A program made the translations under genes and the position numbers. Shown here piece by piece: positions 1 to 64,000 of a DNA stretch of 64,000 nucleotides. The stretch lies in the NCBI RefSeq assembly GCF_020886115.1, contig NZ_AP025185.1, positions 124,001 through 188,000 on the forward strand. Direction: 5' to 3'. The DNA is from Flavobacterium ammonificans. GTDB taxonomy: Bacteria > Bacteroidota > Bacteroidia > Flavobacteriales > Flavobacteriaceae. Numbering within the stretch: the first letter of the stretch is position 1; every line of letters begins with the position of its first letter. The notes beneath the pieces were generated by a model. That model saw only the letters and a program-made list of their open reading frames with translations. It made no database searches and was not told the DNA's origin.

Positions 1-839
1 TATTAGAATCGAATGGTTCATCTTCAATGGCTACTGTTTGTGCTGGAACATTATCATTAATGGATGCTGGTATTCAAATGATTCGTCCCGTTTCTGGAAT
101 TGCGATGGGATTGATTACTGATGGAGAACGTTTTGCAGTGTTATCTGATATTTTAGGTGATGAAGATCATTTAGGAGATATGGATTTCAAAGTAACTGGA
201 ACTTCTGAAGGAATTACAGCTTGTCAAATGGACATCAAAATTGATGGATTGAAATACGAAATCATGGAGCAAGCATTGGCTCAAGCTCGTGATGGACGTT
301 TGCATATTTTAGGGAAAATAATGGAGACATTAGACAAACCAAATGCTGACGTTAAAGTTCATGCGCCAAAAATCATCATGCGTACAATTCCTGGTAACTT
401 CATTGGCGCCTTAATTGGACCTGGTGGAAAAGTAATTCAAGAATTACAAAAAGCTACTGGTTGTACTATTGTGATCAACGAGGTCGACGAACAAGGTGTA
501 GTTGAAATTTTAGGTACAGATCCAGACGGAATTGCTGCAGTATTGGCTAAAATTGATTCTATCATTTTCAAACCTGAAGTGGGTGAAGCATACGAAGTAA
601 AAGTAATTAAAATGTTAGATTTTGGTGCTGTTGTAGAATATACTGCTGCTCCAGGAAACGAGGTTTTATTACACGTATCTGAATTGGCTTGGGAACGTAC
701 TGAAAATGTTTCTGATGTAGTGAATATGGGCGATGTATTCCAAGTGAAATACCTTGGTCTTGACCCTAAAACTAGAAAAGAAAAAGTGTCAAGAAAAGCG
801 CTTTTACCAAGACCTCCACGTGAGGAGAAAAAAGAGTAA
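1..839 (+). CDS. pnp: Polyribonucleotide nucleotidyltransferase (PNPase), 3' part
   Basis: This is the C-terminal part of PNPase, the phosphorolytic 3'-5' exoribonuclease of RNA decay. The gene is cut by the window edge: the reading frame is open from base 3, so the first Met inside the window is not the start. About 278 residues are visible. They begin in the second RNase PH domain, around a [10 protein letters not shown] motif and a DAGI...RPVSGIAMG stretch typical of its active-site region. A KH domain with an IGPGGK loop follows, and then an S1 RNA-binding domain ending in a short basic/acidic tail. A strong hairpin terminator follows the stop. The family assignment is secure; only the 5' end is missing. 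Confidence 0.97.
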
Positions 840-873
840 TCCAATCTTAGTTTACTAAAGGTTTATTGATAGA

Positions 874-908
874 AAAAATCCCGTTCTAAAGTATTAGAAC
901 GGGATTTT
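874..908 (+). terminator. Rho-independent terminator after pnp
   Basis: A near-perfect inverted repeat (AAATCCCGTTCTAA, short AGTA loop, TTAGAACGGGATTT) ends in a T run 35 bases after the pnp stop. It separates pnp from rpoD. Confidence 0.9.
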
Positions 909-1002
909 TCGTTTTTATGAAAATAATTTAAAAGTTTTGTAACTTTTTAAACACTCCTTACGTATAACCTTTGTACACTTAAAAAATTGAGGACACAAAG
1001 AC

Positions 1003-1866
1003 ATGAGACAACTTAAAATTACCAAGCAGGTTACCAATCGTGAAACCGCTTCATTAGATAAATATTTACAAGAAATTGGAAAAGTTGACCTTATTACTGC
1101 TGACGAAGAAGTAGAATTAGCTCAGAAGATCAAAGCCGGAGACCAACGCGCTTTAGAGAAATTAACCAAAGCTAATTTACGTTTCGTTGTTTCGGTGGCT
1201 AAACAATACCAAAATCAAGGATTAACACTTCCCGATTTGATTAATGAAGGAAATTTAGGTTTGATCAAAGCGGCTCAACGTTTTGACGAAACGCGTGGTT
1301 TCAAATTCATTTCGTATGCTGTTTGGTGGATTCGTCAGTCTATTTTGCAAGCGTTGGCTGAACAATCTCGTATCGTTCGTTTGCCTTTGAACAAAATTGG
1401 TTCTATCAATAAAATCAATAAAATGTACGCTTTATTGGAGCAATCTAACGAGCGTCCGCCTTCTGCAGAGGAAATTGCAAAAGAATTGGACATGACCGTA
1501 AATGACGTAAAAGAGTCTATGAAAAACTCGGGACGTCACTTATCAATGGATGCGCCTTTAGTAGAAGGAGAAGATTCTAACTTGTATGACGTTTTACGTT
1601 CAGGTGAATCTCCTAACCCAGACCGCGAATTGATTCACGAATCATTACGTACTGAAATCGAGCGTTCTTTAGAAACCTTAACTCCAAGAGAAGCTGACGT
1701 AGTTCGTTTGTATTTTGGTCTAGGCGATCAACACCCAATGACTTTGGAAGAAATTGGAGAAACTTTCGACCTTACTCGTGAGCGTGTGCGCCAAATTAAA
1801 GAAAAAGCCATCCGCAGATTGAAACATACTTCAAGAAGTAAAATATTAAAAACATATTTAGGGTAA
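1003..1866 (+). CDS. rpoD: Primary sigma factor RpoD/SigA
   Basis: This is the 287-residue housekeeping sigma factor, of the short form usual in Bacteroidota, without the long region 1.1 and non-conserved insert of proteobacterial sigma-70. Region 2 is visible as [12 protein letters not shown]...[20 protein letters not shown] and [15 protein letters not shown]. Region 3 follows, and region 4.2 contains a helix-turn-helix ([26 protein letters not shown]). It directs RNA polymerase to the TAnnTTTG-type promoters seen elsewhere in this window. It is a single-gene unit flanked by terminators on both sides. The start is the ATG that begins [14 protein letters not shown], a conserved N-terminus in this phylum. 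Confidence 0.97.
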
Positions 1867-1874
1867 ACCTATCA

Positions 1875-1904
1875 AAACTCCGGCTTCATTCCGGAGTTTT
1901 TTTT
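1875..1904 (+). terminator. Rho-independent terminator after rpoD
   Basis: Stem AAACTCCGG / CCGGAGTTT with a 7-base loop and a run of T residues, beginning 9 bases after the rpoD stop. Confidence 0.92.
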
Positions 1905-2009
1905 AACTTAATTTCAAAATTCGTTACTCAAAATTCATTGTTCATTATTTTTTAATTTTGAATATTCAACTTGGGATTTTGAATGTTGAACAAAAAATTA
2001 TTATTACAA

Positions 2010-2669
2010 ATGAAAAATACACTTATCGCCCCATCCGTTTTAGCTGCTGATTTTGCCAACTTACAACGTGACATCGAAATGATTAATGCTAGTGAAGCCG
2101 ACTGGTTTCATATTGATATTATGGACGGTATTTTTGTTCCCAATATTTCTTTTGGAATTCCCGTTTTAGAAGCAATTTCAAAACATGCTAAAAAAACCAT
2201 CGACGTACACTTGATGATTGTAGATCCGGATCGCTATATCAAAACCTTTGCTGATTTAGGAGCGAATGTATTAACGGTTCACTACGAAGCCTGTACGCAC
2301 TTGCACAGAACGCTTCAAGCGATTAAAGCAGCTGGAATGAAAGCAGGTGTTGCTTTGAACCCACATACGAGTGTTACTTTATTAGAAGACGTAATCAACG
2401 ATATTGATTTGGTTTGTATCATGAGTGTAAATCCTGGTTTTGGTGGACAATCATTCATTGAAAATACGTATGAAAAAGTGCGCCAACTAAAAGCATTGAT
2501 CACTAAAAAAGGAGCTGCGACTCAAATCGAAATTGATGGTGGCGTGACCAATCAAAATGCCAAACAACTAGCCGAAGCTGGTGCTGATGTTTTGGTTGCA
2601 GGAAGTTATGTTTTTAAAGCTGAAAATCCATTGGCTACGATTGCCAATTTAAAGTTAATTACTAAGTAG
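2010..2669 (+). CDS. rpe: Ribulose-phosphate 3-epimerase
   Basis: It interconverts D-ribulose 5-phosphate and D-xylulose 5-phosphate in the pentose phosphate pathway. It is a TIM-barrel enzyme with the family signatures IAPSVLAADFANL at the N-terminus, HIDIMDG (metal/substrate Asp), DVHLMI, MSVNPGFGGQ and EIDGGV. I place the start at the ATG beginning MKNTLIAPSV, giving 219 residues, close to the usual length of about 220-225. An in-frame ATG nine codons upstream (1983) would only add an unconserved Lys/Leu-rich leader. It is monocistronic and faces icd across a shared hairpin. Confidence 0.95.
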   Translation: MKNTLIAPSVLAADFANLQRDIEMINASEADWFHIDIMDGIFVPNISFGIPVLEAISKHAKKTIDVHLMIVDPDRYIKTFADLGANVLTVHYEACTHLHRTLQAIKAAGMKAGVALNPHTSVTLLEDVINDIDLVCIMSVNPGFGGQSFIENTYEKVRQLKALITKKGAATQIEIDGGVTNQNAKQLAEAGADVLVAGSYVFKAENPLATIANLKLITK

Positions 2670-2693
2670 CCACTTAACATACTAAATAATGAC

Positions 2694-2725
2694 AAAACCA
2701 CTCTCATTTAGGAGTGGTTTTATTA
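2694..2725. terminator. Bidirectional terminator between rpe and icd
   Basis: Stem AAAACCACTC / GAGTGGTTTT around an 8-base loop, with A and T tracts on either side. It lies between convergent genes and can serve both. Confidence 0.85.
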
Positions 2726-2743
2726 TATAAAGACTTTTAAAAA

Positions 2744-4183
2744 TTATTGTCCTTGCCCCATTGAATAAGCGGGAAGTCCATCAAACATGTATAAATTTTC
2801 TGTTTTAATCACGTCTAATTGATGCTTGAATAATTCTTGTAATAGAAGTAAGACTTCGGAGTAAGAAGGTTTTTTTTCTAAAATCCATTCAAATCTACAA
2901 CGCCAGTGGTCTGTGCAAAAAGTTTCGTCAAAACCATTTGGCCACACTTTCACCCCTCTATTCGTAATCATTTTCAAAACTAAACCTGTATTTTGCGTTG
3001 CATCTTGCAACCTTGAAGCCAATACTTCTGGATTTTTATTGGATTGGTGTACAAATACATCTACGCCTACCAAACCTTTTGTTTTTGGAGTTTTAGGAGC
3101 AACTTCTGGTAAGATGATAATAGCGTCTTTTGGAGGGGATACAGCCTGTAAACGTGTCGGCTTTTGTCCAATATTTGAAATAACAGCTTGCGCAAAAGCT
3201 TTAGTACCTACCAACTGTGAACTTGTAGTAGCATTATAAATATCTGGGGTATGAATCCCGTCTTCAATAGTTTTTAACCATGCATTTTGAATAGCTATAG
3301 CATTCTCAACTAATCCCAAATGAAATAACATTGCAATACCAGCTTGTAAAAGTCCAGACGGATTTGCTTTGTCTTGCCCTGCAATATCCGGAGCTGAGCC
3401 GTGTATTGCTTCAAACATAGCGCATGAACTTCCTATATTTACTGAACCCGCCAATCCAACTGAGCCTGCTACTTCAGCAGCAATATCAGAAACAATATCA
3501 CCATATAAGTTAGAAGTAACAATCACATCAAATGACTCCGGTTGAGCTGCTAAACGTGCAGCTCCAATATCAATAATCATATGATTAGATTGAATTTCTG
3601 GATATTCAACTGCAATCTCTTTGAAAATCTGATGAAATAATCCATCTGTTAATTTCATAATATTGTCTTTGCTAAAACAAGTTACTTTTTTACGCTTGTA
3701 TTTTTTTGCATATTCAAAAGCATAACGAATAATTTTCTCTGAACCTGGTCGCGAAATTAATTTTAAACATTGGACAACTTCATCTGTTTGCTGGTGTTCA
3801 ATTCCAGCATATAAATCTTCTTCATTCTCTCTAACAATCACAACATTCATTTTAGGGAAATTAGAAGCTACATAAGGAAAATAAGATTGTGTAGGTCTGA
3901 TATTTGCAAACAAACCTAAGGCCTTACGCATAGTAACATTCAAACTTTTGTACCCGCCACCTTGCGGCGTAGTTATAGGAGACTTCAAAAATATTTTATT
4001 TTTTAAAATGCTTTCCCAAGAAGCAGAACTAATTCCAGATGCATAACCATCTAAATATAGCTTTTCTCCAATTTCAATAGTTTCATATTCCAAGGGAACT
4101 TGAGCCGCCTGGAAAATGTCTAATACAGCATCCATAATTTCTGGACCAATTCCGTCTCCTTTTGCAATCGTAATTTTTTTCAT
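2744..4183 (-). CDS. icd: Isocitrate dehydrogenase, long form with extra C-terminal domain
   Basis: It oxidatively decarboxylates isocitrate to 2-oxoglutarate in the TCA cycle. The catalytic core (about residues 1-345) has the isocitrate/isopropylmalate dehydrogenase fold: a GDGIGPEI motif, substrate residues S80/N82/R86 in SLNVTMRK, an NLYGDIVSD metal-binding motif, and the cofactor loop HGSAPDIAG. A roughly 130-residue C-terminal extension matches the Thermus/Rickettsia-type long IDH. In the cofactor loop, residues 266-267 are Asp-Ile rather than the Lys-Tyr of NADP enzymes, which suggests NAD use. I use the ATG beginning MKKITIAKGDG, giving 479 residues. The in-frame ATG at 4210 adds nine unconserved residues. 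Confidence 0.93.
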   Translation of the reverse strand: MKKITIAKGDGIGPEIMDAVLDIFQAAQVPLEYETIEIGEKLYLDGYASGISSASWESILKNKIFLKSPITTPQGGGYKSLNVTMRKALGLFANIRPTQSYFPYVASNFPKMNVVIVRENEEDLYAGIEHQQTDEVVQCLKLISRPGSEKIIRYAFEYAKKYKRKKVTCFSKDNIMKLTDGLFHQIFKEIAVEYPEIQSNHMIIDIGAARLAAQPESFDVIVTSNLYGDIVSDIAAEVAGSVGLAGSVNIGSSCAMFEAIHGSAPDIAGQDKANPSGLLQAGIAMLFHLGLVENAIAIQNAWLKTIEDGIHTPDIYNATTSSQLVGTKAFAQAVISNIGQKPTRLQAVSPPKDAIIILPEVAPKTPKTKGLVGVDVFVHQSNKNPEVLASRLQDATQNTGLVLKMITNRGVKVWPNGFDETFCTDHWRCRFEWILEKKPSYSEVLLLLQELFKHQLDVIKTENLYMFDGLPAYSMGQGQ

Positions 4184-4260
4184 TAATATAATTTTAATTG
4201 GATTAAACAACTAATAAGTGATTTCAAATTGATTTTTAAAAAAACATTTAATTCAAAGGA

Positions 4261-4268
4261 CAAATTTA
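4261..4268 (-). promoter_or_regulatory. Candidate -7 element for icd
   Basis: TAAATTTG on the minus strand exactly matches the Bacteroidota TAnnTTTG element, about 78 bases before the icd ATG. No well-spaced -33 TTG is visible, so this is tentative. Confidence 0.4.
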
Positions 4269-4387
4269 AATCTAACAATTCATAAATTTTTATTTATATA
4301 TTAAATTTTTTTAATAAATATAATTTATGTTTATTTTGAAAATAAAAAGATTTAATTTCTAAACAACTCATTAATTTTTATAATGCT

Positions 4388-4395
4388 TATTTTTG
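4388..4395 (+). promoter_or_regulatory. Candidate -7 element for the Crp/Fnr gene
   Basis: TATTTTTG matches TAnnTTTG, 16 bases before the ATG. The surroundings are extremely A+T-rich, so a chance match is possible. Confidence 0.4.
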
Positions 4396-4411
4396 TTTCA
4401 AACGAAAAAAT

Positions 4412-5041
4412 ATGAAAGATTTACTTACTGCCAGTTACGGATTTGTTTTTGAAGATTCACTTATTGATGAAATTATAGCTGTTGCCACCTTGGTAGAATT
4501 TAAAGAAGGAGATGTATTAATTGACTTTGGCGATTATATCAAAAAAATGCCTTTGCTTATTGAAGGTGCTATTAAGATTTTACGAGAAGATTTTGACGAA
4601 GGTGAAATGCTTTTATATTTCATAGAAAAAGGAGACACCTGCGCCATGACTATGGCCTGTTGTATTGGCGAAGCCAAAAGTGAAATTAGAGCCGTAGCTG
4701 AAACAGAAGGTAAAATAATCATGATTCCTGTTACCAAAATGGAAGAATGGTTAGGCAAATACAAAAGCTGGCGAAATTATGTCTTTAATAACTACAACAA
4801 CCGTTTGAAAGAAATGCTTTCAGCTATTGATAGTTTGGCTTTCATGAATATGGAAGAACGATTACTCAATTATCTTTTTGAAAAATGTAAAATCAATCAC
4901 TCTCGTGAAATATTCAGTACTCATAAGGAAATTGCATACGACCTGCATTCGTCAAGAGAAGTTATTTCAAGACTATTAAAAGCACTAGAAATCAAAGGTC
5001 GAATCAAATTAAATAGAGCTTCGGTGGAAGTTTTAGTATAA
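4412..5041 (+). CDS. Crp/Fnr-family transcriptional regulator
   Basis: This 209-residue protein has an N-terminal cyclic-nucleotide-binding-like beta-roll (about residues 20-130) and a C-terminal winged helix-turn-helix (about 145-205; recognition region HKEIAYDLHSSREVISRLLKAL). The four-Cys iron-sulfur arrangement of classical FNR is absent; the only notable cysteines are CAMTMACC near residues 76-83. The effector is therefore not predictable. It is convergent with the DUF2892/efflux cluster that follows. Regulators of this type often sit beside DUF2892 genes in Flavobacteria, so control of that cluster is possible but is inference. Confidence 0.88.
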   Translation: MKDLLTASYGFVFEDSLIDEIIAVATLVEFKEGDVLIDFGDYIKKMPLLIEGAIKILREDFDEGEMLLYFIEKGDTCAMTMACCIGEAKSEIRAVAETEGKIIMIPVTKMEEWLGKYKSWRNYVFNNYNNRLKEMLSAIDSLAFMNMEERLLNYLFEKCKINHSREIFSTHKEIAYDLHSSREVISRLLKALEIKGRIKLNRASVEVLV

Positions 5042-5071
5042 AAAACCAGAACAGATGTTCTGGTTTTTTTT
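5041..5071 (+). terminator. Terminator after the Crp/Fnr gene
   Basis: Stem AAAACCAGAAC / GTTCTGGTTTT with a 4-base AGAT loop and a long T run, directly behind the stop codon. Confidence 0.9.
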
Positions 5072-5094
5072 GTTTAAGACAAGTGCAAGACTAC

Positions 5095-5280
5095 TTAGTC
5101 TTTCACTCCTAACTTAGATAAAATATCTTCCATCAAACACCATTTAGTAATGGACGATTGCAATAAATTAGCTCCTACGAAAGCGGTAAACCATAACCAA
5201 TTTTGATCCACATAAATGGACAAAACCACACTCAATAACACAAAACTTCCAGCAATTGCTCTTATTATTCTATTTTTCAT
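5095..5280 (-). CDS. Small DUF2892 (YgaP-type) membrane protein
   Basis: A 61-residue protein with two predicted membrane segments (about residues 9-24 and 28-42) and a short soluble tail containing one cysteine. It resembles the DUF2892 membrane module found alone or fused to rhodanese in YgaP. Its function is unknown. It is the last gene of the leftward efflux cluster, 16 bases after the small PII-like gene, so co-transcription is likely. Confidence 0.75.
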   Translation of the reverse strand: MKNRIIRAIAGSFVLLSVVLSIYVDQNWLWFTAFVGANLLQSSITKWCLMEDILSKLGVKD

Positions 5281-5296
5281 TGTATTCTTCTATAAA

Positions 5297-5601
5297 TTAA
5301 TTTGATTTTTCGATGTTCACAACAGCTAGATGTAATTTAGACAGTGTTTCTTGTTTTTCATTGAATGAAGACACTAAATCAAATACTACATCTACATTTT
5401 CATTTTTAACAAAGGCATAAAAAAGGAAAGAATTCGTTTCGTTTACTTCAGAGCCAAACCAATTTTTTTCAATTCCATCTTCAGAAATATCTTTGAAGCC
5501 TTTTACATCTCTATACGAGAAAGAGCTTACCTCAGCTTGTTGTAACATTTTTTTATGTCTTTTTCAAAAGCTGCTACTGCGGTTATAATTAATAATTTCA
5601 T
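5297..5601 (-). pseudogene. Small PII-like/DUF3240-like protein gene with a frameshift in a poly-A tract
   Basis: Two reading frames join into one plausible protein of about 101 residues. An ATG at 5601 opens MKLLIITAVAAFEKDIKK, which runs into a stop 24 codons in. The frame starting MLQQAEVSSFSY at 5548 carries the rest, to LHLAVVNIEKSN. The break lies in a run of seven A residues (plus-strand T at 5548-5554); an eighth A would restore DIKKMLQQAEV. The predicted fold (beta-alpha-beta start, FYAFV strand, C-terminal LHLAVVNIE strand) resembles PII-like/CutA-type small proteins such as DUF3240, which accompany RND pumps in other phyla. This could be a true frameshift, a homopolymer sequencing error, or transcriptional slippage. 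Family naming is tentative. Confidence 0.65.
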
Positions 5602-5681
5602 TTTTATAAGTTTAAAAAAGTTAAGGGTTTATGAATTTAAAAAGCTTAAGGCTTCGAAGAATAGAAACCTGAAACAACCTT

Positions 5682-8600
5682 TTAATTCTCCCATTTTTTT
5701 CTTTCCGTAATGTAATAAATCAATGGCACGACAATTAATGTTAAGATAGTAGAAACAATAGCCCCTGCTACTAACGAAATTGCTAAACCTTGAAAAATTG
5801 GATCAAATAATATAATCGATGCTCCAATAACTACCGCACCAGTTGTCAATAAAATCGGGGTAGTTCTTACCGCTCCGGCTTCTATAATCGCTTGTTTCAA
5901 TGCAACGCCATCATTCAGACGAATTTCGATAAAGTCAATCAGTAAAACCGAATTTCGAACCATAACTCCTGCCAAAGCAATCATTCCAATAAATGAAGTA
6001 GCTGTAAAATAGGCATTCAACAACCAGTGACCTAAAACAATTCCGATTAAAGAAAGTGGTATCGCTAACATCATTACCATTGGCGTTTTGAAGTTTTGGA
6101 ACCAACCCACAATCAGCATATAGATGATGACGATTACTACCAAAAATGCCACTCCTAAATCACGAAAAACTTCTAAAGTAACTTGCCATTCTCCATCCCA
6201 TTTTACTGTGAAATCACTTTCATCTGTGGGTTGTTCCATGTACAATTCATTCACTTTATAACCTGCAGGCACTTTAATTTTGGCTAATTTTTCATTCATA
6301 CCCAAAATAGCATACACTGGACTTTCTAATGTTCCTGCCATATCAGCAGTTACATACACCACTCGTTTTTGGTCTTTTCTATAAATGGTTTTCTGTAAAG
6401 TATCTTTTACCACTTTTACCAAATCACTCACGGCAACCATATTTCCTTGACTTCCTTTAATTTTCAAATTCTGAATATCTTTCAAGCTAGTTTTATCTTT
6501 GTCGTCAAGCGAAAGTACTATTCCAACATTGTTATTTGAATTTTCGTCATACAAATTAGATACTGGATATTCCTTTAACAAATACGTCAAATTTCCAACT
6601 ACTTGCTGCGGAGCAATTCCGTTTAACATGGCTTTTTCTTTGTCCACTTCCAAACGGTATTCGGTTTGATTGTCTTCTACCATCCAATCCGTATCCACCA
6701 CATCTGAACTGTTTTCTAAAATCGTTTTTACTTGATTAGCCACTTTGATCTGTTCTTGGTAATCGGGTCCGTAAATCTCAGCAACTAAAGTCGATAATAC
6801 AGGTGGTCCAGGTGGCACTTCGATTAGTTTCACATTGGCACCATATTTTTTAGCGATTTTCTGAATTTCAGGACGCATGGCTTTCGCAATTTCGTGACTT
6901 TGCAAATCACGTTCTTCTTTGTGCAATAAATTCACCTGAATATCAGCCATATTACTTCCACCACGCAAATCATAATGACGTACTAATCCATTAAAAGTAA
7001 TTGGAGCAGATGTACCAATATAATTTTGATAATTCACCACCTCAGGTTTAGTTGCCAAATACTGCGCAATTTCTCTTGTTACTGCCGAAGTACGTTCCAA
7101 AGTAGTTCCTTCTGGCATATCAATTACCACTTGGAATTCGTTTTTGTTATCAAAAGGCAACATTTTTACAATTACCGATTTGGTAAAAAACATTAACACT
7201 GAACCAAACAACAATACTACTGTTACAGCTAAAAGCCATCTTCTTTTTGGGCTGCTGTCTAAGAAAGGACGCTCAATTTTATTGTATATTTTGTAAATCC
7301 AGCTGGTTTCCATCCCTTCAGCTTCTTTGTGTTCTTGCTCATCTTTCTCTTGCAATAAATGATACCCCAAATAAGGCGTTACAGTCAAGGCAACAAATAA
7401 AGATAAAATCATGGCAATAGAAGCTCCAATAGGCATCGGACTCATATAAGGCCCCATCATTCCGGATACGAAAGCCATTGGTAAAATCGCTGCAATTACC
7501 GTGAAAGTGGCCAAAATTGTTGGATTTCCTACTTCGTTAATCGCATAAATAGCCGCTTGTTTGAATGGCAAACGCTTCATCTTGAAATGGCGGTGCATAT
7601 TCTCTGCAATAATAATACTATCATCCACTACAATTCCTACCACAAAAACTAAGGCAAAAAGTGTAATCCTATTTAAGGTATAACCCAATAAATAATAAGC
7701 AAATAAGGTCAAAGCAAAGGTTAAGGGTACTGAGAAAAACACAACCAATCCACCACGCCATCCCATGGCTAACATTACCAAAACAGTAACGGCGATAATG
7801 GCAATTCCAAGGTGTAATAACAACTCTCCCACTTTATCTGAGGCTGTTTCTCCATAATTACGCGTTACTTCTACGTGAACATCATCAGAGATTACCGTTT
7901 TTTTCAAATGCTCGATTTTTTCGATAATCTTTTCAGAAATTTTCATCGCATCAGCTCCTTTCACTTTTCCAACCGCAATAGTTACCGCAGGATATTCAGA
8001 AGGTGCTGTTTTGAATTTTTCATTGGCTTTGCCAAAACCAAGTGATACATAACTACGAGCCGTAGCAGCACCGTCTTGTACTTTGGCTACTTGTTTTAAA
8101 TACACAGGCATATTTCTATTGATACCTACTACTAAATTCTCAACATCGTCAGCATTTTCTAAAAACTGACCTGTTTTCAATAAGTATTCTTGGTCATTTT
8201 CAACAAAAGCTCCTGATTGTGAACTGCCATTATTGGCTTGAATCATTTGCATAATTCCCAAAGCGTCCACACCATTTTCGGCCATTTTATCTTTGTCCAA
8301 TATTACTTTTAGTTCGCGATTGCTTCCGCCAATTTCTTTGGTAATGGCAACATCTTTTACTTTTTCAATTTCTGTCGTTACTTCTTCAGCTATTTGACGT
8401 AACTGAAAATCGTCTTGTTTGTCACTCCAAAGCGTGATACCCAACATAGGAACATCATCAATAGAACGGGTTTTCACCATTGGTTTGTATACCCCTTGCG
8501 GAAACATATTTTCGTGTTTCGCTAATTCGTCATACAATTTTACATACGAACGCTCTACATCTTGACCCACATAAAACTGTACAATCAACATCGCTTGACC

Positions 8601-8873
8601 ATTCATTGCCATCGTATGAACGTGTTCCACTCCTTTGATATTGGAAATGATTTTTTCCAATGGTTTGGCTACACGACTTTCTACTTCTGCTGGAGTTGCT
8701 CCTGGATAACCCACCATGATGTCGGCCATTGGAACATTAATTTGTGGTTCTTCTTCCCTTGGGATTAAAAACGAACTGTACACACCAATGATCATCAACG
8801 CCACCATCAATAAAATGGTTAGTTTCGAATTGATGAAAAAATTGGCTATTTTTCCTGATATACCTTCTTGCAT
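5682..8873 (-). CDS. RND-family efflux pump, inner-membrane transporter (AcrB-like)
   Basis: A 1063-residue proton-driven exporter of the inner membrane with the full RND layout: TM1 near residues 18-35, a large periplasmic loop, TM2-6, a second half with another periplasmic loop, and TM8-12. TM4 carries GIVVDDSIIIAEN with adjacent Asp417 and Asp418. This is the proton-relay pair of hydrophobe/drug pumps, unlike the single-Asp pattern of CusA metal pumps. The IPREEEPQI motif after TM1 is usual in this subfamily. It forms an operon with the adaptor and TolC genes upstream. The substrate cannot be predicted. Confidence 0.93.
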   Translation of the reverse strand: MQEGISGKIANFFINSKLTILLMVALMIIGVYSSFLIPREEEPQINVPMADIMVGYPGATPAEVESRVAKPLEKIISNIKGVEHVHTMAMNGQAMLIVQFYVGQDVERSYVKLYDELAKHENMFPQGVYKPMVKTRSIDDVPMLGITLWSDKQDDFQLRQIAEEVTTEIEKVKDVAITKEIGGSNRELKVILDKDKMAENGVDALGIMQMIQANNGSSQSGAFVENDQEYLLKTGQFLENADDVENLVVGINRNMPVYLKQVAKVQDGAATARSYVSLGFGKANEKFKTAPSEYPAVTIAVGKVKGADAMKISEKIIEKIEHLKKTVISDDVHVEVTRNYGETASDKVGELLLHLGIAIIAVTVLVMLAMGWRGGLVVFFSVPLTFALTLFAYYLLGYTLNRITLFALVFVVGIVVDDSIIIAENMHRHFKMKRLPFKQAAIYAINEVGNPTILATFTVIAAILPMAFVSGMMGPYMSPMPIGASIAMILSLFVALTVTPYLGYHLLQEKDEQEHKEAEGMETSWIYKIYNKIERPFLDSSPKRRWLLAVTVVLLFGSVLMFFTKSVIVKMLPFDNKNEFQVVIDMPEGTTLERTSAVTREIAQYLATKPEVVNYQNYIGTSAPITFNGLVRHYDLRGGSNMADIQVNLLHKEERDLQSHEIAKAMRPEIQKIAKKYGANVKLIEVPPGPPVLSTLVAEIYGPDYQEQIKVANQVKTILENSSDVVDTDWMVEDNQTEYRLEVDKEKAMLNGIAPQQVVGNLTYLLKEYPVSNLYDENSNNNVGIVLSLDDKDKTSLKDIQNLKIKGSQGNMVAVSDLVKVVKDTLQKTIYRKDQKRVVYVTADMAGTLESPVYAILGMNEKLAKIKVPAGYKVNELYMEQPTDESDFTVKWDGEWQVTLEVFRDLGVAFLVVIVIIYMLIVGWFQNFKTPMVMMLAIPLSLIGIVLGHWLLNAYFTATSFIGMIALAGVMVRNSVLLIDFIEIRLNDGVALKQAIIEAGAVRTTPILLTTGAVVIGASIILFDPIFQGLAISLVAGAIVSTILTLIVVPLIYYITERKKWEN

Positions 8874-8946
8874 TTTTTCTTAGTTTAAATGTTTATGAGT
8901 TTAAAAGTTTAAAAGACTATGCTTAAAACTGAACACTAACTACTAT

Positions 8947-10029
8947 TTACTGAGCACTAACTTTAGCGCCATTAAATAATTTCCCTTCTGCTGAAACAAT
9001 GTATTGTTCGTTTGCCGAAAGTCCTGATAAAACTTCTACTTGATCTCCTGTACTTTTTCCAATGCGCAACCATCTTAAAATAGCTACATTACCAGTTCCA
9101 ACAGTATAGATTCCTGTCAACTGACCTTGGTGTACCAAAGCTGATTGAGGCACTAAAACTGTAGTTGTTTTGGCTGTAGTTTGATTCTTGTTCTCAATTG
9201 GGAATTGTACATTCACAAACATTCCCGAAAGGATTTTGTTGGATGTTTTGGCTAAATTGATTTTAACCAAATACTGACCACCCGTGTTTTTGGCCGAAAC
9301 ACTCACTTCGGCTACTTTTCCACTAATAGTTGTATTGTTCGATTTTACCAAAACCGTAACGGGCATTCCTTTAGTAATACTATTAATATCACTCTCAGCT
9401 ACCATAGCTGTAACTTGCAAACGAGAAGCACCTTCAATGCTCACCAAAGGCATTCCAGGATTAGCCATATCGCCTTCTTTAACAAATGTATTCGTTACTT
9501 CTCCTGAAAATGGAGCGGTAATATTAGAATACGAAAATTGTGCTTGTACTTCGTTACGCATTTGCTTAGCACCTTCTAAACCTGCTTTTGCCATTTCGTA
9601 GCGAGCGGTCATATCGTCTAATTCTTTTTGAGAAGCACTTTGTTGTTTGAACAAATTGGTAAAACGATCATAATCTTTTTTAGCATTATTATACCCTGCA
9701 GTAGCTTGCAAAATAGAAGCTTCTACTTGTGCTTTTTTAGCTTGTAAATCCGAACTGTTAATGCTTACCAAAAGTTGTCCTGCACTTACTCGTTGTCCAA
9801 CTTGAACATGAACCTTGGTTACATAACCCATCATACGAGTACTTAAATTAGCACTATTTTCAGCTTCAATTTTTCCACTTGCAGTTACAAATTGACCGTT
9901 GTTAATTGCACCAACACCGCTAAGTTGTACTGTTATAGCAGGCTCGTTAGTTGTTACTTCTTGTTTATCTTTTCCACACGATAAAAATGCGAATGTAGAA
10001 AGGGTTAGGATAGCTATTGTCTTTTTCAT
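8947..10029 (-). CDS. RND efflux periplasmic adaptor (membrane fusion lipoprotein)
   Basis: A 360-residue HlyD/AcrA-type adaptor linking the RND pump to TolC. It has a lipoprotein signal with lipobox FLSCG (Cys18), a biotinyl-lipoyl-like half domain near residues 66-105, an alpha-helical coiled-coil hairpin (about 95-165, ending in NEVQAQFSYSNITAPFSGEV), then beta-barrel and membrane-proximal domains. It is the middle gene of the efflux operon, with gaps of 38 bases from TolC and 73 to the pump gene. Confidence 0.92.
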   Translation of the reverse strand: MKKTIAILTLSTFAFLSCGKDKQEVTTNEPAITVQLSGVGAINNGQFVTASGKIEAENSANLSTRMMGYVTKVHVQVGQRVSAGQLLVSINSSDLQAKKAQVEASILQATAGYNNAKKDYDRFTNLFKQQSASQKELDDMTARYEMAKAGLEGAKQMRNEVQAQFSYSNITAPFSGEVTNTFVKEGDMANPGMPLVSIEGASRLQVTAMVAESDINSITKGMPVTVLVKSNNTTISGKVAEVSVSAKNTGGQYLVKINLAKTSNKILSGMFVNVQFPIENKNQTTAKTTTVLVPQSALVHQGQLTGIYTVGTGNVAILRWLRIGKSTGDQVEVLSGLSANEQYIVSAEGKLFNGAKVSAQ

Positions 10030-10067
10030 GTCTTTTATATATTGAAATTACTTTTTAATATTGCTTT

Positions 10068-11381
10068 TTATTTAGTTAAAAACTGAACATATTCTTTGGT
10101 GAAGTTATACTCAAATACGGCTTGTAAAAACTCTAATTCTTTTTGAGCCATCATAGTTTCAGACTGCAATAAATCGGTTGTTTTTTCTAATCCTTGTGTA
10201 AAACGATTCGAGCGAATACGATATGCCTCTTGGGATTGGTCAAAAGCCAATTTGGATAAATTCACTTTGTTTTCAGCATCACGTAATTGGCGATTGGTTT
10301 TATTCAATTCCAACTGACTTTGCGCTTTGTATTGCTGACTTTCAAAACTTGATTTTTGGTAATCGGCTTTGGCTTTTTCTAATTTACCTATACTTTTGAA
10401 ACCGTCAAAAACAGACCAAGACAATTGTGCACCCACTAAATATCCTTTAGCATTCGTACCCAAAAAACTCGTGTCATACATTTCATAACTTCCAAAAGCA
10501 TTCAATCTAGGCAAGAAACTCATTTTGTTAGACAACACCATTTTTTCGTATGCTTGAGACGCTTTTTCCATGGCTTGAATGTCTTTTCTGTTTCCAGAAA
10601 GAACAGTGTTCATGGCATCAATAGCAATGCTATTATCCAAAGTTTCTAAAGGCTTGTAGATTTTATTTGTATTGTCTTCATTCAACAAAAAGGCCAAATA
10701 ATCCGATGCATTTTGCACATTACTTGTAGCATATTGCAATTGGTTTTTAATTTCGTTCACACGAACTTGTACCGATAACAAATCTGTTTTTTGTAAAATG
10801 CCTTGATTAAAATAATTGGTAATCAATTTTAAATTGGCATCGGCAGTTTGATTTGCTTTTGACAAAACCGCTACCGCTTTGTATGCCAATTGCAACTGCA
10901 TAAAGGCTTTATTAACTTCTAATTCTAAATATTCTTTAGTTCGCTCTGTTTGTAATTGGAAAGCTTCCATTTTAGACTTAGCTGCTTGTCTACCATACAT
11001 TCCATCTACATTAATTAAAGGTTGTAATACCTCAATTTTAGTAGCAAAATTTTTAGTTTTCGTTGGATCATTCAATAATGCAGGATTAAAATCTGATGCA
11101 GTTAAAATCTCCTGATTCAATTTAGAACCAAAAGCCATTAAAGGATTTGTAGTAGAAATTGCTGTGTGCGAAGCTGTAATACTTGGCAAAAACAGCGCAT
11201 TCGATTGTCTAAAATCAGCTTGAGCCGATTTGAAATTTTCGTTTGCAATTCGAATCTGCAAATTTTTGTCTAATGCTTTTTGACCAATTTCTTTTTTAGA
11301 GATTGTCAAAGTGTCCTGACTAAATCCTAAACTGGAGAAAGCCAAACATCCCATAAGTGTTACTACATGTAGTTTCTTCAT
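10068..11381 (-). CDS. TolC-family outer membrane efflux protein
   Basis: A 437-residue outer-membrane channel protein. A signal peptide (about residues 1-21, ending GFSQ) precedes two repeated long-helix/beta-strand halves typical of TolC, rich in Gln, Asn and Lys. It is the first gene of the leftward pump operon, so the predicted promoter just upstream would drive the outer-membrane, adaptor and pump genes together. Confidence 0.9.
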   Translation of the reverse strand: MKKLHVVTLMGCLAFSSLGFSQDTLTISKKEIGQKALDKNLQIRIANENFKSAQADFRQSNALFLPSITASHTAISTTNPLMAFGSKLNQEILTASDFNPALLNDPTKTKNFATKIEVLQPLINVDGMYGRQAAKSKMEAFQLQTERTKEYLELEVNKAFMQLQLAYKAVAVLSKANQTADANLKLITNYFNQGILQKTDLLSVQVRVNEIKNQLQYATSNVQNASDYLAFLLNEDNTNKIYKPLETLDNSIAIDAMNTVLSGNRKDIQAMEKASQAYEKMVLSNKMSFLPRLNAFGSYEMYDTSFLGTNAKGYLVGAQLSWSVFDGFKSIGKLEKAKADYQKSSFESQQYKAQSQLELNKTNRQLRDAENKVNLSKLAFDQSQEAYRIRSNRFTQGLEKTTDLLQSETMMAQKELEFLQAVFEYNFTKEYVQFLTK

Positions 11382-11403
11382 AATTTTTTTCTAATTAATG
11401 AAG

Positions 11404-11441
11404 CAAAAGTAAACTAGTAGTAGTGTCTAGTCAGTAACAAA
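11404..11441 (-). promoter_or_regulatory. Candidate promoter and operator of the RND efflux operon
   Basis: TACTTTTG (11404-11411, minus strand) matches TAnnTTTG, 22 bases before the tolC-like ATG. An inverted repeat ACTAG-N9-CTAGT (11413-11431) abuts it, and a TTTG lies at 11438-11441. The -33/-7 spacing of 26 is longer than usual, so the upstream element is uncertain. The inverted repeat is a possible repressor site. Confidence 0.45.
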
Positions 11442-11474
11442 TGTCACAGTGAAGGGAATATGAATAATATAAAC

Positions 11475-11505
11475 AAAAAAACCTACTGTTATACAGTAGG
11501 TTTTT
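11475..11505 (-). terminator. Terminator after tRNA-Arg
   Basis: Perfect stem AACCTACTGT / ACAGTAGGTT with a 3-base loop and a T run on the minus strand, one base past the tRNA 3' end. Confidence 0.9.
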
Positions 11506-11506
11506 G

Positions 11507-11580
11507 TGACCACGGCAGGGTTCGAACCTGCAACCCTCAGAGCCGAAATCTGATATTCTATCCAGTTGAACTACGCAGTC
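11507..11580 (-). tRNA. tRNA-Arg (anticodon UCG)
   Basis: The minus strand folds as a cloverleaf: acceptor GACTGCG / CGTGGTC with discriminator A, D-arm around AGTTCAACTGGAT, anticodon stem TCAGA / TCTGA with loop TTTCGGC (anticodon TCG), and T-arm with GGTTCGAACCC. CCA is not encoded. It has 74 bases. No promoter element is obvious directly upstream; it may be transcribed with yqeY, 88 bases before it. Confidence 0.93.
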
Positions 11581-11589
11581 AAATTTATT

Positions 11590-11663
11590 TACGATGTACG
11601 ATGAACGATTTATGATATTAGCTTCGCTCCGTTCGGCTTCGCCTCGGGTCGATTTACGATTTA
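11590..11663. repeat. Heptad tandem repeats flanking a GC-rich block
   Basis: Four 7-base units (TACGATG, TACGATG, AACGATT, TATGATA) span 11590-11617. A GC-rich block with two GCTTCGC copies covers about 11621-11649. Two more 7-base units (CGATTTA twice) lie at 11650-11663. The composition contrasts sharply with the A+T-rich surroundings. Confidence 0.6.
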
Positions 11664-11668
11664 GGAAA

Positions 11669-12118
11669 TTAAGACAATAATTTTTTAACGATAGTCGAGA
11701 TGGTTTTACCATCGGCTTTTCCTGCTAATTCAGCTGAAGCCAATCCCATTACTTTTCCCATCGCTGCCATTCCTGAAGCACCATTATCTGCAATAATTTT
11801 AGCTACTACAGCTTCCACTTCTGTTTCTGATAATTGAACTGGTAAGAATTTCTCAATTACGGCTGCTTGTAACAATTCTGGTTCAGCTAAATCAGGGCGT
11901 CCTTGTTCATTATAGATATTGGCACTGTCTTTACGTTGTTTGACCAAACGTTGCAACAATTTGATTTCTTCCTCAGCACTAATTTCTTCTTTGGCACCCG
12001 TTTCAGTTTGTGCTAAAAGCAAAGCTGATTTCACTGCACGCAATGATTCTAATGCTACCGTATCTTTGGCTCTCATGGCGTTTTTAATTTCGTCCATGAT
12101 TTGTATGGCTAAACTCAT
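11669..12118 (-). CDS. GatB/YqeY domain protein
   Basis: A 149-residue YqeY-family protein. The family shares the C-terminal helical domain of GatB, the tRNA-dependent amidotransferase subunit, but its own role is not established. Visible family features are the N-terminal MDEIKNAMRAKD helix, the EEEIKLLQRLVKQRKDS helix and the C-terminal GKADGKTISTIVKKLL motif. It stands alone behind a good promoter and is followed by tRNA-Arg. Confidence 0.88.
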   Translation of the reverse strand: MSLAIQIMDEIKNAMRAKDTVALESLRAVKSALLLAQTETGAKEEISAEEEIKLLQRLVKQRKDSANIYNEQGRPDLAEPELLQAAVIEKFLPVQLSETEVEAVVAKIIADNGASGMAAMGKVMGLASAELAGKADGKTISTIVKKLLS

Positions 12119-12214
12119 ATATTTTGTTTTTAGTGTGTTTTATTTTTTGAAACAGAGGACAATAAATAGTCTTTTTAAGTAAAAAGCTAGCAATGTCAGT
12201 CGTGCTATGGCTCG

Positions 12215-12247
12215 CAAATTTAGAACAATTTACCCGAACAAACAAAA
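12215..12247 (-). promoter_or_regulatory. Promoter for yqeY
   Basis: On the minus strand a TTTTG (12243-12247) and TAAATTTG (12215-12222) are separated by 20 bases, a very good match to the Bacteroidota -33/-7 consensus. It implies a leader of roughly 90 bases. That leader contains a small perfect hairpin, CTTTTTA-CT-TAAAAAG. Confidence 0.65.
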
Positions 12248-12269
12248 GATTGATTCTTAAGCTGAATGG

Positions 12270-12303
12270 ATAAAAATAACCCGAAAATCGTTTGACTTTC
12301 GGG
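12270..12303 (-). terminator. Terminator at the end of the dcw operon
   Basis: Stem CCCGAAA / TTTCGGG with a 10-base loop, followed on the minus strand by TTATTTTTATC, 30 bases after the ftsZ stop. Confidence 0.75.
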
Positions 12304-12332
12304 CTAAATTGGTTTTGATTAGTTTGTAATTT

Positions 12333-14273
12333 TTAATCTACATTATCGTGTAAATACGAGTTGTTTGAACGCAACTGCAAATCATTATTGCTGTCTGTTC
12401 CCACTGATATTCTCGAGTTGTTTGTGTTTGATTGATTGGTAGAAAGTTCTACTCCCAATCTTTTATATGCAGGTTCTTTCTCGTATTCGTCAATTTTAGA
12501 AACGTTGTTGTGAAACTTATAATTGAATTCTTTCAACTTTCTTCTTCTTTCGTCGGCGCGCGCGCGTAAGGTTTCTTCTATGGTCATTTCCATTGGAGAA
12601 ATCGACTCGAACTCTGAAGAAGCAATTGTTGACTCATCCATTTTTTTCATGGTGATATTCAATTCTTCTGGAACAACTTCAGCCACTTTTTCAATAGTTT
12701 TAGTTGCTACAAAATCATTTTCTACTTCCATGTATTCTTCTAACGAGTGACGGATAACTCCGTTTTCAGCCACTTCTGTTACAGGTACAAAAACAACAGG
12801 ATCTACAACATGCATGTCGTTGATTTCATTAGTCAATTCAAAAACTATTTTATTTTCTTCTGCAACTGGCTCTGATTTAAATAAGGGTAAATCAAAGGAT
12901 AGTGCAGCTTGCTCTTCCACTTGAATAGCTTTTGGCTGCGCTATTTCGATAGCATGTGCTTCAGGCGTTGTGAAAGTAAAATCAATATCATTAATTGGCG
13001 AAACGATTTCGAAAGTCACATCTAAATTTTTGATAAATTCAGACATTACGATTAAATCATTTTCATTGGTAATAGGATCGTAAGCTGGAACTGCTTCAGC
13101 TACAATTGCAGCTGCTGGCTCCTCCTCCAATAATTCAAAAACAATTCTTTCTTCACTAGCCACTGGAGTTTCTGTATTCAAATCAAATGCAGGAACTGGA
13201 GTATTGGATAAATTGTGAGTGATTTTTTGCTCATCTTCCAAAGCGTGGATGATCTTTTTTGGCTCAGAATTCACAATTTCGTTTTGTTGCTCCAAGTCAA
13301 AACCTGTAGCTATAACAGTTACTGCGATAGCATCACCAAGAGTTTCGTCTTCACCAACTCCCATGATAATATTCGCATTGAAACCTGCTTCAGATTGAAT
13401 GTGGTCATTGATTTCACCAATTTCATCCAAAGTAATTTCGTTAGTTCCAGAAACGATAAGCAACAATACGTTTTTGGCACCTGTTATTTTATTGTCATTT
13501 AATAAAGGAGAATCCAAAGCAGAAATAATAGCATCTTTCGCTCTAGTTTCACCTTCAGCTATTGCGGAACCCATTATAGCTGTTCCACTATCTGACAATA
13601 CCGTTTTAGCATCACGTAAATCGATATTTTGAGTGTAGTGGTGTGTAATTACTTCAGCAATACCTCTTGAGGCAGTTGCTAATACTTCGTCCGCTTTTGA
13701 GAAACCAGCTTTGAAACCTAAGTTTCCGTACACTTCTCTCAATTTGTTGTTGTTAATTACAATAAGCGAATCAACTTGTTTGCGTAATTTTTCAATACCA
13801 ATTAAGGCTTGTTCTTGACGTACTTTACCTTCAAAAACAAAAGGAAGGGTCACAATACCTACTGTAAGAATATCACGTTCTTTAGCCAATTGAGCAATCA
13901 CAGGCGCAGCACCAGTTCCGGTTCCACCTCCCATACCAGCAGTGATAAATACCATTTTAGTATTTTGATCTAACATTTTTTCAATGTCAGAAATACTTTC
14001 GATAGCTGATTGTTGTCCTACATCTGGATTTGCTCCAGCTCCCAATCCTTCTGTTAAGTGAACTCCCAACTGAATTTTGTTAGGCACAGCACTATTTTGC
14101 AAGGCTTGTGAATCTGTATTACAAACAATAAAATCTACCCCTTTGATTCCTTGTTTAAACATGTGGTTGATGGCGTTGCTCCCGCCGCCTCCAACACCAA
14201 TTACTTTAATTACATTTGATTGGTTCTTTGGTAAATCAAAAGAAATACTTCCAAATTCTGAGTTGCTCATCAT
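12333..14273 (-). CDS. ftsZ: Cell division GTPase FtsZ with long C-terminal extension
   Basis: Tubulin homologue that polymerises into the division ring. The GTPase domain (about residues 18-330) shows GVGGGGSNA, NTDSQAL and the tubulin signature GGGTGTG. A very long acidic, low-complexity tail of roughly 300 residues follows. Near its end is a block (PAYKRLGVEL) resembling the conserved FtsZ C-terminal peptide that binds FtsA, though about 40 residues still follow it. At 646 residues it is far longer than the roughly 380-residue E. coli protein; long tails are usual in Flavobacteria. It is the last gene of the dcw operon. The start could be either of two consecutive ATG codons. Confidence 0.97.
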   Translation of the reverse strand: MMSNSEFGSISFDLPKNQSNVIKVIGVGGGGSNAINHMFKQGIKGVDFIVCNTDSQALQNSAVPNKIQLGVHLTEGLGAGANPDVGQQSAIESISDIEKMLDQNTKMVFITAGMGGGTGTGAAPVIAQLAKERDILTVGIVTLPFVFEGKVRQEQALIGIEKLRKQVDSLIVINNNKLREVYGNLGFKAGFSKADEVLATASRGIAEVITHHYTQNIDLRDAKTVLSDSGTAIMGSAIAEGETRAKDAIISALDSPLLNDNKITGAKNVLLLIVSGTNEITLDEIGEINDHIQSEAGFNANIIMGVGEDETLGDAIAVTVIATGFDLEQQNEIVNSEPKKIIHALEDEQKITHNLSNTPVPAFDLNTETPVASEERIVFELLEEEPAAAIVAEAVPAYDPITNENDLIVMSEFIKNLDVTFEIVSPINDIDFTFTTPEAHAIEIAQPKAIQVEEQAALSFDLPLFKSEPVAEENKIVFELTNEINDMHVVDPVVFVPVTEVAENGVIRHSLEEYMEVENDFVATKTIEKVAEVVPEELNITMKKMDESTIASSEFESISPMEMTIEETLRARADERRRKLKEFNYKFHNNVSKIDEYEKEPAYKRLGVELSTNQSNTNNSRISVGTDSNNDLQLRSNNSYLHDNVD

Positions 14274-14327
14274 TTTATTTGGTTTTTGCTATTTGTTGTT
14301 AATTTAATATTGTGAAAGGCATAGCCT

Positions 14328-15707
14328 CTATTCTGCATTATCTAAGAAATCCTTGATTTTATCTACATACTTATCAAAAAAGGATCTTCTAATTTGAGTT
14401 TCTGTCGATTTGTCTTTACTTTCTTCTTTTGTAATTTCAACTGAATCTGATTCAGCTGCAACGACTTCATCTGCCTCCATTACTGGAGCTTTATAGACAG
14501 GCATTTCCGGGGCTTGGACCTGATCTATTCTAACAGCACTCTGCGTTTTGTTTTCGATGCTATTCATCACTAAACCAACTGCAGTTGCATATAAGGGACT
14601 TGAGATTTCTTCGCTTGAATTACCTGCTAAGTGTTCGTTTGGATAACCAATTCTTGTATCCATTCCTGTAATATATTCCACTAACTGCTTGATATGTTGC
14701 AATTGTGAACCTCCACCTGTAAGTACAATTCCTGCGATTAATTTTTTTCTTGGGTCTTCATGGCCGTAGGCTTTGATTTCAACAAAAACTTGTTCAATAA
14801 TCTCTACTACACGTGCATGAATTATTTTAGACAAATTCTTTAACGAAATTTCTTTAGGCTCTCTTCCTCTCAATCCCGGAATAGAAACAATTTCATTTTC
14901 TCTATTCTCTCCTGGCCAAGCTGAACCAAATTTCACTTTCAATAATTCGGCTTGTTTTTCAATAATTGAACAACCCTCTTTAATATCGTCTGTAATTACA
15001 TTTCCTCCGAAAGGAATCACTGCGGTATGACGAATAATACCATCTTTAAAAATAGCCAAATCCGTTGTTCCACCACCGATATCAATTAGCGCTACTCCAG
15101 CTTCTTTTTCTTCTTGGCTTAAAACAGCGTCAGATGAAGCTAATGGCTCCAATGTCAATCCAGATAAATCAATCCCTGAATCGTGAATACAACGTCCCAC
15201 GTTTCTGATTGAAGAAGCCTGTCCCACCACTACATGAAAACTTGACTCTAAACGACCACCATACATTCCAATAGGTTCTTTAATCTCTGATTGCCCATCG
15301 ATTTTAAATTCTTGAGGCAAAACGTGAATGATCTCTTCACCAGGAAGCATGGCCAATTTATTCACTTGGTCAATTAACTGTTGAATATCGTTACCCCCAA
15401 TTACTTCTTCTGGATTGCTTCGGCTGATGTAGTCCGTATGTTGAATACTACGAATGTGTTGACCAGCAATACCTACAACACAGTCTTTAATTTTGTATCC
15501 TGAATTAGCTTCAGCTTCTTGAACAGCATGTTGTATAGACTGAATAGTTTGAGTAATGTTATTCACAACACCTCTAGCTACTCCTAGACTTTTGGATTTT
15601 CCAACACCCAAAATTTCTAGTTTTCCATACTCATTTTTCTTGCCTATCATTGCAACAATTTTTGTTGTTCCAATGTCTAAACCTACTGCAATATTCTCTT
15701 TTTCCAT
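14328..15707 (-). CDS. ftsA: Cell division protein FtsA
   Basis: Actin-like protein (459 residues) that anchors FtsZ to the membrane. The actin/Hsp70 phosphate motifs GLDIGTTKIVAMIG (near the N-terminus) and ALIDIGGGTTDLAIF, and the adenosine motif GIVLTGGGSQL, are clear. The C-terminus ends in a lysine-rich amphipathic segment (RRSFFDKYVDKIKDFLDNAE), expected to be the membrane-targeting helix, after an acidic linker. It lies between ftsQ (6-base gap) and ftsZ. Confidence 0.96.
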   Translation of the reverse strand: MEKENIAVGLDIGTTKIVAMIGKKNEYGKLEILGVGKSKSLGVARGVVNNITQTIQSIQHAVQEAEANSGYKIKDCVVGIAGQHIRSIQHTDYISRSNPEEVIGGNDIQQLIDQVNKLAMLPGEEIIHVLPQEFKIDGQSEIKEPIGMYGGRLESSFHVVVGQASSIRNVGRCIHDSGIDLSGLTLEPLASSDAVLSQEEKEAGVALIDIGGGTTDLAIFKDGIIRHTAVIPFGGNVITDDIKEGCSIIEKQAELLKVKFGSAWPGENRENEIVSIPGLRGREPKEISLKNLSKIIHARVVEIIEQVFVEIKAYGHEDPRKKLIAGIVLTGGGSQLQHIKQLVEYITGMDTRIGYPNEHLAGNSSEEISSPLYATAVGLVMNSIENKTQSAVRIDQVQAPEMPVYKAPVMEADEVVAAESDSVEITKEESKDKSTETQIRRSFFDKYVDKIKDFLDNAE

Positions 15708-15713
15708 TACCTC

Positions 15714-16436
15714 TTATTTTGTGCAAATTACTTGTTGGGTGAAACGAAGGTCAATTTTTTTATATTTATACAAAGTACTATCAAGAACTGCTTTTTGAAA
15801 AAACGCTTTATAATTTCGAATTTTCGTATCCATATTTACCGTTCCTCCGAAATCAATTTGATAATCAAAATTTCTATTCAACATTTTTAAGCTACCATTA
15901 GGCATAATTTGAATAGCAATGATGTTTTTTTTCAAAAACGCATCGTCATGAATTTTTCTAAATAATTCAGCTAAAGCTTCGCTATTTTTTTTACGTATTA
16001 CTCCCAAAACGAGGGGAACTCTGGCAGTAAAATGTGCCGACAACGGCATCGTATTTCCCTTGTAATCAATATAAAAAGAACGCTTACCATCAAAAACTCT
16101 TGCAACGGGAGTTTTCTGTTTTACAACCGCTTTCAAAACACCATCTACTGTTACAAATACCTCTGATTTTTCAACCATTTGATTCGAACTAACGGCTTTT
16201 TCTAGCTTATTCAAATCTAATTTATCTTTTCGGATAGCTGAAGCATCGTCATTATTTTCTATTAACAATTTATTAACCGTTTCTTGTTTAAGAAAACTAG
16301 AATTTTCTCCAACAAAAACCACCTTAGCTTTTGTCAATTTTCGGTTTCCGTTTCTATTTGAAGTAAACGAAAACAAGAAAATCACCAACCCAAACATGAG
16401 TACTAACCGAATCGTTATCCAATTAAATCGTTTCAT
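15714..16436 (-). CDS. ftsQ: Cell division protein FtsQ/DivIB
   Basis: A 240-residue bitopic membrane protein with a short cytoplasmic N-terminus, one membrane segment (about residues 8-24) and a periplasmic region containing a POTRA-like domain and a beta domain. Primary similarity is weak, as usual for FtsQ. The identification rests on topology, size and position between murC and ftsA. It overlaps the murC end by 14 bases. Confidence 0.85.
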   Translation of the reverse strand: MKRFNWITIRLVLMFGLVIFLFSFTSNRNGNRKLTKAKVVFVGENSSFLKQETVNKLLIENNDDASAIRKDKLDLNKLEKAVSSNQMVEKSEVFVTVDGVLKAVVKQKTPVARVFDGKRSFYIDYKGNTMPLSAHFTARVPLVLGVIRKKNSEALAELFRKIHDDAFLKKNIIAIQIMPNGSLKMLNRNFDYQIDFGGTVNMDTKIRNYKAFFQKAVLDSTLYKYKKIDLRFTQQVICTK

Positions 16437-17772
16437 ACAATGCGTTTTTTATTGACGGTACCATTTCTCCTAAATCTCCCGCTCCAATGGTTACTATAAT
16501 TCGTGCATCTGAAGCTAAAATTGAAGGAATCAAATCTTCTTTAGTTACCAATATTTTATTTTCACTTGTCATTTTATTCATCAACCATTGCGAAGTAATT
16601 CCTTCCATTGGCAATTCTCGAGCTGGATAAATATCCAATAAAATTACTTCGTCAAAAAGCGATAAACTTTTCGCGAAATCATCTGCAAAATCTTTCGTTC
16701 TACTAAACAAATGCGGTTGGAAAATAGCTAGTACTTTTTGGTTAGGATACAATTCGCTAACCGCTTGATGTACCGCATTAATTTCTGTTGGATGATGTGC
16801 GTAATCATCGATATACACCAAATTTGGCGTTTTTATCTGATACGAAAAGCGTCTTCTAATTCCTTGAAATGAAGCCAATGCTTTGGCAATCGCTTCCGAT
16901 GAAGTTCCAAAAGTTTTGGCCATAGCCAAAGCCATCAAAGCATTCATCAAATTGTGTCTGCCTGGCAATCCGAAAGCAATATCACGAATGGTTTCTGTTG
17001 GCGTTTGTACGTCAAAAACATAACTTCCGTTTCCAACCCTCACATTGAACGCTTTATACACCGCTTCCTCATTTACTGCACAAGTCACTCCTTCTATTGG
17101 CAATTCATTCGTAATAAACAATTGACTCTTATCTTCTACTTTATTCGCAAACTCTACAAACGACGCTTCAATTTCTTCACTTGTTCCATAAATATCCAAA
17201 TGATCCGCATCCATAGAAGTTACACAAGCAATATTGGGATGCAAATGCAAGAACGAACGATCGAATTCATCAGCCTCAACCACAGTAACTGTTTTTCCAG
17301 TTCCAATTAAATTAGAGTTGTAATTTTCAACTATTCCACCTACAAAAGCAGTGACATCAGCACCACTTTCAAATAAAATATGTCCTAAGATACTTGAGGT
17401 AGTAGTTTTACCGTGTGTACCTGCAACTGCAAAACAAAAAGTATCTTTAGTTATAATTCCTAATACTTCGGCGCGCTTTTTAACTTCGTAATCGCGCTCT
17501 AAAAAATAGTTCCATTGCGAATGTGTTACAGGGACGGCCGGGGTAATTATCACCAAGGTATTTTCCACATAATACTCTTTCGAAATTAAATCAATACGAT
17601 CTTCAAAGTGGATATCAATACCACTTGCAATCAATTCATCGGTTAACATTGAAGGCGTTTTATCGTAACCCGAAACATTTTTTCCGATAGTTTTGAAATA
17701 ACGCGCTAAAGCACTCATTCCAATCCCTCCGATTCCTATAAAAAAGACGTTATGTATTTGATTTAAATTCAT
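16423..17772 (-). CDS. murC: UDP-N-acetylmuramate--L-alanine ligase
   Basis: A 449-residue cytoplasmic Mur ligase that adds L-Ala to UDP-MurNAc. It shows the N-terminal GIGGIGMSALA nucleotide motif, the ATP loop GTHGKTTTSS, the EADEFDRSF metal/ATP motif and the DDYAHHPTEI motif that distinguishes MurC. It is in the dcw operon; its 3' end overlaps ftsQ. Confidence 0.97.
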   Translation of the reverse strand: MNLNQIHNVFFIGIGGIGMSALARYFKTIGKNVSGYDKTPSMLTDELIASGIDIHFEDRIDLISKEYYVENTLVIITPAVPVTHSQWNYFLERDYEVKKRAEVLGIITKDTFCFAVAGTHGKTTTSSILGHILFESGADVTAFVGGIVENYNSNLIGTGKTVTVVEADEFDRSFLHLHPNIACVTSMDADHLDIYGTSEEIEASFVEFANKVEDKSQLFITNELPIEGVTCAVNEEAVYKAFNVRVGNGSYVFDVQTPTETIRDIAFGLPGRHNLMNALMALAMAKTFGTSSEAIAKALASFQGIRRRFSYQIKTPNLVYIDDYAHHPTEINAVHQAVSELYPNQKVLAIFQPHLFSRTKDFADDFAKSLSLFDEVILLDIYPARELPMEGITSQWLMNKMTSENKILVTKEDLIPSILASDARIIVTIGAGDLGEMVPSIKNALYETI

Positions 17773-17809
17773 TTCTTACTTGCAACAAAACACTTAAATG
17801 TTCTGTTTT

Positions 17810-18898
17810 TTATTTGATTAATTTTAGTATCTCTTCTACTATGGCTTTAGTTGCATTAGGCAAAGCCAAGTTGTTAATGTTTTGACTCAATTCGTTTTGC
17901 TTATTTTCATCAGTAATCAAATCCGAAAAAGTAGATTCGAAATTGGAATCTAACTCGCTTTCGCGTATCAAAATAGCACCGTTTTTATCAGCTACCGATT
18001 TAGCATTCTTTGTTTGATGGTCTTCAGCTACATTGGGTGACGGAATAAAAATTACTGGTTTCCCTACAATACACAACTCCGAAACAGAAGAGGCTCCTGC
18101 TCTCGAAATTACTACGTCGGCAGCAGCATACACTAAATCCATTCTTTCGATGAAAGCCATTACTTGCACATTATCTGAATTCCATTTTTGGTACTCATCC
18201 AAGTAAAATTTCCCACATTGCCAAAGCAACTGTACATTTTGAGAAGCAAAGAATTCCAATTCTTTTTCAATCAATTGATTGATACGTCTTGCTCCTAAAC
18301 TTCCTCCTAAAATCAAAATCGTTTTTTTATTGGGATCTAAATTGTAATGCGCAAGACCTTCAGCTCTTTTACTTTGCACTTCAATTAAATCCTGTCGCAC
18401 TGGATTCCCAGTCAAAACAATTTTCTCTTTAGGAAAAAAGCGCTCTAATTTTTCATAAGCTACGCAAATCGCATTGGCTTTCTTACTTAATAACTTATTG
18501 GTAATTCCTGGATAGGAATTTTGTTCTTGTATTACAGTCGGTATGCCTGCGCTATTAGCCATTTGCAATAATGGCCCGCTCGCAAAACCTCCTGTTCCAA
18601 TTACCACATCTGGTTTGAATTGTTTAATAATTTGTCTTGATTTTAACAAACTATTCAATAGCTTTACTGGAAACAAAGAATTATCAAAAGTCAAACGTCT
18701 TTGCAAACCTGCAATCCAAAGTCCTTGTATTGGGTACCCCGCCTGAGGTACTTTTTGCATTTCCATTTTATCCTTCGCGCCAACAAAAAGAATATCAGCA
18801 TCAGGAAATCGAGACTTTAATTCATTAGCGATAGCAATTGCAGGGTAAATATGACCTCCTGTTCCTCCTCCGCTTAGTATGAATTTGTATGTTCTCAT
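17810..18898 (-). CDS. murG: UDP-GlcNAc:undecaprenyl-PP-MurNAc-pentapeptide transferase MurG
   Basis: A 362-residue GT28 glycosyltransferase that converts lipid I to lipid II at the inner face of the membrane. Conserved motifs include [12 protein letters not shown] at the N-terminus, [19 protein letters not shown] and the acceptor/donor region [12 protein letters not shown]. It lies 10 bases after ftsW. Confidence 0.97.
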
Positions 18899-18908
18899 CG
18901 TTAAATTA

Positions 18909-20210
18909 CTATTTATTTATTACTGCACTCATTGGATTTTTAGAGCTGTCTTGAATGGAATAATTATTGGGTTCTATGTGTTGTTCGTCTGATTCTAGTT
19001 GTTGGTCTATTAATTTTTGAAGTGCTTCTTCTCGTTTCGCAGCTTCTTTTTGTTCTTGCTCAATTTCCTCTTCTTTCTTAGTCACATTAATGATGATTCC
19101 AAGAGCAAAACAAGTCATCCAAATTGAACTTCCCCCACTACTTATCAAGGGTAAGGTTTGTCCTGTAACAGGTAGTAATTCCACGGCAACAGCCATATTG
19201 ATTAATGCCTGAAATATTAATGGAAATCCCAAACTAATGACGACTAACTTTCCAAACAAAGTATTGGCCTTGTGTGCTGCAATTACAAATCGGAACAGCA
19301 ACAAAAGATACAATCCTAAAACTACCAACCCGCCAACTAATCCATATTCTTCTACAATAATGGCATAAATAAAATCAGAAGATGATTGAGGTAAAAAATG
19401 TCTTTGAACACTTTTTCCTGGCCCAAGCCCTGTAAAATTTCCTGAAGCAATAGCGGTTTTTGCAGCATTTATTTGATATTCATCTTCCCCTACTTTATCA
19501 GTACCGTAATTTTCAATTCTACTAATCCAGGTATCTACCCTGCTAAAGAATTTTGAATCTGGAAAAGCTTTTGACAACACCACAAAAATTAATAATCCTG
19601 CTATAGCCATTGCCATAATGTAACCAATGTATTTCAATTGATACTGTCCTACAAAAGCAATCATAACCACCATCACAAACATTAAAGCAGTAGTCGAAAA
19701 ATTCGCAGGCAAAATCAATGCTAAAGTGATAAATACCGGAATCCATAACTCAACAAAAGAGGCTTTAAAAGTCACTGGAATTTCTCTTGTTTTAGATAAA
19801 TAACGAGCTACATAAATGTATAAAATGATAGCTGCTATAGAAGAGGTTTGAAATGAAATTCCAATAAATGGTAATTGTAACCATCGACTTGCATTGGCTC
19901 CGCCAATATTGGTTCCTTTAAACAACGTGAGCACTAAAAGTCCCCAAACTATGGGCAAACCTATTCTGGATATCACTCTAAAATAATGATATGGAATTTT
20001 ATGAACCACGTAAATAATCATAAAACCCATTCCCAAATGAGCCGAATGCTTCACTAAATACCCTAATGTATTTCCGTCTCCACCTCGACCAAAAGCTAAA
20101 TTTGTACTAGCACTAAAAACAGGCATAAAGGAAAATAAAGCCAATAAAGCCAAAAATGACCAAATTACCTTATCTCCTTTTAGATTGCTTAGTAGCTGTT
20201 TGAGTTTCAT
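18909..20210 (-). CDS. ftsW: SEDS peptidoglycan glycosyltransferase FtsW
   Basis: A 433-residue polytopic protein of the FtsW/RodA/SpoVE family, the septal peptidoglycan polymerase that works with FtsI. About ten hydrophobic segments are visible. SEDS motifs include [34 protein letters not shown] and PLISSGGSS near the C-terminus. A charged Glu/Lys-rich cytoplasmic tail follows. Its dcw position supports FtsW over RodA. Confidence 0.95.
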
Positions 20211-20236
20211 ATCCCTTAAAGTCTAATTAGTGCGAA

Positions 20237-21571
20237 CTATAAATTGTATACTGCTTGTTTGAATTGTTTGCCTCTATCTTCATAATTTTCAAACAAATCA
20301 AAACTAGCACAAGCTGGAGACAACAAAACCGTATCTCCTTTTTCGGTCATGCGTTGCGCCATTCTAACTGCATCTGGCATGTTATCTACCTCTACCATAA
20401 CATCAACTATATTACCAAAAGCTTCAATAATTTTTTTATTATCAACGCCCAAACAAATAATTCCTTTCACTTTTTCGTTGACCAATGACATCAATTCGTT
20501 ATAGTCATTTCCTTTATCAACACCACCGACAATCCAAACTGTTGGGGTAGTTACACTATCCAAAGCAAAGAAAGAAGCATTCACATTTGTTGCTTTAGAA
20601 TCGTTGATATATTGTACATTTTGGATTTTCAATACTTTTTCTAGACGATGCTCTACTCCTTGAAAATTTGACAAACTCTCTCTGATGGTTGCATTTCTAA
20701 TTTGCATTAATTTAGCCACTGAAGTAGCCGCCATTGCGTTTTTCATATTGTGTTTTCCTTCTAACGCAATTGTTTCAGTTTCCATTGAAAATTCTTCGTG
20801 ATTCATCATCTTTACTTCGATTTTATTGTCTTTTATATAAGCCCCTTCAGTGAACACTTGGTTCAATGAAAAAGGAATTAGTGTTGCTTTTGTTGTATTA
20901 TTTTTCAACCAATTTGTTATTGCTTCGTCTTCTGCATCATAAATCAAATAATCCTCTTCGGTTTGATTCATTGTAATTCTAAACTTAGAATTGATGTAAT
21001 TTTCATACTTATATTCATAACGATCCAAATGATCTGGACTAATATTCGTTAGAATTGCAATGTGTGGCTTGTAATCAATAATTCCGTCCAATTGAAAACT
21101 GCTTAGCTCTAAAACGTAAGAATCAAAATCGTTGTCAGCCACCTGCCAGGCAAAACTTTTACCAATATTTCCACCTAGACCTACATTCAAGCCTGCTGAT
21201 TTTAGCAAATGATAAGTCAACATTGTAGTAGTGGTTTTACCATTACTCCCAGTTATTCCTATTGTTATTGCTTTAGTGTAAGGAGCTGCGAATTCAATTT
21301 CTGAGATTACTTTAATTCCTTTCTCAAACAGTTTTTTTACTATCGGTGATTTTTCGGGAATTCCCGGGCTTTTCATCACCACATCAGCATTTAGAATCAG
21401 TGATTCTGTATGCATTTCTTCCTCCCAAGCAATTCCATTATGATTAAGAACTTCTTTATAACTTTCCTTTATTTTACCAAAATCAGATACAAAAACATCA
21501 TACCCTTTTTTCTTGCCAAGAATGGCAGTACCTACTCCACTTTCTCCTCCTCCTAAAACAACTAATCGCAT
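20237..21571 (-). CDS. murD: UDP-N-acetylmuramoylalanine--D-glutamate ligase
   Basis: A 444-residue Mur ligase adding D-Glu. It has an N-terminal Rossmann-like LGGGESGVGTAIL, ATP loop GITGSNGKTTTTM, NISPDHLDRY, and the C-terminal domain with NDSKATNV and LLSPACASFDLF, both typical of MurD. It abuts mraY with no gap. Confidence 0.97.
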   Translation of the reverse strand: MRLVVLGGGESGVGTAILGKKKGYDVFVSDFGKIKESYKEVLNHNGIAWEEEMHTESLILNADVVMKSPGIPEKSPIVKKLFEKGIKVISEIEFAAPYTKAITIGITGSNGKTTTTMLTYHLLKSAGLNVGLGGNIGKSFAWQVADNDFDSYVLELSSFQLDGIIDYKPHIAILTNISPDHLDRYEYKYENYINSKFRITMNQTEEDYLIYDAEDEAITNWLKNNTTKATLIPFSLNQVFTEGAYIKDNKIEVKMMNHEEFSMETETIALEGKHNMKNAMAATSVAKLMQIRNATIRESLSNFQGVEHRLEKVLKIQNVQYINDSKATNVNASFFALDSVTTPTVWIVGGVDKGNDYNELMSLVNEKVKGIICLGVDNKKIIEAFGNIVDVMVEVDNMPDAVRMAQRMTEKGDTVLLSPACASFDLFENYEDRGKQFKQAVYNL

Positions 21572-22801
21572 CTATCTCAGTTTTAATGTCACAATTGATA
21601 GAATAGACAACATGATAGCAACAATCCAAAAACGAGTTACAATCTTACTTTCATGATATCCTTTTTTCTGATAATGATGATGTAAAGGAGACATTAGAAA
21701 AATTCTTCTCCCTTCGCCAAAACGTTTTTTTGTATACTTGAAATAAGCAACTTGAAGTACTACCGATAAATTTTCTGCTAGAAAAATTCCGCAAAACAAT
21801 GGAATCAGCATCTCTTTTCTTACGGCTATAGCTAATACTGCTATAATTCCACCAATTGTCAAACTACCGGTATCTCCCATAAATACTGAAGCTGGAAAAG
21901 AATTGTACCAAAGAAACCCAATCAATGCTCCTACAAATGCTGATATGAATACAGTCATTTCTCCTGAATTAGGAATATACATGATATTCAAATAGTTAGA
22001 AAAGATGATGTTTCCAGATAAAAATGTGAATATACCTAGAGCAAATACTGAAATAGCAGATGTACCGGCTGCTAAACCATCTATACCATCTGTTAAATTG
22101 GCTCCATTTGATACAGCAGTAATGATAAAAATTACTACAGGAATGAAAATTAACCAAGCCCAATTCTGATAGCCTTCACCAGTCCATGCAATTACCTCTG
22201 CATAATCGAATTCGTTATTCTTAAAAAACGGGATCGTAGTTGCAGTAGATTTTACCTCAACAGGGGCTTTTACTATGGATGTAACTGAAGTTGATTTTAA
22301 AACTGGAGAGTTTGAAGCGTTTTCTAAAACAGTAACTGCAGGACTAAAGTATAGAACTGACCCAACAATAATACCCAATCCTACTTGACCAAATACTTTA
22401 AAAATTCCTTTTAAACCTTGTTTGTCCTTTTTAAATATTTTGATATAGTCATCAATAAAACCAATTGTACCCATCCAAAGAGTAGTTACTATTAAAAGGA
22501 CAATGTAAATATTATCCAATTTTGCAAAGAGAACTACAGGAACTAGTGTTGCAAAAATGATAATTAATCCCCCCATAGTTGGCGTTCCTGCTTTTTCATT
22601 TTGACCAGCTAAACCTAATTCACGAACCGTTTCTCCTACTTGTTGATTGCGTAAGAAATTAATAATTCTCTTCCCGTAAATTGTGGATAACAATAAAGAA
22701 AGTAAAAATGCCAACCCTGATCTAAAGGTGATGTATTGGAAAACTCCTGTCCCTGATAAATTTAAAGTTTTATCTAAATATTCAAATAAGTAGTATAGCA
22801 T
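21572..22801 (-). CDS. mraY: Phospho-N-acetylmuramoyl-pentapeptide transferase
   Basis: A 409-residue polytopic enzyme that makes lipid I from UDP-MurNAc-pentapeptide and undecaprenyl phosphate. It has the family motifs [32 protein letters not shown] and the [10 protein letters not shown] loop. It is about 50 residues longer than the E. coli enzyme because of an insert near residues 165-215 (Ser/Thr/Val-rich, then NNEFDYAEV), as is usual in Bacteroidota. Confidence 0.96.
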
Positions 22802-22806
22802 AATTT

Positions 22807-24270
22807 CTATTTATGGAGTTGTTCTAGTAATTCTTTTACAATTTTCATATCATCAAAATCATGACGTACACCATTAATTTCTTGATAGGTTTCATGGCCT
22901 TTACCAGCTATTAATATGATATCATTAGGCTGAGCCAATTGGCAGGCAGTTTTAATGGCTTGCTTTCTGTCTGTGATTGATAGAATTCTTTTATAATTAT
23001 GTGGCGCTACCCCTGATTCCATTTCGCTTATAATTACTGCTGCATCTTCATTTCTAGGATTGTCAGAGGTAAATACTGCCTTATCACTTAAATCAGAAGC
23101 AATTCCTCCCATTACTGGGCGTTTGGTTTTGTCTCGGTTTCCACCGCAACCCACAACTGTAATCAATTGTTCGTTTTTTGTTCTGATATCGTTGATGGTT
23201 TTCAATACGTTCTCTAAAGCATCAGGTGTGTGAGCATAATCTACAATGGCTGTAACATTTTCAGCAGAAACAATGTATTGAAAACGACCAGAAACACTTT
23301 CTAACTCGGATAATAATCGTAATGCTTCCAAACTTTCCATTCCCAATTCAATAGCAGTTCCGTAAATAGCTAATAAATTGTAAGCATTAAACGTTCCAAT
23401 TAACTTAACCCAAACTTCGTTGCCATTAACTTTCAAAAGCAGTCCAGATAATTGACTTTCTAAAATTTGCGCTTTATAATCTGCATAAGATTTTAAGGCA
23501 TAACTGCACTTTTTGGCAACCGTATTTTGCAATACAACTGAACCGTTTTTGTCGTCGATATTAGATAGTGCAAAAGCGGTTTTAGGTAAATGATCAAAGA
23601 ATGATTTTTTTACATCACGGTATTCTGCAAAAGTGGGGTGGTAATCTAAATGATCGTGTGATAAATTAGTAAATACCCCTCCAACAAAATGCAATGCTTC
23701 AGTTCGTTTTTGATGCACTCCATGTGAACTCACTTCCATAAAGCAATAATCAACACCTGCTTCAACCATTAAAGCTAAATAACTATTAATGGTTATAGAG
23801 TCAGGTGTAGTATGTGTAGCTGGATACTCCACATCGTCAACCATGATTTTAACCGTTGAAAGCAAACCTACTTTATGTCCCGCTTTCTTATACAATTGAT
23901 ATAATAAAGAAGCAATTGTAGTTTTTCCATTGGTACCTGTCACCCCTACTAATTGTAGTTTTTGTGAAGGATTTCCAAAATAATTTGCCGCAACAACAGC
24001 TAAGGCTGCATTGGTATCTTTTACCTGAATATAGGTAACTCCCTCAGCTATATCTTTTGGAAAACTATCACACATAATTGCTGACGCACCTAAGTCGATA
24101 GCTTTTGAAATATAATCATGACCATCCGAAATAGTACCACGAATAGCTACAAAAAGATCATTTTTTTCTATTTTTCTAGAATCAAAATCTATCTTTCCAA
24201 TAACTATGTCTGTCGAACCCTTTATGGCTTCAATAGCTACTTTGTATATTATGTCTTTTAGGATACTCAC
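22807..24270 (-). CDS. murE: UDP-MurNAc-tripeptide synthetase MurE
   Basis: A 487-residue Mur ligase adding the third stem-peptide residue. It has ATP loop [27 protein letters not shown] and the C-terminal DNPRNED motif. DNPR is the known marker for meso-diaminopimelate specificity, as opposed to lysine. Its start overlaps the ftsI stop by 4 bases (ATGA). The gene that often follows, murF, is absent here. Confidence 0.96.
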
Positions 24271-26267
24271 GATAATTCTAATACTATTGTTGTGTTCTTT
24301 GCTATATTTTGTCCCGCTTGTAGCGACTGTTTCTTCACTTTGCCAAAGCCTTTTATTTTAACTCTTATTCCTAAATTTTCTAAAAGAGCCAAAGCATCCA
24401 TACCAGACATACCTCTTACATTTGGAATAGTGTTTTGCCTTTTATGAGAATTAGCATTATAAGATGCATAATCCAATTCTTGTTTAGGAATTTTTCTATC
24501 AATTTTTTTAATTGTATTGGTAGATGGCGCGTCTGTAAATATTTTTTGGGCAATTCTTTTAAATACAGGTCCTGCTACATCGGCACCATAATAATTATTA
24601 TGAGCTGTGTTTGGCCTATGCACCATAACAATACAAGTATACTGCGGCTTATTAGCTGGGAAATACCCAACAAACGAAGAGGCGTAATACATGCCAGATC
24701 CGGTTTTATTACCATAGTTCATTTGCGCTGTTCCTGTTTTTCCTGCCATCGGAAACTCTTTAGTGTACAATGATTTGGCAGTTCCTCGTTTTACCACATT
24801 TTCTAATAAAGCACGTACTTTTTTCAATGTTTCAGGTGAACAAACTTTTGGATTGATAACTTGAGTATCGAATTTTTTAACCGTTGTATTCCACTTCTTA
24901 ATTTCAGAAACTAATTGTGGTTTTACCATTACACCATTGTTTGCAACAGAATTGTAAAAAGTCAAAGTTTGCATAGGAGTAATATTTACTCCATATCCGA
25001 ACGCCATCCATGGAAGTGAAATTTTGGACCATCTTGCTTGACCTGGTTTTGGGATTATTGGAGACGCTTCCCCTTTTAACTCTAAACCTATTTTTTTATC
25101 TAATCCCCAATCTTCAATATGCTTAATAAATTTTGAAGGATTATTTTTATAATTATTGTATACAGATTGAACCATTACCGTATTTGACGAAACTTCAAAT
25201 CCATGTCCTAAAGAAATTCTTCCCATTCCTTTATGTGAATCCACAACATTTTTCCCAAAATAAGTTATTACTCCACCTCTAGCATCAAAAACAGTACTGG
25301 TGTCGGCAACTTTATCTTCCAAAACCGCCATAAGATCTACTAATTTGAATGTGGATCCAGGATCATGCGCTTCTGTAATAGCATAATTCAATGTTTCATT
25401 ATAAGTTCCATCACTTAGCCTGCCCAAATTTGAAATCGCCTTAATATGTCCTGTTTTAGTTTCCATTACAACCACAGTTCCGTGCTCTGCTTCGTATTCT
25501 TCCAATTGTTTTAATAAGGCGTGGTGCGCTATATCTTGTATAAAAACATCTATTGTAGAAATAACATCATACCCATCAATAGGATCTACCTCATTAAAAT
25601 CGCGAATCGGTTTCCACTGTCCTTTGGCAATTTTTTGTTTTAAAATCTTACCGTCTTTACCGTTCAAATATTTTCTATAAGCCCATTCAATTCCTTTTCC
25701 ATCAGGAGTACTATCCGGTTTCATTCTTTCGTAACCAATGGTTCGTTCAGCAATTCGTCCGATTGGATATTCTCTAACCGGCTCAGGCTTTACGATAATT
25801 CCGCCTTTATTTGCTCCTTCTTTAAACAATGGAAACTCTTTAATTTTTACATAGTCCGTATAACTTAAACCACGCGCAATTAAAAAAAACCTGTTATTTG
25901 TAGCTCTTGCTTTGCGCAAAGCTCTTTCGTAATAATTAGATGGTTTGCCAAGTAAATAGGCTAATGAATCTGATAAAGAATCAACGGCTCTTTGAAACAA
26001 TTCAGATTTTGGTACCACTGCATCAAATCGGATTTCATAATTTGGGATTGAAGTTGCTAGCAAACTCCCGTCTGACGAATAAATGTTTCCTTTGTTAGCT
26101 TTAATAGTAAATTCTTTTACCGTTTTTTCCTTCGCTTTTTTGCGGTAATGATCCCCTTGAACCCATTGAATATTGGTCAATTTGAAGACTATAGCTACCG
26201 CCATCAAAAACATAGCAAAAGCTACGAGATAGATACGATACGAGATATTTTTATCTTCTACTGCCAT
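24267..26267 (-). CDS. ftsI: Peptidoglycan transpeptidase FtsI (PBP3) with C-terminal PASTA domain
   Basis: A 666-residue class B penicillin-binding protein that cross-links septal peptidoglycan. One N-terminal membrane anchor (about residues 11-29) is followed by a dimerisation domain. The transpeptidase domain has catalytic Ser305 in STFK, an SSN motif and a KTGTAQ motif. A PASTA domain closes the protein (from about residue 612, IPNVRGMSGMDALALL onward). It overlaps the upstream ftsL-like gene by 10 bases. Confidence 0.96.
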   Translation of the reverse strand: MAVEDKNISYRIYLVAFAMFLMAVAIVFKLTNIQWVQGDHYRKKAKEKTVKEFTIKANKGNIYSSDGSLLATSIPNYEIRFDAVVPKSELFQRAVDSLSDSLAYLLGKPSNYYERALRKARATNNRFFLIARGLSYTDYVKIKEFPLFKEGANKGGIIVKPEPVREYPIGRIAERTIGYERMKPDSTPDGKGIEWAYRKYLNGKDGKILKQKIAKGQWKPIRDFNEVDPIDGYDVISTIDVFIQDIAHHALLKQLEEYEAEHGTVVVMETKTGHIKAISNLGRLSDGTYNETLNYAITEAHDPGSTFKLVDLMAVLEDKVADTSTVFDARGGVITYFGKNVVDSHKGMGRISLGHGFEVSSNTVMVQSVYNNYKNNPSKFIKHIEDWGLDKKIGLELKGEASPIIPKPGQARWSKISLPWMAFGYGVNITPMQTLTFYNSVANNGVMVKPQLVSEIKKWNTTVKKFDTQVINPKVCSPETLKKVRALLENVVKRGTAKSLYTKEFPMAGKTGTAQMNYGNKTGSGMYYASSFVGYFPANKPQYTCIVMVHRPNTAHNNYYGADVAGPVFKRIAQKIFTDAPSTNTIKKIDRKIPKQELDYASYNANSHKRQNTIPNVRGMSGMDALALLENLGIRVKIKGFGKVKKQSLQAGQNIAKNTTIVLELS

Positions 26268-26605
26268 AATTTTTCAAAAAAACTTTTTTCTACTTCTTTA
26301 ACTACTTTAATTTTAATTGGAGGTACTGTTGATGGAACTATTTGTCTTGCTTCCATTTGTTTAGCTACTGTAGATTCCATTTTCAATTTCATTAACTCCG
26401 AACGTCTGTCTACAAATTCAGAACGCAATTCTTTCACTTCAGTTGTAAGCTCCGCGATACGAAAAACTTTTTGCTCATAGCTCTGCGTATTGGCAATCAT
26501 AACAATGGCTAAACCAATTATAAAAACGATAAAGCGCCAGTTTTTAATTGCGTCTTCGTCTAATAAAAATCGAGCTTTTAATATGCCGTACAATCCGTGT
26601 TTCAT
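26258..26605 (-). CDS. ftsL: FtsL-like small division protein
   Basis: A 115-residue bitopic protein with one membrane segment (about residues 24-40) followed by a coiled-coil stretch of Glu, Leu and Arg (about 47-80). Sequence similarity alone would not name it. Topology, coiled coil and position between rsmH and ftsI are diagnostic of FtsL. It overlaps ftsI by 10 bases and starts 9 bases after rsmH. Confidence 0.85.
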   Translation of the reverse strand: MKHGLYGILKARFLLDEDAIKNWRFIVFIIGLAIVMIANTQSYEQKVFRIAELTTEVKELRSEFVDRRSELMKLKMESTVAKQMEARQIVPSTVPPIKIKVVKEVEKSFFEKLWQ

Positions 26606-26614
26606 TACAACTAA

Positions 26615-27523
26615 TTATATTTTTTCAGCTATTCGCAACTTCGCACTACGTGCTCTATTGTTTTCTCGTATTTGTTCGTTATTTGGGACAATTAACTTTC
26701 CAATTGTTTTAAATGGAACAGAAAAATTTCCGAAAAAATCACGTTCTGGCTCTCCTTCAAACATTCCGTTTTTTACAAAACGTTTCACCAATCTATCTTC
26801 AAGAGAATGATATGAGATGATACTTAATCGCCCACATGGTTTTAATATTTCCAATGATTGTTCTAAAAACTCTTTCAAAACATCCATTTCTTGATTTACT
26901 TCAATTCGAATTGCCTGATACATTTGAGCCAAAATTTTATGACTTTTATGCGCTGGCAAAAACCGACTCAATACTTCTTTTAACTGTTCCGTATTGCGGA
27001 TTGGCATTTTTTCTCTTGCCTCCAAAATAACTCTAGCAATAGCAGGCGCGTTTTTCAACTCTCCGTAATCCAAGAAAACCCTACGCAAATTATCTTCGTC
27101 ATATTCATTAACCACTCGATAGGCACTTAAATCATTTTTTTGACTCATTCTCATATCTAACTCAGCGTCAAATCGAGTAGAAAAACCTCTTTCAGCAACA
27201 TCAAATTGATGAGAAGAAACACCTAAGTCGCCCAAAATACCATCCACTTCTTTGATATTGTGAAAACGTAAAAAACGCTTTATAAATCTGAAATTTTCAT
27301 TAATAAGAACAAAGCGATCATCTTGTAAGGCATTCGCCAAAGCATCTTCATCTTGATCAAAGGCAAACAATTTACCATTTGGACCCAATCGACTTAAAAT
27401 CTCTCTGGAATGCCCTCCGCCACCAAAAGTAACATCGACGTAAATTCCGTCCGGCTTAATATTTAAACCACCAACTGACTCGTGCAGCAAAACAGGATTA
27501 TGATACTCCATTGTCATCATCAT
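26615..27523 (-). CDS. rsmH: 16S rRNA (cytosine1402-N4)-methyltransferase
   Basis: A SAM-dependent methyltransferase of about 300 residues (MraW) acting on C1402 in the ribosomal P site. It has the N-terminal YHNPVLLHESV, SAM motif VDVTFGGGGHSREIL, DLGVSSHQFD, MRMSQ and the C-terminal ISYHSLEDRLVKRF. It overlaps mraZ by 26 bases. The start is one of several clustered ATGs (MMMTM); the third or fifth residue is an equally good start. Confidence 0.96.
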   Translation of the reverse strand: MMMTMEYHNPVLLHESVGGLNIKPDGIYVDVTFGGGGHSREILSRLGPNGKLFAFDQDEDALANALQDDRFVLINENFRFIKRFLRFHNIKEVDGILGDLGVSSHQFDVAERGFSTRFDAELDMRMSQKNDLSAYRVVNEYDEDNLRRVFLDYGELKNAPAIARVILEAREKMPIRNTEQLKEVLSRFLPAHKSHKILAQMYQAIRIEVNQEMDVLKEFLEQSLEILKPCGRLSIISYHSLEDRLVKRFVKNGMFEGEPERDFFGNFSVPFKTIGKLIVPNNEQIRENNRARSAKLRIAEKI

Positions 27524-27971
27524 TTACATTACCCATTACATCTTCTGCTAAATCAGCAAAATCAATATCTTCTCCGTTTATCGATTGCTCGTACAATTCT
27601 TTATCCCAGATTTCGACAATATTTACTGCCGAAGAAAAAACAACATCTTTTGAAATACTTGCAAAACCAACTAAATCTTTAGGTACTAACAAACGACCTA
27701 AAGCATCAATCTCAACCACCTTAACACCGGCTGTAAAACGACGAATAAAATCATTGTTCTTCTTTACAAATCGATTCAACTTATTGATTTTTTGCATCAT
27801 TAAATTCCACTCTTGCATTGGATACAACTCTAAACAGGACTGAAAAACCGAACGCTTCAGCACAAAACCTTCTTGCAATGAAGAGGCAAGTTGCTTTTTC
27901 AAAGGAGACGGCAATAACACCCTTCCTTTAGCATCTACTTTACATTCATATGTTCCTACAATTGTGTTCAA
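27498..27971 (-). CDS. mraZ: Transcriptional regulator MraZ
   Basis: A 157-residue, first-gene regulator of the dcw operon, built from two AbrB-like swapped-hairpin halves. Each carries the DAKGRVLLP / DALGRLLVP signature (about residues 13-21 and 89-97). The reading frame opens with TTG: an in-frame TAA lies three codons upstream and no ATG or GTG fits, so the start must be TTG at 27971. MraZ is known to bind direct repeats upstream of its own gene; matching repeats are present here at 28011-28061. Confidence 0.95.
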   Translation of the reverse strand: MNTIVGTYECKVDAKGRVLLPSPLKKQLASSLQEGFVLKRSVFQSCLELYPMQEWNLMMQKINKLNRFVKKNNDFIRRFTAGVKVVEIDALGRLLVPKDLVGFASISKDVVFSSAVNIVEIWDKELYEQSINGEDIDFADLAEDVMGNVNDDDNGVS

Positions 27972-27996
27972 AAAATTTTATTTAAATGATTCTAAG

Positions 27997-28004
27997 CAAA
28001 AATA
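27997..28004 (-). promoter_or_regulatory. Promoter -7 element of the dcw operon
   Basis: TATTTTTG on the minus strand matches TAnnTTTG, 25 bases before the mraZ TTG start. The expected -33 region falls inside the repeat array 28011-28040. Confidence 0.6.
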
Positions 28005-28010
28005 TAAAAT

Positions 28011-28061
28011 ATTTTACCACATTTTACCACAATCTACCACTTTGTTAATAAGTTTACCCAC
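28011..28061 (-). promoter_or_regulatory. Probable MraZ operator: 10-bp-period direct repeats
   Basis: On the minus strand three consecutive 10-base units read GTGGTAGATT, GTGGTAAAAT, GTGGTAAAAT (28011-28040). A fourth GTGGGTAAAC (28052-28061) lies two helical turns away. MraZ of other bacteria binds TGGGN-type repeats at 10-bp spacing upstream of mraZ, so position, period and core all fit an autoregulatory operator overlapping the promoter. Confidence 0.75.
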
Positions 28062-28236
28062 TTGTGACTAAAAACCCTTACTTTATGGACTGTCAATAGT
28101 TTAGATACGGTTTAAACTTGTTTATAAATGAGAATCCTACTAGAGTCAGAATCAGTGACAACTAATGATTTTAACAAGAAAAAGGATTAAAGAGTTAAAA
28201 AACAAGCTTAAAAATTTATATTTCTGTATTAAATCC

Positions 28237-28244
28237 TATATTTG
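28237..28244 (+). promoter_or_regulatory. Candidate -7 element for the alpha/beta hydrolase gene
   Basis: TATATTTG matches TAnnTTTG exactly, 28 bases before the ATG. The 28062-28236 stretch between it and the dcw operator contains nothing else I can identify. Confidence 0.5.
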
Positions 28245-28272
28245 TCAAAATTGAAAATAGGGATCCGAAAAA

Positions 28273-29046
28273 ATGGAACAACACTATAAAAAAGAAGGTA
28301 AATACAGTTATTTTGAAGCAGGAGAAGGAACTCCAATCGTTATTCTGCACGGATTAATGGGAGGACTTAGTAATTTTAATGGTGTTGCCAATTACTTTTC
28401 TAACAAAGGATACAAAATAATCATCCCCGATTTACCTATTTACACCCAAAGCCTTTTGAGAACAAATGTGAAAGCATTTGCTAAATATGTAAAAGACTTT
28501 ATTGCATTTAAAGGTCTGGAAAATGTTATTTTATTAGGTAATTCATTAGGAGGACATATAGCACTTTACCACACTAAAATGTATCCCGAAAAAGTAGCTG
28601 GATTAGTCATTACTGGCAGTTCTGGTTTATATGAAAGTGCTATGGGAGATAGTTACCCCAAAAGAGGCGACTATGAATACATCAAGAAAAAAGCAGAAGA
28701 TGTTTTTTTCGATCCTAAAGTGGCTACACCAGAATTAGTAGACGAAGTTTATGCTACTGTAAACGATCGTATCAAGTTGATTAAAACACTTACCATAGCC
28801 AAAAGTGCTATTCGTCATAACATGGCAAAAGATCTTCCAAAAATGACAGTACCTACTTGCATCATTTGGGGACGAAACGACAAAGTGACTCCACCAGAAG
28901 TAGCAGATGAGTTCAACCGCCTTTTACCTAATTCCACTTTATACTGGATAGACAAATGTGGTCATGCCGCAATGATGGAACACCCTGATGAATTCAACAG
29001 CGTTTTAGAAGATTGGTTAACGAAAGTTTACCAGCCTGTTTCTTAA
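28273..29046 (+). CDS. Alpha/beta-fold hydrolase
   Basis: A 257-residue soluble alpha/beta hydrolase. An oxyanion-hole HGLMGG lies near residue 26. The nucleophile elbow GNSLGG carries Ser91, with Asp203 in WGRNDKVTPPE and His231 in CGHAAMMEHP completing the triad. The arrangement resembles MhpC/BioH-type hydrolases, but the substrate is unknown. It precedes engB by 20 bases and is probably co-transcribed with it. Confidence 0.9.
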   Translation: MEQHYKKEGKYSYFEAGEGTPIVILHGLMGGLSNFNGVANYFSNKGYKIIIPDLPIYTQSLLRTNVKAFAKYVKDFIAFKGLENVILLGNSLGGHIALYHTKMYPEKVAGLVITGSSGLYESAMGDSYPKRGDYEYIKKKAEDVFFDPKVATPELVDEVYATVNDRIKLIKTLTIAKSAIRHNMAKDLPKMTVPTCIIWGRNDKVTPPEVADEFNRLLPNSTLYWIDKCGHAAMMEHPDEFNSVLEDWLTKVYQPVS

Positions 29047-29066
29047 TTCTGTTTATAAAAATATTT

Positions 29067-29687
29067 ATGAAAATTACTACTGCTGAATTTATAATTAGCA
29101 ACTCTCAGGTTGATAAATGTCCGAAAGATTTCTTACCCGAATACGCCTTTATTGGTCGTTCAAACGTAGGAAAATCTTCGCTTATCAATATGTTGACTAA
29201 TCATAAAAGTTTGGCAAAAACATCAGGAAGACCAGGAAAAACGCAATTAATTAATCATTTTTTAATTAATAAAAATTGGTTTTTAGTAGATTTACCAGGT
29301 TATGGTTATGCCAAAGTTTCCAAAAAAACCAAATCAATCTTTCAACAATTCATCACGGATTATTTTGAAACACGAGAACAATTAGTTTGTGCCTTTGTTT
29401 TGATTGATATTCGCCATGAAGCCCAAACTATTGATATTGAATTCATGTCGTATATGGGTGAAAGTGAGATACCATTTTGCATTATTTTTACTAAAGCAGA
29501 TAAAATAAGTAAAGTGAAAATCGACTCGCATGTTGCAGCCTACAAAAAGAAAATGTTTGCTAATAATTGGGCCGAAATGCCGCAGTATTTTGTTACCTCA
29601 GCAACTGAATTTACTGGAAAAGAAGAGTTGCTAAGTTATATTGACGAAGTAAATCAAGAAGTCTTTAAAAATAACAATCAATTTTAA
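29067..29687 (+). CDS. engB: Ribosome-biogenesis GTPase EngB/YsxC
   Basis: A 206-residue Era/Obg-type GTPase involved in large-subunit assembly. It has G1 GRSNVGKSS, G3 DLPGYGYA, G4 TKAD and the TSGRPGKTQ switch I signature of EngB. I choose the ATG beginning MKITTAEFIIS; an upstream in-frame start would overlap the hydrolase gene and add unconserved residues. Confidence 0.95.
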   Translation: MKITTAEFIISNSQVDKCPKDFLPEYAFIGRSNVGKSSLINMLTNHKSLAKTSGRPGKTQLINHFLINKNWFLVDLPGYGYAKVSKKTKSIFQQFITDYFETREQLVCAFVLIDIRHEAQTIDIEFMSYMGESEIPFCIIFTKADKISKVKIDSHVAAYKKKMFANNWAEMPQYFVTSATEFTGKEELLSYIDEVNQEVFKNNNQF

Positions 29688-29705
29688 ATATAATTGATAC
29701 ACATT

Positions 29706-29737
29706 AAAAAAGCCAAAACTTAAGTTTTGGCTTTTTT
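29706..29737. terminator. Bidirectional terminator between engB and gldC
   Basis: Perfect stem AAAAAGCCAAAACTT / AAGTTTTGGCTTTTT with A and T tracts on both sides, between convergent genes. Confidence 0.9.
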
Positions 29738-29747
29738 ATTGAATAAT

Positions 29748-30083
29748 TTATTTTACCAATTCCAACTTCTCAGCAAAATAATCGCAGAAATCTTTCATTG
29801 TGTTCGTCATTTTTTCGTCATCAGTAGCGCGTTTGAAAGTATCTGACATAGCCACTAATGTTTGATGAAAAAAGATTTTCATTTCGTCCACTGGCATGTC
29901 TTTCGTCCACAAGTCAATACGCATGGTTTCTTTGGCTTTACTATCCCAAATTGACAACATGATAGCTTTGGCCTCCTCTTTTGCAACACCGCCATCTTCA
30001 GCGGTCCAAAATAATTTTTCTGGAACTCGATTTTGATCTAATTCAATTTCGAATTTAATTTCTGATGTAATAGAATTTGACAT
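29748..30083 (-). CDS. gldC: Gliding motility protein GldC
   Basis: A 111-residue cytoplasmic protein matching GldC (EIKFEIELDQNRVPEKLFW...DDEKMTNTMKDFCDYFAEKL). GldC is known from Flavobacterium johnsoniae gliding/type IX secretion work as a stabilising partner encoded next to gldB. Its ATG overlaps the gldB stop by one base (TAATG), which suggests translational coupling. Confidence 0.93.
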   Translation of the reverse strand: MSNSITSEIKFEIELDQNRVPEKLFWTAEDGGVAKEEAKAIMLSIWDSKAKETMRIDLWTKDMPVDEMKIFFHQTLVAMSDTFKRATDDEKMTNTMKDFCDYFAEKLELVK

Positions 30084-31039
30084 TATTTCTTAGGTTTATA
30101 TTTTGATTTTTTAAAAAGTTCTTTTGCATTGAGCTCGAGTAATTTAGCAACAGGGACATCGTTATTTTTAACAAATGACCTTACAATTTGCCAACCTATC
30201 CACGCCCCAACTTGACCAGGTGATTCGTTATCTATTTCCAAATAAAACTTAGAAAATGGAGCTGGTGCAATAAAACGAGAATTGAGTTTTAACTCGTTAC
30301 TATACAACAATTCATTTTCTAAAAAGTACCGCCAAATATACGATTCGTTTTCCTCACACCAATTGATTTCTTTGGGCGTGTAACCCATTTTTTCGTCATC
30401 TGTATAATTTGAAAGAAGAAGGTCTTTCAAATACAATAACTTTCCGTGATAGATCATCTGACTTAATAGTGTATTGTCCTTTTCAGTTGTAATTTTGCTT
30501 TTTCCAAAACTAGCAACTAAATCTGGCATCATTTGTCTTTGCTCAAAATTTTGACGAATATAGGCCGGGAATTCATAAAATTTATGGTCTTTCCCTAAGT
30601 ACATTTCTAAAGAAATAATTACCAAACTATCTGCATAAATTACTTTATTATCGTAATCCATCTCAGCAATTACTGTATAAACTTTTGGTGATTTTGTTTT
30701 TGGAAAATGGAATTTAATATGTTTAAATACTTTTTCCAGTTCTGCCTCTATGGATTCACTTTTTTTATATTTTTTTTGAACTTCAGCAAAAAGTTCTCTC
30801 CAAAGTGGGTTATTTATTTTATTAACCCATACACTATCTGGTATTCCCTCTGGAAAAAAAAACGGATAGCGCTTTTTAATCGTATGTAAATCTTTTGGCG
30901 AAGATTCAAAAAACACTTGATCAAAACGATCAATTTTTATTTGTACAGGAAGCGCTTCAATCTTTTTTTCAACAGCACTTTTCTTATTACATGAAAAAAA
31001 CATTAAAGACAAAATACAGGATACTAAAAAAATTCTCAT
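30083..31039 (-). CDS. gldB: Gliding motility lipoprotein GldB
   Basis: A 318-residue lipoprotein with lipobox FFSC (Cys17) and the GldB features IDRFDQVFF, YPFFFPEGIPDSVW and SPGQVGAWIGWQIVRSFV. GldB is essential for gliding and for the type IX secretion machinery in F. johnsoniae. The pair gldB-gldC is the usual arrangement, and its presence is strong evidence for a Flavobacteriia genome. Confidence 0.94.
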   Translation of the reverse strand: MRIFLVSCILSLMFFSCNKKSAVEKKIEALPVQIKIDRFDQVFFESSPKDLHTIKKRYPFFFPEGIPDSVWVNKINNPLWRELFAEVQKKYKKSESIEAELEKVFKHIKFHFPKTKSPKVYTVIAEMDYDNKVIYADSLVIISLEMYLGKDHKFYEFPAYIRQNFEQRQMMPDLVASFGKSKITTEKDNTLLSQMIYHGKLLYLKDLLLSNYTDDEKMGYTPKEINWCEENESYIWRYFLENELLYSNELKLNSRFIAPAPFSKFYLEIDNESPGQVGAWIGWQIVRSFVKNNDVPVAKLLELNAKELFKKSKYKPKK

Positions 31040-31129
31040 ACTTATTAATTGGATTTAGACACTCGATTCGGCATCTTTCTTTACCTATCGTTTTTGATAA
31101 TTCAAAATAGATTGACTCTTTATGTTTAC

Positions 31130-31147
31130 TATTTTTGGTTACATTTG
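31130..31147 (+). promoter_or_regulatory. Candidate -7 elements upstream of nadE
   Basis: Two overlapping matches to TAnnTTTG, TATTTTTG (31130-31137) and TACATTTG (31140-31147), lie about 80-90 bases before nadE. A TTG at 31112-31114 is a possible -33 for either, but neither spacing is ideal. Confidence 0.4.
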
Positions 31148-31227
31148 TTATTGATTTTTTCAATTAACAATTAAATTTCAAAAATAAATACAAATATACA
31201 TTCCTGCTTTTTAATACCTCAATTATT

Positions 31228-32034
31228 ATGTCTAAAAAAAGTACTCTTCAAGTAGAAAAAGTAAACGAATATATTGTCAATTGGTTAAAAGCTTATGCTA
31301 CTAACGCAAAAGTTAACGGATTTGTTATAGGAATTTCTGGCGGAGTTGATTCAGCAGTAACTTCAAGCTTATGTGCGCAAACCGGTCTCAAGGTAGTTTG
31401 TGTCACTATGCCTATTCATCAAGCTGAAAGTCATGTAAGCAGAGCAAAGGAACATATTGATCAATTAATGCAACGCTTCCCTAACGTTTCTAAAGCCGAA
31501 TCTGATTTAACTCCAATTTTCGAATCGTTCAAGAAAGTACTTCCAAACGACACTACAGAAAGTCAACTTAACTTAACTTTAGCTAACACTCGTGCGCGAA
31601 TTCGAATGACTACATTGTATTATTATGGCGGAATTTATGGGTTGTTAGTTGCCGGAACGGGAAATAAAGTAGAGGATTTTGGTGTTGGGTTTTATACTAA
31701 ATATGGTGACGGTGGGGTTGATATTAGCCCAATTGCAGACTTAATGAAATCAGAAGTGTTTGCTTTGGGTGATTTTTTACAAATTCCACAATCTATTCTA
31801 AATGCTGCTCCAACAGACGGTTTATTTGGAGATGATAGAACCGACGAAGATCAGCTGGGCGCTACTTACGATGAATTAGAATGGGCGATGCAACAAAATG
31901 AGAATGGCAAAATTAGTACTGATTTTTCAGAAAGAGAGAAAACAGTTTTTGAAATTTATCATCGTTTAAACACCCTAAACCAACATAAAATGCAGCCAAT
32001 TCCGGTGTGTATAATCCCTAAATCTATTAAATAA
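31228..32034 (+). CDS. nadE: NAD synthetase, ammonia-dependent type
   Basis: It amidates nicotinate adenine dinucleotide to NAD in an ATP-dependent step. The 268-residue protein has no glutaminase domain, so ammonia is the expected nitrogen donor. Motifs are the P-loop-like GISGGVDSAV, ANTRARIRMT, GTGNKVEDF and the FYTKYGDGGVDISPI segment. It follows divergent gldB and has its own leader. Confidence 0.95.
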   Translation: MSKKSTLQVEKVNEYIVNWLKAYATNAKVNGFVIGISGGVDSAVTSSLCAQTGLKVVCVTMPIHQAESHVSRAKEHIDQLMQRFPNVSKAESDLTPIFESFKKVLPNDTTESQLNLTLANTRARIRMTTLYYYGGIYGLLVAGTGNKVEDFGVGFYTKYGDGGVDISPIADLMKSEVFALGDFLQIPQSILNAAPTDGLFGDDRTDEDQLGATYDELEWAMQQNENGKISTDFSEREKTVFEIYHRLNTLNQHKMQPIPVCIIPKSIK

Positions 32035-32055
32035 CACATTTTATCTGATTTGCAA

Positions 32056-32084
32056 TTGTTTACAGAATTAATTTATTAATTTTA
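32056..32084 (+). promoter_or_regulatory. Candidate promoter of the LuxR-type response regulator
   Basis: TTG (32056-32058) and TAATTTTA (32077-32084), separated by 18 bases, fit the -33/-7 arrangement with one mismatch in the last base of TAnnTTTG. The gene starts 39 bases downstream. Confidence 0.4.
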
Positions 32085-32122
32085 CTTCTCCAAAAACAAA
32101 TAATAATTCTAAAAACAACATT

Positions 32123-32752
32123 ATGATCAAGGTCTGTGTAGCCGATAATTTTCCTGTGGTTCACTATGGGATAAAGTCTTTTTTTAAAGACCATTCGGAT
32201 ATTTCAATAGTTGCCAACATAGGAAATTTTTCTATGCTTAAAGAAATACTCCAAAGTAAAGAGATAGATGTACTCCTTTTAGATCTTGAATTAGAAGGCT
32301 TAAAAAGTATCTTTGAAGTCAAAGCAATTTTAAAAGAATTTCCAGAAACTAAAGTAATTATTTACAGTAATCTCTCTGAGCAAATATATGCTCCTAATGC
32401 AATAAAAGCAGGTGTGTCTGGATTCATCCATAAAAAAGAAAAACTTAGTGTAGTTTATGATGGGATTAAGCAAGTTACAGACGGGAAAATTGTAATGAAT
32501 GAAACTGTCAAAAAAAATCTTGCTTTAATTGCAAAGAAAAGTAAGAGTGAACGTATTTACAGAAAACTTTCAAATAGAGAAGTAGAGGTATTACGTTATT
32601 TAAGTGATGGCAAAAAAAACCACGAAATTGCCGATATTCTTAAACTAAACGAAAAAACTATAAGTACTTATAAATTACGATTACTGACTAAACTAAATGT
32701 CACCAATCTAGTGGATCTAGTCAATAAAGCTAAAACATTAGAAATTGTATAA
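32123..32752 (+). CDS. LuxR/NarL-type response regulator
   Basis: A 209-residue two-domain regulator. The receiver domain (about residues 1-120) has the phosphoacceptor Asp54 in LLLDLELEG and a KKE motif near the conserved Lys. The C-terminal LuxR helix-turn-helix (about 145-205) shows LSNREVEVLRYLSDGKKNHEIADILKL. No partner kinase gene is adjacent: nadE lies upstream and dnaG is convergent. The target is unknown. Confidence 0.9.
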   Translation: MIKVCVADNFPVVHYGIKSFFKDHSDISIVANIGNFSMLKEILQSKEIDVLLLDLELEGLKSIFEVKAILKEFPETKVIIYSNLSEQIYAPNAIKAGVSGFIHKKEKLSVVYDGIKQVTDGKIVMNETVKKNLALIAKKSKSERIYRKLSNREVEVLRYLSDGKKNHEIADILKLNEKTISTYKLRLLTKLNVTNLVDLVNKAKTLEIV

Positions 32753-32760
32753 ATTGAATT

Positions 32761-32795
32761 AAAAAAAATGAAAGCCTAAGCTTTCATTTTTTTTA
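32761..32795. terminator. Bidirectional terminator between the response regulator and dnaG
   Basis: Stem AAAAAAAATGAAAGC / GCTTTCATTTTTTTT with a 4-base loop. It just touches the dnaG stop codon on the other strand. Confidence 0.85.
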
Positions 32796-34769
32796 AATAT
32801 AAGTAGAGCGAATTCTCCCAATAGTTCCTGTTAGATTCACTTTTAATTTATTATAATCGTTAATCATTATTTTTAATTCCTCTTGTTCTGGCTCAGGCTT
32901 TTCGCCAAATTCTCGCATTAAATCAAGGATTAATTTGTTGATTAAATATTCTCTCATAGAAATAATAATCTCTGAAGTATGTTGACTGATTGTTTCTGCT
33001 TTTTGTTTTACAAATATATTTTGACCGTCCCATTTGTGTAAGGTAAGACGTTCGTCATCCATCAAAATATCAGTTACTTCTTGAGCAAATTGATCTGGTA
33101 GTTGCTTTAGATAATTTTCAATTCCGAAACTTTCATTCTGCAAATAATATGAAATTAAATCATTAAACAAGCCTCTAAATAAAGGATTTGCAAGTTCAAC
33201 TTCATCCTCTTGTAAACTTAAATAAATACGTTGGAAAACTTTATATTCTTTCTTTTCTACTATTTGTTCTACTTCGCCTAGATCATTGGTTTTAAGAAGA
33301 ACATCTTCAAACTCTTCCGTTTTATTTCCGTACAACAATAAAATCTCAATGATTTTTCGTTCCAAATGATATAAAATATCAATCTTTTCAGTTTGAACTG
33401 GAGTTTCATTTTTTACAATGTCAAACGCTTTCTGCTCTTGTTTTTGTTTTTTTCCAACTTCAGCAATGTCTTTTTGAACCAGTTGAGCCAATGTACTTAA
33501 TAAAACCTGCTCAGAAATATCCATGATTCGGGAACATTCCTGAATGTAAATTTCTCTTTGAATACGATCTGGAATTTTGGAGATACTTTGTACCATATCC
33601 CGAATCAAATCGGCTTTCTTAATAGGATCATTTTGAGCATCCTTCATCAAAAGCGAAGCCTTGAATTGAATGAAATCTTTTGCATTATTTTCTAAGTAAG
33701 CTACTAAATCATCATACGATGTTTTTTTAGCAAAACTATCCGGATCTTCTCCATCAGGGAAAGCACAAACTTTTACGTTCATCCCTTCTTCAAGAATCAA
33801 ATCAATACCTCTAACAGAAGCCCGAAGTCCAGCAGCATCTCCATCAAAAAGGACAGTAATGTTTTTTGTTAAACGATTAATCAAACGAATTTGATCTGGT
33901 GTTAAAGCCGTTCCTGATGAAGCTACGACATTCTCTATGCCCGCTTGATTGAACTGTATTACATCAGTATAACCTTCAACTAAATAGCAATTGTTTAATT
34001 TAGCAATGGATTGCTTCGCTTGAAAAATACCATACAATACTTTGCTTTTATGATAAATTTCACTCTCGGGTGAATTGAGGTATTTAGCTGCTTTTTTATC
34101 ATTTGTTAGTATGCGTCCTCCAAAACCAAGTATTCTTCCCGACATACTTTGGATAGGAAACATAACTCTTCCTTTAAAACGATCAAAAGGCCTATCTTCT
34201 TTAGGAATAGTTAGCCCTGTACTTTCTAAGAATTCTAATTTATAGCCTTTACCAAGTGCTTCTTTAGTAAAAGCATCCCAAGTTTCTGGCGAATAACCTA
34301 AAGCAAATTTAGTTATCGTTTCATTCGTAAATCCTCTTTCCTTAAAATAAGAAAGACCTATTGCTTTTCCTTCTTCTGAATGAAGTAACGAATTGTGAAA
34401 ATAATTTTTAGCAAATTCCGAAACCAGATACATACTTTCTTTGATATCAGTATTGGCTTTTTCTTCGTCAGTTTGCTCCGTTTCTTCAATTTCAATATTG
34501 TATTTTCGAGCTAAATACCGAATGGCTTCGGGATAGGTAAAATGTTCGTGCTCCATAATAAAAGCAATTACATTTCCTCCTTTGCCCGAACTAAAATCTT
34601 TCCAAATTTGTTTTACTGGTGAAACCATAAAAGAAGGAGAGCGTTCATCTGAAAAGGGACTCAATCCTTTAAAATTACTACCGGCACGTTTTAATTGTAC
34701 AAAATCGCCAATAACCTCCTCAACTCGAGCAGTTTCATAAACAGTGTCAATGGTCGCTTTTGAAATCAT
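32793..34769 (-). CDS. dnaG: DNA primase DnaG, zinc ligands replaced
   Basis: It synthesises RNA primers for replication. The 658-residue protein has the N-terminal CHC2-type fold, a TOPRIM catalytic core (YLVEGYTDVIQF; FDGDAAGLRAS; CAFPDGEDPDSF) and a C-terminal helicase-interaction region. The N-terminal fold keeps its shape (GLSPFSDERSPSFMVSPVKQ...GGNVIAF), but all four zinc ligands (Cys/His/Cys/Cys in E. coli) are replaced by Ser37, Ser40, Asp58 and Ser61. This zinc-free form appears to be usual in Flavobacteria. Confidence 0.96.
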   Translation of the reverse strand: MISKATIDTVYETARVEEVIGDFVQLKRAGSNFKGLSPFSDERSPSFMVSPVKQIWKDFSSGKGGNVIAFIMEHEHFTYPEAIRYLARKYNIEIEETEQTDEEKANTDIKESMYLVSEFAKNYFHNSLLHSEEGKAIGLSYFKERGFTNETITKFALGYSPETWDAFTKEALGKGYKLEFLESTGLTIPKEDRPFDRFKGRVMFPIQSMSGRILGFGGRILTNDKKAAKYLNSPESEIYHKSKVLYGIFQAKQSIAKLNNCYLVEGYTDVIQFNQAGIENVVASSGTALTPDQIRLINRLTKNITVLFDGDAAGLRASVRGIDLILEEGMNVKVCAFPDGEDPDSFAKKTSYDDLVAYLENNAKDFIQFKASLLMKDAQNDPIKKADLIRDMVQSISKIPDRIQREIYIQECSRIMDISEQVLLSTLAQLVQKDIAEVGKKQKQEQKAFDIVKNETPVQTEKIDILYHLERKIIEILLLYGNKTEEFEDVLLKTNDLGEVEQIVEKKEYKVFQRIYLSLQEDEVELANPLFRGLFNDLISYYLQNESFGIENYLKQLPDQFAQEVTDILMDDERLTLHKWDGQNIFVKQKAETISQHTSEIIISMREYLINKLILDLMREFGEKPEPEQEELKIMINDYNKLKVNLTGTIGRIRSTYI

Positions 34770-35004
34770 TTAATTGTAGTAAAGTCACAAATATACAAAG
34801 TTTCAACACGATTTATTTATGATTTAAAAATGAATTTAAGCTGTAAAAAAAATAAAAAAGAAATTGACTTTAAAAATTAAACGACTAATTCAATAGTTAT
34901 TTCCCAATAAACTTATATTTTTATACCAATAATGGTGTTTTGCACTCACGTCCCGAATCGTAATTGCAATCTACTACTGCAACTCAAACCCAAAACGTAA
35001 TCTT

Positions 35005-37335
35005 ATGACCTTAAATAGTGTAACCATTAAAACTATTGTCAGCTCTGACCATTTTCAAGAAGAATGTCAAAACCTACTTACTTTTGCCTCCGAAATTTGC
35101 GAAGTACCTGTTGTTATTTTCAATTATGTCGAAAATAAAACAACAACTGTTATCGCTAAAGTTGATAACTCTAACGCTTTTACAACTGCTGATATTCAAT
35201 TGATTTCTGATACAATTAATTTTGAAAAAAATACAGAATATAGTAAAGATTCCGCGAGTAAAACTCAATTTGAAATAGCGTTTGAAGTAGAGGATTTTCA
35301 TGCTAATCTTTGTTTTTATGGATTACGTCCAATAGAATTTACCTCTATTCAATTAAAAACTGTTCATCATGTAATCCAACAAATAGGATCCTTTTTCCGT
35401 TTGCAGATCCAAAATTTTGAATTGGAACAAAAGGCATTTTATAAGAAAATATTAGATAGACTACCAACTGAAGTAGCCGTTTTTGATAGCAATCATAAAT
35501 ACTTGTATGTAAATCCTGCGGCCATTCAAAACCCTGAACTGCGTAAATTTATTATTGGTAAAGATGATTTTGAATATGCAAAACATACTGGAAGAGACCC
35601 ATTATTTGCAAAAGAAAGAAGAGATCGATTTACAACGGCTGCAAAAACAAATTCAATAATTGAATGGATTGATGAATTAAAAAAAGAAGATGGAAGTACT
35701 GCTTTTTATACTAGAAAGTACGCACCAGTATTCAACAAATTTGGATTGTTAGAAATGATGGTGGGCTTTGGTGTAGACATTACCGCTCAAAAGAGTGCTG
35801 AAGCTGCATTGAAAATAAGTAATGAGCGTTTTAGCTATGCTAGTCAGGCGACTTCTGATGCTTTGTGGGATTGGAACATTTTAACCGATGAAATTTTCGT
35901 TGGAGAAACTTACTCTGCCCTTTTTGGACATCATTTTAAAAATAATGTTATAACGGCAGGAGCCTGTGAAAATTTTGTTCATCCTGATGATAGAGAGCGG
36001 TATTTAAAAAAATATGAGGATACTTTAAATAGTACTGCATTAAAGTGGGATGATGAATACCGTTATTTAAAATCGGATAATTCATATGCTTATGTTAGTG
36101 ATAAAGCTATCATAATTAGAAATTCAGATGGAACTCCAATACGTATGATTGGAGCGATGCAAGACATCACTCAAAGAAAAACGGTTGAAGAACAGAATAG
36201 AATGTTAATTGAAGAAAATAACCGTAATAAAAATATTCAGCTAAACGAAGCAAAAAATATGTATCGTTTGCTTGCAGACAATACGGTTGACTTGGTTTGC
36301 CTGCATAATTTAGATACCACATTTGAATATGTATCTCCATCAATAATGAAACTGATGGGATATACTCCTGAAGAACTTATTGGTCAAACTCCGATGCAAT
36401 TTGTGCACCCAACCGATTTAGAGTTACTTCAAAAGCGTTTTGAAAGCTTTATTGTAAAAGCTGACGATTCATATGTTGAAGCTCGTTTCTTAAATAAGAA
36501 CAATGAATACGTTTGGTTTGAAATTAAAGCGAGTATTGTAACTGTAGATGGAGAGCCTGTAAGTTTTCAGTCTAGCGCTAGAGATATTACACAGAAAAAG
36601 CAAGTTCAAAATGCCATGGAAAAGGCATTAGTTCAAGAAAGAGAGCTGAATGAGCTGAGAACTAATTTGGTTTCCACAATATCGCATGAATTTCGTACCC
36701 CCATGACTACAATTAGAACAAGCGCAGAACTAATTGAAATGTATATAGAAGGCCATAATTTTGTTCATTCTCCTCAACTTCAAAAAAGAATAAACACCAT
36801 TACAGAGGAAATCGATCGTATTGTAGAACTGATGAATGCCGTTTTGACTATTTCTAAAGATGATGCTGGAAAAACTAATTTTAATCCTACACAATTTGAT
36901 TTGAAACAAATTTGTTTGGATGTTATTGAAACCAGCTATTCAAATCATAGTAAAGGGAGAAAAGTAAATACACAGTTTGTAGGCGAAACCTTTAACATTT
37001 TTGCCGATAAAAATTTAATGGAATATTCATTATTTAATTTACTAAATAATGCGTTCAAATACTCTGAAGGAACAGGAGATATAACATTATCATTATTTTC
37101 AAATAAAGAGTATATTGAAATTCAAATTATAGACCAAGGAATTGGAATCCCAGAGAAAGATATTCCGAAATTATTCAATACTTTTTTTAGAGCTAGTAAT
37201 ACGGAGGGGATCCAAGGAACAGGCTTAGGACTTTACATAGTTAAAACATTTACCGAGAGAAACTCCGGAACAATTAATGTGACAAGTAAACTAGGTAAAG
37301 GAACTCAAGTTAGCTTACATTTTCCAAAATTATAA
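35005..37335 (+). CDS. PAS-domain hybrid-less sensor histidine kinase
   Basis: A 776-residue soluble sensor kinase with no clear membrane segment. Residues 1-130 resemble a GAF-like domain. Three PAS domains follow (about 145-265, 275-395 and 415-540; the latter two end in PAC-type DITQRK / DITQKK), then a short coiled coil. The HisKA domain has phosphoacceptor His561 in STISHEFRTPMTT, and the HATPase_c domain has an N box (NLLNNAFKYS) and G boxes (DQGIGIP, GTGLGLYI). The next gene, a single-domain response regulator, begins about 10 bases later and is its likely partner. The signal is unknown. Confidence 0.93.
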   Translation: MTLNSVTIKTIVSSDHFQEECQNLLTFASEICEVPVVIFNYVENKTTTVIAKVDNSNAFTTADIQLISDTINFEKNTEYSKDSASKTQFEIAFEVEDFHANLCFYGLRPIEFTSIQLKTVHHVIQQIGSFFRLQIQNFELEQKAFYKKILDRLPTEVAVFDSNHKYLYVNPAAIQNPELRKFIIGKDDFEYAKHTGRDPLFAKERRDRFTTAAKTNSIIEWIDELKKEDGSTAFYTRKYAPVFNKFGLLEMMVGFGVDITAQKSAEAALKISNERFSYASQATSDALWDWNILTDEIFVGETYSALFGHHFKNNVITAGACENFVHPDDRERYLKKYEDTLNSTALKWDDEYRYLKSDNSYAYVSDKAIIIRNSDGTPIRMIGAMQDITQRKTVEEQNRMLIEENNRNKNIQLNEAKNMYRLLADNTVDLVCLHNLDTTFEYVSPSIMKLMGYTPEELIGQTPMQFVHPTDLELLQKRFESFIVKADDSYVEARFLNKNNEYVWFEIKASIVTVDGEPVSFQSSARDITQKKQVQNAMEKALVQERELNELRTNLVSTISHEFRTPMTTIRTSAELIEMYIEGHNFVHSPQLQKRINTITEEIDRIVELMNAVLTISKDDAGKTNFNPTQFDLKQICLDVIETSYSNHSKGRKVNTQFVGETFNIFADKNLMEYSLFNLLNNAFKYSEGTGDITLSLFSNKEYIEIQIIDQGIGIPEKDIPKLFNTFFRASNTEGIQGTGLGLYIVKTFTERNSGTINVTSKLGKGTQVSLHFPKL

Positions 37336-37345
37336 GTTGAGCGAT

Positions 37346-37702
37346 ATGAAGAAAATAGTAATAATTGATGATGAAATTAAATTAAGAGAAGCACTTGTAG
37401 AATTATTCTCATTTATAGGTTATGAAATATTTGAAGCGCAGGATGGAATAGAAGGTTTAGAAAAAATTGCCTTACATCAACCCGATCTTATCCTATGTGA
37501 TGTAATGATGCCTAGACTTGACGGTTATGGTTTTTTAAAAATTCACTTAACATCTAAACAGTCTTCCATACCAGTTATACTATTAACAGCTAAAACAGAA
37601 GAAACTGATGAGCTAATTGGTAAACAATTAGGCGCAAAAGAATATATTAAAAAACCATTTTCGTTTCAAGAACTAAAAAAAATAGTCGAGAAATATATTT
37701 AA
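37346..37702 (+). CDS. Single-domain response regulator (CheY-like)
   Basis: A 118-residue receiver domain with the acidic pair IDDE, phosphoacceptor Asp52 in LILCDVMMP, conserved Thr in LLTAKTEE and Lys in YIKKPFS. There is no output domain. I use the ATG giving MKKIVIIDDE; a TTG three codons upstream (37337) is an alternative. It directly follows the histidine kinase and probably receives its phosphoryl group. Confidence 0.9.
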   Translation: MKKIVIIDDEIKLREALVELFSFIGYEIFEAQDGIEGLEKIALHQPDLILCDVMMPRLDGYGFLKIHLTSKQSSIPVILLTAKTEETDELIGKQLGAKEYIKKPFSFQELKKIVEKYI

Positions 37703-38037
37703 ACTAATACAACGTTTTGGAATAAATGATGAAAGCTGGGAATAAAGTGAAGTTGAATCTTACCTGAAGCAGCCTGCTTTAACTAAATTGTAATCATAAA
37801 TTCATTGCCCCCAATAAATTTTCTGAACAGACTGCCCGGTAAGAAAGATCCCAAATCTTAAGTCAAAGATAGAACAACTTTGTTAGAAAAAAATCAATAT
37901 AATTGATAAATTAAAAAAAAATACCAATAATTTAATATCCGCATCAATTACGATTTTTGAAGTAAAAAACCACCTCTGTTTCCAGATAAATAGCCAGGAA
38001 TTATTCAGCAAATAAAACACTAAAAAAAGAAAAAAAA
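37703..38037. other. Non-coding gap between convergent regulator genes
   Basis: This 335-base A+T-rich stretch lies between the CheY-like gene and the convergent AraC-type regulator. I found no convincing ORF, RNA gene or strong hairpin terminator. It shows only scattered short A and T runs. Confidence 0.6.
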
Positions 38038-38814
38038 TTATTCTTCTATTTGAGAAGATTGAACGGATTTAATATAGTCTCTTGGAGAAATATTTAAATA
38101 AGATTTAAAACTTGTTGAAAAATATGAAAACGATCCAAAACCTGTCTGATCTACTAAAAACTGTATGTTTCTTTCGCCCAAGTCAATTAATTTCATTGCG
38201 TATTGAATTTTAAATTCACGAATGTATTGACTTATATTTTTATTGGTTAATTTTCGGATTCTCTTGTCTAATGTAGACTTACTAATAAACAAGTTTTTTG
38301 ATAATTCATCTAAGTTAGGTCTAACTTTAATGTCTTTCAGTAAAGCCTCGTTGAGCGAAGTTAGAAAATCCTTTTCGGACAATTTTATTGTGACTTTTGA
38401 AAACGGATCAATACCAAAGTTTTTTTCAATGTTTTTTCTAAGCTCCAAAACATTATTTACTTTTAATATCAATTCTTTAATTTGAAATGGTTTCATAATG
38501 TAATCATTTACCCCATGTTCTAATTGGCGTAATTTGACTTCATCATCAATATTGGCAGTAATAATTATAAAGGGAACAACGGTGAATTTTTTATTCTTTC
38601 TTATATTTAGGTATAAGTCCTCGCCGTTCATCCCAGGCATCATTAAATCACTAATGATTAAATCTGGGAAATTTTGAGATAAATAATCCAATGCTTTGAT
38701 GCTATCATCAAACCAAGTTACTTCGAAATTATTGAACAATAACAACTCTAAAATAGAATTTCCCAGAGCCTTATCATCTTCAATTAATACTATTTTTCTT
38801 TTGTAAATTTTCAC
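38038..38814 (-). CDS. Response regulator with AraC-type DNA-binding domain
   Basis: A 258-residue protein: a receiver domain (about residues 7-125; Asp56 in LIISDLMMP, Lys in YIMKPFQ) joined to a C-terminal AraC-type double helix-turn-helix (about 150-250, with the GFGSFSYFSTSFKSYLNISPRDY signature around residues 226-248). This arrangement equals the C-terminal half of Bacteroidota hybrid two-component regulators, but here it is a stand-alone protein. It converges on the kinase/CheY pair, so a shared phosphorelay is possible but unproven. Confidence 0.9.
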   Translation of the reverse strand: MKIYKRKIVLIEDDKALGNSILELLLFNNFEVTWFDDSIKALDYLSQNFPDLIISDLMMPGMNGEDLYLNIRKNKKFTVVPFIIITANIDDEVKLRQLEHGVNDYIMKPFQIKELILKVNNVLELRKNIEKNFGIDPFSKVTIKLSEKDFLTSLNEALLKDIKVRPNLDELSKNLFISKSTLDKRIRKLTNKNISQYIREFKIQYAMKLIDLGERNIQFLVDQTGFGSFSYFSTSFKSYLNISPRDYIKSVQSSQIEE

Positions 38815-38948
38815 GAAACGAATTTAAAAATAATATTTTAAATTATACGCATTTATTTTAAAATTATAGTATTTTTTATAATTAGCCGTCATAAATTATA
38901 AATTATTACGCTATTTATAGACTTAAAATGGAATCCTAATTATGAAAA

Positions 38949-39926
38949 CTATATTTTTCTTTCTATGACGTAATTTACCATTAAGATTAAAGCGTCTTTA
39001 AAGGGAGAATCGGGGTAATTAACTAGCAGTTGTAAGGCTTCTTGTTGGAATTGAAGCATTTTTTGTTCGGCGTAAGCCAAACCATTATTATTCTTAACAA
39101 AAGCAATCACTTCTTTAACTCGTTTTTTGTCCTTATTGTGGTTTTTTATGGAATTGATGAGCCAACTTTTTTCTTTAGGAGTACAATTATTTAAAACATG
39201 AATTAAGGGTAAAGTCATTTTCTGTTCCTTAATATCAATTCCTGTTGGTTTCCCAATAGCATCTTCAGTATAATCAAATAAATCATCTTTGATTTGAAAT
39301 GCCATTCCAATCAGCTCTCCAAATAAGTGCATATTCTTAACCTGAACTTCATCTTCTATAACTGATTGCGCACCCAAAGCACAACAAGATGCAATTAAGG
39401 TTGCTGTTTTCTTGCGTATAATTTCGTAATAAACAGCTTCAGTAATATCTAATCTTCGTGCTTTTTCGATTTGGAGTAATTCTCCTTCGCTCATTTCACG
39501 AACTGCTACGGATATAATTCGTAATAAATCAAAATCTCCATAATCAATTGAAAGCAATAATCCTTTTGAGAGTAAATAATCGCCTACTAATACCGCAATT
39601 TTATTCTTCCAAAGTGCATTTAATGAGAAAAATCCACGTCGACGATTACTATCATCTACTACATCGTCATGAACTAAAGTCGCCGTATGAATCAATTCAA
39701 TTACAGAAGCTCCTCGATAGGTGCGTTCATTTACTATTCCATCAGAAACCATTTTGGCCGTCAAGAACACAAACATCGGACGCATTTGTTTTCCTTTTCG
39801 ATTGACAATGTAATACGTAATTCGATTTAACAACGCTACATTAGAAGACATCGATTCAAAGAACTTTTTTTCAAAAAGTTCCATTTCATTGAGTATGGGT
39901 TGTTTTATTTGAGATGTGATATTCAT
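38949..39926 (-). CDS. Trans-isoprenyl diphosphate synthase (long-chain polyprenyl synthase)
   Basis: A 325-residue all-alpha prenyltransferase that chain-extends isoprenyl diphosphates, probably for the menaquinone side chain. It has the first Asp-rich motif HDDVVDDSNRRRG and the second FQIKDDLFDYTED. The residues before the first motif (ASVIELIHTATLV) are bulk-poor, consistent with a long product. The start is the ATG giving MNITSQIKQP; the in-frame TTG at 39935 lies inside a TACCTTTG promoter-like element and is unlikely. Confidence 0.92.
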   Translation of the reverse strand: MNITSQIKQPILNEMELFEKKFFESMSSNVALLNRITYYIVNRKGKQMRPMFVFLTAKMVSDGIVNERTYRGASVIELIHTATLVHDDVVDDSNRRRGFFSLNALWKNKIAVLVGDYLLSKGLLLSIDYGDFDLLRIISVAVREMSEGELLQIEKARRLDITEAVYYEIIRKKTATLIASCCALGAQSVIEDEVQVKNMHLFGELIGMAFQIKDDLFDYTEDAIGKPTGIDIKEQKMTLPLIHVLNNCTPKEKSWLINSIKNHNKDKKRVKEVIAFVKNNNGLAYAEQKMLQFQQEALQLLVNYPDSPFKDALILMVNYVIERKI

Positions 39927-39932
39927 GGATTC

Positions 39933-39940
39933 CAAAGGTA
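39933..39940 (-). promoter_or_regulatory. Candidate -7 element almost touching the polyprenyl synthase start
   Basis: TACCTTTG matches TAnnTTTG, with only six bases between its G and the ATG. If used, the mRNA would be nearly leaderless. No -33 TTG is evident. Confidence 0.35.
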
Positions 39941-39989
39941 CTAAAGATTATATCTTTACAGTCTGAATAATGGAATTAATAATCATGAT

Positions 39990-41030
39990 TTAGGATTTAT
40001 TCGCCAATTGTCCACAAGCCGCATCGATATCTTTTCCGCGACTTCTTCTTACTTTAACTACTACTCCAATCGCTTCTAATCCTTTTATGTAAGCTGCGAT
40101 AGCTTCTTCTGAGGCTTGCTGGAATTCGCCATCATCAATTGGATTGTATTCAATTAAATTTACCTTACAAGGAACATATTTGCAAAATTTAACTAAGGCA
40201 TCTACCGAAGCTTTATCGTCATTGATTCCTTTCCAAACTACATATTCATAAGAAATTTTACTTTTGGTTTTTCGATACCAATATTCTAAGGCTTCACGCA
40301 AATCTGCTAAAGGGAAATTTTCGCTGAAAGGCATAATTCGGGAACGAATTTCATCAATTGCCGAGTGTAAAGAAACTGCTAATTTGAATTTGACACCATC
40401 ATCCGCTAATTTCTTAATCATTTTGGGCACACCCGATGTTGACACCATAATTCGTTTGGGAGACATTCCTAAACCTTCAGGCGAAGTGATCATATCAATT
40501 GCTTTGATGACATTATTATAGTTCATTAAAGGCTCTCCCATACCCATAAAAACAATATTCGATAAGGGATGATTGTAATACAAACGACTTTCTCTATCAA
40601 TAGCGACCACTTGGTCATAGATTTCACCTGGCTCCAAATTACGCATTCGCTTTAAACGAGCAGTAGCACAAAAATTACAATCCAAACTACAACCCACCTG
40701 ACTGGAAACACAAGCCGTAGTCCGAGTTTCAGTAGGAATTAAAACGGATTCTACAATTAATCCATCATGCAAACGAACAGCATTTTTAACCGTTCCGTCT
40801 TCACTTCGTTGCATCGTGTCCACTTTGATATGATTGATAACAAAATGATCTTCAAGCATCTGTCGAGTGGGTTTAGCCACATTGGTCATATCTTCAAAAG
40901 TATGTGCGCCTTTGCTCCATAACCATTCATAAACTTGGTTGCCACGAAAGGCTTTGTCCCCATTGGAAACAAAAAAATCTCGCAATTGCTCTTTGGATAA
41001 GGCTCGTATGTCTTTTTTCTCGATTTGCAT
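39990..41030 (-). CDS. rlmN: Dual-specificity rRNA/tRNA methyltransferase RlmN
   Basis: A 346-residue radical-SAM enzyme that methylates C2 of A2503 in 23S rRNA and A37 in some tRNAs. The iron-sulfur cysteines are Cys114, Cys118 and Cys121 (CSLDCNFC). Other motifs are MGMGEPLMNYNNV and SLHSAID, plus the C-terminal VRRSRGKDIDAACGQL with a conserved Cys. The start codon lies just behind a TAAATTTG element. Confidence 0.96.
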   Translation of the reverse strand: MQIEKKDIRALSKEQLRDFFVSNGDKAFRGNQVYEWLWSKGAHTFEDMTNVAKPTRQMLEDHFVINHIKVDTMQRSEDGTVKNAVRLHDGLIVESVLIPTETRTTACVSSQVGCSLDCNFCATARLKRMRNLEPGEIYDQVVAIDRESRLYYNHPLSNIVFMGMGEPLMNYNNVIKAIDMITSPEGLGMSPKRIMVSTSGVPKMIKKLADDGVKFKLAVSLHSAIDEIRSRIMPFSENFPLADLREALEYWYRKTKSKISYEYVVWKGINDDKASVDALVKFCKYVPCKVNLIEYNPIDDGEFQQASEEAIAAYIKGLEAIGVVVKVRRSRGKDIDAACGQLANKS

Positions 41031-41034
41031 GGTG

Positions 41035-41042
41035 CAAATTTA
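41035..41042 (-). promoter_or_regulatory. Candidate -7 element of rlmN
   Basis: TAAATTTG on the minus strand, with only four bases before the rlmN ATG. A TTG lies about 25 bases further upstream. Confidence 0.4.
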
Positions 41043-41106
41043 AGGAGTATTTGTTGATTTATTTCATCAATTCGAATAAATGCATGGGTAGGATTCTATA
41101 ATTTGA

Positions 41107-41114
41107 TAACTTTG
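41107..41114 (+). promoter_or_regulatory. Candidate -7 element of the O-methyltransferase gene
   Basis: TAACTTTG matches TAnnTTTG, 22 bases before the ATG at 41137. Confidence 0.45.
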
Positions 41115-41136
41115 CGCCAATTGAAAAAACTATACA

Positions 41137-41778
41137 ATGCACTTCATTTCTCAAGAACTCGAAGATTATATCGAACAACATTCTGAAAAAGAACCGCAAC
41201 TTTTAGCGGATTTGAACAAAGAAACCTATCAGAAAATTTTGTTGCCCAGAATGCTGAGCGGACATTTTCAGGGACGTGTTTTGAGTATGTTGTCTAAATT
41301 GATTCGACCAGTAAACATTCTTGAAATTGGCACCTACACCGGCTATTCGGCTTTGTGTTTGTGCGAGGGGATGCAAGACAAAGGACAATTACACACCATT
41401 GATATTAAAGAAGAATTAGTTGATTTTCAGCGTAAACATTTTGATAAATCGACTTGGGGAAAGCAAATTGTCCAGCATTTGGGTGAAGCCGTTGATATTA
41501 TCCCTAATCTTAACATGAAATTCGATTTGGTCTTTATTGATGCGGATAAAGAAAACTACATTAATTATTTTGAAATGATTGTTCCAAAAATGAATAAAGG
41601 CGGTATCATTTTATCAGATAATGTGTTGTGGAGCGGCAAAGTTTTGGAACCGCTACAAAAAAACGATTTGAGTACTCAAGTACTTTTAGAATACAATCAA
41701 TTACTTAAAAATGACCCAAGAGTAGAAACGGTTTTATTACCTATTCGAGATGGATTAACTGTTTCGAGAATTCTTTAG
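41137..41778 (+). CDS. Class I SAM-dependent O-methyltransferase
   Basis: A 213-residue protein of the catechol/caffeoyl-CoA O-methyltransferase-like family. It has SAM motif ILEIGTYTGYSALCLCEGM, an acidic TIDIKEE at the end of strand 2, and the metal-site region VFIDADKENYINYFE and SDNVLWSGKV. Its substrate is unknown. Its 3' end overlaps the convergent PAP2 gene by 24 bases, and no terminator separates them. Confidence 0.9.
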   Translation: MHFISQELEDYIEQHSEKEPQLLADLNKETYQKILLPRMLSGHFQGRVLSMLSKLIRPVNILEIGTYTGYSALCLCEGMQDKGQLHTIDIKEELVDFQRKHFDKSTWGKQIVQHLGEAVDIIPNLNMKFDLVFIDADKENYINYFEMIVPKMNKGGIILSDNVLWSGKVLEPLQKNDLSTQVLLEYNQLLKNDPRVETVLLPIRDGLTVSRIL

Positions 41779-42321
41779 AATGTATTTTTGATACAATTTG
41801 TTGGTTACAAAACCAAAAGTGGAACCAAACAAATATCCAGTTACAATATCCAAAGGATAATGTAAACCTAAATAAATTCGGCTGTAGGCAAAAATCAAAG
41901 GAAATAAAAACAAAAGAAAAGCAAATCGATAATACTTTTTTAGAAGCAAGAATAAGAAAGTCATCGTTGCCGAAGAATTAGCCGCATGTCCTGAAAAGAA
42001 ACTGAACGAATTACTCGGTTTGACCAATCGGATAATGGAATTTATTTCCGGATTATTACAGGGTCTTAAACGTTGAAAAGTAACTTTAAAAAGATTGGTT
42101 GTTTGATCGGTTACAACTAATAGAAGTGTAACAAACAACAATAAATAAAGCGTAGATTTTATCCCTATTTTTTTGTAAACCAAATACAATAGCACTAAAA
42201 AAAATGGAGTCCAATTGGATTGCTTGGTAATAAAAAGCCAAAGTCCGTCATAAGTTGCGGAACCTAAACCGTTCAAAAAAACTAATAATTGAACATCCAG
42301 CTGAATTAATTTCTCAAGCAT
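41755..42321 (-). CDS. PAP2-family membrane phosphatase
   Basis: A 188-residue polytopic lipid/undecaprenyl-diphosphate-type phosphatase. The three catalytic motifs are present: K-x6-RP (KVTFQRLRP), FSGH in SFFSGHAANS, and SR-x5-H-x3-D (SRIYLGLHYPLD). About five membrane segments are visible. Its ATG overlaps the tatA-like stop by one base, implying co-transcription. Undecaprenyl pyrophosphate recycling is one plausible role. Confidence 0.88.
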   Translation of the reverse strand: MLEKLIQLDVQLLVFLNGLGSATYDGLWLFITKQSNWTPFFLVLLYLVYKKIGIKSTLYLLLFVTLLLVVTDQTTNLFKVTFQRLRPCNNPEINSIIRLVKPSNSFSFFSGHAANSSATMTFLFLLLKKYYRFAFLLFLFPLIFAYSRIYLGLHYPLDIVTGYLFGSTFGFVTNKLYQKYILKNSRNS

Positions 42322-42722
42322 TATCCCTGACGTTTAATTGGGCCTTCTATATCTGGAATTTGACTCAAATCAGGAACTGCTGTTGCATTTTCAACACTCG
42401 CAACCCCCTCTTCTACTTGTTTAATTTCCGAATTTACTGAATTAGAAAAATCGGTAACTATACTTGTATCTCCTAGCAAATTTTCTTTTGCTTTGTCAAT
42501 TTCTGCAGTAATATTCCCTGTCAAATCAGCTAACGATTGTTTGTCAAGACCATTCGCCTCTGCTCCTTTTTGAATCTCAGATTTGATATCATTAGTAGCG
42601 TTCTTAATTTGGGCCATTGTTTTACCTACTGTTCTAGCTATTTCAGGCACTTTATCAGAACCGAAAAGCATTAGAACAATAAACATGATGAAAATTAATT
42701 CGCCTCCACCTATTCCAAACAT
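42321..42722 (-). CDS. tatA: Twin-arginine translocase subunit, TatA/TatE family
   Basis: A 133-residue protein with an N-terminal membrane helix (about residues 5-20), the hinge FGSDKVPEIARTVGK, an amphipathic helix, and then a long acidic, poorly conserved tail. The hinge and helix are characteristic of TatA/B/E. TatC is not in the window. The gene precedes PAP2 with a TAATG overlap. Confidence 0.9.
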   Translation of the reverse strand: MFGIGGGELIFIMFIVLMLFGSDKVPEIARTVGKTMAQIKNATNDIKSEIQKGAEANGLDKQSLADLTGNITAEIDKAKENLLGDTSIVTDFSNSVNSEIKQVEEGVASVENATAVPDLSQIPDIEGPIKRQG

Positions 42723-42745
42723 AATTTTGTATTTTTTCTTGAGTA

Positions 42746-42753
42746 CAAATATA
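42746..42753 (-). promoter_or_regulatory. Candidate -7 element of tatA
   Basis: TATATTTG matches TAnnTTTG on the minus strand, 23 bases before the tatA ATG. Confidence 0.45.
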
Positions 42754-42788
42754 CCAAATTTCAGGTCCTTCTATTTTAAAAATATCAT

Positions 42789-42827
42789 AAAAAAATAAAG
42801 GCTCCAATTGGAGCCTTTATTTTTTTC
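42789..42827 (-). terminator. Terminator after the M1 peptidase gene
   Basis: Stem AAATAAAGGCTCC / GGAGCCTTTATTT with an AATT loop and poly-A/poly-T flanks, directly after the stop codon. Confidence 0.9.
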
Positions 42828-42828
42828 T

Positions 42829-45072
42829 TTATTCAAACTTAGATTTTTCTTCTTGTTTAGGCCAAGTATTATTGGTAACATCAATATCCGCTGTTTCCAA
42901 TTTTGGGTCGATTTGAATTTTCTTAACGGCCTTTTGAGTAGCATATACTTTACGGGCTGTATCATTACTTTTTCTCCAAATCTGAGCTGGGTATTTAAAG
43001 CTTTCTTTAGTATCATCTTCGTAAGTCAATTCTACTAAAATTGGCATTATCATTCCCCCTGGTTTATTAAAAGTTACCTCGTAAAAATACTTAGGTGCTT
43101 TCATATTTGCTTTCTCTTCAGCTGATAAATTTTGATCTACATAATCAGAAAGTAATTTAACATCTTCAATTTTCAAAGCTTTCTTATCCTTTGGATTCAC
43201 CTCTGTATTTTGTCCAGAAACTAAATAAACAAAAGGTCCTTTTTCAGTACCAAAACGGCCTCGTCTTACTTTTACATCTTTTAAATCAGAAGTTGCAGTT
43301 TCAGAAACATAATATTGTTTAACATCTTCCAAACCAATATCAACGAAATCTGTTGAGTAAAACCAACCTCTTACAAACCAATCCAAATCAACGGCTGAAG
43401 CGTCTTCCATTGTTCTAAAAAAGTCTTCTGGAGTTGGGTGCTTGAATTTCCATCTGTTAGCATACACTTTAAAAGCATGATCAAATAATTCACGTCCCAT
43501 GATGGTTTCTCTCAAAATATTCAATCCAGTTGCTGGTTTTCCGTAAGCATTATTTCCAAATTGATAAATCGTTTCAGAATTAGACATAATTGGCTCCAAA
43601 AATTTTTGATCACCACTCATGTAAGGAACAATATTTTTAGCTGGACCACGTCTTGAAGGGAAATTAGTACCCATTTCTTGTTCTGCCATATATTGCATAA
43701 ACGTGTTCAACCCTTCGTCCATCCATGACCATTGACGCTCATCTGAATTCACAATCATTGGAAAAAAGTTATGTCCTACTTCATGTATAATAACACCTAT
43801 CATTCCGTTTTTAACTTGCTCACTTGTTACACCATTTTCGTCAGGACGTCCGAAATTCCAACAAATCATTGGATATTCCATCCCTTGATCTTCTGCTGAA
43901 ACCGAAACTGCTTTTGGATAAGGATAATCAAATGTATGAGATGAATAACTTTTTAATGTATGCGCTACAGTTCGTGTAGAAGTTTCTCCCCATAGCGGAT
44001 TTGCTTCTTTTGGATACACAGAAGTTGCCATAACTGTTTTAGTGCTTAATTTCACCGCCATGGCATCGAAAATAAATTTTCTTGAAGAGGCAATTCCAAA
44101 ATCTCTTACATTTTTAGCACTGAATTTCCAAGTTTTTTTCTTGTCTGAAAATCCTTTTTCAGCTGCAGTTGCTTCTTCTTGAGTTACAATTACAACTGGC
44201 TTATCAAAGGTTTTTTGAGCCAATTCATATCTTTTTAACTGCTCAGGTGTAAATACTTCTGCACGGTTCGTTAATTCACCCGTAGCTTCAATAATGTGAT
44301 CTGCTGGAACAGTAATATTTACATCAAAGTTTCCAAAAGGCAATGCAAACTCTCCAGTTCCCCAGAATTGCATGTTTTGCCATCCTTCTACGTCATTATA
44401 GACAGCCATTCTTGGATAAAACTGTGCAATAACATAAATTTTATTATCGTCTTTTTCAAAAGCTTCGTAGCCTGAACGCCCGCCTTCTTTTCTATAATTA
44501 TTGATGTTGTACCACCATTTAGTAGAAAAAGTAAATTTAGTACCTGGCTTCATTGGAACAGGCAAATTGATTCGCATCATCGTTTGATTAATCGTATACG
44601 ATAATGGTGCACCTTTCACGTCTTTTACATATTCAATATGAAATCCACGATCTGGTTTTTCCTTTAAATAATCCGAAGCAAATTTTTCAGTAGGTAGAAC
44701 CTGATCTATTCTTTGGCTTTCTGCCAATGGAGTTTGAGAGGTTTTTGCTTGTTGGTTTTGATCCAATTGTACCCATAAATACTCTAAAGTATCTGGTGAA
44801 TTATTAGTGTAGGTTACCGTTTCAGAACCCATTAATTTTGAATTTTTATCGTCTAATTCAATATCAATCTTATAATCTGCTTGTTGTTGGTAATACGCTG
44901 GTCCAGGCGCTCCTGAAGCCGAACGATACATGTTTGGCGTAGCCAACAAATCGTACATCTGACTGAACTTATTGGTGTCGTATCTTCCAGTTTGTTTTGG
45001 AGCTACGGTAGCAGGCTTCTCCTGAGCCAATGCAATTACTGGAAACAGTAATAAAAGTGCAATTTTTTTCAT
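42829..45072 (-). CDS. M1-family zinc metallopeptidase, secreted
   Basis: A 747-residue aminopeptidase-like protein with a signal peptide (about residues 1-16, ending ALAQ). Zinc site: His430-Glu431-x2-His434 (HEVGH) and Glu453 in WMDEGLNTF, with the usual 18-residue spacing. The substrate motif is GMEYP rather than the canonical GAMEN, as in many Bacteroidota M1 relatives. The N-terminal beta domain includes a GSETVTYTNNSPDTL segment. It precedes a DUF6702 gene on the same strand, and a strong terminator follows its stop. Confidence 0.93.
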   Translation of the reverse strand: MKKIALLLLFPVIALAQEKPATVAPKQTGRYDTNKFSQMYDLLATPNMYRSASGAPGPAYYQQQADYKIDIELDDKNSKLMGSETVTYTNNSPDTLEYLWVQLDQNQQAKTSQTPLAESQRIDQVLPTEKFASDYLKEKPDRGFHIEYVKDVKGAPLSYTINQTMMRINLPVPMKPGTKFTFSTKWWYNINNYRKEGGRSGYEAFEKDDNKIYVIAQFYPRMAVYNDVEGWQNMQFWGTGEFALPFGNFDVNITVPADHIIEATGELTNRAEVFTPEQLKRYELAQKTFDKPVVIVTQEEATAAEKGFSDKKKTWKFSAKNVRDFGIASSRKFIFDAMAVKLSTKTVMATSVYPKEANPLWGETSTRTVAHTLKSYSSHTFDYPYPKAVSVSAEDQGMEYPMICWNFGRPDENGVTSEQVKNGMIGVIIHEVGHNFFPMIVNSDERQWSWMDEGLNTFMQYMAEQEMGTNFPSRRGPAKNIVPYMSGDQKFLEPIMSNSETIYQFGNNAYGKPATGLNILRETIMGRELFDHAFKVYANRWKFKHPTPEDFFRTMEDASAVDLDWFVRGWFYSTDFVDIGLEDVKQYYVSETATSDLKDVKVRRGRFGTEKGPFVYLVSGQNTEVNPKDKKALKIEDVKLLSDYVDQNLSAEEKANMKAPKYFYEVTFNKPGGMIMPILVELTYEDDTKESFKYPAQIWRKSNDTARKVYATQKAVKKIQIDPKLETADIDVTNNTWPKQEEKSKFE

Positions 45073-45130
45073 TTTGGGGAGTTTTTAGCTTGTGAAAATA
45101 GTTAATTTAAATATAATCGTATAAAAATAA

Positions 45131-45634
45131 TTAAAATTTTAATACCTCCGTTTTTTTAGAGGAGGTGAAAAGTACTGTTTTTTTATCTCCAAATGCATTA
45201 AAATGCAAAATATTTTGTTGATCTGAATTCCAATGTGTCAGGATTGTATTGGTGATTTCTACCGAATTAAATTTCGCAACATCAGCTACACGACCATAAC
45301 AAATTAGCAAATCGCCTTCTTGTTCCTTACTTAAAAAAAGAACAGGTTTGGTTTGACCGTTGACTTTAAAAAACAAATTCTCTGCAAAGTATTTTTTGAG
45401 TATTGCAATATCTTCAACATCTTCTTTTTCATGTCCTATATTGGTTTTTTTACCGTATTTTTTTTCAAGAGCTTGATTTAAATCGTCAATAAAAATTCTG
45501 GACGTCACTTGAAGCATCTTTTTCTCAGGAGCATAGTTGACCTGAAAAATAGCCATATAAAACTTATGTATTTCAGAAGCCGTAAAGCTGCATAGTAAAA
45601 AACTTAGAAAGGCAAGGAGTACTGTTTTTTTCAT
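45131..45634 (-). CDS. DUF6702-family exported protein
   Basis: A 167-residue protein with an N-terminal signal peptide (about residues 1-19, ending SFTAS) and then a conserved HKFYMAIFQVNY start and a SRIFIDDLNQAL motif. I recognise this as the family that accompanies the M1 peptidase in Flavobacteria. It lies upstream of and co-oriented with that gene. The function is unknown. Confidence 0.75.
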   Translation of the reverse strand: MKKTVLLAFLSFLLCSFTASEIHKFYMAIFQVNYAPEKKMLQVTSRIFIDDLNQALEKKYGKKTNIGHEKEDVEDIAILKKYFAENLFFKVNGQTKPVLFLSKEQEGDLLICYGRVADVAKFNSVEITNTILTHWNSDQQNILHFNAFGDKKTVLFTSSKKTEVLKF

Positions 45635-45638
45635 CTTT

Positions 45639-45646
45639 CAAAAATA
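45639..45646 (-). promoter_or_regulatory. Candidate -7 element of the DUF6702/M1 unit
   Basis: TATTTTTG on the minus strand, four bases before the ATG. It could be a near-leaderless start or a chance match. Confidence 0.35.
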
Positions 45647-45918
45647 GTAATTCTTTTGAAATGATAGAAGATCCATTTGAAAGACTGTTTTTTATAAAAA
45701 GTTCCCTAACCCAATTTACTACCATGTCCATTTGTAATCTATTTTTTTATATTTTAGCATTACTATAAAACTACTCCTTTTTAATCTATTTGCCAAATTA
45801 TGAGTTATATTATTTGGACAAAAATAAGTTATTGGTTACGCAAAGAAACTACGTAAATAGAATATGTTCTTGAAATATTTTTATTATAACTCTAATTTAT
45901 TCTATCAAAATAATCAAA

Positions 45919-46614
45919 ATGACACAAAAAGAAGAATCAAATATTAGAGAGTTTATAAACAATAAATCGATACTTCTAATGAAGTCCGAAAGTAGATCGT
46001 TTGCCAAAAGCGGTTTTGACATTAGTCATTATAGTGAAATAGAATATGCAGGAAGAAAATTTGTCATTATTAGTACTAACGTTTTTTATCAAATTTTGAA
46101 TAGTGTTCTTATTGAAGCATGCGAAAAATATCCTGAATATTTTGGTAAGGACGATGTTAATAAAGTGCTTCAAGCACTTTATCAAATTGAAAATATGGGC
46201 ACAATTGATCAATTTTATAATTTTTTAAAAACCGAACAATTTGCCTGGATTTTGGAATTAGTTGATGAAAGAGTTAATTCTCAAGTTTTAAGGATAGAAT
46301 TATTTAGACAAGTAGATAAATTAAAAAATGACGAATCAAAGAATGAATTCACTGGTGGAGTTTTTCATTCATTTAAACACTTTACATATAAAGGAATTCC
46401 TCTTTCAACGAAAAAGGAAAATAAAGAAATTAATCATCCCAAATCAATTATCGAATTTCTAATTCAAGGTTTCTTTTGTGCAGAATTGATAATGAAATCT
46501 GAAAAAAAATATGAATCAAAAATAAATCTCCCAGATGGGAGAGAATTATTTTTTTCATTTTACAAGGAGAAAATTGCCGATATTTATTTTGTCAATAGTG
46601 TAATTTATAAATAA
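45919..46614 (+). CDS. Hypothetical protein, first gene of an A+T-rich pair
   Basis: I do not recognise this 231-residue protein. It is soluble, with no signal peptide or membrane segment. It is largely alpha-helical in its first 150 residues. A more conserved-looking block follows (GGVFHSFKHFTYKGIPLST, about 144-163), and the end looks beta-rich (INLPDGRELFFSFYKE). The gene is visibly richer in A and T than its housekeeping neighbours. The next gene follows after 47 bases on the same strand, so the two probably form one unit. Confidence 0.7.
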   Translation: MTQKEESNIREFINNKSILLMKSESRSFAKSGFDISHYSEIEYAGRKFVIISTNVFYQILNSVLIEACEKYPEYFGKDDVNKVLQALYQIENMGTIDQFYNFLKTEQFAWILELVDERVNSQVLRIELFRQVDKLKNDESKNEFTGGVFHSFKHFTYKGIPLSTKKENKEINHPKSIIEFLIQGFFCAELIMKSEKKYESKINLPDGRELFFSFYKEKIADIYFVNSVIYK

Positions 46615-46661
46615 AATTCATTAACATAAACACAGTTAATCCAAGGATAAATCGAAACATA

Positions 46662-48485
46662 ATGGAAAACATAATAAATGCACTAAGCACAAATTTTGAT
46701 TTACTTGATTTTTTATATGTCCAATATAAAATTCCAAATAAAAATGAAGATAACTTTTTTTTCAATGCTGAATATATTGAAAAAAAAGCTGATGTAGATT
46801 TGGAGTATATTAAACTTCATCCTAATGAATTTAATTGGGAAACATTATGTTATAATTATTATACACCTTGGCATGAAGACCTAATTGATACTCACTTTAA
46901 TAAAATAGATTGGTTTCGAATTTCAAAAAACCCAAAAATTATATGGGATGAAAGGTTATTAAATAAGTATTGGGATAAAATATGGTTAGGCTGCATAATT
47001 TCTCATTCCCCTATGTTTTGGGACGAAAAATTAGTACAATTTGTATTATCAAAATCTGAAGAGGAATCGACAAAAATATTTTGGTTACAAAAATTCTCAG
47101 TTATAAATAATATAAAGTGGAGTCTAAAAATGATAATAGATTTCCCAACATCGTATTGGATCAGAGAAGTTGTAGAGGCTAAAACATTAGAATTTAGTTT
47201 TGAAGATTTAAAAAAATATAAAGAACAACTTAACAAAGATATTTTTAAGTATTTACAGGTTTCAAGCAATCTATTATGGACAAATGAAACAATACAAGAA
47301 TTCAAAGAATTACTCAATTTTCAAATTCTAAGTAAAAGCAATAATGTTGATTGGTCAAATAAAATCATTTCAACCTTTGAAAAGCTTTTAGATTTTAAAG
47401 AACTATCTAAAAATCAAATTATTCCACTTGATGATTTAATAATTAAAAAATATGCAATTCGTTGGGATTTTGATAGTTTAAGCTCTAATTCTGGTGTTAA
47501 ATGGAATTTAGATCTTATAAAATCATACATTAATAAAATTGACTTAAACAAAGTGCTACAATTTACCATTGTTGGTGTTGATGAAAAGTTTATACATGAA
47601 TATAGAGATTATATTACTTGGGGGACAGGATGTGGTAGTTATTCATACAAACCTGCTCCTATATCTAGATACAAACATATTCCTATAGGTGTTCATACTC
47701 TACTTGAAAAAGCAACAGAATGGGAAGTTGGAGGTTACGTCAAGCCTTATTGGACTGAAAAAGAAAGTGATGCACGAGAAGGAGAATGGCATCAATTCAG
47801 TTCAAATAAATTTTTAACCCCTCTACACTTAGAAACATTTGCAGAAAAATTATCATGGGATTTTATTAGTTCTAACGAATATCTGACAATAACAAATGAA
47901 ATTCTTTTGAAATTTTCAGACAAATGGAACTGGCCAAAAGTATTAAATAGAAGTGATTTTAAGTTGGAACATTTCTATGAGATTCATCAATTTTTGAATT
48001 TTGAAATATTAAATGCATATAGTTTTAAGATATTTGAATTATTAGAACCTGAAAAAAACATAATTTTCACTCACATTAAAGATAATGTTGAAGTTGTTGG
48101 TGATTTTAGACATTCATTAAGATCCCCAAATTACAGGTATTATAGCGATTATGAAGACGATGCCAGACAATTATTTAAAGTCAAAAGAGAATTAATTACG
48201 AAACTATGTGAAAGAGCAAATAGTGAACAAGCAGAAATTAAAAAATATGATGAAAGATATGGAATTGATTCTCAAGAAGCGGTTTATTATGATAAGATTC
48301 ATTATTGGCTAAGAAAATATTTTAAGGTTTTCGAGGAGATAAGCAATGTTTCAGATTCTTTTGAAAGAGAAAGGGGATATACACCAGAAAGAGAAATTCA
48401 GATTTTTTTCAGTTTATATTTAAATGCTGAAGAAGATTTTAAAAAAAACTATTTTGATGTCTTTAAAAGACGAACTATTCGATAA
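46662..48485 (+). CDS. Protein with Trp-marked 25-residue helical repeats, unknown function
   Basis: A 607-residue soluble protein of unknown role. Two runs of exact 25-residue periodicity are visible: Trp70-Trp95-Trp120, and Trp206-Trp231-Leu256-Trp281-Val306. The unit is roughly W-x3-(I/L)(I/L)-x2-(F/Y)-x3-(I/L)(D/N)(F/W)-x2-(I/L)S-x-N. More degenerate copies lie near residues 387-450. A Gly/Tyr/Trp-rich insert at about 318-380 interrupts the solenoid, and a charged helical region forms the C-terminus. Such repeats usually build protein-binding scaffolds. The gene is A+T-rich, is paired with the upstream unknown gene, and is followed by a hairpin repeat. Confidence 0.75.
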   Translation: MENIINALSTNFDLLDFLYVQYKIPNKNEDNFFFNAEYIEKKADVDLEYIKLHPNEFNWETLCYNYYTPWHEDLIDTHFNKIDWFRISKNPKIIWDERLLNKYWDKIWLGCIISHSPMFWDEKLVQFVLSKSEEESTKIFWLQKFSVINNIKWSLKMIIDFPTSYWIREVVEAKTLEFSFEDLKKYKEQLNKDIFKYLQVSSNLLWTNETIQEFKELLNFQILSKSNNVDWSNKIISTFEKLLDFKELSKNQIIPLDDLIIKKYAIRWDFDSLSSNSGVKWNLDLIKSYINKIDLNKVLQFTIVGVDEKFIHEYRDYITWGTGCGSYSYKPAPISRYKHIPIGVHTLLEKATEWEVGGYVKPYWTEKESDAREGEWHQFSSNKFLTPLHLETFAEKLSWDFISSNEYLTITNEILLKFSDKWNWPKVLNRSDFKLEHFYEIHQFLNFEILNAYSFKIFELLEPEKNIIFTHIKDNVEVVGDFRHSLRSPNYRYYSDYEDDARQLFKVKRELITKLCERANSEQAEIKKYDERYGIDSQEAVYYDKIHYWLRKYFKVFEEISNVSDSFERERGYTPEREIQIFFSLYLNAEEDFKKNYFDVFKRRTIR

Positions 48486-48556
48486 AACCCCCGCTACCGC
48501 GCGAAATGTAATTCAGCGAAGCTAATCCCTTCGCGTGGCTCGTTGTTATAATTAAC
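48486..48556. repeat. Imperfect GC-rich hairpin downstream of the unknown gene pair
   Basis: Immediately after the stop, a GC-rich segment from CCCCCGCTACCGCGCGAA to TTCGCGTGGCTCGTTGTTA can fold as a bulged hairpin, ending in GTTGTTATAATTAAC. It is in strong contrast to the A+T-rich surroundings. It resembles hairpin sequences that I associate with accessory genes in Bacteroidota and, loosely, integron attC sites, but the attC core consensus is not matched. Confidence 0.5.
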
Positions 48557-48603
48557 AAAATTAAAAGCTTTTTTTTAGCAAGATTTATATTTTACTTTTT
48601 GTC

Positions 48604-48677
48604 TTGTCATTTCGACACAAGGAGAAATCAAATAACGGGAATAACTAATGAGATTACTCCTTGTGTCGGAATGACAA
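48604..48677. repeat. Palindromic MITE/REP-like element
   Basis: Two arms of about 27-29 bases form a nearly perfect inverted repeat (arm start TTGTCATTTCGACACAAGGA; other arm, reversed, TTGTCATTCCGACACAAGGA) around a roughly 18-base centre. Sequences of this kind (GTCATTTCGAC...AGGAG) are common dispersed intergenic repeats in Flavobacteria. Confidence 0.7.
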
Positions 48678-48689
48678 AATAGAAGGAAT

Positions 48690-49415
48690 TTAATTCTCTT
48701 TTTTAGGCGTAATGATTTCGATGTATTTTGTAGCCAATTCACTCATTGAAAACTCAATAGCTGTTCGGTTTTTTGTTTTCAAGATACTAATAAACTTAGG
48801 GTTTTCAACCAGAAAATATAAAAACCCTTTGACGTGTAGCTGTGGTATATGCATAGAATGAATATAAAATTCGGGTTGAAATAAATTTTCAAGCTGAATT
48901 AAGTAGCCTTCTTTTTTTTCTATCTCCAATTCTTTTTTAAGCATATTGGTTCTTCCAGAAATAAGATTTAGAATCGGATCTATTCCAAATCCAGATGTTG
49001 CAGTAAAAATTTTTCTTTCAGCAGGGGTGTACTTTTTTTGTCCGTAGGGAATGATTCCAAGTGACTCAGCAGAAATAGAAGAACTGCCAACAATAACCTC
49101 ATTTAACTCATTCACTATGGGTTGCATACTAACAACCAACCATTTTTTACTGAAATCTGATTCAGACAATACAATTTTCACTTCTTTAAAATTCATTGCC
49201 GAAAGCAATAAGGTCTCTCCTACTTTGGCCTCAATTGAAAAATGACCTTCACTATTAGTGGTAGTACTTTTTTCCGAAGAAGTGTTTACCACATAAATCC
49301 CTTCTAAATTAGAAAAATCAGCAGCTACTTTCCCTTCAATTCTTCTTGGAACTTGGTTCTGAGAATACAATTGAGAAATAATAAAGAAAAAGATGCTACA
49401 AAAAAATTTTACCAT
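48690..49415 (-). CDS. Secreted CarboxypepD-regulatory-like domain protein
   Basis: A 241-residue protein with a signal peptide (about residues 1-18, ending LYSQ). A beta-sandwich follows: RIEGKVAADFSNLEGIYVVNTSSEKSTTTN then GHFSIEAKVGETLLLSAMNFKEVKIV. This is the carboxypeptidase-regulatory-like/TonB-plug-associated domain. The C-terminal half is less conserved and no beta-barrel follows. It is a single gene; its role is unknown, probably at the cell surface or in the periplasm. Confidence 0.8.
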   Translation of the reverse strand: MVKFFCSIFFFIISQLYSQNQVPRRIEGKVAADFSNLEGIYVVNTSSEKSTTTNSEGHFSIEAKVGETLLLSAMNFKEVKIVLSESDFSKKWLVVSMQPIVNELNEVIVGSSSISAESLGIIPYGQKKYTPAERKIFTATSGFGIDPILNLISGRTNMLKKELEIEKKEGYLIQLENLFQPEFYIHSMHIPQLHVKGFLYFLVENPKFISILKTKNRTAIEFSMSELATKYIEIITPKKEN

Positions 49416-49494
49416 ACGAAGAAGTACTGCTTAAAACAATACCAACAAAAATAATAGATACGACTTAAATTCGTCACTAAGAAGTTGGTAATTA

Positions 49495-49527
49495 TTTGTT
49501 AATTAAAAAAGCGGATTGGTATCTTTA
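49495..49527 (+). promoter_or_regulatory. Candidate promoter of pepE
   Basis: TTTG (49495-49498), 21 bases, then TATCTTTA (49520-49527). This is one mismatch from the full -33/-7 consensus, 23 bases before the ATG. Confidence 0.5.
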
Positions 49528-49550
49528 CACTCATTTATAAAATTAAAATA

Positions 49551-50258
49551 ATGAAAAACCTACTCCTAGCAAGTACTTCTACTCTTTATAAAGGTGATTA
49601 TTTAGAATACTTACTTCCTGAATTAGAACTTCATTTTAAAGACTGCAAAACGGTTTTATTTATTCCTTATGCTCGATCTGGAGGAATAACTCACGAGGAA
49701 TACACCACCAAAGTAGCTTTGGCTTTCGCCAAAATAAATATAACCGTAAAAGGCATTCATCAGTTTGAAAATCCGATAGAGGCAATAGAAAAAGCGGAAG
49801 GAATATTTACTGGTGGCGGAAATACTTTTGTATTGGTTTCGCAATTGTACAAATACAAAGTCATGGAAGTTTTAGCTCAAAAACTAAAAAGTGGCACACC
49901 TTATTTAGGAACTAGTGCTGGAAGTAATATTGCAGGATTGACAATGCAAACTACAAATGATATGCCTATCGTTTATCCGCAAAGCTTTCAAACTTTAGGA
50001 ATGATTCCTTTTAATTTAAATCCGCATTATATCGATAATGACAAGCCCTCCAATCACATGGGAGAAACCCGAGAAGATCGAATTAAGGAATTTCATTCAT
50101 TCAATTCTATTCCTGTTTTAGGATTACGTGAAGGAAGTTGGCTAGAGATAAAAGGAGAAGCAATTACATTGAAAGGCAATCTCAAAGCACGTCTTTTTAG
50201 ACAAAAACAAGAGCCTGAGGAATTAGAAAGCGGTTCCGATTTAAGCTATATAAAATAA
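49551..50258 (+). CDS. pepE: Dipeptidase E (alpha-aspartyl dipeptidase, S51)
   Basis: A 235-residue cytoplasmic peptidase that cleaves Asp-X dipeptides. The nucleophile motif GTSAGSN carries Ser122. Asp137 and His159 align with the E. coli triad Ser120/Asp135/His157 with a constant offset of two. FTGGGNTFVL is also typical. It is a single gene. Confidence 0.93.
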   Translation: MKNLLLASTSTLYKGDYLEYLLPELELHFKDCKTVLFIPYARSGGITHEEYTTKVALAFAKINITVKGIHQFENPIEAIEKAEGIFTGGGNTFVLVSQLYKYKVMEVLAQKLKSGTPYLGTSAGSNIAGLTMQTTNDMPIVYPQSFQTLGMIPFNLNPHYIDNDKPSNHMGETREDRIKEFHSFNSIPVLGLREGSWLEIKGEAITLKGNLKARLFRQKQEPEELESGSDLSYIK

Positions 50259-50345
50259 ATCTGTTCTATCCGTGCAATCCGTGGCAAATATTTAACCGCA
50301 GATTCACAGATTAATTTCAAACTTTTTACCACAAAGAAACATAGA
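50259..50345. repeat. Degenerate flavobacterial intergenic repeat remnant
   Basis: The segment contains the phrases TCCGTGCAATCCGTGGCAAA, ACCGCAGATTCACAGATT and ACCACAAAGAAACATAGAAA. These are stock sequences of dispersed Bacteroidota intergenic repeats that often flank GxxExxY genes. No gene remains here. Confidence 0.45.
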
Positions 50346-50490
50346 AACATATAAAGGATAGCTTTTAAAAGATATAGATAGACGTTTCACTATTCACATA
50401 GCTATGTGAAAAATACGATTATTTCTATCTTTTCTTTTTGTTTACCAAAAGGACCTATGTTGCTATGTGGTTCATCCATTTGAATGTAGA

Positions 50491-50522
50491 AAATAAAAAA
50501 GCCGAAACAAAAGTTTCGGCTT
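50491..50522 (-). terminator. Terminator after the downstream tRNA-Gly copy
   Basis: Stem AAGCCGAAACTT / AAGTTTCGGCTT region on the minus strand, followed by TTTTTATTTT, just beyond the tRNA 3' end. Confidence 0.85.
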
Positions 50523-50526
50523 AAAG

Positions 50527-50599
<73 letters not shown>

Positions 50600-50610
50600 A
50601 TAAAAACAGT

Positions 50611-50645
50611 AAATAAAAAACCTCAAATCAGATTTGAGGCTTTAT
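50611..50645 (-). terminator. Terminator-like hairpin between the two tRNA-Gly genes
   Basis: Stem GCCTCAAATC / GATTTGAGG on the minus strand followed by TTTTTTATTT. It may terminate copy 1 or act as a processing/attenuation signal before copy 2. Confidence 0.75.
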
Positions 50646-50647
50646 AG

Positions 50648-50720
<73 letters not shown>

Positions 50721-50732
50721 ATTACAACGGTG

Positions 50733-50764
50733 CAAATATAAATAATTACTTTCCATCAATGCAA
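50733..50764 (-). promoter_or_regulatory. Promoter of the tRNA-Gly pair
   Basis: TATATTTG (50733-50740, minus strand) with TTG at 50762-50764 (21-base spacing), ending 12 bases before the first tRNA. A strong consensus match. Confidence 0.65.
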
Positions 50765-50888
50765 GTTTTTTTCAAAAAAATATAAAGTACGATAGTAGAA
50801 ATAATACTAAATGACCTCAACTAAATTCATAAATATTTTAGTATGAAATTATTATCTCTTTAATTTGTAAAAAAATGAGCTTAACTAA

Positions 50889-51338
50889 ATGAACTATTCA
50901 ATTCAAAAAATTGCCCCATTTGACACTTATCCCGTTAGACATTTAGTTTTACGCTTTGGAAAACCTATTGAAACTTGTCATTTTAACGGTGATGATTTAC
51001 CTACCACACATCATTTTGGGTATTATTTAAACGGAACACTTGTTGGCGTTATCTCATTATTTGAAATTGGAAATGATCACTTTTCAAAACAAAAGTCATA
51101 TCAAATAAGAGGTATGGCGGTTTTGAGTTCACATCAAAAACAAGGAATTGGAGAAGCCTTAGTACAAAAAGCTGAAGATTTTTGTTTGTCGCAAAACGCA
51201 GCATTAATTTGGTTCAATGCCCGAACTTCTGCGGTTGGTTTCTATGAAAAAATGGGCTATGTAACAATTGGTTCTGAATTTGAAATTACAGATGTCGGAC
51301 CTCATTTTTTAATGTACAAAGCTGTAACAAAAAAGTAA
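50889..51338 (+). CDS. GNAT-family N-acetyltransferase
   Basis: A 149-residue acyl-CoA-dependent acetyltransferase. The central acetyl-CoA-binding motif A is visible as QIRGMAVLSSHQKQGIGEALVQKAEDFC (about residues 74-101), followed by the conserved GFYEKMGYV strand. The substrate is unknown. It is preceded by tRNA-Gly on the other strand and is probably monocistronic. Confidence 0.9.
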   Translation: MNYSIQKIAPFDTYPVRHLVLRFGKPIETCHFNGDDLPTTHHFGYYLNGTLVGVISLFEIGNDHFSKQKSYQIRGMAVLSSHQKQGIGEALVQKAEDFCLSQNAALIWFNARTSAVGFYEKMGYVTIGSEFEITDVGPHFLMYKAVTKK

Positions 51339-51414
51339 CTTGTCATACAAACTCTACGAACTAATTTACCATACAATAAGGTATGATACCTCAACCTAGT
51401 TTAAAAATCTTTTA

Positions 51415-53835
51415 ATGAAAAAAGTAATCTTTTGCATTAGCCTACTGTTTATGTATTCTTTTCTATACTCCCAGAAAAAGAGTGTAACCTCAGTTCATAG
51501 CAATGAAAAGATTACGATTGACGGCGTTTTCAATGAAGGTATTTGGGCGAAAGCAATTCCTGCAAAAGACTTTGTAATGTGGATGCCCGGGAATGGAACA
51601 GCTGAACCCAATGAAAAACGTACCGAAGTGAAAGTGGTTTATGATAACGAAGCCATTTATTTTGGAGCAACAATGTATGATGATGAGCCAGCAAAAATAT
51701 TAAAAGAACTTAGCCAACGTGATAATTCTGGTATAGCTGATAGAATTGGGATTTTTTTAAATGGCTATAATGATGGACAACAAGAATTTAGTTTTTTAGT
51801 AAGTGCTGCAGGAGTTCAAGAAGATTTTCTTTTTACTGAAAGTAATGGCGAAGACTCCTCTTGGGATGCCATTTGGGAAAGCAAAACACAAATTACAGAT
51901 TTTGGCTGGACTGCTGAAATTAGAATCCCGTATGCAGCACTGCGATTTTCTTCTGAAAAAAAACAAACTTGGGGAGTCAATTTTATAAGGGACTTTAGAA
52001 GAGCTCGAACATTTTACTCTTGGAATCTAATTGACAATAAAATTAATTCTAGAGGCAATCAAGAAGGTATTTTGGAAGGTATAGAAAATATTGTAACTCC
52101 TACCCGATTATTTTTAATTCCGTACACCTCGTTTTACTTAAATTCTAGAGCAAATCAAAGCACACGATATGATTTTAAAGGAGGATTGGATATTAAATAC
52201 GGCCTTAATGATGCCTTTACATTAGATGCGATTTTAGTTCCCGACTTTGGGCAAGCTGCCTTTGATAATGTGATTTTGAACCTTGGGCCTTTTGAACAAC
52301 AATTCAATGAAAATCGTCCTTTTTTTAATGAAGGAACTGAATTGTTTAATAAAGGCGATTTATTTTATTCAAGAAGAATTGGAGGAAATCCTTCCATTAG
52401 CCCACAAGTATCTGATGATGAAGTTGTTTCTTCAAACCCGTCTAAAATAAATTTGCTAAATGCTTTAAAAATATCTGGAAGAACAAAAGGCGGATTAGGT
52501 GTGGGAGTTTTAAATGCTGTCACTGAAAAAACAGAGGCAATTATTATCAATAATCTAACTGGTGAAACACGAAAAGCAATTGTAGAACCATTGGCAAATT
52601 ATAATGCCTTGGTACTTGATCAGCGTTTTGGAACAAATTCGTCCGTCTCATTTGTAAATACGAACGTGACCCGAAATGGAAGTGGGCGTGATGCCAATGT
52701 ATCTGCTGTTTTATTTGACTTAAATACAAAAAAAAATACCTACAATTTATCCGGAGATTACAAGTTTAGTACAGTAAACGAAACTAGTTCTGACACTAAA
52801 ATAGGATATACTTCAAGATTGAATTTTGGAGAAACTAGTGGAAAATTTCAATATGGTTTTGGAGCAGAATACATTTCTAAAGATTTTGACAAAGATGATA
52901 TGGGAATTCAATTTCAAGCTAATTTCCATTCACTTTATTCCAATTGGAGCTATCGCCTTTTAAAACCCACCAATACCTTTAATATGTTTGACATCTATGT
53001 CAATCTTTATTCTGAATTTGATAATAGAACAGGAAGAATTCAACAAGGAATGTTGAATCTTAATTTGAATTCTATGAATAAAAAAAACAATTATTTTGGA
53101 GGAGGATTTAATACAAGACCTTTAAAAACCTATGATTTTTATGAACCGCGAACCCATAACCAAATGCGTTTTCTTGAGATTCCGGAAGTATTTAATGCTT
53201 ATCTTTATTTTTCATCTAACTACAATAATAAATTTGCAGTTGATATAAATCCTTCTTTTGGAATAGCCAATGAAAAAGGCCGAACTGGATATGGATTTTC
53301 GTTCTCTCCAAGATACCGATTTTCAAATCAATTTTCTTTGAATTACACTATTGATTATAGTCATCAGAATAATAATTTAGGTTATGTTGGAAATAACAGT
53401 AGTACTAAAGAAATTTTTATGGGTCGAAGAGATCGAAGCACTTATGTTAACTCTATACAAAGTAAGTTCACAATCAATAGCGACATGAACTTAAACTTAT
53501 CGCTACGTCATTATTTGAGTTATGCTATTTATAGCCAGTACTATAGTTTGAATAATGATGGTACTTTAAAAAAGACATTGAATTTTACAGAAAATAGTGA
53601 TTCTATTTTTAATGCATGGAATCTGGACTTATCCTATTCGTGGTGGTTTGCCCCAGGGAGTCAAATTTCTATTTTATATCGAAATAATGCTGCTCTTTTT
53701 GAAAACGAATTCCAACAAGGCATTAGCAGTAACCTTAGAAAAGTAATTGATAAAAATAACTTAGACAATGTATTCTCTATCAGTGTTCGTTATTTTATCG
53801 ATTACAACTCACTTAAGAGTAAAAAATCCAGTTAA
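51415..53835 (+). CDS. DUF5916 outer-membrane-type protein with CBM9-like domain
   Basis: An 806-residue exported protein with a signal peptide (about residues 1-19, ending FLYSQ). An N-terminal CBM9/DOMON-like beta-sandwich (about 30-215: ITIDGVFNEGIWAKA ... GWTAEIRIPYAALRFS) is followed by a large DUF5916 region of alternating amphipathic strands that looks like an outer-membrane beta-barrel. It ends in an aromatic-rich strand (FSISVRYFIDYNSL). The function of the family is unknown. It is single, 120 bases before gpmI. Confidence 0.85.
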   Translation: MKKVIFCISLLFMYSFLYSQKKSVTSVHSNEKITIDGVFNEGIWAKAIPAKDFVMWMPGNGTAEPNEKRTEVKVVYDNEAIYFGATMYDDEPAKILKELSQRDNSGIADRIGIFLNGYNDGQQEFSFLVSAAGVQEDFLFTESNGEDSSWDAIWESKTQITDFGWTAEIRIPYAALRFSSEKKQTWGVNFIRDFRRARTFYSWNLIDNKINSRGNQEGILEGIENIVTPTRLFLIPYTSFYLNSRANQSTRYDFKGGLDIKYGLNDAFTLDAILVPDFGQAAFDNVILNLGPFEQQFNENRPFFNEGTELFNKGDLFYSRRIGGNPSISPQVSDDEVVSSNPSKINLLNALKISGRTKGGLGVGVLNAVTEKTEAIIINNLTGETRKAIVEPLANYNALVLDQRFGTNSSVSFVNTNVTRNGSGRDANVSAVLFDLNTKKNTYNLSGDYKFSTVNETSSDTKIGYTSRLNFGETSGKFQYGFGAEYISKDFDKDDMGIQFQANFHSLYSNWSYRLLKPTNTFNMFDIYVNLYSEFDNRTGRIQQGMLNLNLNSMNKKNNYFGGGFNTRPLKTYDFYEPRTHNQMRFLEIPEVFNAYLYFSSNYNNKFAVDINPSFGIANEKGRTGYGFSFSPRYRFSNQFSLNYTIDYSHQNNNLGYVGNNSSTKEIFMGRRDRSTYVNSIQSKFTINSDMNLNLSLRHYLSYAIYSQYYSLNNDGTLKKTLNFTENSDSIFNAWNLDLSYSWWFAPGSQISILYRNNAALFENEFQQGISSNLRKVIDKNNLDNVFSISVRYFIDYNSLKSKKSS

Positions 53836-53931
53836 ATCGAATTTTTCAAACAAATTGTAATGGATTTGTTAATGCTTTCTAATACAGTTGTAAATTACAA
53901 ATCTTACTAAAAAAGATTTTTTGAAATAACT

Positions 53932-53939
53932 TACCTTTG
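53932..53939 (+). promoter_or_regulatory. Candidate -7 element of gpmI
   Basis: TACCTTTG matches TAnnTTTG exactly, 16 bases before the gpmI ATG. No clear -33. Confidence 0.45.
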
Positions 53940-53955
53940 CTTAAAATAAATTCCA

Positions 53956-55473
53956 ATGAACAAGAAAGTTATCCTGATGATTTTAGACGGTTGGGGGAAA
54001 TCACCTGACCCAAAAGTATCTGCTATAGACAATGCCAACGTGCCATTTATCAACAGTTTATATACAAAATATCCAAGTGCTCAATTGCGAACAGACGGTT
54101 TAAACGTAGGTTTACCTGAAGGCCAAATGGGAAATTCAGAAGTAGGTCATATGAACCTTGGGGCAGGACGAATTGTATACCAAGATTTAGCCAAAATTAA
54201 TTTGGCTGTAGCCAATAAAACCTTAGCTAAAGAACAAGTATTAATTGACGCGTTTAATTACGCAAAAGCCAACGATAAAAAAGTACACTTTTTAGGTTTA
54301 GTTTCAGATGGTGGTGTTCACTCACATACTTCGCATTTGAGAGGTTTGATTGATGCTTCTCAAGAATACGGACTAGACAAAGTATTCATACACGCCTTTA
54401 CTGATGGTCGTGATGTGGATCCAAAATCAGGAAAAAAATATTTACAAGATTTACAAGATTATATTGCGCCAACACCGGTAAAAATAGCTTCAGTTATTGG
54501 GCGTTATTACGCAATGGATCGTGACAAACGTTGGGAACGAGTAAAACTAGCCTACGATTTAGTAGTTCACGGAACAGGAACTGCAACTACTGATGTAGTT
54601 ACTTCAATTGCGAATAGTTATGGCAACGATGTTACGGATGAATTCATTCAGCCCTTGGTTGCTGTGGATGTCAATGGCGAACCATTAGCTGTAATTCAAG
54701 AAGACGATGTCGTTATTTTCTTCAACTTTAGAACCGATAGAGGTCGTGAATTGACAGAAGCACTTTCGCAACAAGATTTTCACGAGCAAAACATGCACAA
54801 ATTAAATTTGTACTATGTTACGCTTACTAATTACGACGAAACCTACCAAAATGTTAAAGTGGTGTATAATAAAGACAACATCACAGAAACTTTAGGAGAA
54901 GTTTTAGAAAAAGCCAACAAAAAGCAAATTCGTATTGCCGAAACAGAGAAATATCCGCATGTTACGTTTTTCTTTTCTGGCGGAAGAGAAACACCTTTTG
55001 AGGGTGAGACGCGCATCTTAAGAAACTCTCCAAAAGTGGCTACTTACGATTTGCAGCCTGAAATGAGTGCTTACGAATTGAAAGACGCTTTGGTTCCTGA
55101 ATTGCATAAAGGGGAAGTAGATTTCGTTTGTTTGAACTTTGCCAATGGTGACATGGTGGGACATACCGGAATTATGGAAGCCGCTATCAAAGCTTGTGAA
55201 GCTGTGGATGTTTGCGTAAAAGAAGTAGTCGAAGCGGCCCTAGCCAATGATTATACAACTATCATTATTGCTGATCACGGAAACTGTGAAACTATGATTA
55301 ATCCTGATGGATCGCCAAATACGGCTCATACTACCAATCCAGTGCCAATTATTTTGGTTGACAAAGAGTTAAAGAAAATTAATGATGGAGTGTTAGGCGA
55401 TATTGCACCTACAATTCTAGAATTGATGGGCGTAGCTCAACCTGCTGCTATGACGAGTCATTCGTTATTATAA
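53956..55473 (+). CDS. gpmI: 2,3-bisphosphoglycerate-independent phosphoglycerate mutase
   Basis: Converts 3-phosphoglycerate to 2-phosphoglycerate in glycolysis and gluconeogenesis. The 505-residue protein is of the alkaline-phosphatase superfamily and needs two Mn ions. The phosphorylated Ser61 lies in GQMGNSEVGHMNLGAGR. Metal ligands include Asp11 in MILDGWG, and the C-terminal IIADHGNCE and HTTNPVPI motifs are present. A strong terminator follows. Confidence 0.97.
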   Translation: MNKKVILMILDGWGKSPDPKVSAIDNANVPFINSLYTKYPSAQLRTDGLNVGLPEGQMGNSEVGHMNLGAGRIVYQDLAKINLAVANKTLAKEQVLIDAFNYAKANDKKVHFLGLVSDGGVHSHTSHLRGLIDASQEYGLDKVFIHAFTDGRDVDPKSGKKYLQDLQDYIAPTPVKIASVIGRYYAMDRDKRWERVKLAYDLVVHGTGTATTDVVTSIANSYGNDVTDEFIQPLVAVDVNGEPLAVIQEDDVVIFFNFRTDRGRELTEALSQQDFHEQNMHKLNLYYVTLTNYDETYQNVKVVYNKDNITETLGEVLEKANKKQIRIAETEKYPHVTFFFSGGRETPFEGETRILRNSPKVATYDLQPEMSAYELKDALVPELHKGEVDFVCLNFANGDMVGHTGIMEAAIKACEAVDVCVKEVVEAALANDYTTIIIADHGNCETMINPDGSPNTAHTTNPVPIILVDKELKKINDGVLGDIAPTILELMGVAQPAAMTSHSLL

Positions 55474-55490
55474 AAAACGAAATTAAATTA

Positions 55491-55527
55491 TAAAAAAAAG
55501 CTGTTCCGAAAGAACAGCTTTTTTTAT
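55491..55527 (+). terminator. Terminator after gpmI
   Basis: Stem AAAAAAAGCTGTTC / GAACAGCTTTTTTT with a short CGAAA loop, 18 bases after the stop. Confidence 0.92.
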
Positions 55528-55566
55528 AATTAAAAGTTAAATTTTCAATATTGATAGTAATACTAT

Positions 55567-55574
55567 TATATTTG
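55567..55574 (+). promoter_or_regulatory. Candidate -7 element of the LRR-TerC-ABC operon
   Basis: TATATTTG matches TAnnTTTG, 38 bases before the LRR-gene ATG. It is the only good candidate upstream of the seven-gene unit; the nearest TTG is too close to be a normal -33. Confidence 0.45.
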
Positions 55575-55612
55575 CAATTAAATTTGTATAACCAATCTTA
55601 AATGTGAATACA

Positions 55613-56245
55613 ATGAAAAAAATTAACATCATTATTACTTTATGCATTCTGATTTCTCAAAGCATCTTGGGGCAGTCAGAGGATAAATCTAAAGAATTTA
55701 CAAAAATTAATGAAGCTTTAAAGAATCCAGAAAAGGTGTACAGATTGAACTTAAGTAATCAAGAAATTAAATGGTCCACTATCGATTGGTCTAAATTTAA
55801 AAATTTAGAATATATCAATTTAAAAAATGACCATCTAAAAGAAATCCCTGTTGGATTAACTAAAATAAAATCATTAAAAACAATTGATTTAAGTGGTAAT
55901 GATTTTAAAAAACTACCTGAAAGTTTCTCTAATTTAATTAACTTAGAAGAAGTCTATCTTAATGACGAGAAAAATATTGATTTGCCAAAAACATTAGAAG
56001 TTTTAGCAAAACTTCCCAACTTAAAATCACTTCACCTTGAAAACGACAATTTATCTTCTTTGCCAAGTGAAATGTTGCTTTTTAAAAATTTAGAATTTCT
56101 ATACCTCAACGAAAATAAGTTCATAGAAATCCCAAGACTTGAACCTTTGAATCACCTTAAGTTTCTGGATTTAAGTAACAATAAGATTAAACCTGAATTT
56201 CAAGATTTACAAAATATCAACTTCGGTTTTAAAATAAACTTTTAA
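55613..56245 (+). CDS. Small exported leucine-rich-repeat protein
   Basis: A 210-residue protein with a signal peptide (about residues 1-21, ending ILGQ). Six or so leucine-rich repeats of about 23 residues follow (LNLSNQ, INLKNDHLKEIP, IDLSGNDFKKLP, VYLNDEKNIDLP, LHLENDNLSSLP, LYLNENKFIEIP, LDLSNNKI). LRR proteins bind other proteins; the partner is unknown. I use the ATG (MKKINIII); a GTG three codons earlier is possible. It is the first gene of a tightly packed unit, 11 bases before terC. Confidence 0.85.
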   Translation: MKKINIIITLCILISQSILGQSEDKSKEFTKINEALKNPEKVYRLNLSNQEIKWSTIDWSKFKNLEYINLKNDHLKEIPVGLTKIKSLKTIDLSGNDFKKLPESFSNLINLEEVYLNDEKNIDLPKTLEVLAKLPNLKSLHLENDNLSSLPSEMLLFKNLEFLYLNENKFIEIPRLEPLNHLKFLDLSNNKIKPEFQDLQNINFGFKINF

Positions 56246-56256
56246 TTTATATAGAT

Positions 56257-56952
56257 ATGTTAGATGCCATTATTCCATTAATTTCATTGATTGCACTAGA
56301 AGTAATTCTAGGAATAGACAACATTATTTTCATTTCAATACTAGCTGACAAACTTCCTGAAGACCAAAGAAGTAAACTACGCTATTGGGGAATGGGACTT
56401 GCTATGGTAATGAGATTGATTTTATTAGGGTTTATTTCTTGGATTTTAAAACTTGACACAACCTTATTTTCTATTCTTGATACTGAATTTACAGGAAAAG
56501 GAATTATTTTAATACTTGGAGGTCTCTTTTTAATTTACAAGAGTACTAAAGAAATTCATCACAAAACAGAAGCTGCAAACTCAAATACAGAAAACAATAC
56601 TAAAGTCAGAAAATTTAGCAAGTTACTTGGCGAGGTAATTCTATTAGATTTAGTATTTTCAGTTGATTCTATTATTACGGCTGTCGGAATGGTAAATGAA
56701 CTTTGGGTAATGTACACTGCTGTAATTGTTACAGTAATAATTATGCTATTTGCATCAAAACCAATCAGTGAATTTATTTACAAACACCCATCTTTTAAAA
56801 TCTTAGCTTTATGTTTCCTGATGATGATCGGAGTGTCTTTAATTGCAGAAGGCTTGCATTTTGAAATTCCTAAAGGATATATTTATTTTTCAATGGCATT
56901 TGCATTTTTAGTAGATATAATTCAAATGAAAACGACACCAAAAAAAGAATAA
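56257..56952 (+). CDS. TerC-family integral membrane protein
   Basis: A 231-residue polytopic protein of the TerC/Alx family. The two signature helices are LEVILGIDNIIFISILADKLP (residues 10-30) and VILLDLVFSVDSIITAVGM (about 127-145), each with the conserved Asp. About seven membrane segments are present. Family members are linked to tellurite resistance and Mn export (Alx/MeeY-type), so a metal-related role is possible. It lies between the LRR and DUF2490 genes with gaps of 11 and 7 bases. Confidence 0.92.
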   Translation: MLDAIIPLISLIALEVILGIDNIIFISILADKLPEDQRSKLRYWGMGLAMVMRLILLGFISWILKLDTTLFSILDTEFTGKGIILILGGLFLIYKSTKEIHHKTEAANSNTENNTKVRKFSKLLGEVILLDLVFSVDSIITAVGMVNELWVMYTAVIVTVIIMLFASKPISEFIYKHPSFKILALCFLMMIGVSLIAEGLHFEIPKGYIYFSMAFAFLVDIIQMKTTPKKE

Positions 56953-56959
56953 TCAGTAT

Positions 56960-57670
56960 ATGAAATTGAAAGGATACATTTCTCTTTTATTTGTTATGAT
57001 TTTTGGAACAATCCACTCTCAAAATGAACTTGGGAGTTGGAATGTGTTAAATTTTACATTTAAAACTAGCCCAAAATGGAATGTGTTTTTTGAAACTCAG
57101 TTAAGGAGCTTGTCTTTCTATAATCAATTTCACTACTATGAATACAAAGGCGGAGTTTCCTATAAATTAAATACTAATTTTGCAATGACTACTGGACTTG
57201 GTTCATACAACACCTATAGCGAAGGAGGAAATTTTGAGTTGCCTATGCAAAATAGCGAAATTCGAAGTTGGTTTCAATTGAACTTAAAAAATGAATTTCT
57301 CTTAGCCACTATAGAACATCGATATAGAGCTGAACAACGTTTTACATCCAATGGCTTTAGAAACAGATTTAGGTATAGAATAGGAACTGTAATTCCAATT
57401 AATAACAAAAAAATTATTCCAAAAACCTATTATTTTACAGCCTGGAATGAAATTTTCTTTACAGACAACGAACCTTTTTTTGAAAGAAATCGACTTTTCA
57501 TGGGCATTGGCTATGAGTTATCTAATAAAATCGCAGTGCAATCAGGCTACATTCATCAATTTGATTATAAAATAAATGACGAAACAGGTAGAGATTTTCT
57601 AAATATAGCTGTACTTTACACTTTAGATTTGACTAATAAAAATGATTTTTCCCCAATTATACATGATTAA
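56960..57670 (+). CDS. DUF2490 outer-membrane-type protein
   Basis: A 236-residue protein with a signal peptide (about residues 1-20, ending IHSQ). Repeated amphipathic strands follow (LGSWNVLNFTFK, EHRYRAEQRF, FRNRFRYRIG, NRLFMGIGYELSNKIAVQSGYIHQF), typical of the DUF2490 family, which looks like a small outer-membrane beta-barrel. The function is unknown. Two bases separate it from the TetR gene. Confidence 0.85.
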   Translation: MKLKGYISLLFVMIFGTIHSQNELGSWNVLNFTFKTSPKWNVFFETQLRSLSFYNQFHYYEYKGGVSYKLNTNFAMTTGLGSYNTYSEGGNFELPMQNSEIRSWFQLNLKNEFLLATIEHRYRAEQRFTSNGFRNRFRYRIGTVIPINNKKIIPKTYYFTAWNEIFFTDNEPFFERNRLFMGIGYELSNKIAVQSGYIHQFDYKINDETGRDFLNIAVLYTLDLTNKNDFSPIIHD

Positions 57671-57672
57671 TT

Positions 57673-58344
57673 ATGCAGAGTATACTTTCAAATATAATCA
57701 TTTCCGTTAATAACAAATTATACGTAAAAAATCCCGAGACATCTGAACTTGGAAAGAAAATAATTGAGCAAAGTATTTTGTTAATTGACGAAATTGGTTT
57801 TGAAAACTTCACCTTTAAAAAGTTAGGTGAAAAAATAAATTCTAATGAAAGCTCCATATACCGTTATTTTGAAAGTAAGCACAAACTGATGTTGTATTTA
57901 TCATCTTGGTATTGGGGATGGATAGAATACAAATTAGTATTTGGCACCAGCAACATTGAAAATGCGATGGAGAAACTCAAAAAAGCCATTATAGTTGTTA
58001 CAGAAAAAGTAGAGGATGATAATGCCACTTTACATATTAATGAATCGATTTTAAATAAAATTATCATTCAAGAATTTACTAAAACTTTACTAACTAAAGA
58101 AGTTGATGAAGAAAATAAAGAAGGTTTTTTCTTAGTGTATAAACGAATAATTAATCGTATTATTGATATAATTAATGAAGTAAAACCGAACTATGAATTC
58201 AAAAAAAGTCTTGCCTCATCTATTGTTGAGGGAGCGCTTCATCAACATTTTTTAAAAGACCATTTAAAAACAATTACTGATTGTAACGATAACAATACTG
58301 TTACTGATTTTTACATTGATTTAGTTGAAAAAACATTAAAATAA
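57673..58344 (+). CDS. TetR/AcrR-family transcriptional regulator
   Basis: A 223-residue regulator with an N-terminal TetR helix-turn-helix (about residues 28-75: IIEQSILLIDEIGFENFTFKKLGEKI then SSIYRYFESKHKLMLYL) and a helical ligand/dimer domain. It is embedded inside the export operon, 6 bases before the ABC gene, so it probably controls that operon. No operator could be confirmed. Confidence 0.9.
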   Translation: MQSILSNIIISVNNKLYVKNPETSELGKKIIEQSILLIDEIGFENFTFKKLGEKINSNESSIYRYFESKHKLMLYLSSWYWGWIEYKLVFGTSNIENAMEKLKKAIIVVTEKVEDDNATLHINESILNKIIIQEFTKTLLTKEVDEENKEGFFLVYKRIINRIIDIINEVKPNYEFKKSLASSIVEGALHQHFLKDHLKTITDCNDNNTVTDFYIDLVEKTLK

Positions 58345-58350
58345 AAAGTT

Positions 58351-60015
58351 ATGAGTCCAACACCATTACAAAGATTTTATAATTTACTACAAGTAGATAA
58401 AAAAGATATCTCTCAAATATTTTTTTATGCCATATTTTCGGGTTTAGTAAGTCTTTCTTTGCCCTTAGGAATTCAAGCTATTATCAATTTAATCCAAGCG
58501 GGAAGAGTAAGTATTTCTTGGATTATTTTAGTATTGGTAGTAGTTATTGGGGTAGCACTTGTCGGAATATTATCTTTGATGCAACTACGAATTACTGAAA
58601 ATTTGCAGCAAAAAATATTTGTACGATCATCGTTTGAATTTGGTTACCGTTTACCAAAAATAAAGTTTGAAGAAATTTACAATCATTATCCGCCAGAATT
58701 AGCCAATCGCTTTTTTGATACATTAACAATCCAAAAAGGAACTTCAAAACTATTAATTGATTTTTCAACGGCTTTGTTACAAATTGTATTTGGTATTATT
58801 TTATTATCTCTATACCATCCTTTCTTCATCTTTTTTGGAGTTTTACTGTTAATTTTACTCTATCTTATTTTCAAATTTTCCTACTATCCAGGTTTGTCAT
58901 CAAGTATGAAGGAATCAAAATACAAATATAAAGTAGTAGGTTGGCTTCAAGAGATAGCTAGAAATAATTTCAGTTTTAAAAAACAGGAAAATTTTTCTTT
59001 TGCACTTGATAAAAACAACAGTCTTGTTTCAGAATACGTGCATTACAGAGAAAAACATTTTAAGGTAATTAAACAACAATACACACACCTTATCATATTT
59101 AAAGTAATTATAACAGCTAGTTTATTATTAATTGGAGGCTTTTTGGTATTAAACCAAAAAATGAATATTGGACAATTTGTTGCTGCTGAAATCATTATTT
59201 TACTAGTAATAAACTCAGTAGAGAAAATTATTGTTGGATTAGAAAGCTTGTATGATGTATTGACTTCTGTTGAAAAAATTGGACAGATTGTAGATCTTGA
59301 AATGGAAGAATTTAATGCTGAAAAATCAGATTTTTGTTTTACCAATATAGCATTAACAACAGACAATCTTAAATTCAAATTCCCGGATTCTACAGATGAA
59401 ATTTTGTCTAATGTGAATTTGATCATCGAACCTTCGGAAAAGATATTTTTAGATGGAAATAATGGGTCTGGAAAAACAACTCTTATGAGAATTTTATCGG
59501 GTATAATGGAGCCAACATCGGGATCTATATTTATCAATGATGATACCTACCGAAAAATTGATCTGAACCACTATCGTTCTCAGATTAGTGTTATCACTCA
59601 GGGAGAAACTCCTTTTGACGGAAGTATTTTAGAGAACATAACACTCAAGAATCCCGATATATCAAATGAAGATATTAAATGGGCAATTGAATGCGTGAAA
59701 TTAGATTCTTTTATTAAAACTTTACCTGATGGACTAGAAACTAGAATTTATCCTGATGGCAGACAATTATCGTCATCTAATGCACAAAAAATATTACTAG
59801 CGAGAAGTATAATTAACAAACCTAAAATTTTATTTTTAGAGGATCCATTAGACAAAATGGATGAGAAAGCTACTCATGAAATTATAGACTTTTTAACTGA
59901 TTCAAAAAATAAATGGACCATTATTGTATCTTCAAAAAACAACTATTGGGCAGAAAAATGCTCGAGAAAGATTACAATGGAAGATGGTAAAATAATTGAT
60001 GATTCGAAAAAATAA
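58351..60015 (+). CDS. ABC exporter half-transporter with non-canonical ATPase motifs
   Basis: A 554-residue protein. The membrane domain (about residues 20-305) has six predicted helices as in type I exporters, without a C39 peptidase domain. The nucleotide-binding domain (about 330-554) keeps Walker A (GNNGSGKT, Lys375) and the Q-loop (Gln417 in VITQGETPFDGSILENI). Three motifs are unusual: the ABC signature reads LSSSN (473-477) instead of LSGGQ, Walker B reads ILFLED so the usual Asp-Glu pair is Glu497-Asp498, and the switch His is replaced by Ser528. It is co-encoded with HlyD and TolC partners, so it should form a tripartite exporter. Its cargo is unknown. Confidence 0.9.
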   Translation: MSPTPLQRFYNLLQVDKKDISQIFFYAIFSGLVSLSLPLGIQAIINLIQAGRVSISWIILVLVVVIGVALVGILSLMQLRITENLQQKIFVRSSFEFGYRLPKIKFEEIYNHYPPELANRFFDTLTIQKGTSKLLIDFSTALLQIVFGIILLSLYHPFFIFFGVLLLILLYLIFKFSYYPGLSSSMKESKYKYKVVGWLQEIARNNFSFKKQENFSFALDKNNSLVSEYVHYREKHFKVIKQQYTHLIIFKVIITASLLLIGGFLVLNQKMNIGQFVAAEIIILLVINSVEKIIVGLESLYDVLTSVEKIGQIVDLEMEEFNAEKSDFCFTNIALTTDNLKFKFPDSTDEILSNVNLIIEPSEKIFLDGNNGSGKTTLMRILSGIMEPTSGSIFINDDTYRKIDLNHYRSQISVITQGETPFDGSILENITLKNPDISNEDIKWAIECVKLDSFIKTLPDGLETRIYPDGRQLSSSNAQKILLARSIINKPKILFLEDPLDKMDEKATHEIIDFLTDSKNKWTIIVSSKNNYWAEKCSRKITMEDGKIIDDSKK

Positions 60016-60020
60016 TAACT

Positions 60021-61367
60021 ATGCTTAATATTTCTAAAAAAAATCCAATAGAGGAAAATATCGACCAGTTTAGTACTGTTAAAAATTTGGCAAATCGTCC
60101 ACATTATAAAATACTAAACAAGATTATTATATATGTCTCATTGATAGGATTGGTAATTCTATTCCTGCCTTGGACTCAGAATATTTCTGGTTCTGGTGCG
60201 GTTACTACTTTAAAACCAGATCAAAGACCGCAAACCATTCATTCGGCTATTGCCGGTAGAATCGAAAAGTGGTATGTTAATGAGGGAGATTATGTCAATA
60301 AAGGAGATACCATATTGTTCATTTCTGAGATTAAAGAAGACTATATTGATCCCAATTTGATTAAGAATATCAAGAATCAAGTGGAAGCTAAAAAGATGGC
60401 TATGTCATCTTATGATGGCAAAGTAGATGTTCTTAGAAGTCAAATCGATGCTATCGAGAGTGAGAAAAAACTAAAACTAGAACAAGCTAAAAATAAAATA
60501 CGCCAATCGCTTTTGAAAGTTAAAAGTGATAGTATGGATTTAGAAGCGGTAAAAACACAAATCAAAATTGCTACAACTCAATTCAATCGTTCTGTAACTT
60601 TAAATAAAGAAGGATTAAAACCCTTAACAGATGTCGAAGAAAAAAGATTGAAACTACAAGAAGTAGAGGCTAAAATTATTACCCAAGAAAACAAACTACT
60701 TACTAGTAAGAATGAGTATATCAATACTAAAGTTGAAATCAATAGAATCATTGCAGAATATACTGAGAAAGGTTCAAAAGCGAGAAGTGACCAATTTACA
60801 GCTTTAAGTAATCAATATGATACAGAAGCTCAGGTGAATAAGCTAGAGAATCAATTTGTAAATTATTCGATTCGTAATGAAATGTACTTTATAAAAGCAC
60901 CTCAAAGTGGTTATATCAATAGAGCGCTGCAATCTGGACTTGGAGAAATTATAAAAGAAGGAACGCAAATTGTAAGCATTATGCCGTCTAAATACGATAT
61001 TGCCGTTGAAACATTTGTGAGTCCGAATGATTTACCATTAATTCACAAAGGTGAAAAAGTAAGAATTTGGTTTGATGGTTGGCCAACAATCGTTTTTTCT
61101 GGCTGGCCTAACTTAAGTTATGGGACATTTGGAGGAAAAATTGTAGCCGTAGAAAATTTTATTAGTGCCAATGGTAAATTTAGAGTTTTAATTGCACCAG
61201 ATAAAGAGGAAGAGGCCTGGCCAAAACAAATTAGTATGGGATCTGGCGCTCAAACCCTTGCTTTATTAGACAATGTACCCATTTGGTTTGAGCTATGGAG
61301 AACCTTAAATGGCTTCCCTCCTAATTATTACCAACCCAAAGAGGGAAATACTAAAGAAAAAAAATAA
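60021..61367 (+). CDS. HlyD-family periplasmic adaptor
   Basis: A 448-residue adaptor of type I secretion style: a cytoplasmic N-terminus, one membrane helix (about residues 34-54), a split biotinyl-lipoyl domain (about 72-100 and 292-320), a long coiled-coil hairpin (about 115-275, rich in Lys/Glu/Gln) and a C-terminal beta-barrel domain. It would bridge the ABC protein and TolC. It lies 5 bases after the ABC gene and 6 before the TolC gene. Confidence 0.92.
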   Translation: MLNISKKNPIEENIDQFSTVKNLANRPHYKILNKIIIYVSLIGLVILFLPWTQNISGSGAVTTLKPDQRPQTIHSAIAGRIEKWYVNEGDYVNKGDTILFISEIKEDYIDPNLIKNIKNQVEAKKMAMSSYDGKVDVLRSQIDAIESEKKLKLEQAKNKIRQSLLKVKSDSMDLEAVKTQIKIATTQFNRSVTLNKEGLKPLTDVEEKRLKLQEVEAKIITQENKLLTSKNEYINTKVEINRIIAEYTEKGSKARSDQFTALSNQYDTEAQVNKLENQFVNYSIRNEMYFIKAPQSGYINRALQSGLGEIIKEGTQIVSIMPSKYDIAVETFVSPNDLPLIHKGEKVRIWFDGWPTIVFSGWPNLSYGTFGGKIVAVENFISANGKFRVLIAPDKEEEAWPKQISMGSGAQTLALLDNVPIWFELWRTLNGFPPNYYQPKEGNTKEKK

Positions 61368-61373
61368 AATTTC

Positions 61374-62768
61374 ATGTATATGAAACAATTAATTTTAATC
61401 TTAACCCTTTCCGTATCTATTGGATGGGCACAAGATCAAAACTTAAAAGAGCTCAGCTATAATGAATTCTTAGGGTATGTGAAAAAATTTCATCCATTAG
61501 CTAAAAGTGCTAATCTCGAAATCAACATGGCTCAAGCTAATTTGATGATGGCAAGAGGTGGATTTGATCCAAAAATTGAAGTCGATTTTGACAAAAAGCA
61601 GTATAAAAACAAAGAGTACTTTTCGATTTTAAATAGTAGCTTTAAAATTCCTACTTGGTATGGAATCGAAGTTAAAGCTGGTTTTGATAATAGCGAAGGG
61701 ATTTTTGTCAATCCAGAGCATGTTTTGCCGAATCAGGGATTAACCTCTTTGGGTATCAACATTCCTTTGGGGCAAGGCTTATTTATTAATCAAAGGATGG
61801 CCGACCTTAGAAAAGCAAAAATTCAAATTCAATTAAGTCAAGCCGAAAGGAGACTTCAAGCAATTGAAGTGCTTTACAATGCTTCATTAGCCTATTTCAA
61901 CTGGAAAAGAAATTACAATGAAGTGCAACTTTACACAGAATATTTAAATAATGCAGAGATTCGATTTAAAGGAATTACAAGTTTAATTCAAAATGGAGAC
62001 AAACCTCAAATTGATAGCGTTGAGGCAGGAATCGTTTTGAAAAATAGACGATTAAATCTTGAAGAATCACAATTAAAATTAATCAAAGCAAAACTAGAAC
62101 TATCCAACTATTTGTGGCTTGACAATAACATTCCGTTAGAATTACAGGACAATATTATTCCCGAATTTAATCTTGATAAATCTATAGAAGAAACCTTGAA
62201 AATAAATGAGCTTTTAGTAAGTACGATTTCTATAGAAAATCATCCTAAAATAAATGCTATTCAAAACAAGCTTGATATTTTAGAAGTGGAAAGAAAGTTG
62301 AAAGCGAATAGCTTATTGCCAAAAGTTGATATAGGTTATCACTATTTATCTGAGCCTAGTTATTGGAATTCTACTAATTTTAATAATTATAAAATTGGGA
62401 TGAATTTTAATTTTCCCATTTTTCTTAGAAAAGAGAGAGGTGCTTTGCAATTAGCCAAATTCAAAATTCAAGATACAAGACTGTCATTAGAATTAGAGAG
62501 AGTGCAACTTAAGAACAAAATCAATGCACAACAAACAGAAATAAAATCAATTGATAGGCAACGTAAAATTATTATTGATTTAGTAAAAGACAATAGTACC
62601 ATGCTTCGATCTGAAGAACGATTGTTTTCTTTTGGCGAAAGCTCAATTTTTCTTTTAAATACAAGAGAAAATAATCTAGTCATTGCGCAATTATCTCAAT
62701 TAAACCTTGAAAATCGTTTTTTCAACTCAAATGCTGAATTATTTAAGATAATGGCAAATCCGGATTAA
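61374..62768 (+). CDS. TolC-family outer membrane channel protein
   Basis: A 464-residue protein with a signal peptide (about residues 1-20, ending GWAQ) and two TolC-like halves with long helices. It has MADLRKAKIQIQLSQAERRL in the first half and a FGESSIFLLNTRENNL segment near the end. It completes the ABC-HlyD-TolC set and is the last gene of the unit. The next gene, map, has its own promoter-like element. Confidence 0.9.
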   Translation: MYMKQLILILTLSVSIGWAQDQNLKELSYNEFLGYVKKFHPLAKSANLEINMAQANLMMARGGFDPKIEVDFDKKQYKNKEYFSILNSSFKIPTWYGIEVKAGFDNSEGIFVNPEHVLPNQGLTSLGINIPLGQGLFINQRMADLRKAKIQIQLSQAERRLQAIEVLYNASLAYFNWKRNYNEVQLYTEYLNNAEIRFKGITSLIQNGDKPQIDSVEAGIVLKNRRLNLEESQLKLIKAKLELSNYLWLDNNIPLELQDNIIPEFNLDKSIEETLKINELLVSTISIENHPKINAIQNKLDILEVERKLKANSLLPKVDIGYHYLSEPSYWNSTNFNNYKIGMNFNFPIFLRKERGALQLAKFKIQDTRLSLELERVQLKNKINAQQTEIKSIDRQRKIIIDLVKDNSTMLRSEERLFSFGESSIFLLNTRENNLVIAQLSQLNLENRFFNSNAELFKIMANPD

Positions 62769-62774
62769 TAATGT

Positions 62775-62782
62775 TACTTTTG
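62775..62782 (+). promoter_or_regulatory. Candidate -7 element of map
   Basis: TACTTTTG matches TAnnTTTG in the 32-base gap between the TolC gene and map. Confidence 0.45.
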
Positions 62783-62800
62783 TAACCTTATTTTTATGAT

Positions 62801-63619
62801 ATGATTATAGTAAAATCGAAGGAACAAATAGAATTAATGCGTGAAAGCGCCTTAATTGTATCGAAAACCTTAGGAATGATTGCCTCTGAAATCAAAGAAG
62901 GAGTAACTACTTTACATCTAGACAAATTAGCGGAAGAATTTATCAGGGACCATGGAGCAGTTCCTAGTTTCTTAGGATTATACGGATTTCCAAACACACT
63001 CTGTATGAGTCCAAATACTCAGGTAGTTCATGGTATTCCAAACAACACCCCATTACAAAGTGGAGATATCATCTCTGTTGATTGTGGCGCCTTCAAAAAT
63101 GGTTTTCACGGCGATCATGCGTATACTTTTGAAATAGGAGATGTCGCTACTGAAACTAAAAAGTTATTGCAAATCACTAAAGAATCCCTATATGTTGGAA
63201 TTCGGGAATTTAAAGCCGGTAATCGTGTTGAAGATGTTGGAAATGCCATTCAAAAATATACCGAAGCTCATGGATATGGAGTAGTAAGAGAGTTGGTTGG
63301 ACATGGATTAGGCGAAAAAATGCACGAAGAACCTGAAATGCCTAACTATGGCAAAAAAGGTCGCGGAAAATTATTTGTTGAAGGAATGGTAGTTGCCATC
63401 GAACCAATGATTAACCTGGGAACCAAAAACATCAAACAACACAAAGACGGTTGGACAATTACTACTGCAGACAACAAACCTTCAGCACATTTTGAACACG
63501 ATGTAGCCTTAGTAGATGGAAAACCCGAATTGCTTTCGACTTTCAAATACATTTATGATGCTTTAGGCATTAAAAGCAATGAAGAAAATGAGTTTAGAAA
63601 AGATCCAACTTTGATTTAA
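62801..63619 (+). CDS. map: Type I methionine aminopeptidase
   Basis: It removes N-terminal Met from nascent proteins. The 272-residue protein has the pita-bread fold metal ligands in SVDCGAF (Asp), GFHGDHAYTF (Asp), the VGHGLGEKMHEEP His region, AIEPM (Glu) and FEHDVAL (Glu). There is no N-terminal extension. Confidence 0.96.
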   Translation: MIIVKSKEQIELMRESALIVSKTLGMIASEIKEGVTTLHLDKLAEEFIRDHGAVPSFLGLYGFPNTLCMSPNTQVVHGIPNNTPLQSGDIISVDCGAFKNGFHGDHAYTFEIGDVATETKKLLQITKESLYVGIREFKAGNRVEDVGNAIQKYTEAHGYGVVRELVGHGLGEKMHEEPEMPNYGKKGRGKLFVEGMVVAIEPMINLGTKNIKQHKDGWTITTADNKPSAHFEHDVALVDGKPELLSTFKYIYDALGIKSNEENEFRKDPTLI

Positions 63620-63621
63620 AT

Positions 63622-63685
63622 AAAACACAAATTGCACCAAATTGCACGAATTTAAAAAAGAAAAAATTTCACAAAATACAATTTT
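63622..63685. repeat. Short A+T-rich repeat upstream of the GxxExxY gene
   Basis: Contains CAAATTGCAC twice in tandem (ACAAATTGCACCAAATTGCA then CGAATTT). It resembles dispersed intergenic repeats that flank GxxExxY genes in Bacteroidota. Confidence 0.4.
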
Positions 63686-64000
63686 ATGGAAGATTTATAT
63701 TTAAAAGAAGAGTGCTATAAAATTGTTGGAATTTGCATGGAAGTCCATAAAATTCTAGGGAAAGGACATAGTGAAGTTATTTATGGTGATGCTTTAGAAT
63801 ATGAATTTAGAAAAAATAACATTACCTATTCTAGAGAAGTTAAATACAATATTGAATACAAAGAAATCGTTCTACCTCATTACTATTATGCTGATTTTGT
63901 TTTATTTGACGAAATGATTTTAGAAATTAAAGCAATTCAAAATTTATCAAGTAGCGAAATAAAGCAAACATTAAATTATTTAGCAGCTTCAAAAAATAAA
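63686..64000 (+). CDS. GxxExxY protein (PDDEXK_3-like), 5' part
   Basis: An open frame from the ATG to the window end encodes 105 residues beginning MEDLYLKEECYKIVG. It contains the name-giving motif GKGHSEVIYGDAL and the nuclease-fold-like pair YADFVLFDEMILEIKA (Asp and Glu-x-Lys). This is the GxxExxY family, related to PD-(D/E)XK nucleases. Members are scattered, often horizontally mobile, and of unknown function. The 3' end is cut by the window edge. Confidence 0.85.
   Translation, partial: MEDLYLKEECYKIVGICMEVHKILGKGHSEVIYGDALEYEFRKNNITYSREVKYNIEYKEIVLPHYYYADFVLFDEMILEIKAIQNLSSSEIKQTLNYLAASKNK

Follow-up and report, generated by a model that had tools for sequence, protein, structure and literature searches.

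A putative TetR-autoregulated operon of Flavobacterium ammonificans with a degenerate ABC protein and a possible role in inorganic-carbon and ion homeostasis

The window analyzed here, the whole 64,000-nucleotide stretch of Flavobacterium ammonificans DNA (NZ_AP025185.1, positions 124,001 to 188,000), carries seven + strand genes that the open reading frames give in the order LRR, TerC, DUF2490, TetR, ABC, HlyD, and TolC (Table 1). The gaps between them measure 11, 7, 2, 6, 5, and 6 bp, a further 32 bp separate the TolC gene from map (start at 62801), and a Pfam search backs the names of all seven genes. These coordinates bear out the one-direction unit with gaps of 2–11 bp claimed in the initial annotation, and the terminator that had been placed ahead of it was found with perfect arms. 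The DUF2490 protein was modeled by AlphaFold2 with an N-terminal helix and 11 predicted beta strands (mean pLDDT 86.5); a kinship with KdgM porins was rejected, as the match was not significant (E 0.47).

Table 1 Features of the seven-gene unit and its upstream region, in window coordinates.
Feature	Position	Strand	Remarks
Intrinsic terminator	55493–55525	.	Perfect 14-bp arms; between gpmI and the unit, 3' of gpmI
Palindrome TAGTAATACTA, proposed TetR operator	55555–55565	+	Conserved site in relatives
-7 box TATATTTG, TAnnTTTG Bacteroidota type, proposed unit promoter	55567–55574	+	Spacing to palindrome kept in relatives
LRR protein gene	55604 (GTG) or 55613 (ATG)–56245	+	LRR_4, LRR_8; signal-like N-terminus; accessory
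TerC-family membrane protein gene	56257–56952	+	Pfam match; accessory
DUF2490 protein gene	56960–57670	+	Pfam match; barrel-like prediction; accessory
TetR-family regulator gene	57673–58344	+	Pfam match; core
ABC protein gene	58351–60015	+	Six long predicted membrane-domain helices and degenerate NBD; core
HlyD-type membrane fusion protein gene	60021–61367	+	Pfam and NCBIfam matches; core
TolC-type outer membrane factor gene	61374–62768	+	Pfam and NCBIfam matches; core

All parts of the exporter, previously described as complete, are present, but the ATPase motifs of the ABC protein are degenerate: Walker A is intact, the signature reads LSSSN, Walker B reads ED, and the H-loop His is absent. 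Among 107 homologues, a set in which Flavobacterium is over-represented and outside which the most distant matches (29–32% identity) fall, the Walker A Lys is kept in 106, the Q-loop Gln in 13, and the H-loop His in 2; the signature residues G475, G476, and Q477 occur in 2, 5, and 0, and the Walker B residues D497 and E498 in 12 and 16 (both in 3). The four ABC paralogues of the same genome all possess the Q-loop Gln, the signature G476 and Q477, and the H-loop His, and three of the four have Walker B DE. Sequence identity was higher in the TMD than in the NBD for 1500 of 1500 sampled homologue pairs, with the reverse in 6 of 6 paralogue pairs, a rough control given that the four paralogues belong to different ABC subfamilies. 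The NBD dN/dS of 0.04–0.12 in the 14 closest pairs, with dS near saturation in several, indicates a domain under constraint, and a full NBD is predicted in the model of the ABC protein (chain mean pLDDT 87). Five genomes of one clade (support 100/100) lack the NBD and retain HlyD-TolC; G463 and G398 were not counted as ATPase-less, as their ABC genes run into contig ends. Eleven long ABC forms carry an N-terminal extension of 157–189 aa, and a few loci have further ABC genes nearby (L058, L236, L238, L251, L262, L269, and L284). Of the 295 Bacteroidia genomes sampled, 135 contain an ABC relative (E ≤ 1e-70), and one source labels close homologues as bacteriocin/lantibiotic exporters despite their degenerate ATPase motifs. 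Judged by its motifs, the ABC protein looks to have kept the membrane domain and the P-loop and to have lost the residues for normal ATP hydrolysis, its best reading being an ATP-binding, hydrolysis-impaired protein.

As in type I secretion (HlyB-HlyD-TolC, LssB type TIGR03375), an ABC fold, an HlyD-type fusion protein, and a TolC-type factor are found together in one operon. The unit could then be a conventional TetR-regulated system for the efflux or type I export of a small molecule or peptide, with an odd NBD that hydrolyzes slowly or with a partner subunit and accessory genes acting as envelope helpers. The conserved Walker A Lys, the purifying selection on the NBD and its full modeled fold would fit this view, as would the top NCBIfam hits, which are to models for type I secretion. 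However, the window's ABC, HlyD, and TolC each score under the type I secretion model cut-offs (ABC, 202.2 bits against 693.1 for the permease model TIGR03375), and no C39 domain was matched in its ABC protein. Signature, Q-loop, Walker B, and H-loop residues are jointly lost in most of the exporter family, where the ATPase domain is degenerate or, in one clade, absent; in the window's protein, the Walker B, signature, and H-loop motifs depart from those of a hydrolysis-competent NBD. In none of the mapped loci does a second ABC gene lie between TetR and TolC, and no unassigned + strand ORF of at least 80 aa that could encode a cargo was found inside the unit. Residual or partner-supplied ATPase activity of the ABC protein is possible, and conventional export appears rather unlikely.

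Ahead of the unit, the palindrome, of TetR type, and the -7 box make up the 20-mer TAGTAATACTATTATATTTG (55555–55574), which has a single match in the window; the unit's start in the initial annotation, 55567, is the first base of the box. TAnnTTTG by itself was discarded as promoter evidence, since it was found 105 times in the window against 104.4 expected, that is, at chance level. The promoter-like element previously noted ahead of map (62775) is for this reason no more than the bare motif, whereas the proposed promoter of the unit is backed by conservation. An exact palindrome at 9372–9382 of the window, without a -7 box and inside a CDS that we take, by eye, to encode an RND-type adaptor, was regarded as chance. 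One relative's locus (L132) has the exact palindrome without a -7 box.

In relatives, the site sits ahead of the leading gene of the unit, be it LRR, TerC, carbonic anhydrase (CA), DUF2490, MscS, or TetR, and the palindrome site also precedes tetR in many Bacteroidia. It was found ahead of 58 of 106 TetR genes, 47 of 101 cassette genes, and 33 of 1268 other genes, and in the same scan ahead of 2 of 121 HlyD and 4 of 130 TolC genes, in a count from which repeated ABC sequences were dropped, where mechanical ORF starts place some TetR starts too far upstream, and where L240 and L241 are scored as lacking the site that locus inspection shows. With one mismatch in the scan, 38 of 134 loci had no site, including all four NBD-less loci counted there, and the site is present in only 17 of the 38 loci whose ABC identity is below 45%. 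We propose that the conserved palindrome is the operator of the unit's TetR, which would bind it. The arrangement resembles TetR-autoregulated efflux operons, with tetR in the unit and a palindrome over the promoter, but differs in the envelope-gene cassettes between operator and tetR, some with an extra operator copy. Since the site stays ahead of the leading gene regardless of its identity, LRR, TerC, and DUF2490 look inserted inside a TetR-autoregulated operon.

These three genes are accessory to the TetR-exporter core, since any of them is found at the locus in just 5 of 26 same-genus relatives having the ABC gene (the G031 contig begins just before tetR, its upstream genes being unseen). 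Their tie to the exporter, as first annotated, therefore stands in that they lie behind the operator-promoter in relatives, but they are optional. A survey of neighborhoods, proposed at the time, likewise gave a split answer: LRR homologues adjoin TetR/ABC at 34 of 41 loci GTDB-wide, but the linkage fails for most exporters, and 58 of 65 class-level loci have no cassette gene within 8 kb (136 ABC places, with flanks taken for 60 and short stretches for 7, mostly closer matches). At L156, CA and DUF2490 appear fused in one ORF.

Such a patchy distribution might reflect an insertion hot-spot, LRR, TerC, and DUF2490 having landed between gpmI and tetR with no functional tie to the exporter; the gpmI-tetR gap also holds unrelated genes in some relatives, presumably a CoA-transferase-like gene and one for a T9SS-type protein (named by eye), and a cassette without exporter or operator is present at G007:C12. 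We regard this as improbable, as 34 of the 39 exporter loci having same-strand cassette genes carry the operator at the first of these genes (in 37 of the 39 a site lies somewhere between that gene and ABC), nine loci (L144, L147, L150, L152, L153, L154, L207, L213, and L214) have an additional copy directly 5' of LRR, and in other orientations and contexts distant exporters stand beside an LRR and CA cassette in Chryseobacterium and beside LRR-TerC in Dyadobacter.

The unit's TerC has a TerC domain (Pfam PF03741, 165.5 bits, gathering score 27.8) whose nearest subfamilies by profile score are YkoY/YjbE, but it stays under the subfamily cut-offs (YkoY/MeeY TIGR03716, 96.6 bits against 138.5) and falls in a separate TerC group tied to the operon; the genome's second TerC (G000:C1:1455919) is 47% identical to it. 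Manganese handling, in which TerC would load exported enzymes with Mn2+ and either the exporter or the barrel proteins would have a part in metal or envelope stress, would build on this domain and on the precedent of B. subtilis MeeY (YkoY), described in PMC10550928 and PMC12096827 as metalating exported enzymes and supporting surfactin export. It is very doubtful, however: the YkoY cut-off was missed; of the 33 loci mapped in relatives, one has TerC, besides the contig-split G021; and no metal-efflux pump was recognized among the listed recurrent neighbor clusters, though a CutA1-like gene occurs in 7 loci.

The recurrent neighbors of the exporter family are instead MscS and the heterotroph inorganic-carbon genes, namely SbtA, SulP, and beta or iota carbonic anhydrases. 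The slot before DUF2490b in relatives holds an iota-CA homologue or a beta-CA; the former matches solved iota-CA structures (7c5v, E 8e-43; 7c5x, E 5e-64), remains below the cut-off of the NF047901 equivalog (176.6 of 350), and is by homology a putative iota carbonic anhydrase. SbtA lies within 5 kb of the ABC gene in 9 genomes against 0.25 expected, a statistic that ignores phylogeny. The ABC gene is present in 66 of 76 SbtA genomes, and in 57 of these 66 SbtA is more than 5 kb away or on another contig; the linkage may be inherited synteny. SulP recurs inside or near the unit in relatives. In the window's own unit, Pfam detected no carbonic anhydrase or bicarbonate transporter among the seven genes; the sole Pro_CA match of the genome lies ~144 kb from the unit, beside SulP, and its SbtA 1.36 Mb from the ABC gene. 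The metal or tellurite export suggested in the initial annotation loses ground here, as no specific pointer to it was found, the neighbors are CA, SbtA, SulP, and MscS, and the ABC protein does not have the motifs of an ATP-hydrolyzing pump.

The observed operon layout, conserved site, degenerate NBD, and neighbor enrichment lead us to a tentative reading, at a probability of roughly 45%, of one TetR-autoregulated operon encoding a hydrolysis-impaired trans-envelope system for inorganic-carbon and ion homeostasis. The seven genes would be transcribed as a single unit, with tetR and the tripartite ABC-HlyD-TolC as a fixed core widespread in Bacteroidia, and LRR, TerC, and DUF2490 would have entered between the TetR operator-promoter and tetR. 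Being inserted there, they should be co-expressed when TetR leaves the palindrome. Instead of working like a standard type I pump, the ABC protein would form a trans-envelope conduit gated by ATP binding or driven in some other way. Its role would most likely lie in the homeostasis of inorganic carbon (CO2/HCO3-), ions, and pH, with carbonic anhydrase, the DUF2490 barrel, MscS, and TerC as partners in the cassettes of relatives. We infer the ligand, substrate, direction, and energy source of the system. A bolder version, which we consider a long shot, would make it a Bacteroidota ABC-derived HlyD-TolC channel, non-hydrolyzing (and stripped of its ATPase domain in one clade), TetR-controlled, and perhaps ATP-binding-gated, with bicarbonate or some other small anion as its substrate and thus a functional CFTR analogue spanning both membranes.

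TM287/288, TmrAB, MRP1, and CFTR retain one canonical site. Exporters of this class pair it with a degenerate one, usually by means of two different subunits. The unit's ABC protein is like them in its kept P-loop and altered catalytic Walker B carboxylate, but both sites would be degenerate if it forms a homodimer, and the H-loop and signature are altered too. PMC7756269 describes degenerate-site ABC exporters as keeping the ATP-binding P-loop and one canonical site, with the catalytic Walker B carboxylate changed. A full-text literature search, with few subscription papers, returned nothing recognized as the seven-gene unit, no report of the exporter core in inorganic-carbon supply, no paper joining TerC, carbonic anhydrase, Flavobacterium, and HlyD, and none for 'iota carbonic anhydrase' with Bacteroidetes. 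DUF2490 turned up in two papers, one of which, PMC10434189, has it as a table entry, and the first 300,000 characters of PMC8277102 contain no mention of Bacteroidetes, Flavobacter, carbonic anhydrase, or bicarbonate.

If confirmed, the unit would represent a tripartite ABC system that dispenses with ordinary ATP hydrolysis, a point of relevance to the powering of TolC conduits. The proposed operator would offer a direct handle on the regulon, the DUF2490 and LRR families of the unit would gain a functional setting, and the CA, SbtA, and SulP context makes an inorganic-carbon role in heterotrophic Bacteroidota testable.

The seven genes of the unit (LRR, TerC, DUF2490, TetR, ABC, HlyD and TolC), all with names backed by Pfam, were found to be co-directional and tightly spaced, with gaps of 11, 7, 2, 6, 5 and 6 bp, and a terminator closing gpmI lies ahead of them, all as the initial annotation had described. 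The map gene starts 32 bp past the end of the TolC gene. The genome consists of one contig of 2.41 Mb, and the seven proteins are 99–100% identical to their Flavobacterium ammonificans GENT11 counterparts, so that the DNA comes from this species or a close relative. Of the 33 relatives' loci that were mapped, 14 have a homolog of the large ORF (see table) ahead of gpmI, six of these as tandem copies.

Features of the unit and its surroundings, in window positions
Feature	Position	Remark
Tandem pair of tRNA-Gly(tcc) genes	50526-50720	equal Rfam score
Large 806-aa ORF	51415-53835	directly ahead of gpmI
Intrinsic terminator of gpmI	55493-55525	14-bp perfect arms
Palindrome TAGTAATACTA, proposed TetR operator	55555-55565	abuts -7 box
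-7 box TATATTTG	55567-55574	
Seven-gene unit	55604-62768	forward strand; LRR start at 55604 (GTG) or 55613 (ATG)
ORF 3' of map	63686-64000	leaves the window end; presumably resembles GxxExxY proteins

In a set of 60 genomes that includes that of the window, 34 encode the ABC protein (E ≤ 1e-60), and 33 relatives' loci, 26 of them from the same genus, were mapped with their flanks. A TetR-ABC-HlyD-TolC core recurs across these 33 loci, and 16 of the 26 from the same genus have gpmI upstream of it. The proposal that LRR, TerC and DUF2490 are linked to the exporter stood when viewed from the LRR gene but did not hold for most exporters. In a GTDB-wide scan, 33 of 41 LRR loci carry the ABC gene and one more reads as far as TetR up to its contig end, so that the linkage to TetR/ABC is tight in 34 of 41, two of the seven remaining loci (L162 and L166) lying near contig ends. 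From the other side, only five of the 26 same-genus cores have LRR, TerC or DUF2490 (genomes G001, G007, G013, G019 and G021); the contig of G031 starts just ahead of tetR, limiting its upstream view. LRR also stands next to the exporter in Dyadobacter psychrophilus and in Chryseobacterium (divergent); the ABC proteins of these two share 38–40% identity with that of the window and are distant from it in the tree. Of 199 same-genus genomes, own counted, 22 carry the cassette TerC group (E ≤ 1e-70), and in 18 of them it neighbors the core or the TetR gene of the core; the others are G007, G155 and short contigs of G109 and G183. Among the 18, the locus of G021 is split over contigs, and no intact HlyD ORF was called in G061.

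The Q-loop, signature, Walker B and H-loop residues are required for ATP hydrolysis by ABC proteins. We aligned 107 full-length ABC homologs (90% non-redundant, drawn from 140, three shorter ORFs left out) with four ABC paralogs of the window's genome. The Walker A Lys is retained in 106 of the 107 homologs, with the other canonical residues present as follows: Q-loop Gln in 13, signature Gly475 in 2, Gly476 in 5 and Gln477 in none, Walker B Asp in 12, catalytic Glu in 16 (both in 3) and H-loop His in 2. All four paralogs have the Q-loop Gln, Gly476, Gln477 and H-loop His, and their Walker B reads DE in three and DD in one. Degenerate sites of ABC proteins are treated in PMC7756269. Within the family, mean identity is 56% for the membrane domain versus 37% for the ATPase domain (NBD), the former being higher in 1500 of 1500 sampled pairs, while the NBD is the more similar domain in six of six pairs of paralogs, which belong to different subfamilies. 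As the NBD is under purifying selection (dN/dS 0.04–0.12 in the 14 closest pairs, dS being near saturation in several; 0.02–0.06 for the membrane domain in the 13 of those pairs giving a value), it looks constrained and not in free decay. In five genomes from three families, the ABC gene ends after the membrane domain (327–339 aa) and is followed by HlyD and TolC, and these five proteins form one clade (100/100, 89-row tree). The window's protein gave a confident AlphaFold2 ABC model (mean pLDDT 87).

The 20-mer formed by the palindrome and the -7 box occurs once in the window, with 0.06 expected at ≤3 mismatches, and in relatives the same composite precedes the leading gene of the unit, whatever its identity. 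Across 134 loci with distinct ABC genes (≤1 mismatch, -200 to +45 of the gene start), the site was found at 58 of 106 TetR genes, 47 of 101 cassette genes, 2 of 121 HlyD genes, 4 of 130 TolC genes and 33 of 1268 other genes, part of which share an interval with the unit. It precedes TetR, ABC or a cassette gene in 96 of the 134 loci (3/4, 44/48, 32/44 and 17/38 by falling ABC identity band) and was absent from the four NBD-less loci counted. The first same-strand cassette gene has the site in 34 of 39 loci, a site lies between that gene and ABC in 37 of 39, and nine loci have a second copy directly ahead of LRR. No composite was found in the scanned loci with cassette or carbonic anhydrase (CA) genes and no exporter, one of which (L132) has a bare palindrome. 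The simplest reading of this conservation is that the palindrome is the operator that TetR would bind.

The cassette of accessory envelope genes ranges from LRR alone to the full set of locus L207 (gpmI, iota-CA, DUF2490b, Fic, MscS, LRR, TerC, DUF2490, TetR, ABC, HlyD, TolC). Its 221–223 aa gene is an iota-CA homolog (PDB 7c5v, E 8e-43; 7c5x, E 5e-64), and elsewhere the same slot before DUF2490b is filled by a beta-CA with a signal-like N-terminus, identified by Pfam Pro_CA in L144 and L068 and by BLAST in the rest. The exchange of one enzyme for an unrelated one with the same expected activity suggests that envelope CO2/HCO3- interconversion is what counts. Of the cassette, the window's unit has LRR, TerC and DUF2490 but no CA; the single Pro_CA match of its genome accompanies a SulP gene ~144 kb away.

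Several other loci are of note. In one MAG (L156, 9116-9868; L215, 11165-11917), a single ORF joins a beta-CA N-terminus to a DUF2490 barrel without the CA active-site region, through natural deletion or assembly collapse. G007:C12:406627-410798 (L124) holds iota-CA, DUF2490b, TerC, Fic, MscS and DUF2490 with neither exporter nor operator, the LRR gene of G007 being at the exporter locus on a different contig. Fic lies directly 5' of LRR in L167 and L166 (Dyadobacter, Arcicella), and the LRR protein of the window and one Fic protein from a cassette are each weak matches to the NCBIfam XopAC model. Distant LRR homologs have an SPFH-like lipoprotein gene, so named by eye, in their vicinity in L169, where NhaB is also present, L180, L181, L234 and L280; in L234, a bare palindrome precedes a series of SPFH-like, TPR, LRR and CutA1-like genes. 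A MAG deposited as 'Bifidobacterium breve' (L161, G021:C183), with a Flavobacterium-like contig carrying MscS-LRR-TerC-DUF2490-TetR, is mislabelled or contaminated.

Inorganic-carbon genes recur as neighbors across Bacteroidia, where 135 of 295 genomes have ABC matches (E ≤ 1e-70). Flanks were taken for 60 of 136 ABC places, and neighbor genes were clustered over 74 loci, four of them picked for their LRR. The three commonest families, with seven loci each, were LRR, a CutA1-like protein and a 319-aa membrane protein that is Sbt_1 by Pfam (SbtA, Na+-dependent bicarbonate transporter). SbtA is present in 76 of the 295 genomes, 66 of which also encode the ABC protein (Fisher P 1e-17, no phylogeny correction); in nine of these 66 it lies ≤5 kb from the ABC gene versus 0.25 expected (Poisson P 9e-12), or ≤10 kb in ten versus 0.46. 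This formal linkage test concerns SbtA only; among the matches listed, L241 has SulP between TetR and ABC, L275 has it next to TetR and L252 has it downstream, while L238, L240 and L252 have a beta-CA close to the unit. MscS is near the unit in L242. Two points count against the carbon link: the lack of any cassette gene within 8 kb in 58 of 65 class-level loci, and the spread of the nine close SbtA cases over seven families.

In the mechanism we propose, TetR would answer a signal and release the whole unit, and the ABC-HlyD-TolC assembly would cross the envelope, with ATP binding as its gate or with some other driving force. DUF2490, with 11 predicted strands, would be an outer-membrane barrel, and TerC, like MscS and CA in relatives, may tune ions or CO2/HCO3-. 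The substrate could be an organic compound. A metal role is possible, by analogy, for the TerC gene alone, since TerC relatives provide Mn to exported enzymes according to PMC10550928 and PMC12096827.

The literature searched, judged mostly from listings, held no description of this ABC family or cassette. The component families are already known; what is new is the pairing of HlyD-TolC with a widespread ABC protein that is degenerate or has no ATPase domain, and cassettes nested between the operator and the repressor gene.
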